The position numbers and the translations under genes are program-made. Positions 1-64,000 of a stretch of DNA of 64,000 nt are shown piece after piece. How positions within the stretch are numbered: position 1 is the stretch's first letter; each line of letters starts with the position of its first letter. The notes below the pieces were generated by a model, which was not told where the DNA came from, did no database searches, and was given only the letters and a program-made list of their open reading frames with translations. The DNA is from Escallonia rubra (lineage: Eukaryota > Streptophyta > Magnoliopsida > Escalloniales > Escalloniaceae), in assembly GCA_033065855.1 (NCBI GenBank), contig JAVXUO010003029.1, forward strand, positions 17,627 to 81,626, given 5' to 3'.

Positions 1-1020
1 GCCGCGCCTGCTCCTGCCGCACCTGTGCAAGCAGAGTTGCTGTTCCTGCTGCTCCTCACTGGAAATTGCTCTCATCGGAAATTTCTGCTCTGTGGCTGCT
101 CTCTCACCGGAAATTGCTGCCGTCCGTTTTGCTGTCGCCGTTTCCCCCTCTGATTTGCTGCCGCAGGTAAGGTCACGGTCATGTTTTCTCTCTTTATATT
201 TTCTCTTTCCTTTTCTTGAGTCCATTTTGCAATTACATGTTATAATTTGGTATATTGTGTTATTCATTGTTGGGATTGAACTAGTAGAGATCTAGGTCTT
301 GGAATTTTATGTTATTCATTTACCGCTGTAGCTCAATTATATGCTTGTGATCAACATGCTCTTCACAGTTAGTGTTTCATCACTCACCCTTGATAGACAT
401 CCTTTGACATGCGGTTCAGCAAAATTACCGTGTCTGACCTAAGTAGTTAACTAGAGCCTTTTAGAAACCACAAGATGGCTCCTGAATTAGGATGGTCTAA
501 TTAAGAAGTTGTGTTCTCTTTCTTTCCTTAAAGATAAACCAATTAGGGTGCAGATATTAACCGATATGATGGAACTGTGGTGCAAAGGGCATCCTTCTTC
601 ATGTATTTACCCTGCTTGTTTTTCCCTTTGCGTAGTGGCGAAAATTACGTTCACATAAGTTTGTAATGTCACCCCTTTCGTCACAGTATCAAGTCAATAC
701 TGAGAATGTTCTTAGGAGGGACCCTATATATGTTGAAATTGATCTCCTTGATACGTCATTGGAATCCTTTGGAACCATTGCCAAAGTTTAAGTATAAATT
801 TGGAGCAAATTTGGCTTGGGGATTGTATTTAACGAGTAGTAAATAACACCTAATTTTGTAATTAGTATCAGAGCTATATTGTGTTATTCATTGTAGGGAT
901 TGAACTAGCAGAGATATTGGAATTTTTGATCTAGGTCTATGGGTATTGTGAGCATTACTATGTTGTGGATATTATTACGAGTTATCATGTTGGTTGTAGG
1001 TTATTTCTATACAAGTGATC
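1..1020. other. Region upstream of TNP2 fragment, no gene seen
   Basis: No convincing coding sequence. A direct repeat of about 45 bases (251-294 and 875-916, sharing tatattgtgttattcattg and then gattgaactag) brackets roughly 580 bases, so this interval may be an insertion or a local duplication. The first 170 bases are C/T-rich with repeated ggaaattgct. The stretch directly before 1021 is probably the 5' leader or first intron of the CACTA transposase fragment that follows, which is inference from position. Confidence 0.4.
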
Positions 1021-1548
1021 ATGTCAGTTGATAGAAGCTGGATGTCAAGAAGAATTGACAGGGGTTTACTAAGTGAGGATTTTAGACAGGGAGTGATAGA
1101 ATTCCTCAACTTTGCCTATAGCCACCTTGATTTTGTGGACAACGGTAGGATTAGATGTCCGTGTGCGAGCTACAATCTATTGGAGTGGAAAGAGGCTGTT
1201 TATGTTAGATTGGATCTTTACCAAAAAGGCTTTATGAATGGCTATACCTTATGGTTTCAACACGGAGAAGAAACCCCGGTGCAACAGACCTATACCTACA
1301 CTATGCAAAATGAGGGAGATGATGAAGGCAATACGTATCGGGACATGCTAATTGATGTTGGTCAAGCTGAATTTAATCATGATGATCATCAGTCGACTGA
1401 GCCTAATGATATGGCTAAAAAATTCTATGATCTGCTCAGAGAAGCAGATGAGCCAATATGGTTTGGCTCGAAGAAGCATTGTAGGTTTTCGGCAGTAATT
1501 AGGTTATTACACTTGAAGTTTGAGAGTGGGATGAGTGAAAAATGGTAA
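1021..1548 (+). pseudogene. CACTA (En/Spm) TNP2 transposase, N-terminal fragment
   Basis: A 175-residue reading frame from the ATG at 1021 (an in-frame GTG at 1015 is not needed). It begins with the transposase-associated domain found at the start of plant CACTA TNP2 proteins: MSVDRSWM, then CPCxxY, GFMNGYTLWFQHGEE near residues 75-90. It continues into the usual linker with KFYDLLREADEPIW and RLLHLKFESGMSEKW near residues 130-175, which precedes the catalytic part in full-length TNP2. The whole DDE catalytic domain is missing: the frame stops at 1548 and the DNA switches at about 1550 into a repeat module that also occurs at 61915. One cysteine of the usual CPCxxC is replaced. It is therefore a 5' fragment, not a working transposase. 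No CACTA terminus is visible to its left. Confidence 0.8.
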
Positions 1549-1550
1549 AC

Positions 1551-1570
1551 GTCGTTACATATGTAACGAC
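1551..1570. repeat. Perfect 20-bp palindrome at breakpoint
   Basis: The 20 bases at 1551-1570 (gtcgttac at the left, gtaacgac at the right) are their own reverse complement. The site lies exactly where the TNP2 reading frame is cut off and the repeat module begins. The paralogous position near 61915-61935 retains only the right half (atgtaacgac). Confidence 0.85.
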
Positions 1571-2980
1571 ATTTATTATTTTATATAGTGGATTCATACT
1601 CCCGGATGGCTAAAGAGTCAACCGTTAATTACGTCCATGACAACCTCCGATTAAAGAAACACAAATAACAAACAAAAATATATACAAAACTTTCATTTTT
1701 TCATGAATCTTAATACATCATGAAAAGTACTTGAAATTATACATGAAGTAAAAAAAAAGATAAATTAGAAATGAAAAAAAATGGGATTCACCCTGATCCC
1801 ATTCCCTCCCTTCTGCCGCAACAGTACCTCCTCTTCTCTCTTTTGTTTTCTTCTTTGATTTTGCCAGGTCCTTCTTTAGTGACTCCTCTCCTGTGTCTTT
1901 TTTCTCTTTTTGTTTCTCTCCTTTCTTTTTTCTTTGTTTATGTCCTCTCCTTCTTTCCCCCACCTTTCTGCCGATAGACCCCTTAAATGGCTGAAGTGTC
2001 CCTCCTTTGAACGGCATTTCACTTCAAGTTAATCCCACGTGTTGATAAAATTAAGCCTATCTTTATTAGTTGTTGTCTCTTATTTCCAAGTCTTTTCAAT
2101 AAAACCTGACTTTATCCAATCTTTGAGAGAATTTGACTTCATCCATAGATATGACCACGTTTATCCCAATTTGGCCATAGCCGGCCCAATTCAATATTTA
2201 TTGGACTTTTGAAAGCGGACCTATTCGAAGAAAAGATTTGGGCTTTGTTTTAGCAACCTCCTTTGTCAAAATTTTGGTGCCAACAATGGCGATGGTCTAT
2301 GCTTTATATAGCAGAAAGGAAAATTAGCGAGACATCTCATATTATCAACAACAACCCTCATAGTGGGTCAAAATAAGGAAAAAGGATATCTTGCGAAAAA
2401 GGGTATCAAGCTACCAATTGTTCTTGAGCCTTCTGAAATTCAACCAACAGTGATACATCTACAAACTTCCGCTTCTATTGAACCCGTAAAGCTTTATAAC
2501 CAATGTGTACGTACTAAATATTGGAACCGAATACATAAATACAACTATAACTTTTGGATTAAAAAAAAGGTTAATTTACATACACCACCCTATTTGTTGT
2601 CGCTAAAAGTATTTATAGAGAGAATTTTAGCTTTAGCAATAACTTCTCATTTGAAAGATTTGCAAATAGTAAAAAATGTTCGACCCAAAAAATTATCTCG
2701 CTCTCTGCCCACTCTTGAGTTTCGAGAAATTTCATGTGAAGTAATACATGAATGAAGTTTTCTTCTCACCAAGCAAAGCTTACTATACATGTAAAAAGTT
2801 CAGCTTCAAGCACATAAAAGCTTAAAATGTGATGAATTGAGAAAATAAAACAAAGACAAAAAGATTTTTGTCATTAAATAGATATTTTGTTGCTAAAAGA
2901 ATGTTAATCGCAAAATTAGCCATAAATAACTTTTGAAAAAGTGTACAAATATTAAAAAGAGTCTTACCCTTACTCATGCA
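1571..2980. repeat. Repeat module M, copy 1
   Basis: Non-coding module nearly the same as 61930-63235 (copy 3); its second half (from about 2285) also matches 4432-5160 (copy 2). Shared landmarks are the polypyrimidine tract near 1800-1980, the cgattctggg-free stretch around gcggacctattcgaagaaaag at 2214-2234, and the block starting ggtctatgctttat at 2293. Open frames inside (for example 2363-2755) are not conserved as proteins: copy 2 has stops and indels in the same frame, so they are not called as genes. Copy 1 carries extra pyrimidine-rich sequence relative to copy 3. Confidence 0.75.
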
Positions 2981-3345
2981 TGGTTGAAACCTTTACCATC
3001 ATGTGGTTGTGATGAAAATGCATCAAACTGAGGACTTTGGAAAAGTCCAGCTCGCAGACTGAAGTCTTTAAGTCGAGGTCTTTGCTATTTTGATCACTTT
3101 TAGTGGCCATCTGATTTAACCAAGAACTTTATGAAAACAACATTTATATTGGACCATTTGCTGCCAAGTAAAGCGTGAAGGGACCATAAATGTTAGCCTG
3201 ATTTTCTAAGGCGTGTTTTCTGGAAGCGGGAAATCGAAGTGATGCAGTGCCCAGCTCCAAGACCTGGCCAATTTCGGATTTTTCCTCCTGTCTATGTCTG
3301 ATGTGATGCTCGTTGGTTTTACTTAGTTTTTTTCTCATTCTCTTT
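2981..3345 (-). pseudogene. Relic of RLK upstream region, copy A
   Basis: Matches the 5' upstream region of the receptor kinase at 56180-56560 (shared actgaggactttgg, ggaccataaatgtt, aaggcgtgt, agacctggccaattt in the same order) and is almost identical to 60351-60700. No RLK coding sequence is attached. It abuts module M at about 2981, where cttactcatgcatg changes to gttgaaacctttacc. Probably part of a duplicated RLK unit whose coding region has been lost. Confidence 0.7.
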
Positions 3346-4431
3346 TTTTTTTTTACTGTGTTTCAAAATTTTGGGCACCTAAGAATGTTTCTATTAAGCG
3401 GAATCTCTCTTTGGAGTGCAACGCACGAGACATTCTCTAATTTCTCAAAATATTGTTTAAAATGTCTTTTTATAAAATCTTTACAACTGGTATTGTTTGA
3501 ATTGAAGGCAAGAAGTTAATTAAATATAAGATTGCCTCGGAATACAACTTCCAAAAAAGTAGCGTTACAATGACATATTTTTTTTAGTAATAAAAGTAGA
3601 ATGCAAGATTTACCATGAGTAATTTTTACTCACAAATAAGATGTGAACGTTGTATTGAAAAAAAAAATTATCATATAAACTAAGGATGCCTTTTCATATA
3701 AAAGCAAAACTTTGGACGTTTTGGAACTAATATGAGGGGAAGATGTCACCGAGATTTGCTGATGCTTTAGTTATTTGTACCCTCACTATACTACTATAAC
3801 AAATATGAATAGTTATTAGTGATTTATATGAAGCTCAACCTCTCTAATAGCATAAACGTTAATAGAGTCACCTTCTTTCTTTGTGAGAAACTCCTAGCAT
3901 GTATTTTTTGTCCAGTGCATAATGAAAAGGAAAAGTAGCATTCAAAGTGTATTCGATGTGTACAAAATTTATTAAAATTAGAAGATAAGAGTTGTTCTAA
4001 AGAAACTATTTGCTAAGTTTTGAATTCTTTAAGTATTAAATCATATGTCCCAAATAAATATTACTGATTACACAAAGAATTAGATATGTACAACAACTAC
4101 ATAAAAGAGTCAAAAACAAAAATATGTCTTTAAAATAAAGTATCCGATTTATTAAGGGTGTCTCAAGTGAAACCACGTACATTTCATAAATCTTCAAGAA
4201 TTTGGAAGTTATGTTACATATTTGCTATTTTGAAAAAGTACTTATCATTATAAACTAAACTCGGCAATTGGTCGATTGCACGGAACAAACCTCCACGTGA
4301 TGCTATAGAAGGATCAAGAAAATTGCTCTATTATCCATTTAATTTGCATGTTATCATTTGCTGACTTTATCATGAATTGAATGGCATTGTACTCTTATCA
4401 TCTAAAGTTAACACATCAAAGTAAATATTGT
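3346..4431. mobile_element. Helitron-like relic (left paralogue of 60953-61880)
   Basis: Aligned by eye with 60750-61880: shared caaaactttggacgttttgg, ttgttctaaagaaactattt, gtatccgatttattaagggt and the run into tctaaagttaacacatcaa. The equivalent of the Helitron 3' hairpin survives near 3415-3428 (gtgcaacgcac) but the CTAGT end next to it is lost. No coding capacity; a non-autonomous relic. Confidence 0.5.
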
Positions 4432-5300
4432 AATATGGCAAAGGTCTATGCTTTATAGCATAAAGGGAAATTAGCGAAACATCTTATATTATCAACAACA
4501 ACCCTCATAGTGGGTCAAAATAAGGAAAAAGGATATCTTGCGAAAAAGGGTATCAAGCTACCAATTGTTCTTGAGCCTTCTGAAATTCAACCAACAGTGA
4601 TGGATCTACGAACTTCAACTTCTATCGAACTCATAAAGCTTCATAGTCAAAGTGTATGTACTAAATATTGGAATCGAATACATAAATAAAACTATAACTT
4701 TTGGATTAAAAAAAAGGTTAATTTACATACACCACCCTATTTGTTGTCGCTAAAAGTATGCATAGCGAGAATTTTAGCTTTAGCAATAACTTTTCCTTTT
4801 GAAAGATTTGCAAATAGTAAAAATTGTTCGACCCAAAAAATTATCTCGCTCTCTGCCCACTCTTGAGTTTCGAGAAATTTCATGTGAAGTAATACATGAA
4901 TGAAGTTTTCTTCTCAGCAAGGACATTAAAGCTTACGATACATGTAAAAAGTTCAACTTCAAGCACACAAAAGCTTCAAATGCTATGCAATGAGAAAATA
5001 AAACAAAGACAAAAAGATTTTTATCATTAAAACGTACCAAACACGTCACCTTCTATAGATATTTTGTTGCTAAAAGAATGTTAATCGCAAAATTAGCCAT
5101 AAATAACTTTTGAAAAAGTGTACAAATATTAAAAAGAGTCTTACCCTTACTCATGCATGGATGAATTAAGGTCGACCGAATCTGAATACTATTAAAGGAA
5201 TTCTTGTTACAACTAACTAACAACAAAATACCCTGCCCCAGTCTTCCCTTCCAACTGATTTAACCTAGTGCTCCCATCATCTAATGAATGAATAAGTTGA
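4432..5300. repeat. Repeat module M, copy 2 (partial) and flank
   Basis: Starts at aatatggcaaaggtctatgc and follows module M copy 1 from 2285 to about 2980. The frame corresponding to 2363-2755 is broken here by an in-frame stop (aatacataaataa) and a different length around 4755-4800, which argues against a gene. From 5161 it continues into a segment (attaaaggaattcttgtt, ccctgccccagtcttcc) that also follows copy 3 at 63240-63380. Confidence 0.7.
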
Positions 5301-5499
5301 TCAAGGACTTAAGATTCACCTTAATGGAGGAAAACCTATAGTTGTCTCGTCCAGATAAGAAAAGCTCAAAGAGGAAAATGCATCAAAGGAAAAGCCTATA
5401 GGCACGGCGAGAGTATCATTATCCTGAATCATCAGTGTTTGGTTCTTTTAGTCCCATCTCATGACAAAGTATCAACACTTTTGCACGACATTCTCTAGG

Positions 5500-5905
5500 C
5501 TGGATATTTTAGGTACATGGATTATCCCACTTTCAAATTCCGATTCTACAAAGAAATGGATAGGCTTGTACATAATAATAGGAATAACTATGGTTCTCAA
5601 TATCAACCAAAATCGTGTTGTTATATGGAACCAAAAGTATGATTACTGATGTAAAATAAGAACCTGAGAATGGTCATCCATTTTCAGGATCCTCCGTAAG
5701 CAGGATATATTGAACTCTCAAATTTGGTTCTGCGAAGAAATGAAAATAAAAGCGTCTACATAATAATAGAAAGCACTATATATGGTTCTAAATATCAACC
5801 AAAATTATGTATTGATATGGAGAAAAAGTATGATTAATCATGTAATTTAAGAACTTAAGGATAATCCTCCGTTCTCAGAATCCTCAATAAGCAGGAGATT
5901 GGCTA
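5500..5905. repeat. About 195-bp tandem duplication, also at 63620-63960
   Basis: Two degenerate copies (about 5505-5700 and 5700-5905) share atggttctcaatatcaacc or close variants, then tgattac/tgattaatc, then aagaacttgagaatggtcat and aagcaggat. The same pair is present at 63620-63960. Non-coding. Confidence 0.65.
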
Positions 5906-6879
5906 AAAGATGTAGTGAGTCATTTTACTTGTTTTAAGAAATTCATTAAGATATATTTCTCTTGCAAACTTTTTTTAACTTTAAGATTGTCGCTGAATGT
6001 CTACAAACTATGACCTTACCGATAGACAACATATTAGCTTGAGATACATGCATGTGTTTTCGTGGCCAAAAAGGTTAGTAATTTTCATTATAACCAATCA
6101 GCATCACCAAAGATATTTCTCATAAGCTTGAGAAAGATCACAATATAGCCAAAAAGTTCGGTTGCATCCAAAAATTTGAGTGAAGTAGCAAAGGAACAAT
6201 GTTGGGATTTTGGTTTTACATGTCAGGAAGTTTTTTAACCACCGTACTGTGAGCAAATGATCATTGAAGGTCAACTGCACAATGTCATTTCCTAGCCATG
6301 TGATCCAATAGGTCTAAGCCTTACACATCGAATCTCCTTCTTACTAAATTCCTCATTTTTTTTTTGTCCTTTCTGGTAAGCATACATCTTGAATTTTAGT
6401 GAATTTCGGCAATGATAAGCAATTCAGGATGCATGAAAATTTTTGGTTGCTCTTGGTTGAAATGTGAAAGCATAGGTAGTCAAGAAGTGAGGGGTCAGAA
6501 CTGTCGTGTTGATTTTGGGTTTTGAGTTTGACCTTTTACAAGAAACTACGAGACAGATTAGGCATAATAGGTAGTATGTCACTTATTTTTGGATATCATA
6601 ACCTTCTACAATCGGGTAGAAAATATAAAGAAGAAGAAGAAGAAATACCCAATGTGTTGTGTCGGTCAAAATTATGCATGCCATCCAGTATTAAATAGAT
6701 TAGAGAAGTTGGAGCATTTGATGTTATGAGATTGCTCAAGGTAACTTTAGAGGGAATATTATGATTTTCCTAAGCTTCATTATGAGCTTGTGGTCTTATG
6801 CATCAAGTCTAACAAGTTACCACAGTGTAGAACCAGATCTTTTTTGAAATTAAAATTACAAGAGAAAATTGAAAATCTT
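5906..6879. other. Intergenic, no gene seen
   Basis: AT-rich with no frame showing recognisable protein sequence. A short GAA-type run occurs at 6628-6646. No RNA gene or transposon end was recognised. Confidence 0.4.
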
Positions 6880-7296
6880 AAGGTAGCGTATGGTAACACT
6901 TCCAGGTTTGGTTTTCTGTTTCAAAAAAAAACAAAAATCAAAATCAGTTAAAAAATTTTTTTTACAAAAACAAATTGGTGTTTGATTACCTTAGTTTTTA
7001 TTTTGAGTTTTTTCTTTGGTTGTGGTGAGGCGTGGCGGTGGTCGACGACGGTGGCTGCTGGCCGACGGAGGAGGCTGCTGGCCACCGGCAGTGGGAGGGT
7101 GGTGGTGGTTTCAAAACCAAAACTGAAAACCCAAAACTCCTTTTTGAAATTTTCAAAATCAGTCATGTTTTAAAAATTGATTTTTCAAATTGAAGAGGAA
7201 AAAAAACGAAAAACGGTGTGTCAAACGCGTTTATTTTCTTAAGTTTACAAAACTGGAGAAAAAATTGAAAAAATAAACTCCACCAAACGGAGCCTT
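6880..7296. mobile_element. MITE, hAT-like
   Basis: Imperfect terminal inverted repeats: left end aaggtagcgtatggta, right end read backwards aaggctccgtttggtg. These resemble a common plant non-autonomous hAT terminus (GCGTTTGGTA class). The interior is A/T homopolymer-rich around a GC-rich core (7020-7100) that reads open on both strands but has no domain. No clean target duplication was found, so the family is uncertain. Confidence 0.5.
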
Positions 7297-7882
7297 AATA
7301 AGAAATACTTTTCTTATGCACAAACCATATTCCACATATCAACCTCAGACCATCAAATGTTTCACGGCTTTAAATTTCTGGCCTGACTATCTGGTTTGAT
7401 CGGATGGCAAACGCAACATTGAGCATGCATCCAGCTTCCCTATGACACCAAATATTAAGTAACTTGAAGAATCACTCCACTCCCAACCGTTTCTACAGTG
7501 CCCATAAGGACACCGTGCCAATTTAATCAAAGCACACAAGAAGGAGGGAGCAATAAAAGAAAGAGAGAGAGAAGGTTGAATTTACCAGGAACAGTTTGCT
7601 GTCAAGTATGACGCCCAGTTGTGATGATAGAGAGGATGATATAGGGGGTTTTTGTCATGGATTAGGATACTAAATTAAAGTCACACAAAGTGTTCTAGTT
7701 TCACTTACGATTTGATTCTTAGTTGGTAAATAAAGAGTCCAACCGAAGGGAGGGACTTCCGAAATGAAGATTGCAGCTGATATGGTATAAGGAAAAGCTT
7801 CCAAAAATATGATGTGTCATAAATATGAAAGCACTTTGAGATACATGTCACTTTTAAGAGACTTCTTCATACTTTTATATAT
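7297..7882. other. Intergenic, no gene seen
   Basis: Contains a GA microsatellite near 7558-7574. Nothing else recognised. Confidence 0.4.
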
Positions 7883-10800
7883 ACTAGCTAATTGACCAGT
7901 GCAAATGCACTGAGATGTAATTTGCTCGTCAATCATATTTATATCATGATCGATTGTATTTTAAGTTAGAAAAATAACAAATAGAATGACTCTCGCTAGG
8001 TAATACCCATATACATGATAAGACATAATATTTGAAATGATTCATGTATATAAATATCATAGATAAATCAATCCACTACTTAAGACGATTAAAATTATCT
8101 TGACAACAACAATATAAAATACTGAAATTGTATTTCATTTTGGTGCATCACTATGCTCATAAATAATATCAATATATCTAGAACTACTGTCGAAGTATAA
8201 ATATCTACTTTTCACTAACACGATAATTTGCTAGTTCTTTATATCCTCTTTTAATTGTTCTGTATAAGAATTTAGTGAATATCGCGTTTGCACAGTCATA
8301 CCAGGATCGCCTAATACGTTGTTGGTGAAGCTATTCACACCCAAAGGGAGGAAACAAAATTAAACATGTAAAATATTATATTACTATGTGATTTGATTAA
8401 AAGAAATGTGGAGAATTTTTTTGGTTCATGCCTAACTTATCATACGTACACATGTACAAAAAACTTTTAAAAAATATTATTTTATTTCTTATGAATTTTT
8501 TAGTGGCTCTAAATTTTACTTGTGAAATTTGGTGGGCGAGACATAAATAATTCTTTTTAGTTAAATCACATGTGCATAGAGTTTTGTAGTAGTTTAATAT
8601 CTTTGTTGTACTAAAGAAATTAATGCTGAAGGTACATAACAAAGTATTCAAAAAGTAAAGCATGCAATAAACAATAAATTACTCCATATCAAATAATCCT
8701 TTTAGTTTATTCCAAAGTATGTTAGCACTAATATTAATATTTTTGTACAAAAAGAGTGAGCTTAAGAAGTTAAATATTCAATAAATAAAAAAAACAACTA
8801 TATATTTCATCATTTATTTACTTACTAACAATTGAATGAACTTTTTACAAATACTCCATCTAAATAACTTTAGACTATTCTTCTTTTTTCTTTTTTCCGC
8901 TTTATGGTGCAGACCATTGATCAACATTCACATTTGCAGATATTTCTAATATAGCCGATTATTATCATTAAATTAGATGCAAATTACAGTCCTTTGTATT
9001 GAAAATTATAAAAGGTAAAAAAAAAGCGCAAACTATCTATTTAGTGAATTATTTATGTAGACCTAAATAACCTACTAATATGCGCTGCGAAAATAGACCT
9101 TGAAGTTGAAATGGAAGCACATGGAGCTATTTTACTTTCTTTCAAATAAGCACCCTTTTAAAATATAAAACTAACCTAAAAAAGATATAATATGACGTTA
9201 TCTAGTGGCAATGTCTGTGTTTAATTTTTTTTCCTTGAAGGTCATGTGATGCTTTTTTAGCCATCGGTTTTGATGTATTTTTAAATTTTTCTAAGAGAAT
9301 CAATTTAGAATTATGTGTACATTTTAATGTTGATGACTATTTTATCATAAAATATCAGAGTATCCTACAAAGCTTTGCACGTGATTGAGGTTAAACGGTT
9401 ATAAAGTGATGACTATTCTTACTCCATGTAATATTGCAAAATATTGAGGTTAAATAATTTTAAGAAAAATGAAATCTTTTAGTTTGTGAAGTATTTATCT
9501 TAAGATTTCATATATGATTTTCATAATTTATCTTGGTGAGACTTTATGTTGTTGTTTGAAATGCTTTTGAGATGTTAATAGTCAAATTTAAGGCCTAATA
9601 TGTACAGATGTCAAAAGGGCCGGGCGGGCCCGGGCTGGCTCGGCCCTCTCGTGAACAGTAGCGGCCCATTTTTATAGGGCTTTGGACCTGCGCTTGGACC
9701 AGGCCGGAGTATCCAAGAAAAAGTCCGGGTCAAGCCCGGCCCGAAAACCCCAGGTTTTTACCGGCCCAAAAAAGGCCCAAAATCGGCCCGAAAATTGATT
9801 TTGAGGCCCAAAATTGGCCCGTTTCTGGCCCGGATGTTGGCCCTTTTCTGGCCCTAACGTGGGCTGGCCATTGAGGGAACAAACCTTGGAGTTGACTAAG
9901 TTTTTTTTAGTCTAACGGTAGTTAATTTTTCAATCAATATTGCTTAAATTATCCAGTTCAAGTGGTGATAATTGGGGTACTGGACTACGCATAGCATTAA
10001 TAGTTTTACATATTTTAGACAACCCTTTACTATTTTGTACCTCTTAAGAAGTATTATGTGGTACATGCCTCATGAGCTAATAAGCTACTATAGACAGTAA
10101 GCAGAGATGTCTTTCACTGATGATGCATGGAAAATTTAAGAAAGAAGAGAGACGAAGATGGCTTATAGACTTTGCTAAAGTCTACCTGTTACGGATACGG
10201 AAAAGTAGGAGATGCATTACTTAATTACTTCTGCATAAAATTTGTTGCTGGGTTCACATTCAATACATATTAATTAAAGACTGCAATTCTACTCTATTGA
10301 GATTGAGAGAAAATTTTGGTGTCAATTTTCTAGAAGTTATTACTGTTAAAAATTACTACTTCCCTCGTTTAAGGCTTTTCATTCTAACATTTCAACCGAT
10401 AAAATCCATAACTTGTGGGACTGGATATTAGGAAACTAGGAGATAACTTGCTCATAGGAAAAGATAAAAAAGAATGTAGGGAATGATACATCTTTGAGAC
10501 GGCGGATGTAGCACAAGTACAACGTCAATATGTTTGATATAGATGGTTTGGATCTATACAAGGTAGACTCGAAATAATACTACATGTACAAATCTTATAC
10601 ACCATTACAAAATTACTACATTTACTTGCATACACACATTTTTACTACATGTACACATATTACTACATTTACTTGCTTGCATACACACAATTTGCTTACA
10701 TAATAATAAGAAATTACCGCAATTCAAATCTTTACTTTGAATAACAAGAAGTTGGAAAAGAGAAAAAAGGGCCCCAGGCCCAGCCCAAGCCCGGCCCTAA

Positions 10801-12060
10801 ATATTGGGCCTCTAGCCAGGGCTTGGACTGGGCCTATATATCCCAGAAATCTGGCCAGGCCCGGCCCATTTTACTCCCATCTGGTTCGGCACCCACCCGT
10901 TTTCCTTTGAGGCCCGCTGGGCCCGAGCGACTAATATGTACATTTTACAGTTAATTGTTAGTTAAATTTGTCATAACAATTACAAAGTATGCAAAAGATT
11001 GAAATAAATAATTACATGATGATGATTATTCTTATCCTCAAATAGACCGTCGATTGTCGATTGAGTTCATATTGTATAGTATATTTGGGTGATTAAAGTC
11101 ATACTTAAGTCTTAATAAGTTTATTTATTATTTAAGAGTATATAAAACTGTTTTTGACTAATAAGCTAAAACATTTATTTTTAGATTCAATTTTTATTTC
11201 ACACACTATTAGATTTTTTTTTTGTATTTAAAGTTTATTTAAGCTCCAATAATCAAATTAAATTCTAGAAACTTAATCAGTTGATGAGGTGAACCTTTAG
11301 AATTTGAGGTTACTTAATAATTAAAATTAAATTTATGGAGTAAATTATTTTTTATATTAAAGTTCTTAGTCATGTCAGGTTTGATTCTTTTATTATTATG
11401 GCATTTGTAAGAGAATGTGATTTATATAAGACTTTAAGGTTATATAATTAAAACTAATTTCTTAACTATCCTATTATATTGATGGTTTAAAAATACTTTA
11501 AAGTACTAAGTCATACTAGTTTTGTGTGTTGCTTTCATAAAAAGAAAAGAAAAATTTTCAAGTTTTATAGTATTAATGGTTAATGTTTCTCGTATTTGCA
11601 TTTTTTGTTGTTTATAATTTGCGAGATATTATTTTTTTATTGTAAGTGCTTTAAAGATGTTAATAGTCAAAATTAAATTCTAATATGTAGATCAATGGGT
11701 TATGAAGTTTTAGAAATGTAGAATTGATTTTCTAGTTTTATAAGATTTACGAAAATCGGGCCAATAATACCTACAAAGGTTTTAACAATAGAATCATAAT
11801 AAAGAGTTTGTTATTAGGGGATGATTTCGTACTTGATATTTTTGTAATTTCATATTGTTATCCTAAAGTGCTTTTGAGGTATTCATAATAAAAATTAAGG
11901 TCTAATATATAAGTATATTGATTAGATAACGTTTTCGATGGTTTATAATTGGTTTCTTAATTTTACAAAGCTTACAGATATCGGGCAAATTATCCAACGA
12001 ATTTTTTGATATTAAATCGTAGCAAATAGTTAAGTAGAGTAAAAGAAAAGGACACAAAAA
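7883..12060 (-). mobile_element. Helitron-like element, non-autonomous (3' end at 7883)
   Basis: Read on the minus strand, the left edge ends with a near-textbook Helitron 3' terminus: the hairpin at 7912-7897 (CAGTGCA, loop, TGCACTG), nine bases, then CTAGT at 7887-7883. The body from about 8370 to 12060 is related to 38050-39440 (for example atgtgattgagt/atgtgatttgatt, agtcaaaat, cctaatat blocks repeated in order), the body of a second element with a similar edge at 37694. No Rep/helicase gene. The 5' end was not located; 12060 is where similarity to the second copy fades. A hAT-like insertion (9605-10930) interrupts it. Confidence 0.6.
9605..10930. mobile_element. hAT-like non-autonomous element with GGCCC-rich ends
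   Basis: Both ends are packed with ggcccgg/ccgggcc motifs, whereas the middle is ordinary AT-rich DNA. The left end starts cagatgtcaaaagggcc; near the right end the inverse of cagatgggagtaaaatggg occurs at 10855-10881. A direct repeat ctaatatgta lies immediately outside both ends (9595-9604 and 10931-10940), which I read as the target duplication. It is longer than the 8 bp normal for hAT, so a MULE origin is possible. No coding sequence. It sits inside a Helitron-like body. Confidence 0.6.
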
Positions 12061-12103
12061 GAAATAGGATTCTTAAAATATCTATATCCAATTTAAAAAA
12101 GTT

Positions 12104-12200
12104 GGACTCTAAATGAAGAGACCAATTAAGTTGAGGGACTACAACGAGTTAGACTCTAAATGAAGAGATCAATTAAGTTGCAGGACTACCACATGCAAAA
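12104..12200. repeat. 47-bp direct duplication
   Basis: Two adjacent copies of gactctaaatgaagaga followed by caattaagttg, between the Helitron-like element and the MULE. No gene. Confidence 0.7.
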
Positions 12201-12360
12201 TTGAAACTTACGTTGCAGAAGAAGAAGGTTCCTAAAAAATCCTACGTGCCACAAAGATAGGAGCTCTAAAAATCATACGTATCATGATTATAAGAGATTA
12301 AAAATCCTACATATCGCGATTATAAGATACTTCTTCAGCTTTATATATATATATATATAT

Positions 12361-12810
12361 CTAGCCGTCCAAGTGTAGTCGTGGACGACCCAAATCTGTT
12401 TTTTTTTTTTTAAAGTTGCAACCGCCGCTCTTTCAAGCGGTTGCAAAATGGACAAAAATGCCATGGAAAGCTGAAAAAATCCCAACCGCAAGAAAGACTA
12501 GCGATTGAGGGCCCACAAATTTCCTCCCAACCGCTACAAAGTGTAGCAATTGGGAGCACACCCAACCGCTACACTTAGTGGCGGTTGGAATGATTGCCAA
12601 ATTTTTTTTCAGCCTTCTTTCGTGACACTAAAGCGATGGCCTCACCACGAGCCCAACCGCTACTAAGTGTAGCGGTTGGCATCATGCCTCGCCCTCCTCT
12701 TTTTTTTGCATTGTTTCGTGACACGTGACACAAGGACATGGGCCCCCACCACTCACTCCCCAACCGCTCCTAAGTGTAGCGGTTGGCGTTGTTTCATGAC
12801 ACACGAATCT
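12361..12810. repeat. Left terminal inverted repeat of the 18-kb MULE
   Basis: Contains six imperfect palindromes of the form CCAACCGCTAC-spacer-GTAGCGGTTGG, at about 12415-12450, 12480-12508, 12527-12560, 12562-12590, 12651-12680 and 12760-12787. It is preceded by a (TA)n tract at 12341-12360. Such subterminal repeats often bind transposase, which is family knowledge and not shown here. Confidence 0.75.
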
Positions 12811-13439
12811 GCACTCATAATTTTTGTCCTGTTGTGGCCCCACCCCAATCCCCCACCCCAAGTTTTGTCCTGTCGTGGCCCCACCCCAATCCCCAAGCCT
12901 TGTCTTGTCTTGTCGTCCTTCATCTTGCCTGAAATTTGCACTCCCTATTTTTTTTCTCCCAGCCTTTTTTGCTTTGTCATATCATGTCACTACTCACGGG
13001 TCTTATTTTCCTCTCTCTCACGGGTCTTCTTTCTTCTCTCTCCCTCACTTTTCTCTCTTTATAATTCGTTCTCCACAACACTTTCTGGACAGAACCCTCT
13101 CTTTCACTCTCTATCATCTTTCCCAACTCTTTCTTCCATCTTCTTCATACTCCAAATCTTACCTACATAATCTCCACGATAACACAAACAAAAAAAATTC
13201 TACGCTAGAAGATCGGTGGATAATCGCTAGAAGATTAGTGAATTTTTTTTAAAATATATTGACTTTAAAGCAAGTAATTATTTCCAATTTTCTTATAATT
13301 CAATGTTAATTTCAAATTGTTCTTACCATAATTGTTCTTACCAGTGAATTGTTTAAATTGTGTTATGCTTAAATTGTTCTTACCATAGTCTCAAATTCGT
13401 ATTTTTTAGAGTTTGAAATTAAGGATTGAACTAGCATTT
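12811..13439. other. Pyrimidine-rich region inside MULE, no supported gene
   Basis: A direct repeat of tggccccaccccaatcccc occurs near 12834-12856 and 12876-12895, followed by C/T-rich DNA to 13170. Long open frames on the plus strand are low-complexity proline/serine reading and have no domain. It could be a promoter/leader for lost sequence; nothing more can be said. Confidence 0.35.
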
Positions 13440-13762
13440 AAGTTATGAAATTAGAGGTTTGCTTGATATTAGAAATTAGGGTTTTTTTTATTTTTTCAAG
13501 ATTGGGGTTTTTTTAGGGCTCCAAAATTAGGGGTTTTTTATGGATTCAAAATTGGCGGTTTTTAGTGTGTCAAAATTAGGGTTTTTAGAGCTTCAAAATT
13601 GGGGGTTTTTTATGAATTCAAAATGGGCAGTTTTTTAGGGCGTCAATGTTAGGGTTTTTTATGGTTCTCAAAATTAGAGTTTATAAGGACTTCAAAATTG
13701 AGAGTTTTTTAGGGCGTCAAAATTATATTTTTTTTTAAAAAAATTTGGGGTTTTTTTTTTAT
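13440..13762. repeat. Degenerate minisatellite (GGGTTTTT ... TCAAAATT)
   Basis: About ten units of roughly 30-38 bases, each with a gggtttttt core followed by ttcaaaatt or gtcaaaatt. The array is interrupted at 13763 by an LTR and resumes at 14491-14600. Confidence 0.75.
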
Positions 13763-14490
13763 TGTAACGGCCTGAACCCGAGGGTCCGAACATGTCCTTA
13801 AACCAAAATTCAATCATGTCTAAAACATAACAACTGTAATGGTAGAGCAGAGCATCTAAAATACCGCAAACATAATGATTTGAAACTCAAAATCTTAACT
13901 CCAAAAATAATCCAAAATTTTATTACAATATCTCAGACTAATCATCTGAATCCAAAGAACAATAATTAAAAGTGACTTTCAAACACAAATATCACCCATA
14001 AAATAGTTTGATAAATATAGCGAATATTCATTCGAAGTTCAAAAATAATCATTGTAGACTCAAATCGAAGAGAACGAAAATAAAAATTGAACGGAACAAA
14101 AAGCAGATCAATCGGAGATCAGATGAGTGAGATATGAATTGGGTAAAAATTTTAGATAAAAACTTAATAGCACGAATATCGATAATTTTTTTAAAAAGAA
14201 ATAGTCACCCGAAAGTGACACGTGGCGTGTTCTTTCTTTATAAATTCTGAAACCAATACTGAATGAAGGACAACTTATAAATTTAAGATAAAAAAGGATG
14301 AAGGACAACTGTCATTTTCTTTAGAGAAAATACGGCCACTGTTCTTAAAAAAAAAAAAAAAAACAGCTCGACTCGACTGTTTGTAAGAATTATATATATA
14401 TAAAAGTCAAACACCAATTGAAGAGAGACGTGGGACTAAAATTTTTGAAAGTAACTTTTTGACCCTGAACAAATAACGGAAAGGCACAAA
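13763..14490 (-). mobile_element. Solo LTR-like insertion in the minisatellite
   Basis: Plus-strand edge tgtaacggcctgaacccg at 13763 and far edge ending ggcaca near 14488. The minisatellite motif is split exactly here (gggtttt...ttat before, gttatggattccaaaat after), and tttat/gttat could be a mutated 5-bp target duplication. The text resembles antisense plant gypsy LTRs that begin TGTAACG. No internal domain present. Confidence 0.5.
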
Positions 14491-14603
14491 GTTATGGATT
14501 CCAAAATAGCGATTTTTTAGGGCGTCAAGGTGGAAGGGTTTTTTGTGATTTTCAAAATTAGATTTTATTAGGGCTTCGAAATTGGCGGTTTATTCAGGCT
14601 TCA

Positions 14604-16210
14604 TGTAATACCCCGAAAATTTTCTTTTCTTTGTGTGAAATTAGTATTTTTGAATAAATAAGTTTGTGGCCTTTTGTTAAAATTAAGAAAATGAATTAAG
14701 ATTATTTTTGAAATTTTAGGTCGAATGAAAGTGGTTTCATTCGAATCAAAACTTATTGATGATAAAGTTTTTGAGTTCTGAAATATTCGGTCGAAGGAAA
14801 ATGGGTTTTGCTTCGAATGAAAAGATTTTTTGTGTAGAAATGAGCTACTGAAGTTTTCGGTCGACTTAAAGGTTTTAAGTCGACTAAAAACTCATTTTTC
14901 GATTGAAAAAGGTTTCTGAAATTTTTAGTCGATGAACAGTAACTTCAGTCGACTAAAAATTATTTTCGGTCGACTTAAAGTTGTTTTCGGTCGAATTAAA
15001 AGTGTTTTCATTAAAAGTGTTTTCGGTCGAATTAAAGGTATTTTCGGTCGACTTAAAGGTATTTTCAGTCGACTTAAAAGTGTTTTAAATCAAGAGAAGA
15101 AACGGCTGAAGGATTGAGTCGACTTAAACTTGTATTGCTTTGAATGAATAGTGTAAATTTTCACCTCTGTAGGATTCGGTCGACTGAAAACTATTTTCGG
15201 TCGACCGAAAACTATTTTCGGTCGAATGAAAACTTGAAAATTTATGTCCCATATAAATAGTGTTTTATTTCGTTCCTAGCCTTTTTGGGTCCTCTGTTTC
15301 TTTTCCTCTCCTTTGCGCGAGAAAGAGAGAGAGAGATGGAGAGAGAGATTTGCAAAGTTTGGAAGCTCTAAGGAGGAGCTTAAGGATTTGTGGCTCTCAA
15401 AAGGCTAGGGAAGTTTGTTCCCTTTACCCTTGCGGTGGAAAGAGAGAAAGAGAAGGCTTGGGAAGCTCTTGAGTTCTAAAGTGGTGCTTGAGGATTTGCA
15501 TTCTTAAAGGCTTGATTAAGGTAAGGGTTTACTTTCGAAATTCGAATCAGCGATGGACCAATCGCTCATGTAAGTCCTTAGTTTCTTTTTTTGAAATCTG
15601 AACTTCTTCGAATTGAGTTAAGTGACTTTCTCTTCCCCTTTGTTTTGACCATGGTTATGAATAATTCGTTTTCAATGCTATGATTTGTGGAAATCAAATT
15701 CCGTCGAATTTGTTTGAACTCAGAATTTTGACATATTGATATCGTCGTTTCAGTGATTTATGACCGTCATTATTTTCGTAAACTCTACTTATTGTTCGAC
15801 AAGTCCGTAATTTGATAATGTTATTTTGAAACCTTTGAATATGGTTTGAAATGTCCGATATTTGATAACGGTTATTTTGAGATTTTGTTTTGGTGACTTT
15901 ATGAGCCATGTCACAGTGTATGTGACTTATTTCCGACTTACCCACGTGAATTGAAACGTGGGCTAGCTCAGGGGAGTTGAGCTAGAGATCGCGATCTTAC
16001 TTTCTGAACCGGCCTCATATGTCAGGAATGACGTATGTGACCACTTTCTGAATGGCTCTCTAGTGTCCGTTTCCGTATTCAGATATATTTTGACATTTGA
16101 TATTTGGTCTGCTAGTGTCTGTTTCCGTATTCAGATATATTTTGACATTTGATATTTGGTCTGCTAGTGTCTGTTTCCGTATTCAGATATATTTTGACAT
16201 TTGATATTAG
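14604..16210 (+). mobile_element. LTR of a gypsy-type retrotransposon, solo or truncated
   Basis: Begins tgtaataccccgaaaattt at 14604, a typical plant gypsy LTR start. It contains nine GTCGAC sites between 14860 and 15205, a TATA-like catataaatag at 15249-15259 and a GA-rich leader at 15320-15345. The right boundary is unclear; 16210 is where the tandem 52-bp repeat stops. No PBS, gag or pol follows, so it is a solo or broken LTR. Confidence 0.5.
16061..16208. repeat. 52-bp tandem repeat, about 2.9 copies
   Basis: Units start at 16061, 16113 and 16165 with tagtgtc, then gtttccgtattcagatat and tttgacatttgatatt. The copies are nearly identical, so the expansion is recent. Confidence 0.9.
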
Positions 16211-16759
16211 CTCTAAATTATCACGTCACTTCTGATTCACAGTCACATTATTTACAAAAATCTTCTAGTCTTATCCTTCAATCATCTGTTTCAACTAAAC
16301 CGTTAAAATCTTCCAGTTCCCAAAAGCAAGTGACATATTGTCTATTATCATGTGTTCAACCAAGATCCCAATCATACACTGAATCACCGAATAACTTATC
16401 CAAACTTATTCCACATTCTCAGAATCTATTCTCGCTCACAAATTATCTGAGGCTTAGGAATCTACCTAACCTCATATCCAGGTAGGGGAAACTATGCAAA
16501 TAATAAGAATAGTAATTGCAATCAGACAATCAAAACACAAAAATTCTTTAACAAAACCATGCATATTGGCTCTCTGGGTTCACAACAGAATTTTGTGACA
16601 TTTCAGAAGCAACGACAGACAGAAAAATGATGATGTTGGTCTGGCGAAACAAAGTCAACCCAATGACCCGGAACAATCAAAATCAGAAGGAGTTATTGGT
16701 CCTTAATAAGATCCGTAGCGTTTCCATGGCCAGTGGGTCAGATACTACCCCATCAAGTC
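16211..16759. other. Unassigned repeat-derived sequence
   Basis: Short open frames only, no recognised domain. It is the left flank of the solo LTR insertion and joins 18207 onwards if the LTR is removed; it may be interior of an older LTR element on the minus strand (see PBS at 20459). Confidence 0.35.
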
Positions 16760-18201
16760 TGTTAGCCCTATGGTTGGATAACCTAGGCTTACATCTTGTT
16801 TTGATGATAACTACACATTGATTATGTTCTAATGTGTGCTTTGAGTGTATTCTTAGTAGGTATATACATGCACACTCATGAAGACACATTTGAGAAGTTG
16901 GATAGATGGATTAAAGCCAAAGGAGATTAAAAGCTATAGTGGACATGCTATGGAAGCTTCATCAAGTCCAATGTCGAAGAGCAACAAAGAATGCATCGGC
17001 TAAGTTACTATAGATTATAATTGTTCTTTTTTATTATGTAACTAGTCTTAGTTTGATGCTTGGATTTATGACTATGACCTAAAAAGACCTTAGGACACCT
17101 TGTGCATTGCATGTGAGTTCATAATCATTCACACAAGCGTGGTTCTTAAAAATGAGTGAACTTTGGAGCTTACTCAGATTTTCTCAAAACTGTTTTTGGT
17201 GCTAATCTTTTCATATCTTGATAAAAATTTTCATTAGCTTTCCAACGCAAAAAACGGCACCTCAATCCGATTTTTCTAGAGAAAGTTATGTCCAAAATAG
17301 GAAAGGGGGTTCCGTGAGGCAGCCGATAGGCAGTAGGGTAATACAGTCGACTGTAATTGAATACAGTCGACTGCATTGGTCAAAATTCAGTTCCAACGGC
17401 TATTTTCGAGGACAAAACTCCAACGGCTATTTTAGAGGGATTACAGTCGACTGCATTGGGTTACAGTCGACTGCAATGGCAGTTTTGCCCACTTTATGCC
17501 TATAACGGCTATATTTCATTTGCTCTCTATATAAATGATTTGGGGCTTCATTATACACCATGGAAACCACATTCTAAGTCTTCATTCATTAGAGAAACAT
17601 CAAGGCTCATAGATTAAACTTTTCTCTCTTCATCTTCATGATTTTACATCATTAAAGAGAGCATCTTTGTGAGCAATTCTTTGATTGAGAGTGAGCATCC
17701 TTCAAGTCATCAATTCTCTCATCTCTCTATTGCACTAGAGCTTCATTTGTACTCATTTCCTTTCAAGAGGGTTTCTTTGTACACATTTGATCTTTGTAAA
17801 AGGATTGTGATCAAAGCTTGGGTTTGTCAAGTTTTGGGTGAGCTTTGTGGATTCAAGGCTTGTGCTTGGTGTGGGGATATCACCAAGTGTTGTAAGGTTT
17901 TGATCTTGACCTGGAAGAAGATTGCTGCTAGTGGATTCTTGTGCTCTTGCAAGGTACTTCCTTGAAGAGGTGGGTGTCGGATTGATAGTATATCAAGCCG
18001 ATCCATTTAAATCTCCTTGTCAAATATCTCTAACTCAATCTCTTTACTTATTTCTCTTTAATTGTTTGAGATTGTTTAGTTAGCATCTTCATTGAAGTAT
18101 TACTTGGTTTGTTTGAGATTTATGATTGTGCTTAGTTTAAATTTCCCATTATATTTCAAAAACACTATTCACCCCACTCTAGGGTTGTTTTATTGGTTTC
18201 A
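16760..18201 (+). mobile_element. Copia-type solo LTR with perfect TSD
   Basis: A 1442-bp segment starts tgttagccctatgg and ends ttggtttca, flanked by the identical 5-bp direct repeat aagtc (16755-16759 and 18202-18206). The orientation is plus: a TATA-like tctatataaatg sits near 17527. The 3' part ends with the caccccactctagggttg signature seen in many plant copia LTRs. No internal domain lies on either side, so this is a solo LTR left by recombination. Four palindromes CAGTCGACTG occur upstream of the TATA box at 17344, 17364, 17444 and 17464. Confidence 0.9.
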
Positions 18202-18206
18202 AAGTC

Positions 18207-20458
18207 CAAATAGATTCAAAAGGACAGATAAATATCTCAGAAATGAATAAGACAAACCAGCATGAATGACATCTTCTCTGACGTCTCAGTGTAAGCTGAC
18301 ATTCAATTAAGTCGTCCTTGAATTCAATATGCAAAAGAATGAATCAGATGACAAAGCAAAATTCCAAATCCCTTCTTGAGCCCCTAAACCAAACCTTCAG
18401 TCTTAACGCCAGTCATCTTTCCAAAGCACTACTCTTACTCATCAATCAAATCATCAACTTAGCAAATACGACTAGGGTTTCCCTAACAATACCGGATATG
18501 TGATTAGAAAATTACCAATTCATACCTAGTACGATATCAAAATCCTGAACAATAATGGAATGAGGTCCATAGAGGCATCTCTATCCCAAACATAGCCTGT
18601 ACATTCACAGAGAACCGCAAAACATTCGAAAACTCTCCCAACGAAGTACTTATCACAATGTCGGTTCTTAAAGGATGGATCTTCATCCTCAATCTCTATG
18701 CTAAAGTAACAGATGTAAAAATACGACACTCCCAACTTAAATATTATACACACATCTAATGGGTTAACCCGAGGGTGTACCTGACACCACATCATTGGAC
18801 GTGACAACATCCTAGGCAAACATTAAACAAACTCTAACTAATATTCTGGGCCTCAACCCCTACCAACCTTGCCATCTTTCCTGTTGAGGTATACTACTCG
18901 CTGTTGTACCAGCAATAGGCGCACGACATATTAGTTTTTAACAAACACTCAGTAAAATATTTAATGCTCCACACTGCCATGTGTAACACATCATCCGGTC
19001 AACTTATAGCATAACTTACCACTCTGACTTCTCCCATACCTAACATATGGGGTGGCCGAAAAAATTGACCCGCCACCTTGACTAGTACTCTAGGTAGGTC
19101 AAACTTCAAAACTCTGTGATGGTTCAACTCTAGTACTCTGAACTGATCGAGCGCCTATACATGCGCTCCCCTAAATCCCATATCATGTTTCTATCGAATT
19201 TTAGAACTCTATCCGGATCTCAGAATTTCAGAATCGAAGTGGACCTGAATCCCTGATTCTGCCCCAATCTTTAACCTTGGGCATAGTGTTGTGCCGCCTA
19301 TAAAAACTTTTTGCTGACGACTGTTAGCTCCTACAAATTTATTTTGGGAAAATTCTTATTTTGGTGTATGCCAATGTTATCCGCGCTGTGTTTACTCATG
19401 CCTTCATCCATTGTCAGACTTAAACTGCTGCAAACACATAGCCCATAAAGACATTCCACATAGCTCACAAATAGAACGAGATCACCACATCTCCTAGTCT
19501 AGGCCTAAGCCCCCACTCAGACTTCCGGCAGCTATCTGTTTCCATCAATAACATCCTTACTACAAATCTAGCGAAACAAGAAATTTCATCTCAACCTTGT
19601 CTATCAACTCTAAATATGTTATTTCACATTAACAGCTCATTCACACCCGTTCACGAAATCTCGCAAAATACCGGTCAAAAATAATTCTCTAAAAGGTTCC
19701 CAATTGACATAAATCCATTCCTGATAAGTCAGATTGTTCGATACTCTTTTCACCCCTGATCGACCTCATCTTTCAGTTTATATCAAACAAATTCAACCTT
19801 TCGTCATTTCACTAACAGTTGGTCAAAATTTATACGATCAGTTGCTCAAAAATTTCTCCATTTTGCTAATCCAAGTAATTGTCTCTATAGGGTTCAATAA
19901 CTCCAAGTAGCTAGTCATTTCATCTGTTAAGATCACCCAAGTACTCGCATCTTGAGGTTATGGTTAGGCCGGATTCTATGTCATCAAAGTCGGAGTCGGG
20001 TTCATAGTTTTCAGAATCATAACTATCAGTTCTAAGGTTCTGTTGTTTCCTCTATTGGGCAGGGTTGCCTCTCTACAATCATAATACCCATACAGTACAT
20101 TTTCCAATCAAAATATCATATGATCAAGTCTTTCTAATACCGAGAATTTCCATGTTCCATCTTATACAATCCTCTTGGAATTTCATCTATCGGGGACCAC
20201 TAGGCCCTCCATACTATTACCGCTGTCAGAGCTTCAAATTCTGACCGTACGGATACAATAAACAGTTATCAGGGTTATACCAGCACGGGTATAAAGAACA
20301 ATACAATGACTAGTCAAGGCAGACTTTTTAACTCTACCATCATCCTACCTCGCTCTCGTTAACCAGAATACCATTCCACAGAATCATGTTACCTACACCC
20401 CGTGGTTCCATGCCTACAGATTCATATGCCTATACTTCTAATACCACAAGACCAAACT
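18207..20458 (-). mobile_element. Probable internal region of a decayed LTR element
   Basis: No frame over about 100 codons and no gag/pol motif recognised. It lies directly behind a minus-strand PBS and LTR (20459 onwards), so by position it is the 5' internal region of a degenerate or non-coding (LARD-like) retroelement. The call depends entirely on that context. Confidence 0.35.
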
Positions 20459-20470
20459 GCTATGATACCA
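20459..20470 (-). promoter_or_regulatory. tRNA-iMet primer binding site of LTR element
   Basis: Read on the minus strand this is TGGTATCATAGC, one base off the plant initiator-Met PBS TGGTATCAGAGC. It sits two bases from an LTR edge (minus-strand ...GGGCGTTACA ending at 20473), which is the correct place. Confidence 0.7.
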
Positions 20471-20472
20471 AC

Positions 20473-22800
20473 TGTAACGCCCAAGAAATCCGGAGCTCCG
20501 CCGCCCCGAACTCCCGGGTCGTTATCCTACCGAATCACCTCAAACCTGTCAGACTAGTTCAGTAACCCATATTCCAAATCATCTAATTCAACATCAACTC
20601 AAATTTCTCAAAACACTAGATCACAACTGCTTAGCCTAAACTATTACAGCTTAGGTTCTTCGCAATTCAAATTTTCTAAGATCAAATAACAGTACCGACC
20701 CACGCAGGGATCTTACTATACCGTGGTGATGGGCTCATCGGAATCTCACTCAGTCTCTAACCCATTCCCGAACAATCTATTCTGATCAACACGTGCAGAA
20801 AGGAATCAAATGATGGGTGAGCTTTTAAGAGCTTAGTAAGATCGTACAAGGACCAACAAAATAATTACAAAATGATTCTAAGAATCTAAGTGACGAAAAT
20901 TTTCAGAATACTTCAAACGGTAAAAAACTCAATGATTTCCAAAACGATCAAAATTCATGATAAATAAAATGCCAAAATCACCAAATACAATCACGACGGA
21001 TTCCAAAACAATCAATGAAAAATCATTCCCAAAGTCATCATTTTAAATACAATGGTGGTTTTCCAAAAGATTTCAAAACACATGCGGATCATCTGAAACA
21101 GTACTTTCCAAAATACAATGATGACTTATCAAGGGATTTTAACCAAGTACAAATCATGGTATATATGGCGCGAATAAAATCAAAAATCAACGTTGACCCT
21201 GGGCGGTTACAATGCCACTCAGACAAAGTTAGTAGTGTACACATGCAGGATGTACCAAAACACTATTCCACTTGGGTACTAGCCTGGTTTTCCTGCAAGA
21301 TTCATACCAGCCGTATTGCACCCTCCAACAGAACAGAAACCCAGGTCAACACAGAAAATTCAGCAGTATCAATGAGCGTTAACGTAAGCTCAAATCTCCG
21401 AAATCAATTCAGGTCCCAATAACAATAATCATAATCACATAAGTCAGCATTCAGAATTTTCAGAATAAATCGGAATTTTAAGCATAAAGATCACAAATAA
21501 ACAACAAAAACGATTGCGAATAATTATTAAATTTAAGCACAACAATTCGGAAGAACGGATACAAACAATTGTCAAATTTGCGATAACAGACGAGCATCAC
21601 ATGATTTCCAAATAATCGATTCAGGTTCAATGTTGGGGTTTTCTGGGCAATAACATGCAAATATCAATACATGATTCAGAGTTCGTCATTAGTCATAAAT
21701 ATATCAAAGGAGTACTTATGAGTACGAGTTATCAAAATGAGGGTTCGGACGAAAGTCCTTACCCAGGGTTCAGATAGAATCCCTTACCTGGGTCCGCGGC
21801 TAAACTATCTAACCAGAAGTCTTTCACATTAACCTAAACGGAATAATCAAACCATTAGAACACAGACTATAGCAAAATATTATAACTTAATGCAGACTCA
21901 CGCATACTCCTAACATGAACCTCTCCTCACCGTGTATGTAAAATTACCGAAACGCCCATAAGGTGTAAAATTACCAAAATGCCCCTCTCAGACTTAAATT
22001 ATGAAAATGGTCTTCCCATAAGTAGAATCACTGAAATAAGCTTCCCATATGTAAATTTATGCAAAAATACATTTCTTAGGTCAAATTACCAAAATACCCC
22101 TTCGGGGTAGCAAATTACCAAATGCCCCTGGGGGTTTCCGACACCGGAAAAATCTCAAAATATCTTAAAATGCTATTTTAAGCATCCCGATATCATTTCT
22201 GGCCTAAAAATTATTTTAAAGAATATTCATCCGAAAATTCCAAACTGGTGTCCGGGCCACACAAAGGCCACGGGCCACCGGTCATCGGCTCGGTAGCCTC
22301 GGCTCATCGCCGTAAGGTAACGCACTTACGCCGGTCGGCGATCGCCGTGGCGTCAAGTGAAGCTCTCACGCCGTGACGCCGACATCTCTCCTCCTCTCTC
22401 GGCTCTCTCAGCCACCGCGGCTCGCCGCACCGCCCGCACGCCGGCAACACCCACCGTCCCACGGCAACCGGTCATCGGCTGGGCTCATCAGTTGGTTGCC
22501 GTACCCCGATTCTGAAGCGCGAAGCCGACGAAGGCCCTCCTCAGTCTGGCGGTCCGTACCCCAACTCCGGCCAGTCCCCACCCAAATCCGGCGACTCCGG
22601 CCAGATCAGATCTGGCGGATCTAGCTTAAAATTTAGATCTACCGTCTACGAGCCGGCGGACAAACTGAGGAAGTTCCGCCACTGCCGTTCGGCGGTCACG
22701 GCGCTTGAAATAGTGAAATTGCAAATCTGACTTTGAGTTTCAGTCACCGACGACATTGCGACAACGACGCCGTTCTGATTTCTGAGGACTGAGGTCAGTG
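20473..22800 (-). mobile_element. LTR of a minus-strand retrotransposon (outer end uncertain)
   Basis: The plus-strand text starts tgtaacgcccaag at 20473 next to the PBS. The segment has the make-up of long gypsy LTRs with a GC-rich block (22230-22620). The outer edge was not located; 22800 is a guess where composition changes to AT-rich repeats. The frame at 21015-21422 has no domain and is not called. Confidence 0.4.
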
Positions 22801-22809
22801 TGCATTTTG

Positions 22810-23280
22810 AACAATTTCTTTTGCTATTGAGAATTGATTATTTGATTAATAATTTTAGGTTGTTAGTTGTGTATTTGATAATTTAGATTACTAATTGATG
22901 CTTTATGGATGTTAATCGTGCATTGAGCACTAAGATTTGAGATTATTGATGGAGGATGGGACCCAATTGGATTTTTATCCTATTTGAGCATTGATTATTT
23001 GATTGATAAATTTAGGTTGTGTTAATTGTGCATTTAAAAATTGAGATTATTTTCATGCTGATTATATGTTGTTAATTGTGCATTGAGCATTTGAGAATTG
23101 AGATGGTTGATGGAGGATATGACTCAATTGGAGTGAGATGTCGGATATGTGATTTAGTTGAATGGTGGGTTGAAATTAAATTAATTAGGTTAACGCGATA
23201 ATAAAACATAACTGAAAAAGTAAAAGAATAAAATATTTGTAATTAACTAGATTATTTGATTGATAATTGATGGATTGATA
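22810..23280. repeat. Dispersed repeat related to the interior of the CACTA at 34380-34700
   Basis: Inverse similarity to 34380-34700: gatggaggatgggacccaa here and ttgggtcccatcctccgtc there, with neighbouring ttaattgtgcattgagcat and atgctcaatgcaca. Three internal degenerate copies of the block. It suggests a shared transposon family; the family itself was not identified. Confidence 0.6.
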
Positions 23281-23284
23281 CTTA

Positions 23285-23332
23285 AAATAAAATATTTTTA
23301 GCCCCCGGGATGAAATTCTGGTTCCGCCACTG
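23285..23332. mobile_element. hAT-type terminus (one end only)
   Basis: The text gttccgccactg ending at 23332 is, in inverse, CAGTGGCGGAAC, a frequent plant hAT terminal sequence. The matching end was not found. Confidence 0.4.
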
Positions 23333-24215
23333 CATTCCTATACCCAGATTATACCCATACCCACTCACTGAACATACACTCACGCACACACCCACACTGT
23401 AAACACAATTATACTCATATGGAAGGCACATATACACGCACATAACTATAGATTCATCCTCCACAATTTCACGCACTCACACTGTCACAACACACACTGA
23501 ACACGCCCTGCATACACTGCATACCCCCACACCCTACGCACCTTCTACCTTACCCGTTCAACAGCCCAATTACACCATAGTTTCCCCCCATTAAGCCACT
23601 GTCCTGAAGCTCCCCAACCCAGAAACGCACAACTACACACAGTAGCACACAACACTCACTCTTACATCTACATACACACTCCTATACACGCAAACTCACG
23701 CTACTCGCATGAATATATACATATATATACACATTATCAACCCACATGCTATATTCACAGAGAATACGTAGCACCACTATAACACAAACTAAATCCTAGA
23801 ATCATACATGGACATGCGAAAATTAGGTTAAAAGTATTACCACTCCGAACTTCTTCTTTTCTCTGATATTTTTTTTTTGTTCTTCACAGCCGAGCTTCTT
23901 CTTCTTCTGTTGTTTTTTTTTCCTCTGTTTGCTTCCCTATTTCTTTTCATGTTTAGTTTATTTCTCTTTGTTTTTCTTTTCTTTTTCTTCCTTTCACCCG
24001 AAGCCTTATCCTCCCATTATAAAAACTATATAATTAGCTTAGTCATCTAAGCTAGTAGGAGGTGTCAATTTAATAACAAGGTCTTTAAACTATGCTTTAT
24101 AAAATTGTACAATGGACTCCCAATCTTTAACTATTTACAAAAAGGACCCCCTAACTTTTTTTTTTTTTAACATCCCTATATATATTTTCGCTTCTAAAAA
24201 GAAATATTAAAAAAA
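23333..24215. other. CA-rich and pyrimidine-rich low complexity, no gene
   Basis: 23340-23760 is rich in cacac/tacac; 23860-24010 is T/C-rich. No coding sequence supported. The segment may be the 5' leader of the Ulp1-like gene that follows, by position only. Confidence 0.35.
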
Positions 24216-24219
24216 ATGC

Positions 24220-25975
24220 GGATATTACATGCCCAATCGAGCTATGAGGCAAGCTGGCTGTCTACAAGGGATACCAAAACCCGCTGTAGACATGCGGCCA
24301 TACAGGAAGGGTTGAGGGCCAAACTTTGAGGTGCCTGATGCCTTGAATTTGTTGAGCGACGAGGTACAACAGTGAAATACCTGGCAGGAAATGTATGATA
24401 GCCTTGTATTGCTGAAGAACGACGACATCGGTATTGAGGAGTATCTACAATGGTTTCTGAAGATGACGCACACGAGGGTGAATCGCCTTTCCTAGGTAAA
24501 AAAATACATCGTATGTGCCACGTGAGTTCATCGATCAGTTCTGGGCGATGAATATTGTAAGTCATTTAATTCTGATTCTATTTATACTTGTGCGTCTTAT
24601 TGACCGATCGTGAAATGATTAGCCATATTTTCCATGCATGTTTTTTAGGTTGACATGGGCAGTGAGGTGTTCAAGCAGCTGGAAGGATTTGACTGGTTTA
24701 TCGCGCATGCTCCTGACAGTCTCAGGACGTCCAACGAGAGGTACAAGACTGAAGTTCACAACTTTAGTAATGCGTACCGGGGTTACCAAGGAGAGCCGTC
24801 TAATCGCTTGCCTCCTGACGCGTACGACTCTCAGCCTCAGAGTTAGGTGACCCAAGTAACTCCCCAAGGGCGCCCAAGCATACGGTCAGATTAAAGACAA
24901 CCGACGAAGCCATTGAGTTTGGCTAAATGAGATTGGATCGACGAGCACTACTTCGGGCCTGAGCCGTCTAATCGCTTGTCTCCTGACGCGTACGACTTTC
25001 AGCCTCGAGTCAGGTGACCTAAGTAACTCCCCAGGGGCGCCCAAGCATGCGGTCGGATAAAAGACAACCGACAAAGCCATTGAGTCCGGCCAAATGAGAT
25101 TGGATCGACGGGCACTACTTTGGGCCTGAGCCAATCGCAGCAGCAAACTTTCATGTTTTGGGATTCCTAGGTCACTCTGATCTAAGACTGTTGGCGCCGG
25201 AAACATATATTTCGAATTGGGTCCTGGACGCTTATATAGATTCGCTCCGTGTTAGAGAGCTAAAATATAACCCCTGCGAAACTTTGAAGCTCAACATGTA
25301 TGCCTCTTTTCTTATCCCCATCATGGTAAACAACATGAAGGAATTCATAGAATGGAGGAGGGGGCGAGGGATAATCAATGGCCCGTGGCGACCATCTGCA
25401 AACATGCTTTCCTATTTAAACGCGGACTATCAATGTCACGCATATGAGGCGAACCTAATCATGGTACCTGGTCATCATGCAAACCACTTCTTCCTATTAG
25501 TTCTCTTTCCAGAGAATAAAGTGGTCCACATATACGATAGTCTAAGAGAGGACGGACCTAGTCGGCAGCTGGCGCAAATGTACTCCACGTACATCGATGC
25601 GGTGGTTAGTTTATATTTCTTGACCTTCGCACATAGTCTATTCTTCTTGTTACATAGGCTTGATAACCTTTTTTATTGTTGGATGCAGACTACTATCATT
25701 CCGCTAGCGTGCCGACATTTTAAGGGGGAAGTCATCACGAGCAAAAAATGATAGAGCCTTGGACGGTCGTGATGATACAGAACCGACCAAAGCAACATAA
25801 CAGTCATGATTGTGGGATTTACGTCCTCAAGTACATGGACTACATAGCTCGCTCGGATGTGCTTGAATCTACGTCGTGGTCTCGAACGGATGCCTTGACG
25901 TTTAGATATAAGATAACATGGGAGCTGAAAAAGGGTGAAGCTAGACGCCTTCCTTACTATTATCCTGAGATGTAA
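24220..25975 (+). pseudogene. MULE-borne Ulp1-like (C48) cysteine protease, decayed
   Basis: Three parts are recognisable. Around 24230-24540 a fragment reads EEYLQWFLKMTHTRV, like the N-terminal region of transposon Ulp1 proteins. At 24655-24846 there is a further exon fragment. From 25130 the protease domain is clear: WIDGHYFGPEP, then a His region HHANHFFLLVLFP with the following Asp in HIYDSLRED, a probable GT-AG intron (about 25604-25688), and after it QNRPKQHNSHDCGIYVLKYMDY with the catalytic Gln and Cys. The His, Asp, Gln, Cys set of C48 proteases is therefore present. The gene is broken by a one-base shift in the A-run at about 25741-25747, by stops in the N-terminal part and by a 168-bp internal duplication. 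Ulp1 enzymes remove SUMO from proteins; the role of transposon copies is unknown. Confidence 0.75.
24793..25128. repeat. 168-bp tandem duplication inside the Ulp1-like gene
   Basis: Two copies (24793-24960, 24961-25128) starting gagccgtctaatcgcttg and containing ctccccaaggg/ctccccagggg and gattggatcgacg. A handful of differences separate them. The duplication disrupts the reading frame upstream of the protease domain. Confidence 0.9.
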
Positions 25976-26069
25976 TAGACGTTCGTATGGACTATTATTA
26001 CTAAGGGAGGATTTTGGATATTCATGTTTGAAATTGAATTAGCCTTATTATTACTATTGTTTGAATTTG

Positions 26070-27015
26070 GACAATGGGCTAACTGGTGTGCCTAAGGTGC
26101 AATTAGCAAAAAAAAAAAGTGACAAAAAAATTACAAAATTTTTCGGAAGTTATGAATTGAGCGCTAAAGTGTGCGCGAATAGGCCCTTCATAGGAAAACC
26201 AAAAAAATAATTTGTCTCGATTTTTGCTGAAATTCATAGAAATGGGCTAACTAGCATGCATATGTGCAACGAGCAAAAAAAAGTAAAAAATAAATTACAA
26301 AATATTTCGGAAGCTATGAATTAGGCGTTAAAGTATGCGCGAATAGGCACGTCATAGGAAAATTCAAAAAATAATTTGTCTCAATTTTAACCGAAATTCA
26401 TAGAAATTGGCTAACTAGCGTGCCTAAAGTGCAATGAGCAAAAAAAAAGTGAAAACAAATTAGAATATTTTTCGCAAGCTAAGAATTGGGCGCTAAAGTG
26501 TGCGCGAATAGGCAAAATAGGAAAACCAAAACAATTATTTGTCTCGAATTTCGCTGAAATTCATAGAAATGGGCTAACTAGTGTGCCTAAAGTGCAATGA
26601 GCAAACAAAAAAGTGGAACAAAAAATTACAAATTTGTTCGGAAGTTATGAATTGAGTGGTAAAGTGTGCGCGAATAGGCGCGTTGTAGGAAAATGAAAAA
26701 AATAATTTGTCTCGATTTTCGCCGAAATTCATAGAATTAGGCTAACTAGCGTGCCTAAGTTGCAATGAGAAAAAAAAAGTGAAAAAAAAAATTATAAAAT
26801 TTTTCGAAAGTTATGAATTAGGCGCTAAAATGTGTGCGAATAGGCTTGTCATAGTAAAACGAAAAAAATAATTTGTCTCGATTTTCGCCGAAATTCATAG
26901 AAATGGCCTAACTAGCGTGCCTAAGGTGCAATGAGCAAAAAAAAAAGTGAAAAAATAATTACAAAATGTTTCGGAAGCTATGAATTGGATGCTAAAGTGT
27001 GCTCAAATAGGCCCT
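26070..27015. repeat. 165-bp tandem array, about six copies
   Basis: The phrase gaaattcatagaa recurs at about 26229, 26393, 26556, 26724 and 26890 (spacing 163-168). Each unit also has ggctaactag, gtgcaatgagcaaaaa, ttcggaag and aagtgtgcgcgaataggc. The array lies between the 3' ends of the Ulp1-like gene and the convergent MULE transposase gene. The copies have diverged by substitutions and small indels. Confidence 0.9.
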
Positions 27016-27123
27016 TCCAAAAATATCAAGATTCCACAAACCAAATCACAAATTAAAGATTCCACAAACCAATCACAAATGTAAACATTATAAAAGTTCA
27101 ATTTAAACAACTGAACATTAATC

Positions 27124-29264
27124 CTAACACTCTTGCTCATCATCGTCCTCATCGACCATACCAGGTTCGATACCTAGCACTTTATAATGGTTTCTCTTGT
27201 CATGATCAGTCATCTTATTACACAACGCACACTTTCACAATTTTTTTTGACCCGTTGCTTCTTCAATCGGACTCTTCATACGTATTGCTTGTTTTCGCCT
27301 TTTTGTTTGAGAAAGAATTGGATAAAAAATATCATCCTCCTCACCTTGCAGGCTAGTTCTGTCAATGACTGGCTGTGAAGCTCAAGTGAATCTACCGGCT
27401 GGAGTCATCTGAATAGTCGGAGTGTCCCGTCTGTCTGGTAATGCCATCCTAAACTGTGCAAGGTTAGCCTTATCCCGTGCGGCTGCTTCAACTTGATACT
27501 TGTACCCATCAAATGTTGACGATGCATCCAATGATAAACCGTGCATGATGTTACAAATGTGATTATATCGCAGTGTCTCAGATTGCTCGAAATCAACTGA
27601 AATATTGGGCACGTAAGGAATGTGACAGTGTACTCTATTGGCTTGATTCGTCCACCGATCTAAGATATACTCGATCAGAATTTCACGAGCATTCTTAGCG
27701 CTAAAAAACCTCAAAGCGTGTCGACAGAATATACCTTTATGCTCAAACAGTTGACAGTTACAATTAACAAACCCGGTGTCCATACAAACTGCTACGGTAA
27801 AATGTCTTATGATCTTCGGAGCTGACGAAGAGCACAGATTGGCAAAATATGTCACATTTGTCAAAGCATAAACCTTGAGATCTCTATAAACTGTAGCCGC
27901 GTCGGCTTCTTTCTTAAGGAAAAAATATCTTGTTAAGGGCTTTATGCATCTCTAGTACAAACTCCTTTATACTTGAAGAATGGCCTACGTACCGATCAAA
28001 GAATGCATTCATATCTTCGCTTCTCGAGGTCGTAGTCATTCCGGCTGCAAAAAACTTTTTGGTGTAGGCACCGACCCATTGTGTCTTGATCTCATTCAAC
28101 GGTTTCAACCATTCATGACCGTGCAAAGAGTAGTCATCCATTAGCTTGGCCCACCTCTCTTTGAACACGTCGACCGTCAACGATTTCTTCACACATGTAT
28201 TAAAGTCACTATTGAATGTCGGATGGTTTGCATATACATTATGAAGCCGTTCGGGATATTTGTTGCTTATGTGCCATGTGCATAGGCCATGATGAGTATC
28301 TGGAAGGACCTTAGCGATTGCATTTTTCATTGCCAAGTCTTGGTCGGTGATGATGGTTTTTGGAGGAATATGATACATTGCTTCAAGCCACGTTTCAAAT
28401 AACCACGTAAATGACTCCTCTGTCTCATCCTTAAGCAGCGCAAAGTCAAACAAAATTGATTGATAGTAGTGGTTCACCCCGGTAAATGGAGCAAAAGGCA
28501 TAGAATACTTATTTGTGCGGTATGTGGTGTGAAACGTCACAACATCGCCAAAATTTTGGTAAGCAGCTCTAGACCGGGCATCCACCCAAAATATAGTACT
28601 AATGTCGTTCTCATCATCCATATGGAGACTATAGAAAAAGCCAGAATTCTCTCTCTGAAGGCGCTTGAAGATATCAAATGTAGCTTAAGAATCACTCTTA
28701 CTGAAAGACTCTCTGCTCTGAGCACAAAGTTCATTTCAAAGGTCTATTTTGTTGAAGCTCAACTTGTCAATCCCCCCAGCCTGGCTTGAGAAAACCCCCA
28801 TCATTCTAGAAGGTGGGATTTTAGCATCGGCCATTGTAAATATCAATTGTCTGTGTGCCACGCTTATTTGTCAGTGCCGATGAATTTGACCAATCTTACT
28901 AGGGGTCATCAATTGATGATTATGGCTCAACTCCACTCCCGTCACAACCCAATGGTTTTCATTTTTTCGGTGTGCTGCATACACATGGGCCTTGCAGTCG
29001 GTACTCAAAAATGTGTCCCTTTTTCTTTGTCTTGATCCGAACAACCGGGGGTACATGCAGTGCTCCTCTATGATACTCAAATAGTCGGGAACAAATTTGG
29101 TCTGTATTCGCCCGTTTTCTAGTCGTCTTAATTCTAACACCGAAACCTATCATTTTCGAATATGCTCTATAGTATGCTTTAACTTCGTCCAGTGTTTGAA
29201 AAACTTGACCTTTGTAAGGTGGATCAAAATCTTCATAAAAATTATTTCCTCCAGTTGCATCCAT
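27124..29264 (-). pseudogene. FAR1/FRS-type MULE transposase, decayed
   Basis: Reading from the ATG at 29264: a FAR1 DNA-binding domain (FGVRIKTTR, then in another frame ENGRIQTKF, WVVTGVELSHNHQL), a linker, the MULE catalytic domain (TIFWVDARSRAAYQNFGDV, TDQDLAMKNAI, CTWHISNKYPE), a SWIM zinc finger (CNCQLFEHKGIFCRHAL at about 27770-27700) and a C-terminal CALCNKMTDHDKRNHY block ending DDDEQEC-stop at 27124. The order is that of FAR1/FRS proteins and Jittery/Hop-like MULE transposases. It is inactive: a frameshift near 29133, stops at about 28871, 28770 and 28685 in the linker, a frameshift in a T-run near 27918 between the catalytic and SWIM parts, and a stop near 27382. Its partner on the same element is the convergent Ulp1-like gene. 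Confidence 0.85.
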
Positions 29265-29685
29265 ATTTATATTAAAATCTAAAAACAAAAATTATATCAT
29301 TCTCAACAAGTCATAGAATTAAATGATTTTTTTTGTAAAAAAACAGAAATAAAATGGAATGAAATGAAATGGAAAAGGCAAAACTTACAATGTAGTATTG
29401 TTGCTTTCAATTACCCCCTCCTTCAAGATAATTGCTCCAATATTAACTTTTTTTTTTGATAATATCACTAAAGTTGGATAAACTAATTTCAAGATAGTGC
29501 AAGCAAACACTAAAAGTCTGTGATGTTGGAAGAATTTTTGAGTGTTTGTTTGGTGAAAAATAGGAGTTTAGGGGTTATAGAGGATGAAAAATGGTTAGGG
29601 TTCGATAGTGAGTAAGTGGGGAAGAAAAAGAAACAGAGATATATAGCCAGAAAGAAAAAGACTGCTCGTGAAGTTAAAGGGAAAC
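29265..29685. promoter_or_regulatory. 5' region of the MULE transposase pseudogene
   Basis: Non-coding between the transposase start and the right terminal repeat. Read on the minus strand it has a TATA-like ctatatatctc near 29645-29635, about 380 bases upstream of the start codon. Role inferred from position. Confidence 0.35.
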
Positions 29686-30481
29686 CCCACAACCACTACT
29701 CTTTGTAGCGGTTGGGGCATTAATTGCAGCAGCTGGGGGTAAGTAGGGGCAGTTGGGGGTTTTATTAGGGTTTTTAAATGCATTTATGGGGTAGTTGGGG
29801 GTTTATTTACGGTAGGTGGGGAAATAATTTTTAGGGTTCATATCCTTGTGTCACACGAAACAATTGCACAAAAAAAAATTTGGATGATGCCAACCACTAC
29901 ACTTAGTAGCGGTTGGGTAGTGTGTGGTGGGGCCATGTCTTTGTATCACACGAAACAACTGCATTAAAAAAAAAGAGGAATGATGCCAACCGCTACACTT
30001 AGTAGCAGTTGGGGAGTGAGTGGTAGGGGCCCATGTCCTTGTGTCACGTGTCACGAAACAATGCAAAAAAGAAGAAGAGAGGAATGATGCCAACCGCTAC
30101 ACTTAGTAACGGTTGGGCTCGTGGTGGGGCCATTGCTTTGGTGTCACGAAAGAAGTCTTAAAAAAAATATATTGCAATGATGCCAATCGCTACAAAGTGT
30201 AGCGGTGGGGTGTGCTCCCAATTGCTATACTTTGCCCAACCGCTACAAAGTGTAGCGGTTGGGAGGAAATTCGTGGGCCCCCAACCGCTAGTCTTTCTTG
30301 CGGTTGGGATTTTTTCAGCTTTTCGGGGCATTTTTGTCAATTTTTCCAACCGCTTGAAAGGGTGGCGGTTGCAACTTTAAAAAATATATATATATATCTG
30401 GGTCATCCACGAGTACACGTGGACGGCTAGATTTATGGTGGAGAAATAACTATTTCTCCATCGGTGAGTATGGATCGGCTC

Positions 30482-30483
<2 letters not shown>
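29686..30483. repeat. Right terminal inverted repeat of the 18-kb MULE
   Basis: About eight CCAACCGCTAC...GTAGCGGTTGG palindromes (near 29686, 29889, 29985, 30089, 30180, 30234, 30281, 30344). The inner part includes two or three tandem copies of a unit of about 100 bases with cacgaaacaa. The outermost bases (ending ggatcggctccc at 30483) have no counterpart at the left end. It is followed directly by (TA)n at 30484-30519. Confidence 0.8.
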
Positions 30484-30521
<38 letters not shown>

Positions 30522-30526
<5 letters not shown>

Positions 30527-31442
30527 AGACGAATAGAAGGCTAGCCTTACGCAACTTGCGTGAGGCTAGCGACTAAAACGACGTAATTTTGATCAAATAA
30601 ACATAAGCAATTTTTTTTTCTCTCGCTCTCTCTCTCTCCCTCCCTTCCCCTTCCCTTTGTTTTCCTCTCCTCCCTGCCTCTCAGTCGCATGCAAGCTGGC
30701 CGTAGCAACCCAAGGCCACCATCACACCCACTGTGCCTGCCATAAATCACACATCTTCCTGCCACAAGAGTGTACACCACCAACCCCATAGACGACTAAC
30801 ACAACTTCCATCGTCATAAGCTACCGTAGACCACCCATCTTCCATTGCCCGTTGCCTTAGACCACCAGCCTTCCATTGCCGGCCGCCGTAAACAACCATT
30901 CCTGTCGTAAATGGTCTCCAACGTCCATTACCTTACGAGCTTTGCGACTGTTCGTCAAAATTCGGCCATCATCATAAGTCACCGCAGCCACCATCACACC
31001 ATCAAAATCCGACCACTGTCACAAGCCGCAGTGACCAATCACCGTCACAATCTTGTATTTTAAAAATTGAAAAGCTAATTTTTTAATTTTGAATTGAATT
31101 TTAGTAGATTATAGTCTTCACTGAATTTCTCAAATTAGGGATCTTCGGATTGGGATTCTTCTTTCAAACTAATTATGGCAGACTGGTGGAGGAAAATGGG
31201 TGGCCTTGATGGTTGAATGTGTTATCAGCGGTAGAAATAGAAGGTCGCCGGCAACACAGGCTGACTAGTGCTGCGACAAAGATCTGATATGTGTAGGGGA
31301 GAGAGAGAAAAAGAATTATTAGGGAGGAGGAAGAAAACAGAAAAAGAAGAGTTAGATTTTTTTTTTTTTTTGCAAAACTATTTCGTTTTAGTCGCAAGCC
31401 TTACACAAGTTGCGTGAGGCTAGCCTTATATTCGCTTTTCCC
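30522..31442. mobile_element. 921-bp TIR element (MULE-type MITE) in TA repeat
   Basis: Terminal inverted repeats of about 60 bp: left gggaaagacgaatagaagg followed by ctagcctta and gcgtgaggct; right end in inverse gggaaaagcgaatataagg with the same continuation, to gcgactaaaacga. Flanks are TA microsatellite on the left and tatatatat on the right. The interior (30620-31370) has no conserved frame; it looks like a GC-richer, possibly captured, segment (CCACC-rich, 30680-31030). Non-autonomous. Confidence 0.85.
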
Positions 31443-32830
31443 TATATATATGGGTTAATTAAAAAACTGTCCCCTCAGGTTTACACGTTTTTGCACTTTG
31501 CTCCCCGTTTTTACAACTTTCGCAATAGTGTCCCTCGAGGTTGACAAAACCATTGCAAACGGCTCCGAAATTGGATGGCTGTTGAAATTCGGACGTTAAG
31601 TCCGCATGTGCACAGCACATGCCATTTTGGCAGGGGAAAATCGGTCAATTCCCTTACCAAAGCCCTCTGATAACACTAAACCCCATTACCCTCTTATCTC
31701 TCTTCTCTCTCTCCTCTCCGCAGGCAACAGGCCTTAATCGGGCAGCGCCATTCCCATCTCCGGCGTCCCCATTGCTGACCACATTCCTCACTGGCAATGA
31801 ACTCCGGCACCGCCTACATCGTACACCACAACACAACATCCCCGTGACCACCGTGCTGTAGCCGAGATGCCGCTGCCACCGCCAAGTCACCGTGCGATCA
31901 CTGTCGCCGGCCACCATTCAGTCTCTGGTGGGAAACTCTGGTTGGCAGCCCCATCGCCGGTCAACGCCTCTTCCATATCACGGCAGCGCCATCACCGGCG
32001 AGCAACTACAGCTGCCCCTTCACCAAGACTCCACAACCGCCACATCGCAGCCAACGCGTCGCTACCACCACCACACGAGACTTATCATCGGCCAGCCATA
32101 ATTCCGGTCGCACCAGACGTGGAGCACCACGGCGCCACACTGCAGTGTCACAGTACTACCGAAGATGAATCCGAAATGCAAATCTCACTATCGATCTCGA
32201 CTCATTTCACTACAAGAAAACAGGCTTTTAGCGACGGGGAAATCCGTCGCTAAAAACCCAAAATCCGTCGCTAAAAGAATTAGCGACGAATTCACCGTCG
32301 CTAAAAATCCCTCGTATAAAAGCCCGTCACTAATAGTTTAGCGACGGAATATTTAAATCCGCCGCTAAATATGTGAATTTTACCGACGGATTTATTTTTC
32401 ATTAGCGACGGATATTCCGTCGCTAATTCTATTATTAGATTTTTAATTTATTTTCTTTTTTGTCCAATTAGCTACGTATTAAATATTTAGCGACGGAATA
32501 TTCCGTCGCTAAATAACTGATTGAAATGAATACTTTAGCGACGGAATAAATCCGTCGCCAAAAGTCAATTTTTAAATTTTTTTTTTATTTTTCAATTACC
32601 TAAACCTGTACAGAAATACAATTTTCAATTCTCAACAACAACGCGCAATAAGCGAAATACAGAAAGAAATATATATATATATAATCAATTATAAAAAATA
32701 TTTATTATAAAAGAAACTCATACATGTGCAAGCCGGGAACCGGAGATAGCCGGTTAGGAGAGGGGAGAAGAGTACAAGCCGGGCGCGGGGGGGGGGGGGG
32801 GAGCTAGGAACGGGCACGGGAAGGGGCTCA

Positions 32831-33988
32831 TCAGGGGTTCCCGAGTCCCGGATTTGGATCCTGCTGAACCGGGGCCGGGGCGGCTGGTCCAGCAGTGCCC
32901 TGCTCCCTCATCATCCGGCACACCACTGTAGCAATGCGCTGGATCTCCTCGTCGTCCAACTGAGGCCGAGGAGCCGGTGTCTGTGGAGGGGCAGCAGGGG
33001 GTGAGGACGCTCCTATCACGGCATGAGGAGTCGTGCTAGGCAGGCCGCGTATGCGGCCTTTCGGCCGATTCACGACCTCCGGCGTATCCAGCCATCGCTT
33101 CAACCCCCCAGTACTCGCAGCCGTACTAGTGGACGCTGATGGCTGTCCGGACTGCTGCTCGGACCCCCTTAGCTGTTCATACGAGGCCTGCAAAAATAGT
33201 GGTTTAACGATATGTTAGGGCATTAATTAACGAAACAGACATTGAGGATAGAAAGAAAAAACATTAACTTAAGTAAATTGACTCACATCGATCCGCCGGG
33301 CAATATCTGAAATATAGTCGCCCGCCTGGTGCGTCTCGTCCTTGTCCTTCTTCCGCACGTGCGTCTGAGTATAGGTCAGAGCTATGACCTCATCCTCCTC
33401 TAGATCCGGGTGCTCGACCGCGTTCATGTGTCAGACGATGTCGTGTGGCACCGACCCCCCCGTGTGCGTCGGATCTCTGTTCTGTCTGTTCTCAGCCCCG
33501 CTCTTACTCTTGGCGTCCCAACCTGGATCCGCAGCCCACCGATCTATCATCTCCCCCCATACACGGTGAGATATCCAATGTGGGGGATATTTCGTCATGT
33601 CCGTCATCGGGGCACCCGCGGGCAGCGCCTTCTTCGCCCGGTCTCGTGCATCGTGGAGCCATTGTCGGTAATTCTTATCGATGTAGGCAAAGAAAGCCTG
33701 CTGCCCCAGTACCTGCTGCTCAGGCGTGTCAAACGTGAACCCCTCCTGTAATGCATTCAATAACACAAATTAACAACATAAAGCAAACTGTAATTTAACA
33801 TTTACTAACGCTGAAAAAAATACTTCACCGTACCAGCTCGGCTGGGGCTGGGCCCCCGATGGCTGTTCGCGATCACTCTGTGCCTCGTCATCAGTAGACA
33901 ATGACGAGGAGGGACTAAACGGGGAGGAAGCAGCTCGGCGTCCAGCCCGGCCACGAATAGCCCGTATCCTATCCATATCTGACTTCAT
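32831..33988 (-). pseudogene. CACTA accessory transposase (Transposase_24 / Ptta type), mutated
   Basis: Three exons on the minus strand. Exon 1 starts at the ATG at 33988 (MKSDMDRIRAIRGRAG, serine- and acid-rich). Exon 2 (about 33744-33287) has EGFTFDTPEQQ, then NRQNRDPTHTGGSVPHDIV, then HMNAVEHPDLEEDEVIALTY and DYISDIARRID; the NR-N...HTGGS block and the following ALTYTQTHVRK are hallmarks of plant Transposase_24 proteins. Exon 3 (about 33189-32831) is Gln/Ser/Pro-rich with RPKGRIRGL and ends PGLGNP. An in-frame TGA at 33428-33430 interrupts exon 2, and the exon 1 to 2 junction does not join in frame by the obvious splice sites, so it is probably inactive. Accessory CACTA proteins bind subterminal repeats, here likely the gcgacgg motifs. 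Confidence 0.75.
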
Positions 33989-34051
33989 ATATATTATATA
34001 CAAAGACATTAACACGTGAAAAACAATAATTTAGGCATAAATCATCATCGG

Positions 34052-34118
<67 letters not shown>
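33989..34118. repeat. TA microsatellite left of fold-back MITE
   Basis: Uninterrupted (TA)n from about 34055 to 34118. Confidence 0.95.
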
Positions 34119-34121
<3 letters not shown>

Positions 34122-34274
34122 AGCTGATCCCTTGCTAGCGCTGGCAGGCTTGCCAGCGCTGATTTGTCGTCCGCTACATAATGTCGCGGACGGCAACTAT
34201 CGTCCGCTACATTATGTAGCGGACGATAATGTAGCGCTGGCAAGCCTGCCAGCGCTGGCAGTGGATCACGACCC
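34119..34274. mobile_element. 156-bp fold-back MITE inside TA microsatellite
   Basis: Nearly complete inverted repeat. The left arm starts gggagctgatccc and has gcgctggcaggcttgccagc; the right arm is its inverse ending tggatcacgaccc. The centre holds inverse copies of cgtccgctacat. The start resembles the right end of the 18-kb MULE (gggagccgatcc in inverse), so they may be relatives. TA repeat lies directly on both sides. Confidence 0.8.
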
Positions 34275-34291
34275 TATATGTATATATATAG

Positions 34292-34345
<54 letters not shown>
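34275..34345. repeat. TA microsatellite right of fold-back MITE
   Basis: Interrupted (TA)n tract following the MITE, with a few g/c substitutions near its start. Confidence 0.9.
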
Positions 34346-34348
<3 letters not shown>

Positions 34349-34744
34349 CAGATGTGCAAAAACACATCAATAAACACCAGTCTGCGCTAACTAACAGGTA
34401 TCTCAATCCAATTGGGTCCCATCCTCCGTCAACAATCTCAATTCTCAATTCTCAAATGCTCAATGCAATAAAAATTAACAAAAATCACACATTCAATCCA
34501 ATTGGGTCCCATCCTCCGTCAATAATCTCAATATCTCAAATGCTCAATGCACAATTAACAATCTAAAATCATCAATTAACAACCTAAAATCATCAATTAA
34601 TAATCGCAATTACTTCAAATGCACAGCTAATAACCTAAAATCATCGATCAATAATCACAATTCTAAAACGCATAATTAACAACATAAAATTATCAAACAA
34701 ATGATCAATGTTCAAATGGGGAAAAAATGTTCAAAATTCACATA
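34346..34744. repeat. Dispersed repeat inside CACTA
   Basis: Two degenerate copies around aatccaattgggtcccatcc (34406, 34496) and repeated aacctaaaatcatc. It is the inverse relative of 22810-23280. No gene. Confidence 0.6.
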
Positions 34745-35876
34745 TTCGATGCGCTTGAATTATTTCAATTTAGGGTTCGATTGTATTAGGGCATTCAATT
34801 TAGGGTTCAATTAGTTTCATTTAGGGTTCGGTTCGATTAGGGCATTCAATTTAGGGTTCAATTACTTCAATTTAGGGTTCAATTAGGGGGTTCTATTGAT
34901 TCAATTTAGGGTTCAGTTGATTTGAGGCATTAAATTTAGGATTCAATTAGTTCAATTTAGGGTTCGGTTCAATTAGGGGGTTCTATTGATTCAATTTAGG
35001 GTTCAGTTGATTTGAGGCATTAAATTTAGGGTTCAATTAGTTCAATTTAGGGTTCGGTTGGATTAGGGCATTCAATTTGGGGTTCAATTAGGGTTCGGTT
35101 AGATTGGGGCAATCAATTTAGGGTTTAATTAGGGGTTCAATTTGTTTAATTTATGATTCGATTCAATTAGGGCATTCAATTTAGGGTTCAATTACTTCAA
35201 TTTAGGGTTCAATTAGGGGGTTCTATTGATTCAATTTAGGGTTCGGTTGATTTGAGGCATTCAATTTAGGGTTTAATTAGTTCAATTTAGGGTTCGGTTG
35301 GATTAGGGCATTCAATTTGGGGTTCAATTAGGGTTCGGTTAGATTGGGGCAATCAATTTAGGGTTTAATTAGGGGTTCAATTAGTTTAATTTAGGATTCG
35401 ATTCAATTAGGGCATTCAATTTAGGGTTCAATTACTTCAATTTAGGGTTCAATTAGGGGGTTCTATTGATTCAATTTAGGGTTCAGTTGATTTGAGGCAT
35501 TAAATTTAGGGTTCATTTAGTTCAATTTAGGGTTCGGTTGGATTAGGGTATTCAATTTGGGGTTCGGTTAGATTAGGGCAATCAATTTAGGGTTTAATTA
35601 GGGGTTCAATTAGTTTAATTTAGGATTCGATTCAATTAGGGCATTCAATTTAGGGTTAAATTACTTCAATTTAGGGTTCAATTAGGGGGTTCTATTGATT
35701 CAATTTAGGGTTCGGTTGATTTGAGGCATTCAATTTAGGGTTCAATTAGTTCAATTTAGGGTTCGGTTGGATTAGGGCATTCAATTTAGGGTTCAATTAG
35801 GGTTCGGTTAGATTGGGGCAATCAATTTAGGGTTTAATTAGGGGTTCAATTAGTTTAATTTAGGGTTCGATTCAAT
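34745..35876. repeat. Higher-order tandem repeat, 240-bp units of caatttagggttcaatta
   Basis: The base unit is about 20 bases (tcaatttagggttcaattag with variants). It is organised into a higher-order unit of 240 bp: ttctattgattcaattta recurs at 34891 and 34981, then 35221, 35461 and 35690. The base unit contains tttaggg, the plant telomere motif, and the array ends in pure telomere repeats. Confidence 0.9.
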
Positions 35877-35912
35877 TGGGGTTTAGGGTTTAGGGTTTAG
35901 GGTTTAGGGTTT
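35877..35912. repeat. Interstitial telomere repeat (TTTAGGG)n, five copies
   Basis: Five perfect gtttagg-phase heptamers lie at 35879-35912, directly before the captured LRR fragment. Arabidopsis-type telomere motif. Confidence 0.95.
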
Positions 35913-36530
35913 ACGAGTTCAGCACGTGTATTTTAGTAACGGAGATCTGTTAAGGAATGGTTTTCCAAGTTCTCTTCTTCAACTAAAGAATTTGCGAACG
36001 ATTAGAGTTGAAGAGGACGTTACAGTTGAAGGGGACGTTACACAGGGTTGCAGCCAATCATTTGTTGATACGTGCGTTTCAAGATTTCAGTGCTTGCGGA
36101 TTCTAGATTTAAGGAACTCCATATTCGAGACCCTACCACGATCCATTGGGGGTTTGAAGCATCTGAAATACCTGGACATAAGTTGGAATGGAAATCTCAA
36201 ATCGCTTCCTACATCCCTTTGCAAATTGCAGAGTTTGCAAACACTACAATTAGAGGGATGCTGGGAGCTAAAAGAGTTGCCTAGGGATTTTGGAGACCTA
36301 ATCAGCCTCAGATGCTTGGGTCTAACAACACAAGAGAGATTTCTGACGGCGAATGTTTTCCAAAGGTTGACATGTCTACTAGCTTTAGAAATGTTTCGAT
36401 GTGAAAATCTAGAATGTCTATTTCAGACGAAGGGGAAGAAGCAAATTCGTAAAAAGCAAATGTCTATTTAAGACTAAGGAGAACAATAAAATCCCGAGTG
36501 GCCTCCGCAAATTACACATTACAAGTAAAT
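35911..36530 (+). pseudogene. Captured NBS-LRR (resistance gene) LRR fragment inside CACTA
   Basis: Open from about 35911 with no ATG in place (the frame starts LRVQHVYFSNGD). Then come PSSLLQLKNLRTIRV, CLRILDLRNSIFETLPRSI, HLKYLDISWNGNLKSLPTS, LQSLQTLQLEGCWELKELP and ISLRCLGLTT: five or six leucine-rich repeats in the style of the LRR region of CC-NBS-LRR proteins (RPP13/RGA type). A stop follows at 36469, but a shifted frame continues the homology at 36479-36520 (KIPSGLRKLHIT), so there is a frameshift or lost intron. No NB-ARC domain is present. The fragment is joined at its left to telomere repeats and lies wholly inside a CACTA with intact ends, so the element captured it. Confidence 0.8.
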
Positions 36531-36893
36531 TCGTTTAAACAAGCATACACATTACAAGTAAATTCGTGAAAGGCAAATGGATATGAAAAACTGGTGCAAA
36601 ACCTACCTGAAAATCAAGAGACCGCAAGAGAGATCGACGGCAGTGGCGGCGGCGGTTCTTCGGTTTTGAAGATCGGCAGCACTGGCGGCGACGGTGGCGG
36701 TGGCAGGCTATATTCCGTCTGGGGGTGGGTTGCCGGGGATGGCGACGGAGGTGGCGTCGAAGGAAATATCGCCGGGGATGGCGACGGAGGTGGCGTCGAA
36801 GGAAATATCGCCGATGAGAGTTAATAGAGAGAGAGAGAGAGAGAGAGAAAGAAACGGGAGAAAGAAATGCAGAAGGGGATCTGTGTTTTTAGA
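36531..36893. repeat. GGCGG-rich segment, 39-bp duplication and GA microsatellite
   Basis: A 39-bp direct duplication (gccggggatggcgacggagg..., copies at 36733 and 36772), glycine-type GGN coding-like low complexity, and (GA)n at 36826-36849. It probably contains the leader of the lost CACTA gene; no protein domain. Confidence 0.6.
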
Positions 36894-37657
36894 CCTTTAC
36901 CGACGGAACACACCCGTCGGTAAAAATCCGTCAGGAAACCTCTGCTTTCACCGACGGGTATTTTTACCGACGGCATTATTTTGTCGCCTATATGTTTTTG
37001 AAAATCATCGAAAATAAAAAAAAAAACCTATAAAATATTTACCGACGGTACGTTTAGCGACGGAATGACGGTTTATTCCGTCGCTGAAATGGCTTTTAGC
37101 GACGGAATAAATGCCGTCGCTAAAAATCCGTCGTTAAATCCTTCTTTTCTTGTAGTGTTTGGGTTGCTGAAATGAGTGTCAAGATTATGCCATCTTCAAG
37201 CCACCTACTTGTCATCCAACCTTCTTTCTATATTCACCACCATAAGCAAAACCGTCCCCAGGAAATTCCGGCCATTGTTTGACTCCTTCACGTTAGAGAT
37301 GTTGATTTCTATGGTTCTGTAAGGGAGATATGTGACGTTATTTACATGAAACACGAGTTTCTCGTTAAAGACATTGTTAGACAGCTGCGGAGAGGAAGAG
37401 AGAGAAGAGAGATTGGAGGGTAATGGGGTTTAGGGTTTTCAGAGGGCTTTGGAAAAGGAATTGACCGATTTGCCCATGCCAAAATGGCATGTGCTGTGCA
37501 CATGCAGATTTAACATCCGAATTTGAACGGACGTCCAATTTTGGAGCTGTTTGCAATGGTTTTGTCAACCTTGGAGGACACTATTGCAAAAGTTGTAAAT
37601 ACGGGGAGTAAAGTACAAAAACGTGTAAACCTCAGGGGACAGTTTTGTAATTAACCC

Positions 37658-37693
<36 letters not shown>
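37658..37693. repeat. TA microsatellite at the right edge of the MULE
   Basis: (TA)n with one g at 37681, lying between the MULE end (ccc at 37657) and the Helitron-like end. Confidence 0.95.
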
Positions 37694-37695
<2 letters not shown>

Positions 37696-39440
37696 CTAGT
37701 CCAGTAACCCGGGTAAGGCCTGAGTCCGTTATATTTAATGACTTATGTATCCGTACGTTTGAGTGTCAATATATTTTTGAAGAGTTAACATTGTGTATTT
37801 AGGCGTTATGTCAATGGTTCTGAATTAATCTTTATTGTATTTGAGTGAAGCGAATCATCAAATTCAAAATATGTTGCATTCATGCCTTTCACATATAAGT
37901 ATTATCATAATCAAGAGAAACTAAAAAAAGCATAAAACTAAAAATGTTCTAAAATAGTAAATATTGGACTGATTCCACCTTTATCACCTTTGCGTACGAA
38001 ATACCATACGATTACACATGATAGTGAAAGAAAATATTAAAAGAACGATCATACGTTTTCTTAGAAATTATTATATTATTATGTGATTGAGTAAAATATA
38101 TGTCAAAAGGAAATATTTTTTTGTTTACGTCTAATTTATTGTATAGACTGTGATAGAAGGGGCTACAGTTGTGTAAAGTTAAAAGATTCTTTTATATGTT
38201 CACTTGCTTTATCTTTGTACTTTGTAGATTTTTGATTGAGTTCTAATTTTATAATATGTTCATGTGATTATAGTAATGCCTAAATTCTAGTAATTTTATT
38301 TATTGATTAAGACTATAAAGTAATTTTACATCCTTATGAGCTATAACACTCCTTTTAATGATTACAAATATTTTTCATATTCAAAGTTGGCTTAAGTGCT
38401 AGAAAATTTTATTAACTCCTAGTATGCTTCAACATTTATTTCAATATATAATTTGGCTCTCATGTTTTAGGTGCTAAAAGTAATAATTAAATTCCAATAA
38501 ATTAGTACTTTTGTCTCTCATATTTTTAAATTATTTATTGGTTAGAGTTTTTTGAAAGTGCAAGTAATCTAATTAAATCTTATCAATTATTTTATAGATG
38601 ATACACAATGCTTATGACTTGATACTTATATTTAATGTTCTTTATTTGTTTTTTGCATTTAAAAGGAGTATATGATTTCAGATCGAGAGATTGAGGTAAT
38701 CTAAGTAAAAATTAATTTGTAAAAGTGAATTTCTATTTTGGCATTTAAAGTTTTTTTTTGAACATTAAGTGAAATAAGGTGTTATTCTTTTTCTTTGCAT
38801 TTGTTAAATGTATATGATTTTATTAAGTTTGAGCTATTTAGTAAATTAACTTCTTAAATAAACATCTATTTGATATTTTGATGTATTTTTAAAAAAATAA
38901 GTATTTTTGGTTTGTATATTGCTTTCATAAAACGAAAAAAAAAACTTTTAATTTGTGAGTGTAATCTTTAGTTCCATACATGATTCTCGTAATTTTATTT
39001 AATTTTTTTAAAGTAATTTTGAAGTGTTCATAGTCAAAATCAAACCCTAATAACGTAGATATATATGTTTATAGCATAAAGTTTTAAAAGTTGTACAATT
39101 GATTTTCTCGTTTTATAATATTTACAAATATGGGACAGTTATAACAACAATTTTTTAATAATAAATCATAGTAAAGAGTTAATAAGTAGGCGATGATTTT
39201 AGTATTTTACCTTTGAAGATTTTATAATGTTATTTTCAAAGCACTTTTGTAGTGTTAAAAATTAAAATTAAGGCCTAATATATGAGTACATTGATAAGGT
39301 AGATTTTAGAAGGTGCATAATTACTTTTCTAAATTGGAATTAGACCTACGATTTTTTTAATAATGAATCATATTAAAGTGTTAGTAAGTTGGGATAAAAA
39401 AAAGAGAAAGACAGGAAAACAAAATGGATGATATCTCGCA
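37694..39440 (-). mobile_element. Helitron-like element, copy 2 (3' end at 37694)
   Basis: The left edge on the minus strand ends ACTGGACTAGT at about 37696-37694, the CTAGT end of Helitrons; the hairpin has decayed to a short palindrome acccgggt. The body to about 39440 follows the element at 7883-12060 block by block (tatgtgattgagt, agtcaaaat...ccctaata, aggcctaatata). No coding sequence. Confidence 0.5.
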
Positions 39441-41087
39441 CAATTAGAAAAGGTGACATGTTGCGCAAGTAGCGTCATGAATGTTCATATACTGCCAGAC
39501 ACTCGGCATTGATCCATCTTTTTAACATATCATGCTCGCCTCACTTTGGACGTGACGTGGAACATGTTTCGATCAACTCTCAGAGCGTGTAGCATTCCGA
39601 GAGGTTCCGCTCGTAGTGCTCCACTATGAGGACCTTTCGCAACGGGTCAAAGAAATCTCTATACTATGGCCAAATTAGTCAAAGGTTTCGTGAAATATTT
39701 AGATATTAAAGACCACAATTTGATTGTGTGATTGTTGTGAAACAAATTTACACAACAATGTTTAAATTTGAATCAAGTATAGTGAGTGTATATACTTCAC
39801 CTCACTTTTAGAAGTAGGATATTATTTGCCAGGAAGAAAGAATTGCTCGTTTATGTGTGTGTATAAATCTAATCTAAGTATATATTCATGAAAGTCAAAA
39901 CTGAGAGAAAGTGGCCACGTCGAACATTCTCTTCTTTTGCCACGTGAATTTTAAATATTTTTTATTTCATCAATTATGTTTTAGTTTCTCTTCCTTCTTT
40001 CTCTCTCACACATTTAAAATCCAACATTTTAGCACAAAGATGGATTTTTCACTTTTAATCTGTCCCTTAATTCTAGAAGAGTTGGACATATTGATAGATC
40101 GTATCAACAAATAATCTCCTCTTGATTTGTCCGGAAGTTAAGCTAAATTAGTTGTTTCAATCTAATATCTCAAAGATTCATGTTCATTTCGGTTATCTTC
40201 CTCCTATTTATAACCTTACTTCTTGGGTCTTCTCAAAGCAAGTTTACCCATGCACCATCTTACCACACAGGGTGTACACGCTCACAATTCTGTAATGCTT
40301 TATTATTGGTAGAAAAACATGTATTGAAGTCAATTTTCCTAATTTTTGTTGTGTTTCTTTTCTCACATCTGCATTCACTATACAAAACTATTTTATTTGT
40401 GACTTTGTTTATCGTTATTGAGATTTATGAACATGTTGTGTACATTTGTCACATGAGCAATCATGAGTTCAAAGTAATTCTCTACGAGCAAGTTCTAACC
40501 TTTATCACATGAGCTATATTGCATTGCATTCAAGGGATTTGTATCTGAGTGAGTTCTAACTTTTTGCATGAGCGATATTACATTCAAGAGATTCATACAT
40601 ACTGCTCTCTCCATACATATCCTTATAATACACACTCGCCTACATACCGGCTCTTCTCCTAATTGCGATTCTATAAGTTCTAAGGCGTATAATCATGAAG
40701 TTAATTGCTACTTTTATTAGTTTTAGTTAATGACCACTTAACTACTGCTGTCATTTTTGCCTAACTTTTGCAACTGAACGGGAGACTATGTCCAATGCAA
40801 CCGCTATACCAAAATGCAACTGCGTACTGGTGTCCGTCCATAAATGCCGTCTTTTTTGCAGCTTATAAGTATGTTCACAGTACAAATTTTCTAACCGAGA
40901 CTTTGGCTAAGGATGTGTTTTAACTTTTCTATATTCTTTACGTTTTGTTTTATATAGCTCAAGTTATTAAGGTATATTTAACTGATTTTTATTCTCTTCA
41001 GAGCTACTTTTAACCTCTTACTTACTACGGATGTGTCGTATATATACCTTTAGTACTCGTGTGCAAAGCACATTATCAAAACTAGTA
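39441..41087 (+). mobile_element. Helitron-like element with 3' end at 41086
   Basis: A plus-strand 3' terminus: hairpin TGTGC-AAA-GCACA at 41060-41072, nine bases, then CTAGT at 41082-41086. The 5' end was not located; 39441 is where similarity to the neighbouring element stops. It contains one open frame (40180-40512) listed separately. Confidence 0.5.
40180..40512 (+). CDS. Possible small secreted protein, or captured exon
   Basis: A 110-residue frame starting with a real ATG at 40180. The first 20 residues (MFISVIFLLFITLLLGSSQS) look like a signal peptide. Then comes a short region with two cysteines (GCTRSQFCNAL), followed by a very hydrophobic tail that may be intron read-through, because a GT donor-like gtagaaa lies at 40309. 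A G-box cacgtg occurs upstream at 39940 and TATA-like sequence near 39880. I do not recognise a family. It lies inside a probable Helitron, a class that often carries gene fragments. Chance is a real alternative. Confidence 0.25.
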   Translation: MFISVIFLLFITLLLGSSQSKFTHAPSYHTGCTRSQFCNALLLVEKHVLKSIFLIFVVFLFSHLHSLYKTILFVTLFIVIEIYEHVVYICHMSNHEFKVILYEQVLTFIT

Positions 41088-43658
41088 TATACATGGTTGC
41101 CCTAGTGATTAAGGATGCAACTTAGTCTAGACAATACGTGCCAGCCTATAAATATCAAGGCATAGCTTACTTTTATAACGACGGTAGTGCACGTGGGCAT
41201 AAAATTTTGAGCTAGCCAAAATATGGACCAGCATGGGCCAAGGCTTTTGAAAGCCTGTAGAAAATCCAGCACGTCCAAACTTTTTATAATGTAAATTAGA
41301 ATAAATTTTATGTGTACAAGATATGCAATTTTGTCCTTTAGTCTTTAAAATTCTCAAATCATGTGTTTGAAGACCTTTGAAGACATTTTTCTTTCTGCTT
41401 TGTTTCTTATTCTGTAATTAGACTTCTTAAAAATATTTATTCGAGACTTTTATCTTTTTCTTTTTACTTTCTTCTGTCATAAGACTTTGTTTCTATTCTC
41501 AATTTTAAATCCATTTGAGACTTTCTTCAACGTGATGACTAATTAGTAGAGACATAAACAAAAACTCATCACTAATCAATAGACTTTGATGGTAACTAAT
41601 ATATGCTTAGATAATAAGTAAATAAAAACTAATTTGTAAACACGAGGAACGTCAACATCCTGTATGCAACCCGTGCTCACCAAAATTTTCATGAGCTGAG
41701 TGTGGATAGATATTATTCGGCTCGTAAACGGGATGAGCATGGGCAAGATCTGGCCCTTGGAGCCGCCCAGCACGCCCAAATTGCAACACCATTTATTGAT
41801 GCATTATCTTCGGAATCAGCCTACCACAATTTGAGTCTTTCTAAATTAAACCCTTTTAAAAAACATTAGTCAAAATATCATTGGAACTTGCGTTAAATTT
41901 GTGAAATGCGATAATATCACGTATCGATAAAAAAATTCCCAATATGTTGAAGTTTTAATTGTTTTATGCATTTATCTCAATTAAATCGCGAATATTGTGC
42001 TGTATACACCAGTTTGGTTACTATGAAAGGGTGTGTTTAATAACGTAATTAAGCACTTAAACTTAATTTCTTTTAAGTTAACTCCTGACAAAAAAATTTA
42101 AACTGGGATGAACTTATTTAATATATATTACTTAATTGTAAGTATGATGGTCATAAGTTATTGAACAAAACCAATGCCATCACAATCAACAATCAATTTG
42201 TTAGCAATACCACTTCCACCACACTTGCTGGTGAAGAATGTAGAACATATACAAAGACCTACCAATTACGAGAGTAGAACTACCACCGAACTAGAACTTT
42301 CGCCATTAACACTGTGTGCCTTTTGTAACCACCACCACAGTTATCACAACCTAGTCGTAACTAGTACCACTACCACACCACCGTCGCCACCACTAACAAC
42401 ATCCCACCACAAGGACACTGCTACCTCCACCACACCATTGATGCCACCACCACATCCACATTCTTCAAAACCATCTCCTTATGCAACCGTCACCATGCCG
42501 CCACCAACCACAATAAAAAAAAAATTTAGTTTTGGCAATAAAAAAACTGTAAAACACATGCACAAATGTATAATTCAGTGAAAATAAATAAATTTCTGAA
42601 AAAAAGATTTTTAGGGATAAAATTTCAGCCGCTTAAAATTAAGTTTTGCATATTAGTAAATGGGAGATTATCTGGATTCAAAGAATCAGTCAAGAGAATG
42701 AACTGAGCGAGTATAATATGATTAAGAATCAGTCAAGGATTGTAAACAAAAACAAAAAAAGGAAGCAGGCCTCGGATCGAACCCATCCCAACTGCTTTGC
42801 CAATTAACCCACCTCAACGTTCTCCGGTCCAAGGAACATGTCAAGTATGCCAAAAAAAAATCCAATTTTGCATATCGGGAAACAAAACTCAAACTGCATC
42901 AATTGGTTATAAGCTGAGGGAACAAAGGGGAAGGCAGCGAGATTCCTTGCAAACATGACACTTGAAGTCTATCTTGAAACTCCGGCAACGGTTGCACGTC
43001 GATCGTTTTATTAAGTTCAAGGAGACCTCAGAAGAGTGGAGGATGACATGAAAGAAAACAAGAAGAGTCAACATCACCACAAGAGCAAGGTATCTCGCAG
43101 TGCATACGAGCAACTGGCGTCACCGCCCATATTGTCATCAAGCCTTCACTCAATTTACAGCAAAACCGTAAAAAATGTGAACTCTTAGTTCAAATAAACC
43201 CCGTGAAAAAACTGAAATATGAAAATTGTCAAATTATCTCATTCGAGGAATATGACAATGGTGCATCCACATAGTTGGAACTGAAGTTGACCCCACACTC
43301 ACCAATGATCCTAGGCAAAGGAGAAAGAGGAGAAAAGTACGATAATGGATGCTCAGTTGATAAATGTTGAACGACCTTAGAATTTCGAGTAGATTTCTTT
43401 TTCTTTTTTTGGATACTCTGTTAATGATTTTGGTTATTTGCTTTCATCTTTTTTACTTGCTATGCTACTTTCTTATACCGTGTTTGCAATGTAACCTCAT
43501 GTGAAGTTTAAAGATTTGCTTTCATCTTCTTTAGTTTCTATGCTACTTTCTTATACCATGTTTACGATGTGAAACAAAGTAGTCTTTCTCTGTATATTCT
43601 ATTTTGTTGCCTGTTAACCGGTGAAATATACCTTTGATTGTAATACTACATAGGCATA
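41088..43658. other. Intergenic, repeat-derived, no supported gene
   Basis: 41190-41290 and 41655-41790 are imperfect inverse copies of each other (cagcatgggcc / agcatgggca, agcacgtccaaa / agcacgcccaaa with facing aaaattttgagct / aaaattttcatgagct), so a small TIR element of about 600 bp is likely here. 42170-42520 is CCA-rich low complexity, whose inverse (GGT-rich) type also appears at 56980-57060 and 58740-59030. Nothing coding is supported. Confidence 0.4.
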
Positions 43659-46600
43659 ATGGCAATTAGTAGACATGGGGCACAAAGAAATGCAGGAGCT
43701 ATGCCAAACCCTGATGAGGAGCGTCAAGATGAGCATCAAGAGGTCAATGCCACCATGCCTGAGCCACCACGAAGTTGGGCAGCCACTATTGCAGGTGGCA
43801 CCTCGCCAACAAACAGTGAACCAACAAACAACCATCAAGAAGATTATGAGCATGTGGCAGGTACAATAATAAGACGTGTACAATTTTGGCCTATTTCATT
43901 TCAATTACTATGCTGGAAACAGTCCAGTATATGTCAATATACTGGACTGTTTTCATGTATATGTCAGTATATGTCAAGTTTCCATGTGTTCTTTCTGTTA
44001 AGAAAAGTCCAGTATATGTCAATATATAAACACCCAAAGGGCTACAATTTTCATTTTTGTTTTTGCTGGTGCATTTTTTTGGGTAAGATGTCCCTTATTT
44101 CATTAAAGCACAGAACATTTACATACTCTCAAGCATGAGATCTATGCATCTGATATATAGTGATTGAGCGATAGAAATGGAATGTCTTGTAGCAGTAACC
44201 TGAATTTGATGAACAGATATAAGCGTGGAGCAGCCTGATCAGACAAATACTCGAGGCCCAACAATGATGCATGGTGGGTGGGGTGAAAATGGAAGCATTT
44301 TGGAAATTCCCACTAATGAGCTTGGCCAACCAATTCTGGAATCAGGGACTAAACTTGCATCACATTTGGGAGTTCTTGCACGCAACGGGATTTTGGCACC
44401 ACTGAATTATATCGAGTGGAGGAAGGTACCAAAGCTTAACAAGGATGCTATATGGAACCACATTAAGGTATAAAGTTATATAATGTGTGTAATAGCTGAA
44501 GTCATTTGTCTCCAAAACTTAATATATGTTCTTGGTATTTATCTTAATATATGGAGGATATGGAAGCAGGGAATAACCACTGCAATAAGAGCTGTGTAGG
44601 AGCAGCCATGATGGAGGGCATGCACATTGGTTTTTGTGGGAATGATTGCTGTTGCAGCCATGTTGTGTGATTGTTGATTGTGTTTATGTGGGTATAGAAG
44701 TGGAAAAAGGGAAGGCGAAGGTGGGTGCCATGGTGGGCAGCCATGGTGCTGTGTCGTGGGTGGGTTTATAGGGTGTTTAGGTGGGTGTAGAAGTGGAAAA
44801 GGGAAGGAGAAGGTGGGTGCCATGGTGGGCAGCCATGCATGGTGCTGTGTCGTGGGTGGGCATGTACATTGGTTTTTGTGGGAATGACTGCTGTTGCAGC
44901 CATGTTGTGTGATTGTTGATTGTGTTTATGTGGGTATAGAAGTGGAAAAAGGGAAGGCGAAGGTGGGTGCCATGGTGGGCAGCCATGGTGCTGTGTCGTG
45001 GGTGGGTTTATAGGGTGTTTAGGTGGGTGTAGAAGTGGAAAAGGGAAGGAGAAGGTGGCTGCCATGGTGGGCAGCCATGCATGGTGTTGTGTCGTGGGTG
45101 GGCATGTACATTGGTTTTTGTGGGAATGACTGCTGTTGCAGCCATGTTGTGTGATTGTTGATTGTGTTTATGTGGGTATAGAAGTGGAAAAAGGGAAGGC
45201 GAAGGTGGGTGCCATGGTGGGCAGCCATGGTGCTGTGTCGTGGGTGGGTTTATAGGGTGTTTAGGTGGGTGTAGAAGTGAAAAAGGGAAGGCGAAGGTGG
45301 GTGCCATGGTGGGCAGCCATGGTGCTGTGTCGTGGGTGGGTTTATAGGGTGTTTAGGTGGGTGTAGAAGTGAAAAAGGGAAGGCGAAGGTGGGTGCCATG
45401 GTGGGCAGCCATGGTGCTGTGTCGTGGGTGGGTTTATAGGGTGTTTAGGTGGGTGTAGAAGTGGAAAAGGGAAGGCGAAGGTGGGTGCCATGGTGGGCAG
45501 CCATGGTGCTGTGTTGTGGGTGGGTTTATAGGGTGTTTAGGTGGGTGTAGAAGTGAAAAAGGGAAGGCGAAGGTGGGTGCCATGGTGGGCAGCCATGGTG
45601 CTGTGTCGTGGGTGGGTTTATAGGGTGTTTAGGTGGGTGTAGAAGTGAAAAAGGGAAGGCGAAGGTGGGTGCCATGGTGGGCAGCCATGGTGCTGTGTCG
45701 TGGGTGGGTTTATAGGGTGTTTAGGTGGGTATAGAAGTGGAAAAAGGAAGGAGAAGGTGGGTGCCATGGTGGGCAGCCATGGTGCTGTGTCGTGGGTGGG
45801 TTTATAGGGTGTTTAGGTGGGTGTAGAAGTGGAAAAGGGAAGGAGAAGGTGGCTGCCATGGTGGGCAGCCATGCATGGTGCTGTGTCGTGGGTGGGCATG
45901 TACATTGGTTTTTGTGGGAATGACTGCTGTTGCAGCCATGTTGTGTGATTGTTGATTGTGTTTATGTGGGTATAGAAGTGGAAAAAGGGAAGGCGAAGGT
46001 GGGTGCCATGGTGGGCAGCCATGGTGCTGTGTCGTGGGTGGGTTTACAGGGTGTTTACACTGTTGTTTCTCATTTTGAAAATGAGACAACAAAAAATGAG
46101 AGCAACCATACAGCTAGTGAAGGAGCACTCAAAACTTACACAAAAAAATCGGCAAAAATAGCAAAATAGCTGGTTATTATACGTATAAAAATCTGCAAAA
46201 TAGTTGTTTTCCTGCTGAAATTTGAATGAATGGTAAGTATTAATTCCCACGTCTAATAGTAGCATTTCTTTGTATGTCATCACCATATATATATAGGAGA
46301 ACACAAATGCAACAACGGAGATGAGAAGAGTTCTCATGATGTCTGTTGGGAAGAAATGGAAGGAGTGGAAGCATTCTGTGAAGGCCAAGGGTTATGATCC
46401 GTATGATAACGATGTTGAGCGCTTGGCAAATCGCCCGAATAGGGTGGAAGAGAATCAATGGCCTATTCTTGTCCACTATTGGGGTGGCAAAAACGTGAAG
46501 GTATGTTTCAAATGGCTTGGACTGACTTTTTAGTAGCATGTACTTATAAACTCTGTTTAATACCTAATCATGCTTCTCTGTTTTCTTTCAAATGCAAGGC

Positions 46601-48874
46601 AAGGAGTGAAAAAAACAAAAAAAACAGGGAGAAAATGAAGTTCCCTCATACAAATGGTCGGAAGAGTAGTGCTCAAGTAAGAGTGGAGGTAAACTCTCAT
46701 ATACCTACTAATGTAATTATAGTTAGTGTAGATGACTAGTGACCTACTAATGTAATTCTTAATGGGTATGCAGCTAAGGAATTCTATCGGTAGAGACCCA
46801 TCCCGTCGTGAGTTTTTTAAAGGAACACACAAGTATAAGACTGGGGAGAAGCAAGGGCAATATACAACTGGAGAAGTGGCTGATGCTGTTGTATGTCTTT
46901 TTTTCCCGTCTTTTTTTTCAGATTACTATAAACATTAGCAATAATAAGTTGGATAATAGTGGCCTTTTTACTCTCTTGTTTACGCAGGATAAAATGGACA
47001 CGTTTGCATCAGAACTTCCAGATTCCGTTCAAGAGCCAGCTTATGGTTTCGACGATACATTCTCCAAAGTCATGGGCAATGATAAAAATGGACGTGTTCG
47101 TGGGCTTGGGTTAGGCGTTTGTCCGAGTAGTGCCTTTGGTTCATCATATAGAGTTGGTCGAGTAGAGACAAGAGACATTAGGCAAGAAGAGATAGATAAA
47201 ATGCGTGCTGAAATGGAACAAGAAATGCAAACTCAAATAGCAGCCCAAGTGTCAAGTCAAGTATCAACTATCAAAACACAATTGGAGGCTACAATGAAAG
47301 ATGAAATGCGAGCTGAAATGGAACAAGAGATGCAAACTCAGGTAGCAGCCCAAGTATCAACTCAAGTATCAACCATAAAGGCACAGTTGGAGGCTAAAAT
47401 GCAAGAGAACATGATGTCCCATATACGGACTGTGATGTTGTCGATGCAGTCTTCCCAGGACGTTTCTTCCGGAACTGGACAAGTTAAGTTTCACTATTTC
47501 CTTTGTGAGAATTTGAAGTTCTTTTATCTAATTATTACACATTATACCCCATGTTAATGGTATCAGGTTCCTGATGAATCAAGCAGTCGTCGAGTGGTAT
47601 CATTATCTCGTACAGTACGTCCAGGGAATATGCAGCACGTGCCACGAGTTTCACCAAGAAAACACTTTAATGTGCAGCAGCCAATTCCACAGAAGCAAAT
47701 GCCTCAAGATCAAGGGAACGTGATGCACATGCTACGGGCTTCACCAAGAAAACGCTCTACTCCACAGAAAGAGGTGTGTTAAAACTATTTCAGCTTTAAG
47801 AAGTTTTAAGTATGTCACCAAAAGGCTGTAGAGATTCTGAAATGAAAGAGGTGTGTCGATCATGATGTTTCGACTTTCAAGTGTTTACTATTAGCTGGAT
47901 ATTCTCTCTGTCATATGTTCAGTATGGATGAATGATTGTATTGTGCATGTCAAGATTGCATATTTAGGTGGAATGGCAGGAGACAGTGTTTAGGTTGGAA
48001 AATAATTTGTCTAGGCTTCAAAAGTGCATCAAGAAGAGACATTAGACAGTAATGGTAAATTTCAGAAGCTACTTTGGTAGTTGTTTAATGGAGAGAGTAA
48101 AGAAGCTCTCGGAGAGCTTTTGGTGACTCCTTTAATTTGATGATGCAAATCACAGATTTATATATAGAACTTCAGAGGTTAAGGAAGCTTTGAAATATAA
48201 ATACAAATCACATATTTATATATAGAACTTCAGATTTTTGGCAGCGAGTTTGTGTTCGGATTGCAGTGGTGATGGTGTTGATATAGCTCAGTACGTAGGC
48301 ATCATCCAGCTTGCAATGATAATTTTGCTGGAAACTATCTGTTAAGAGTTCGATCCAGAAACAGAAGAAATGGAAGCTCCCATCCAAGAGCACTGTGCCA
48401 TCTAGTAGATTCAAGGCTCTTACTTAGCGAGGAAACTTGACACCATTCAATATAGGCATGCTGGTTTAAACCACATCATTCAATATAGGCATGCTGAACT
48501 GAAATTCAGGTTGGGAAGCTAACATCAATCAATATAGGCATGCTGGTTTAAACCACATAATTAGCGAGGAAACTTGACACCATGCCACCCGTCTTTTTAG
48601 AACCCTGTTGTTGCAGAAACCATAAACGTTGTTATTTGTCGCGTGAAGTCCGTATTCGTTGCCTATGATGTGGATTTTCGTTACAAACTAATGCTTTTGT
48701 TTTTTTGGTTTATAAATGTTTACATAAGTGCATGGTTGTTTTTCATATGATTGTGTCTCTTCCTTTGTGTAACTAATGATTACGTATTATCTAATTGTTC
48801 AGGTTTCTCAACATAAAAAAGTAAAGAAGAATTTCGTCACTTTGAAAAATTTGCAAAATAGGATGCAAGAATGA
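43659..48874 (+). CDS. CACTA accessory transposase (Transposase_24 / Ptta type), intact, eight exons
   Basis: By-eye exons with GT-AG sites that join in frame: 43659-43860, 44217-44467, 46297-46500, 46599-46688, 46774-46890, 46988-47482, 47567-47773, 48803-48874; 545 residues. Exon 2 has RGPTMMHGGW, then ELGQPILESGTKLASHLGVL and LNYIEWRKVP; exon 3 SVGKKWKEWKHSVKAKGYDP and LANRPNRVEENQWPILVHYW; exon 4 RSEKNKKNREKMKFPHTNGR; exon 5 GRDPSRREFFKGTHKY. This is the standard order of plant Transposase_24 proteins. Exon 6 ends in a coiled coil with two near-identical copies of MRAEMEQEMQTQ (residues about 310-380), likely for dimerisation. The C-terminus is basic. Such proteins help mobilise CACTA ends by binding subterminal repeats; the TNP2 partner is absent here. 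The CACTA terminus at 49850 lies 976 bp downstream. Intron 2 (1829 bp) is filled with a minisatellite; intron 7 is about 1 kb. Confidence 0.85.
44560..46050. repeat. 92-bp minisatellite with 242-bp higher-order unit in intron 2
   Basis: Units of 92 bp (gtgccatggtgggcagccat, then gctgtgtcgtgggtggg, tttatagggtgtttaggtgg, agaagtgaaaaagggaagg) start at 45301, 45393, 45485, 45577, 45669, 45761 and 45853. A longer unit of 242 bp (92 plus 150, with ggtttttgtgggaatga and ctgttgcagccatg) has copies at about 44629, 44871, 45113 and 45905. Copies are almost identical, implying recent or ongoing expansion. Open frames on both strands through the array (repeated GGCRSGK or HHGCPPWH) are artefacts of unit lengths and composition. 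Confidence 0.95.
48060..48600. repeat. Short tandem duplications in intron 7
   Basis: A pair of atttatatatagaacttcag copies (48153, 48214) and three copies of caatatagg-catgctg (48448, 48481, 48532), two followed by gtttaaaccaca. No exon recognised between 47773 and 48803. Confidence 0.7.
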
Positions 48875-49339
48875 AAGGGTACGTAGACGAGTGCTTATCT
48901 TTCTTAATGCATTCTGTTTAATGACTAGTTTTTCGGTTTCATTTGACTTATGTTATACCGGTTAAGTTTATAACCTTCTTTCTTGACTTTTTTAATTTTC
49001 AGGTTCATATGACTAGAAGACATCAATGCTTTTATTGGACTTAAAAGAAGCTATATGCATTGTGATGACATTTTGGATGAGATGTATATATCTTTAATTA
49101 GGTTGATTGTTCAATGACATTATATTTGTATGTTTTGAAATTGATAACTTTCGGATGATTATGTAATTAGGATGTGAATGTTGGATATGATATGCTTGAT
49201 GAATGACATTAGCTTGTTTTTAATGATGAATTTATAAGCTCGATAGATCGACTAGTTGTGCATTATTTATGTTGTATTAGACCAATGTACTTTTAATAGA
49301 TTCCACAATACGCTAGGTAAAAAATCAGTGACAATTGCT

Positions 49340-49850
49340 TAAAAGTGCCGTAAATAGGAATGACATTTCTAATATAATGCCACAAAAAGCAAAACTGGCA
49401 ATTGATGGAAGTGTCGCTAAATTAACGACGTTTCAAAGACTGTGTTGCCAAATAAATACTGACACTTGAAAAGAAGCGTTGCTAAATAATGCCGCTAAAC
49501 AAAACTGACACTTGAAGAAAGTGTCGCTAATTTAACGACATTTCAAAAATAATGCCGCCAAATAAAAATGGCATTTTAGTGAAAGCGTCGCTAATTTTAG
49601 CGGCACTTCTTTCAAAAGTGTCGCATACTTGAGTTGACTATTGACCCCATAAGTGGCACTTGAAAGTGTCGCACAAACGTGTCGTAAGTGGAACGGCGAC
49701 GTTTGTAACAAGTGTCGGGAAATTCCCGACGCCCAAATTTGCGACGCTTAATAAAACCGTTGATGAAGTGTCGGGAAATTACTTTGCGACACTTTTACTG
49801 TCATTAGCGACACTTTTCTAGTGTCGCCTAAACCACTTTTTTTAGTAGTG
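49340..49850. mobile_element. Right CACTA terminus with subterminal repeats
   Basis: The edge reads aaccactttttttagtagtg at 49850, in inverse CACTACTAAAAAAAGTGGTT, a CACTA-type end. The preceding 500 bases carry about fifteen copies of gtgtcgc/gcgacact motifs. The family differs from the element at 32208 (gcgacgg motif). The left end was not found in the window, so the extent of this element is unknown; the Transposase_24 gene just upstream very likely belongs to it. Confidence 0.8.
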
Positions 49851-50066
49851 TCTAACCTTCTTAGCTCAATTGATCTAGTAAGGAGTAGCCTCTACTCATT
49901 GCCATGTATAAGCTCACTTACTTTGGCATTGATATTCATACCAGTGTCATATATAGCTCTTTGTCCATACTTATTTTTTGTATACTATACCTCAAACTTG
50001 GGTAATGTCATACATATATCACTAAGAAAAATGAAACGAGAAGGCATTCACACATCAATCATATGA

Positions 50067-50530
50067 AAATTATCAACATTCTTCAACCACAACTGCAACA
50101 CAGGTTTCATACGTTTCACCGATTCTATACGAATTAAACTAAGATGTACAACTGAGATTCTTACAAGAAATTGTGAAACGATATAAAAACCCGTAATAGT
50201 AAAACTTGCAAAAAGAAGGACATGATCTTGCATGTTTTCCATTCGAAAGAATGTGTCCTCAGAATTTTTTAATACCAGGAAACAACAAATAGAATGACAA
50301 ATTATCAATATTCTTCAAATACAACTGCAACACAGGTGTCATACGTTTCACCGATTCTATACGTATTAAACTGAGATTCTTACAAAAAATTGTGAAAAGA
50401 TATAAAAGCCCGTAATAATAAAATTTGCAAAAAGAACGACATGATCTTGCATGTTTTCCATTCGAAAGAATGTGTCCTCGCAATTTTTTAATACCAAAAA
50501 ACAACAAATAGAATGACAAATTAACACTTT
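50067..50530. repeat. 232-bp tandem duplication
   Basis: Copy 1 from 50067 and copy 2 from 50299 share aactgcaacacaggt, gattctatacg, gaaagaatgtgtcctc and aacaacaaatagaatgac. Copy 2 lacks about 13 bases (agatgtacaactg region). In minus-strand translation it reads KNLSLIRIESVKRM in both copies, vaguely like an LRR remnant, but this is too short to call. Confidence 0.85.
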
Positions 50531-52899
50531 GCGACCGACTGATATATTCGGTTTGAAAAATAAAAATCAAAATCAAAATGTGGTCGATCGGATTAAGCAA
50601 TTCGGTTTCACGTTGAATAAGTTTGAATGATATAAATGTTTACCCGGACAAAACGTTAAAAATTGAGTTTCTCCCATTTCAAAAACTTGTTGCACGTAGC
50701 GCACACACACACGTGCATTGATTTTGTGATTTCAATTGGATTAAATTGGTGGCAGGTGAATTGCAAACGGCCTTGAGGATTATCTCAGGGTCGCGAATTC
50801 GAATTCCTTTACCGACTGACCATATAAATTGTAATTCTAATAATTTTTTTACCATAAAAAAAAAAATTAAGTGACGGCAGGTTGGATATGGACCGACTGA
50901 ACATACCAGAATGTGGCGCACGTCTAATGGGACGGAGTCGCACAATCCAACTACCATTATTTGACTCTTTGCTTGACCTTGATTTTTGTCTATTTATCCT
51001 TAATGTATCTCCGGGAAGTGGACTAGCTTGTGGAAAATTTGAAAGTGACAAGTATTTTTTGATTGAATAATGAGAAGAAGGGAACATAATGTAAAATATA
51101 TATAAACAGGAAATAATCTTTTTTTGTATCAAATTCATAAACAAGAGAGTTTTCACATGGTTTTTTTTTTTTGTATTTCTTCCGGTTTATATATATATCT
51201 TTTGGTTAAACAATTGGATACAACATTAGGTTTGTTTACGTTTTTTATTAACCTTTTCTTTTTCTTTTTGAAAGCGACAGACGTCGTCTTATTTCCAAAG
51301 AAAGCTTGAGAGCATTGTTTCAATGAACTAAACTACTCTAGTACAAAGAAGGATTTTCCTTAACTCACGTCGTCATTGAACTTGGGCACAGTTTGCGGCC
51401 CTTCACCATCGATCCACCAAAGCCACGTTCTTTCTTGTAAAACTCCCGGCCATCACAATATTCGCAGTCCAAACATAAAAGGTAAAATTTTGGATGTTAC
51501 CGGATTTTTAGGAAGAGTCTACAACTACTCCATATAACAATAAATGATGGTCGTTAAATGCGTTTAGCGACTTTTGATTAGTGATGAAAAAATTGCTACC
51601 AAGTATGATCACTACAGATTTCTGCAAATATACTACTAGCAATATTCAGCGATAATTAATGATCATTGTAAGAACTATACGCTATTCCTACTATCAAAGT
51701 AGCCAAAATCAGTTCAAATGAAGACTTTATGGTTATACTTTTCGTTCATGGAAAAAAGATGAGTATGAAGATTGGCCCAAGTGATTACTGACCTCTGATT
51801 TTTGGACAAACCCACCTGTTGTGATGATCCTCTGACACTGGCTGAGGCTCCTCAACATCTACCTAGCACAAATTCCCTCCACTACAACCAGCAGACGTGT
51901 GGCTAGTCCATTTCAACCCAACTCATTCATGGTATTGTTAGCATCTTCCTTCTCATGTATGTCTGCCTCTGCAAATATTTTAGTGTCTCTATCAGCATTA
52001 CTGCATTTGTGTGGATAGCATGAGTGTGTTCTTCTTGTTTCTCAATTGGGTTTTCAAGATTCTCCACACCTTTGTTAGACCATACGAATTTCAAAACGGA
52101 TGAACCATCTTACATCTCCATTGTTGCATTTTGATTGAATTGGCAGCATGAAGCCCTTTTCTTTAACTCTGATAAATTAGGGAACCAAGACAATCCTAGC
52201 CTGCGGCTTTCTTACTTTAAGTCACAATTAAAATCATCGAGATCTGCGATCAATTAGTTCTGGGGTATGTCTGATTGCACTTATTCTTAGATGTAAGGTA
52301 TGGTTTCATGCTAGGTTTTCCGTCAGCATCTTCTTTTTGGGTTGTTGTGCATTGGATCAGCTGTATATGCATCAGAAGGGTAGTACTGAATACTGATATA
52401 CTAATATGTCCTCCTTGCTCCTGAATTGTGTGTCACCTAATTCTAGAATTCTGTAAACCTATTTGCACATAAATGCTGGTTGGTCAAAATTAAATTTAAC
52501 GAGAGTTGCCATAAGTAGCAGTAAAACATTCCTAGGAATGTTATGTTCGATTAGAAGATTTTATATTCTACATTTGTCACGCTTCTGTCATATTGGCAGG
52601 ATGAAGTCTCTTCTTAATCCACTTAGATAAATATTGTAACCTAAAAGGAATTCTTAGATTTTGGCTTGTTCAATAATAGTAGAAGATTAGAAAATTCGCA
52701 GTTCAAAGATACCCTTTAGCCATTGTTTGACTGATCCAGACTTCGCAGTTATTATCATCTGACTAATCCAAACTTACGGATAAGATACTCTAAAAGACTA
52801 CTCAAATAAATTTACAAGAGCGAAAAATCCATGTAAACCAGCATTCATCACAAGGTTTGCGTCCAGACAACCTATAATATGATACACCAAATAAAACTT
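50531..52899. other. Intergenic downstream of the RLK, no gene seen
   Basis: AT-rich. Fragments at 51541-51610 (cgtttagcgacttttgatt, gtgatgaaaaaattgctacc) resemble subterminal DNA of a CACTA-like element but no end is visible. The last 100-200 bases before 52900 are by position the RLK 3' UTR. Confidence 0.4.
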
Positions 52900-55800
52900 C
52901 TAAGAAGGTATTGTCTTGGTCGATAATAGCTGAGAAACATCGCGCATTGTTGGTCTTGATTGCGGATTGGTATGCAAACATGATCTTGTCAGTTCCATGA
53001 TGGATTTCACTACCTCCTCAACTTTGGGTGAAAGAGAAGGAAGGCGTTGGTCTACTAAATCTTTTAGCTGGAACTTCTCTGATGAAGATGTCAGAGAAGG
53101 AATGATATCACATGGATGCCTTCCTTTGATCACTTCCATTGCTAACACCCCAAAGCTATACACGTCGCACTTTTCAGTCACCTTCATTGTGTAGGCAAGC
53201 TCTGCAAATAGAGAGACAAATATTTCATGACGTTATGCTCTAATTCTACGTCACTTTAAGATGGTTAGGAATATTGGAGAAAGTCTATTACCTGGTGCAA
53301 TATAACCATATGTGCCTGCAATTGCGCTCCAGTTGGAGGAGTCTAACTTTAAAAGCTTAGCAGTGCCAAAATCTGAAACACAAGCCTCGTACTCAGAATC
53401 AAGCAACACATTCTTGCTTGATATGTCTCGATGAACAATTGGCTGTGAGCAGTCATGATGCATGTAAGACAAAGCATGAGCCACACCTTTGATTATATTC
53501 ACCCTTTTAGGCCAATCCAATTCCTTAGCCTCTTCATCTCTAATCAAGATTGTGGCCAAGCTACCCCTTTTGAGGTACTCAAAAACCAAAAACGATTGTT
53601 GAGTATGTGAATAAAACCCATGAAGTTTCATAATGTTTAGATGCCTTATTTCAGTCAATGCCCTTACCTCGTTTGTAAAACCTGCGCGATCAGCCATCTC
53701 AGGTAACGAGTGAAGCTTCTTCACAGCAACTATACCAAGTGATCGTAGCTTTGCTTTGTAAACATTTCCAAATCCTCCCTTTCCAATGCAATAAGTGGCA
53801 TCGAAATCATTTGTGGCTTTTACAATTTCGTTATACATAGCTCTCCCATCAGAAGCAGATATTGAGAATACATTTTCGACATGTACATCCCTTTGTTCAA
53901 CCTCAGGCTTCCTCTTCCTTCGTTCATAAGTGATGAAGAGGGCAATAAATGTGCAAAGAAGGAAAACTGATCCGAAAAGAGGGAGCGAGATCATAAGCAC
54001 AAGTTTGTTGCTCTTCTTCGGACTATGTTTGTTCATTGCCAAAGGGTTTTTGCAGGGTTTTAGTCCTGTAATGCTGCCACACAAATCTTTGTTTCCTTGT
54101 AATGCTTCTATGGAAGCATTCGTAAAGGCTACACTGTTTGGGATGGGACCCTGCAATTGATTGTAGGATATGTCGATTTGCAACAAATGCATGGATTCAA
54201 AAGTCTTTGGGATGCCACCAGAGAGCTCATTGCAGGAAAGATTCAGCCTGTCCAACTCCTGTAGTTTGCTGATCACTGACGGTATCTCCCCTCTTAGCTT
54301 ATTATGACTCAGATCAAGCAAGGTCAGGAAAACTAAGTTACATATCTGGACAGGAATTTCTTCACTTATGTTGTTACTGCTCAAGTTCAAGTGGAATAAC
54401 TGTAAACTGTTCCCAAGAGTTGTTGGTATTGACCCACTCAATCTGTTTGCTGAAAGATCAAGATAAGACAACTCACCTAGCGATCCGAGTCGTGGAGGAA
54501 TACTACCAGAAAGTTGGTTATTACTCAGATCCAGCTTCCAAAAGTGATTCAAGTTGCCAAATTCCTTTGGAATTTCCCCAACTATGTGATTTGAAGAAAG
54601 ATCAAGTTCATGTAGTTGGGTAGAATTCCCAAACTCTGGTGGAATGCTACCGCTAATGTTGTTCTTCGCAATATGCAGCGCTGTTAGCTGTTTGCACCTA
54701 ATCCAGTTCTCAGAGAGTTCCCCGTAAAAATTGTTGTCGTCTAGATTCACGTAATCCAAGTTTGGATAAACACCAAGGCTCTCAGATACATTTCCAGTGA
54801 GCTTGTTTCCATCTAAGCGGAGTCTTTTTAAGCTTGAGCAATTGCTCAAGCTTTTGGGGATTGGACCAGTGAGCCGGTTGTTGTTTACGGTAAAATTTTG
54901 AAGCTTTCCACCTTGGCAAATTTGCTTGGGCAAATGGCCAGAAAATTGGTTTGTGTCCATTTCGAGCACACTTAGTAATGTCAGATATCCCAGTTCTTCC
55001 GGTATGGGACCGGAAAGTTGATTGTCCCGAAGGAACAATATTTCTAAATTTCTCAAATTGCCCAATGAAGCAGGAACTGAGCCATTGAGTTGATTTACGC
55101 TCAGTTCTAGATCAGTGAGAGACTTCAAGTTTGCTAGCTCTTCAGGAATGGGACCAGAAAGTGAATTATTAAAGAGATGTAGAATACTTAGGGAGCTCAG
55201 ATTACCGAATGATGCTGGGATTGAACCAGAAAGTTTGTTGCTATAAAGGCTTAGGGTTTTAAGTGATTTCAACTTTCCTATTTCGCGGGGGATAGGACCA
55301 AATATGTTGTTTATGAACATATTCAAAACAGTAAGATTATCCAAATTTCCAAATGTGGAAGGAATAGGACCCGATAAAAGGTTCATGTTTATATAGACTT
55401 CGACAAGGTTTATGAGATTTCCCATCTCTGGTGGAATGGGACCAGTAAGCTGATTACTGTAAAGATACAAACGAGTCAGGTTGCTCAAACTACCCAAGGA
55501 AGCAGGAATTGGACCCTCCAGATGATTGTTATACAAGGCAAGTTCAGAAAGAGATCTTAGCTGGCCTATTTCTTTGGGAATCGAGCCATTTAACTTATTT
55601 GCAAAAAGGTCGAGGATCTCAAGATTTGTTAGCAGCCTGATTTCTAGTGGGATAATTCCTGAGAATTGATTCCTAGACAAGTCAAGATAGGTGAGCTTGG
55701 AGATGTAACCAATCTGAGGTGGGATAGTACCAGAAAGATTGTTCACGCTGCAGTCGATAGCTGCAAGATTTGGAAACGATGAGAACGAGAGGCCGTAAAG

Positions 55801-56079
55801 CGTACCTGTTACGCCTGACGACGTCAGGTTCAATCCGATTACACTCCCATCAGCATTGCAGGAAACTCCATACCATGTGCAAGGGGTAGAAGAATTGTTG
55901 GCGTTATTGGGAAGAGACCACAAAGTTAGCCTAGAGTTGTTTTCAAGGCTGGCTTTCCATTTGAGGAGGGCTGCAACTTCTTCAGCAGAAGCAGAAGCAA
56001 CTTGGGGTGAAGAGAAGGTTATGAAAAAAAGAACTAGGGATACAAAGAAGAAGCCAGTTCCAGAGGTTAGAGAACCCAT
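52900..56079 (-). CDS. MIK2-like: LRR receptor-like kinase, MIK2-type
   Basis: Two exons: 56079-53292 and 53201-52900, with a GT-AG intron of 90 bp that splits the Glu codon of the kinase APE motif; 1029 residues, close to the roughly 1045 of Arabidopsis MIK2. Order: signal peptide (1 to about 32), LRR N-terminal cap with [16 protein letters not shown] and a CTWYGVSC cysteine pair (38-75), about 22 LRRs (100-650, repeated GNLxNLxxLxLxxNxLSGPIP), a single membrane span (about 693-718), and a kinase domain. Kinase residues are all present: GKGGFGNVY loop (766-774), Lys787 in VAVKKL, HRD at 883-885, DFG at 903-905, APE at 928-930. It is an RD kinase and looks active. The family acts at the plasma membrane: MIK2 perceives SCOOP-type peptides and is linked to cell-wall sensing and pollen-tube guidance in Arabidopsis. 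The ligand here is unknown. ATG at 56079 is the only start giving the signal peptide. Confidence 0.95.
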
Positions 56080-56124
56080 GTAATTACTATTTTTCTGTGA
56101 TATATTATCATGATGCCGGTGCTG

Positions 56125-56135
56125 CTTTTATATAC
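56125..56135 (-). promoter_or_regulatory. TATA box of the RLK gene
   Basis: The minus strand reads tatataaaag about 50 bases upstream of the ATG at 56079. The same gctgcttttat block is preserved in the relic copies at 58095 and 60188. Confidence 0.65.
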
Positions 56136-57093
56136 ATGTTATCATCCTGCTCATCCCAAAACTGTCTTGTGGTTCTAGTGACAATGCTAAAACTGAGGAC
56201 TTTGGAAAAAGTCCAGCTTGTCGACTGAAGTCTTCACGCCAAAGTCCTTGCTATTTTGATCTCTTTCAGTGGCCGTTTGATTGTAAAGGGTCGAAAACTT
56301 AACATCAAATGACCAAGCATATTACTGTCCAATGATCAAACGTGTAAAAAAGACAGAATTCCAAAACTTTATGAAAACACCGTGTATATTGGACCATTTT
56401 GCTGCCAAGTAAAGTAATAAGGTGCATTTGTAGCAGTGTAAAGGGACCATAAATGTTGGCCTGATCTTTAAAGGCGTGTCTTCTGGAAATAGGACATGGA
56501 GGTCATGCACTGTTCACCTTCAAGACCTGGCCAATTTATGCTTTTTTTTTCCTTTTTTTGGGGTGTGGTAAACGGGTGGGAGTGATAAAGTTACCACTGT
56601 CATTGGGTACCTAAGAATATTTCTATTAAGTGGAAGGTCAAATCACTTAATTCTACATAGATATTTATGCAATAGAAATGTAGGGTTAAATTGGCAAATA
56701 AAGCACGTAAACCTAAAATTTAGAAACTTGAACATACCCTGGCTAAGTCAAGCCGTAAAGGTAAGAACCCGAAGTTCTTTATCCACTATATTTTGGCAAA
56801 TTGGTGGTGCTTGTGGGTAACAGGTCGTTGTGCCTGAGGTATTGGGCAGTAGGACTGATGAAAACAAGTATTGTTTCCACTCTCCAAATTCTGATCAAGT
56901 TTTATCACTCAATTTATAATGGTATGTAAAGTGGTGGAATAGGATCGGAGTAAAGTGAGGTCTAATGGTTGTGAAACCATGATGGGGCGTGGACAGGAGT
57001 AGTGGTGGTGATCTTCTGAAGATGGTGATGGAGGTCTTCTGGTGGTGGCGTTAATCGGTGCGTGATAATCATCTGGTGGTGACACTCTTTTGA
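56136..57093 (-). promoter_or_regulatory. RLK upstream region (template for relic copies)
   Basis: The block 56180-56560 (actgaggactttgg, tattggaccatttt, aagggaccataaatgtt, aaggcgtgtcttctgg, agacctggccaattt) recurs at 2981, 58150, 60240 and 60361. Its outer part 56880-57093 (ctctccaaattctgatca, gaaaccatgatggggc) recurs at 58895-59075. No other gene lies here. Confidence 0.6.
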
Positions 57094-57833
57094 GGGCTAA
57101 TTGCACTATAAATTCCCTAAGGTTTACATTATTTTTTTATTTAAAATCCTATAGTTTCAATTTTAATTCATAACACCCTAACGTTTGAAAATTAGTTCCA
57201 ATTGAACCCAAAATTGTCTCTACGTTAAAGAAAAGATGGACAGTCTTTTAGATGGAGGAGCAAACATATCTTTTTAAGATAAACAAGCAAACACACTGAA
57301 CGTCCCAGTTGTCGGCACCCACATCCCCTCACCACAGTCACCCGTTAGCCCCATACGACACCACATCATCACCACCAAATCACTATGCACCACCAAATCA
57401 CTATGCAACACCTCCGCTGCCTAACCCACCGTTACAACCACTGACATTGCAACTACCAATCAATGTCGCCGATTAGTAAACACAAGCCTAATCCACTACC
57501 TTCACCTTTCAACAGCCATGCACCGTCTCATGGTGTGTATGCACGCACTAATTGATTAAGGATGAAATATTGTGTGAATGTGCGTGCACTAGTTGATGGT
57601 TGATTGTGTAGGTGTGGGTTGGGGGGGGGGGGGGGGGGTTGCAAACTGTGTGTGTGCAAGGTGTGGGGTGGTGGGGGTGCCGGCGAGTGGGGTGTTTGGG
57701 TGGGTTTGTGTGTCTCTGTCTTGAAAAGACATGCTTGCCCCTTCATGTGGACGCCTATCCACCTTTTTTTAACGGATTAGAGTTTTAAGTGAGAAAATAA
57801 TGTAAACCTTAGGAGATTGTGTGCAATTTACGT
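57094..57833. mobile_element. 740-bp MULE-type MITE with preserved empty site
   Basis: Terminal inverted repeats: left gggctaattgcactataaat then ccctaaggtttacattattt; right in inverse acgtaaattgcacacaatct then cctaaggtttacattatttt. Direct repeat tcttttga on both sides (57086-57093 and 57834-57841). The paralogous duplicated segment has the uninterrupted site gacattcttttgacgatgatgg at 59068-59089. Interior non-coding, with a G-run at about 57620-57637. Confidence 0.88.
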
Positions 57834-58039
57834 TCTTTTGATGATGGTGGCGCCGTCATCCACAAAATGAAGCTGTTGAAATTGAATAAATATTGTTTGA
57901 CCAGAATACCCTCACTCTATATACAGAGCTTTACACAAATTCTAAATTCTTTTCAATAAGTCTAACAAAATGTAAACTTTTGCTAATAGTGTTATATCTT
58001 GAGGTAGGTTTTATCAATTAACTCCTCTATTTGTGTGTA

Positions 58040-58600
58040 AAACCTATCACTAACAAATTACTAATATTTTTCGGTGCTCTGTTATCATCATGCAAGTGCT
58101 GCTTTTATCCAGATATTATCATCCTGCTTCTCCCACTGTCATGCGGTTGCAGTGATAAATGCACGAGACTGAGGACTTTGGAGAAGTCCACCTCTTCAAC
58201 TGAATTCTTCAAGTCAAAGTCTTTGCTATCTTGATCACATTAAAGCTACATTTGATTGTTATCAAATAACCAAGCAACTCACTGTCCAATGATCAATCAA
58301 ACAAGTAAAAAGGAGGATTTTCAAAACTTCATGAGAACACCATGTATGTTGGACTATTTTTATGTACAAAAGCTATCTGCTTACTGGTAATAAATGGACC
58401 CTTTTGCTGCCAAGTAAAGGGACATAAGGTGCATTTCTAGCAGTGTAAACGGACCACAAATGTTAGCCTGCTTTTCAAAGGCTTGTTTTCTGGGGAATCG
58501 AAGTCATGTAGTTCCCACCTTCAAGACCTGGCCAATTTCTGCTTTATACTCATGTCGTTGTCTGATGTGATGCTCTAAGAAAAATTGATCAGAACTCCAA
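58040..58600 (-). pseudogene. Relic of RLK upstream region, copy B
   Basis: Follows the RLK 5' region from just upstream of the start codon (gttatcatcatgcaagtgct, gctgctttta, tatcatcctgct) through actgaggactttgg to agacctggccaattt. The coding sequence that should lie to its left is absent: 57834-58040 has no LRR or kinase reading. The copy has caagtcaaagtc at about 58209, in inverse a W-box TTGACT, which the live gene has lost. Confidence 0.75.
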
Positions 58601-60059
58601 GCACCATTGATGGTGGTTATTTTGTTTCAGATTGTGTTTATGTTTATATGATAAGCCACACTAGATCTGAATTTGGTATCATGCCTTGTTAGATCTGGTG
58701 TTTGACTTGCACTTTTTCAATGTAGATCTTGTAGGTTTTGGCGACCATTGGTTGGGCAGCATTTGTGGTGGTTGTATCAACGATGCTGCTATATTGGTGG
58801 TGGTTGTGGGTAACAAGTTGTGGTAGCTGAGGGTTTGGGTGGTAGTGCTGACGAGGGTGGAGGTGGTGAGATGAAGGCCAGGTTGTTTCCACTCTCTCAA
58901 TTCTGATCATTTTTGTCGCTCCATAAACAATGCTATGTAGGGTGGAGAGTAAAGTGAGGGTTGATGGTGGTGAAATCATGATGGGGCATGGCAAAGGGTG
59001 GAGGTGGTGGTTTGGTGGAGTCTCATGGCGGTGGTGTTAATTGGTGCGCGACGATCATTTGATGGCGACATTCTTTTGACGATGATGGCAGCAGTATCCA
59101 TAAAATCTAACCCTTGAATTAAATAAAGACTGCTTCATAAAAAACCCTCATTAAGAGCTTTTTGCAAGCCTAATATTTTTTCAATAAGTCTAATGGAATG
59201 TAAGCTTTTTTTAATTGTTAAGATGTTAATATGCTGACGTGTCATATGCATAATAGGTTTTGTCAGTTAACCTCTCTAGCTACTTGTGTGTAAAAAACTA
59301 TCACTAACAAATTATAGACACGAGTAACGAGGCTAGTTTGGTGGTCATTTCCTCATTTCCCAAGTTCATGATTTAATTTTTCTTGTTTGTATATCATTTT
59401 TATATAAAGTTTTCAAACATCAAATTCAATTATTATTCACCAATTCTATCCATATTCCTTTTTTATTTTTGAAACTTCATCCCACTCATTTTGACTTATA
59501 AATGTATGAAAAATGATATTTAAACAACATAGAATAGTTTCAAAAAATTTTAATGTGACATTTAATTAGTCAATAATATTTTATGATATATGTTCTCAAC
59601 AAGTTTTATAATCCATTAAGAAAGCAAATAACAACCATATGTTTGCATTATTTTACCAGCAAAATTACGACTTTCGGCAATTGTAACATAAATCAAGCAT
59701 TATGTACATTTAAAAAGTAATTACTTTAGTTCACATGAAAAGTTTTTAAGCTTCTAAGGCTGAAACGCATTTGTAATTAGAAAAACTTCCCTACAAGAAA
59801 AGAAAATGTTGTCATATTTTTACTTATGAAAAATTGTTTTTGTCATATTTTTACTTTTTGCTGAAAATTTTTCAACAAAAGGAAAATGAATTCTGCTGAA
59901 GTGAACATCCTGAAAGAGCTAAGTTGGCAGGTGCTCTAGAAAATTTGTATCATTTCATATTTCTGGCCACGTGTATTAATGAAAAGGATACCACGCTCAA
60001 TAGCGGACATACTATCCTCGTCTCATTTGGAACTGTATTTCATTTAGAAGGGAAGGGAT
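58601..60059. other. Duplicated RLK-distal upstream DNA and AT-rich spacer
   Basis: 58670-59290 parallels 56880-57093 plus 57834-58030 (the MITE site is empty here). 59300-60060 is AT-rich without recognised features. GGT-rich stretches read open on the minus strand but are low complexity. Confidence 0.5.
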
Positions 60060-60350
60060 TATTTCAAGGGAAAAATGGGTGGAAAATCCATTTCCAGAGG
60101 CTAGAATACAAAGTAGAAGCCATTTCCAGAGGCTAGAAAATCCATGTTACTACTGTTCGTCTGTGACGTATTATCATGACTCCAGTGCTGCTTTTATACA
60201 CATATATATCAGCCCAAACTGCCTTGCGGTTGTAGTGACAGTGCATAAAACTGAGGACTTTGGAAAAGTCCAGTTCGTCGACTGAAGTATTTAAGTCAAG
60301 GTCTTTGCTATTTTGATCACTTTCGGTGGCTAGTTGATTGTGAAAAGGGT
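60060..60350 (-). pseudogene. Relic of RLK 5' end, copy C (with first codons)
   Basis: tttccagaggctagaaaatc then catg at 60127-60150 corresponds to ttccagaggttagagaaccc then catg at the RLK start (56057-56080). It continues with gtgacgtattatcatgac, gctgcttttat and actgaggactttgg. So the first few codons and the promoter survive while the rest of the gene is gone. The ttccagaggctagaa piece is itself doubled (60091, 60124). W-box-like taagtcaagg at 60290. Confidence 0.75.
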
Positions 60351-60952
60351 TGAAACCTTTACCATCATGTGGTTGTGATGAAAATGCATCAAACTGAGGA
60401 CTTTGGAAAAGTCCAGCTCGCAGACTGAAGTCTTTAAGTCGAGGTCTTTGCTATTTTAAACAAGAACTTTATGAAAAAAACATTTATATTGGACCATTTG
60501 CTGCAAAGTAAAGCGTGAAGGGACCATAAATGTTAGCATGATTTTCAAAGGCGTGTTTTCTGGAAGCAGGAAATCGAAGTGATGCAGTGCCCAGCTTCAA
60601 GACCTGGCCAATTTTTGCTTTTTCCTCCTGTCTATGTCTGATGTGATGCTCGTTGGTTTTACATAGTTTTTTCTCCTTTTTTTATTTCCCGAGTGTGGTA
60701 AATATGTTGAAACGGATAAAGTTACCATCCTCATTGGATGCCTTAGAATGTTTCAAAAATTTGGGCACCTAAGAATGTTTCTATTAAGTGAAAGGGTATT
60801 TTGGTCAAATCACTTAATTCTATGGGTATATTTATGCAATAGAAATGTGGGGGTTAAATTTGCAAATGAAGCTCGTTACCCTAAAAATCAATTCTGGGAA
60901 CTTGAACATACTTGGGCTAAGTCAAGGTAAGATTTCTTTCTTTATTTACTAT
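60351..60952 (-). pseudogene. Relic of RLK upstream region, copy D, and flank
   Basis: Immediately follows copy C as a second copy of the actgaggactttgg block (60390). Near-identical to 2985-3345 at the left of the window, except for a deletion that removes gatcacttttagtggcc. The tail (60720-60900) resembles 56580-56750 downstream of the RLK promoter block. Confidence 0.75.
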
Positions 60953-61900
60953 ACTAGCTAAGAGACATGTGCAATGCACGAGACAACATTGTTTAAAATG
61001 TGTTTTTCTAAAAATGTTTACAACGGCTAATGTTTGAATAGCCGACAAGAAGTAGATTAAATATAAGACTCCCTCTGAATGCAACTTCTGCAAAAGCTGC
61101 GTTACAATGGCATATTTTAGCAACAAAAGTAGAATTTATGATTTATTATGAGCAGTTTTTACTTACAAATAAGATGTGAACGTTGTAACCGAAAAAGAAA
61201 CTGTCATATAAACTTAGGATGCCTTTTCATATAAAAGCAAAACTTTGGACGTTTTGGAACTAATATGAGGGGATAAAAAAAGTCACCAAGATTTGTTTGG
61301 TGCATAATGAAAAGGATAAGTAGCATTCAAATGTATTCTATGTGTACAAATAGGTTAATCTCGAAGACAGCCTCGTGACCAATTAATGAAACTTCAAGGA
61401 ATCAAAATGTGGGACAACAATCATAATTAGAAGATAAAAGTTGTTCTAAAGAAACTATTTGCTAAGTTTTGAATTCTTTAAGTATTAAATCATATGTCCA
61501 AAATAAATATTACTGATTACACAAAGAATTAGATATGTACAACAACTACATAAAAAAAAAAAAAAAAAAAATATGTCTTTAAAATAAAGTATCCGATTTA
61601 TTAAGGGTGTCTCAAGTGAAACCACGTACATTTCATAAATCTTCAAGAATTTGGAAGTTATGTTACATATTTGTTATTTTGAAAAAGTACTTATCATTAT
61701 CAATTGAACTCGGCAATTGATAGATTGCACCGAACAAACCTTCATGTGATGCTATAGTAGGATCAAGAAAATTGCTCTATTATCCATTTAATTTGCATGT
61801 TATCATTTGCTGACTTTATCATGAATTGAATGGCATTGTACTCTTATCATCTAAAGTTAACACATCAAAGTAGCTTGTCTAATATGGCTGATGACACATT
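60953..61900 (-). mobile_element. Helitron-like relic (3' end at 60953)
   Basis: Minus-strand 3' terminus: hairpin around gtgcaatgcac at 60969-60979, then about 11 bases and CTAGT at 60957-60953. The body matches 3430-4431. No coding sequence. Confidence 0.55.
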
Positions 61901-61904
61901 TCGC

Positions 61905-63380
61905 CGCTATTGATTGCCGTTGTGTACATGTAACGACGTTTACTAATTTATATAGTGGATTCATATTTTCGGATGGTAAAGAGTTAACCGTTAGTTACGT
62001 TCATGACAACCTCCGATTAAAGAAACACAAATAACAAACAAAAATATATACAAAACTTTCATTTTTTCATGAATCTTAATACATCATGAAAAGTACTTGA
62101 AATTATACATGAAGTAAAAAAAAAAGATAAATTAGAAATGAAAAAAAAATGGGATTCACCCTGATCCCATTCCCTCCCTTTTTTCCCTTTCTTTCCCTTC
62201 TCTCTTCTGCCGCAACAGTACTCCTCCTGCTCTCCTTCTTTCCCCCACCTTTCTGCCGATAGACCCCTTAAATGGCTGAAGTGTCCCTCCTTTGAACGGC
62301 ATTTCACTTCAAGTTAATTTCATGTGTCCATAAAATTAAACCTATCTTTATTAGTTGTTGTCTCTTATTTCCAAGTCTTTTCAATAAAACCTGACTTTAT
62401 CCAATCTTTGAGAGAATTTGACTTCATCCATAGATATGACCACGTTTATCCCAATTTGGCCATAGCCGGCCCAATTCAATATTTATTGGACTTTTGAAAG
62501 CGGACCTATTCGAAGAAAAGATTTGGGCTTTGTTTTAGCAACCTCCTTTGTCAAAATTTTGGTGCCAACAATGGCGATGGTCTATGCTTTATAGCAGAAA
62601 GGAAAATTAGCGAGACATCTCATATTATCAACAACAACCCTCATAGTGGGTCAAAATAAGGAAAAATAATACCTTGCGGAAAAGGGTATCTTAAGCCTTC
62701 TGAAATTCAACCAACAGTGATACATCTACAAACTTCCGCTTCTATTGAACCCGTAAAGCTTTATAACCAATGTGTACGTACTAAATATTGGAATCGAATA
62801 CATAAATAAAACTATAACTTTTGGATTAAAAAAGGTTAATTTACATACACCACCCTATTTGTTGTCGCTAAAAGTATTCATAGAGAGAATTTTAGCTTTA
62901 GCAATAACTTCTCATTTGAAAGATTTGCAAATAGTAAAAAATGTTCGACCCAAAAAATTATCTCGCTCTCTGCCCATTCTTGAGTTTCGAGAACTTTCAT
63001 GTGTAGTAATACATGAATGAAGTTTTCTTCTCACCAAGCAAAGCTTACTATACATGTAAAAAGTTCAGCTTCAAGCACATAAAAGCTTAAAATGTGATGA
63101 ATTGAGAAAATAAAACAAAGACAAAAAGATTTTTGTTGCTAAAAGAATGTTAATCGCAAAATTTGCAAATTTAGCCATAAATAACTTTTAAATAAGTGTG
63201 CAAATATTAAAAAGAGTCTTACCCTTACTCATGCATGGATGAATTAAGCTCGACCGAAATCTGAATACTATTAAAGGAATTCTTGTTACAACTAACTAAC
63301 AACAAAATACCCTGCCCCAGTCTTCCAACTGATTTAACCTAGTGCTCCCATCATATGATGAATGAATAAGTTGATCAAGG
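61905..63380. repeat. Repeat module M, copy 3
   Basis: Parallels 1560-2980 throughout and then 5161-5300. Relative to copy 1 it lacks a pyrimidine-rich stretch and has indels in the block after gtgggtcaaaataagg. The short frame at 62772-63020 is the counterpart of that at 2363-2755 but is broken upstream, supporting a non-coding status. Confidence 0.75.
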
Positions 63381-63600
63381 ACTTAATTTGCTCGGGTTGC
63401 AAATTTGAGATGTAATTTGCTCGGGTTGCAAATTTGATTTTCTCGTCAATCATATTTATATCATGATCGATTGTAAAGTAAGAAAAATCAAATAGACATG
63501 ACATCGCTAGGTAAACCCATAGACATGATAAGACATAATTATTTGAAATGATTCATGTATATAAATTTCATAGTAAATCAATCCACTACATAAGACGATT
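63381..63600. repeat. Segment related to the Helitron-like edge at 7915-8105
   Basis: Shares tcgtcaatcatatttatatc, atgatcgattgta, gacataat, atgattcatgtatataaat and aatcaatccactac with 7927-8090. The CTAGT end itself is not present here, and tttgctcgggttgcaaattt is doubled. Confidence 0.7.
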
Positions 63601-63604
63601 AAAG

Positions 63605-63960
63605 ATTTTTGCACGACATTATTTTAGGTACTGGATTATTTCATTTTCAAATTCTATTCTACAAATAAATGGATAGGCTTGTCACATAAAAATAATAAAA
63701 TAATAATAATAGGAATTACTATGGTTCTTAATATCAACCAAAATCATGTAGTTATATGGAACCAAAATTATGATTACTGATGTAATTTAAGAACTTGAGA
63801 ATGGTCATCCATTTTGAGGATCCTACATAAGCAGGATATATCCAACTTTCAAATTTTGGTTCTATAAAGAAATGAAACTAAAAGCGTCTACATAATAATA
63901 GAAACCACTATATATGGTTCTCAATATCAATCAAAGTTATATATTGATAGTGGTGCAATT
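63605..63960. repeat. Right paralogue of the 5500-5905 tandem duplication
   Basis: Two degenerate copies of the unit with atggttctt/ctcaatatcaa and aagcaggatatat. Continues to the window edge. Confidence 0.65.
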
Positions 63961-64000
63961 TGGGCGGGTTCGATAGGCCCAAGGGTTAGATCATAACCAG

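Follow-up and report, generated by a model that had tools for sequence, protein, structure and literature searches.

Background

Capture of gene fragments by plant CACTA transposons is well documented (PMC4290129, PMC8978399, PMC8903248, PMC13317346, PMC1947982), as an earlier note on the DNA studied here had already stated. The CACTAs of bread wheat chromosome 3B carry host genes and gene fragments, some in multiple copies and, in most cases tested, under purifying selection, and two of the CACTA families have been suggested to have exchanged DNA recently (PMC4290129). Other published CACTAs feature gene fragments in their 5' region and tandem arrays in their 3' region. Pack-CACTA and Pack-TYPE elements are non-autonomous and hold a gene fragment between their ends (PMC8903248, PMC13317346), while soybean Tgm-Express1 contains five host gene fragments in one element, with transcripts shown (PMC1947982). 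In common bean, one NBS-LRR gene carries in its introns two elements of pvCACTA1, a CACTA with WWW target copies (PMC4938662).

In the 64,000-nucleotide stretch of Escallonia rubra DNA analysed here (the window), a non-autonomous CACTA contains an LRR fragment of an NLR gene beside a TTTAGGG tract: a known kind of CACTA capture in a new form, not a new kind. As on wheat 3B, a host gene fragment is carried, and in multiple copies; unlike there, the NLR LRR appears free of coding constraint, and a single piece of it seems to replace an interval of the element at a minisatellite edge. Gene fragment and tandem array, located in different regions of the other published CACTAs, here abut at the TTTAGGG tract. 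The general build is that of Pack-CACTA, but the junctions suggest replacement with filler, and a remnant of an element gene is retained. Unlike Tgm-Express1, which also bears host gene fragments, the present element is known from its sequence alone; with pvCACTA1 it shares WWW target copies, but there the element lies inside an R gene, whereas here a piece of an R gene lies inside the element. Among the matches listed from the open-licence literature, judged by titles and the starts of abstracts, none describes the capture of an NLR LRR by a CACTA next to a TTTAGGG edge, which is no proof of absence.

Structure of the element

The CACTA spans 4,950 bp (32208-37157) and is delimited by identical 13-bp ends, CACTACAAGAAAA, which occur exactly at 32208-32220 (plus strand) and 37145-37157 (minus strand), nowhere else in the 64 kb and never in 100 shuffles of the window. 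Assignment to the CACTA (En/Spm) group relies on these terminal inverted repeats and on subterminal repeats, all 14 AGCGACGG/CCGTCGCT words of the window falling within the element, close to its ends. The intact ends and 3-bp target-site duplication described in the earlier note are thus recovered, the latter as TTT/TTT flanks in the window copy only, a weak sign when taken alone, the copies being T-rich and two random 3-mers of the window agreeing by chance with p about 0.02. A six-frame Pfam scan of the element revealed no transposase, LRR families being the only ones above the cut-off, and the element is therefore classified as non-autonomous; a transposase gene is required in autonomous CACTA members only, and does not define non-autonomous ones. 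The features referred to below are the following.

32205-32207, no strand: left target-site copy TTT (flank comparison)
32208-37157, no strand: non-autonomous CACTA (CACTACAAGAAAA ends, AGCGACGG/CCGTCGCT subterminal repeats, six-frame Pfam scan)
32831-33990, minus strand: gene remnant of the element, interrupted in frame by a stop near 33431 (open frames; no Pfam match)
34387-34742, minus strand: A+T-rich repeats of the element, resembling window 22799-23157 (repeat comparison)
34758-35881, plus strand: minisatellite of TTTAGGGTTCAATT type with a 240-bp higher-order period (repeat analysis)
35879-35913, plus strand: 35-bp tract in perfect TTTAGGG phase, edge of the minisatellite (period-7 reading)
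35914-36514, plus strand: captured NLR LRR fragment, including the 40-bp insertion; right limit approximate (Pfam, genome copies, NLR relatives)
36441-36480, plus strand: site of the 40-bp insertion, which shifts the frame (made up of a cargo repeat and a stretch resembling 36556-36579)
36513-36534, plus strand: right-junction filler of 22 bp, with the same bases as 36546-36567 (repeat comparison)
36535-37157, minus strand: right side, with a leader-like stretch, subterminal repeats and the right end (sequence comparison)
37158-37160, no strand: right target-site copy TTT (flank comparison)

The minus-strand remnant, which matches no Pfam class, is perhaps accessory and transposase-like, by resemblance only. 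Within the leader-like stretch, the word CAG/GTAGG at 36609 on the minus strand is, by comparison with the consensus, a putative 5' splice site, and the captured LRR, antisense to the remnant, may perhaps lie within an intron. The element also contains, at 34055-34345, a MITE-like palindromic insert flanked by long TA runs.

The captured fragment and its NLR relatives

Pfam detects LRR_14 (4.2e-19, above the cut-off) over about 36070-36405, and LRR_8 (5e-8). The first 207 bp to the right of the tract, searched alone, give an unconvincing LRR_14 match (E 0.16); ten NLR relatives, however, align from base 4 or 5 of the cargo, and the NLR piece therefore reaches the tract, which runs straight into the open LRR stretch as originally proposed. 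The missing start codon and the later frameshift reported at the same time are equally real: the open frame 35908-36471 lacks an ATG ahead of the LRR, and the frame is shifted by the 40-bp insertion. A structure prediction of the LRR piece, made without alignment, had a mean pLDDT of 31.8 and was set aside.

Kinship with NBS-LRR proteins is borne out by the host genome, where at least ten NLR relatives match the cargo at 80–87% identity. One of them, L038, contains a 643-residue open frame that matches the NB-ARC (1.7e-29), winged-helix (WH_DRP, 1.2e-18) and LRR (LRR_14, 1e-16; R13L1/DRL21, 4.1e-9) domains of a plant NLR, and identifies the source family, not the direct donor. Its NB-ARC match starts at profile position 33, the first 32 positions being absent, and the preceding DNA reads, by eye, like a retroelement frame on the opposite strand; L038 may therefore be a cut gene. 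L038, apparently truncated on its 5' side, shows no coiled coil; going by the WH_DRP and R13L1/DRL21 matches, the source gene may have been of the CC class. Two further relatives, L039 and L041, show an out-of-frame length change in the compared stretch, so that not all ten are intact. The search for a donor R gene in the host genome, suggested in the earlier note, thus led to the family but, among the loci scored, not to the direct donor: the nearest relatives diverge from the consensus of the cargo by 8.6 and 8.9%.

Searches of bacterial and viral collections, with 78 and 8 pattern matches respectively, confirmed no relative. The window itself contains an LRR receptor-like kinase gene (52900-56127, minus strand; Pfam matches on 53251-56127, with the remainder of the kinase, by eye, in a second exon at 52900-53232). 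Considered as a source of the cargo, it was rejected, as only pieces at 23–35% identity could be aligned to 53251-56127.

Copies of the cargo in the host genome

The host genome (566 Mb in 3,222 contigs) was searched with 35914-36620, yielding 42 rows; since 40 of 82 first-look candidates were scored, all counts are lower bounds. The 39 loci read comprise 21 longer cargo copies, 8 shortened ones and 10 NLR relatives; the last two of the 42 rows belong, as small fragments, to NLR loci among these, and contig C554, outside the 39 loci, matches query bases 1-298 at a contig end. There are hence at least 29 cargo copies: 21 nearly or fully full-length, the window copy included, at 90–100% identity, and 8 which stop at query base 422, at 98–99% identity. 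One longer copy, L014, lacks the first 36 bases, and its distances and frame are not meaningful.

The right CACTA end is exact in 26 of the 29 copies, and is followed by 23 distinct 25-base flanks, three pairs of copies sharing a flank; such pairs may be local or assembly duplicates. Exact ends and distinct flanks indicate that the element moved many times after the capture. The earlier note had proposed to look for other CACTA copies with the same cargo, and these exist in number; together with the NLR relatives and the LRR-free elements described below, they support the capture of an R-gene LRR by a CACTA. As in Pack-TYPE elements, a host gene fragment lies between terminal inverted repeats and is mobile in several copies.

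The eight shortened copies (L030-L037) represent a second element type, with the same tract-LRR join and the LRR cut at query base 422; seven of them share a stop created by the junction, and L031, which retains the junction of the first type, links the two. In the tree, the branch leading to the second type was disregarded, as 60 bp of unrelated flank inflate its length. Over 35923-36334, 27 copies (L014 and L029 dropped) differ from their own consensus by 1.2% on average, and the window copy is identical to it.

The TTTAGGG tract and the minisatellite

The earlier note described five perfect TTTAGGG repeats. The period of 7 is indeed perfect over 35 bp, but the tract consists of four complete units with a partial one at either end, and not of five complete units. 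TTTAGGG occurs 31 times in 34740-35881; three earlier minisatellite copies in the same phase read TTCGATTCAATTAGGGCATTC, while the last reads TTCGATTCAATTGGGG and then passes into TTTAGGG, the register of the minisatellite being maintained as far as the tract. In 28 of the 29 copies read, the longest perfect TTTAGGG run near the cargo measures 14–106 bp, a variation which denotes slippage behaviour; no run was found near the cargo of L014, which begins 36 bases late. The tract is the slippage-prone end of the minisatellite, and no telomere.

The host genome contains 9,543 forward and 3,672 reverse matches to (TTTAGGG)4, and the left flank of the minisatellite (34355-34780) gave 1719 first-look candidates, of which 40 were scored. 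We looked at 23 contigs with a perfect (TTTAGGG)4, the head of a far longer list and not a random sample. In 19 of them, at least five minisatellite words lie within 150 bp to the left of the tract; of the other four, C46, C129 and C204, for which only 38–40 bases were fetched on that side, are minisatellite-like, and C192 is a different array. To the right of the tract, at least six kinds of sequence are found, in 8, 5, 3 (the NLR piece), 3, 1 and 1 contigs, C192 and C161, the latter lying inside the minisatellite, falling outside these kinds; C9 and C116, which belong to the group of five, agree with its other members over no more than the first 36 and 45 bases. For one of the right-hand sequences, 2,699 first-look candidates were counted. 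The three forward frames of six loci, which represent the five kinds other than the NLR piece, produced just two weak Pfam matches (E 0.097 and 0.066), below the cut-off, so that the NLR piece is the sole right-hand sequence with a convincing match among those tested in forward frames.

Different element subfamilies may share the minisatellite, or its edge may be a recurrent joining point. A bolder version, in which the TTTAGGG-ended edge acts as a recurrent exchange port of this CACTA group, breaks or template switches repeatedly adding new sequence and the NLR LRR being one load of several, we regard as rather doubtful. In the listed sample, at any rate, perfect TTTAGGG runs are mostly transposon minisatellite edges, and could mislead telomere finders.

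LRR-free elements and the junctions

A genome search with the right side of the element (36536-37157) gave 1,679 first-look candidates; among the 40 that were scored, 17 match from query base 10 rather than 1. Three of 17 LRR-free candidates were read, L062, L065 and L067, and the LRR is absent from all three. L067 shares with the window copy the minisatellite edge over 89 bp (one one-base indel, two mismatches), with a TTTAGGG-like tract, and the right leader, at 480 of 494 aligned bases; between edge and leader of L067 lie 1,261 bp of other sequence, with no match in the window. The same edge and TTTAGGG tract, followed by L067-type sequence, are found in C46, C169 and C171. L067 is likely an empty element. 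Among the LRR-free elements read it alone has the edge, no minisatellite being found within the approximately 1.5 kb read on that side of L062 and L065; these agree with L067 only from base 430 on and differ further to the left, which makes the empty state variable in its left part.

This comparison points to the probable replacement of about 1.3 kb of the element by NLR sequence of about 0.6 kb. It is simpler to assume that the LRR-free state was the earlier one; the reverse would have to restore 1.26 kb also present in other elements.

At the left junction, the copies read TTTACGAGTTCAG, TTTAGGGTTCAG or TTTAGGGTTTAG, and the first join is accordingly uncertain. The word GGTTCA stands at the cargo start in 5 of 10 NLR relatives, and the minisatellite unit reads TTTAGGGTTCA, so that a join at a short shared word appears likely. 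At the right junction, CTCCGCAAATT is followed by the 22-base filler and by the element's TTTAAACAAGC. A 28-mer spanning this join is exact in 17 of the 21 longer copies and present with at most two mismatches in all 21, against eight mismatches at best in the three LRR-free elements read. Such fillers are typical of synthesis with template switching. Two repeats at the right junction score 38 and 34, and two of seven control windows, which overlap on a tandem repeat inside the LRR, score 36–37; the filler therefore rests on the exact 22-bp repeat (44) and on the comparison of copies. The 40-bp insertion is present in 7 of the 21 longer copies.

Discussion

We consider it highly probable that an NLR LRR replaced an interval of an L067-type CACTA, that the chimera was subsequently amplified, and that the tract is the edge of the minisatellite. 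A break or gap in an LRR-free CACTA of this type, between minisatellite edge and leader, would have been repaired by copying about 0.6 kb out of an NLR-family resistance gene, with entry near the TTTAGGG/TTCA edge and exit via a short template-switch filler, about 1.26 kb of element sequence being replaced. The replaced structure is directly visible in the comparison of elements; its direction, and gap repair by template switching, are what we infer. The chimera, whose distinct flanks are observed, would then have moved to at least 23 sites with transposase presumably supplied from elsewhere; one lineage acquired the 40-bp insertion, and the tract-LRR part, by a route that may be conjectured, reached the second element type, where it is now seen. 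Opposite to the element gene remnant, and perhaps in an intron, the LRR would be decaying as passenger DNA. Source-gene relatives, a likely empty element and amplified products are all held by one genome, making a route of CACTA capture readable base by base.

A different origin had been considered possible in the earlier note, namely that a CACTA captured the junction formed when telomere repeats closed a chromosome break next to a subtelomeric R gene. The perfect TTTAGGG phase of the tract and its contact with the LRR agree with this, but the minisatellite keeps its register up to that point, LRR-free elements (L067, C46, C169 and C171) have the same edge with the tract, minisatellite words stand to the left in 19 of the 23 listed contigs beside at least six right-hand kinds, and the tract is absent from the 25 bases to the left of the cargo in all ten NLR relatives, which makes a telomeric junction extremely improbable. 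An interstitial telomeric repeat produced by break repair was likewise rejected: it should be absent from the empty site, whereas LRR-free elements carry the tract. Two CACTAs could instead have flanked an NLR part, lost their inner ends and moved as a composite, a model proposed for Pack-TYPE elements (PMC8903248, PMC13317346). Two elements of the same type could yield similar sides by such a tandem insertion; both sides of the cargo, however, correspond to a single LRR-free element type in which one interval has been exchanged, and the right-junction filler is identical to sequence 33 bp away, so the junctions favour replacement with filler and the composite route seems unlikely.

Two possible uses of the cargo were weighed. 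In the first, the open frame would be expressed as a truncated LRR protein, a decoy or chimeric product. A stretch of 165 codons is indeed free of stops and frameshifts in 11 of the 20 longer copies with a full left end (L014 left out), but is disrupted in the other 9, has no start codon and runs opposite to the element gene remnant. Distinct changes among 26 copies (L014, L021 and L029 dropped) are 22 synonymous, 53 nonsynonymous and 8 stop, where 27.4, 68.1 and 4.5% are expected without constraint: the synonymous share fits neutrality (p = 1.0) and stops (8 of 83), far from being depleted, are slightly above expectation (p = 0.03). These changes are consistent with the absence of coding constraint and, taken with the partial loss of the frame, suggest that the open frame reflects youth and not use; a protein product is hardly credible. 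Alternatively, the copies might supply antisense or small RNAs tuning the NLR cluster. At least 29 copies exist, their cargo is antisense to the element gene remnant, and 35914-36441 shares 248 of its 508 21-mer positions with one or more of the ten NLR relatives, against none for a control stretch of the element, so that small RNAs from the cargo could reach NLRs; if the copies do make small RNAs, dozens of scattered loci could influence a single NLR family. Shared k-mers of this kind would, however, be expected after any recent capture from a multigene family, and copy changes show no coding constraint, though RNA pairing needs none; we judge this use quite improbable. On present evidence, the cargo is passenger DNA.

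Genomic neighbourhood

The CACTA is surrounded by 261-bp inverted repeats (31452-31712 and 37397-37657), about 90% alike and with TA-rich flanks, and was probably inserted into an older MULE-like or other long-TIR element. A MULE transposase domain (PF10551, 1.6e-30) and a SWIM zinc finger (1.2e-5) are encoded at 27382-29291 on the minus strand. A Ulp1 protease match (PF02902, 1.3e-7; 25739-25915, plus strand), about 2.6 kb from the CACTA-like repeat array at 22799-23157, perhaps belongs to another degraded element. A tandem array with 242- and 92-bp periods, with 97% matches between copies, spans 44616-45896, and a transposase-associated domain at 1000-1548 (PF13963, 1.8e-15) is probably a fragment of a second CACTA.
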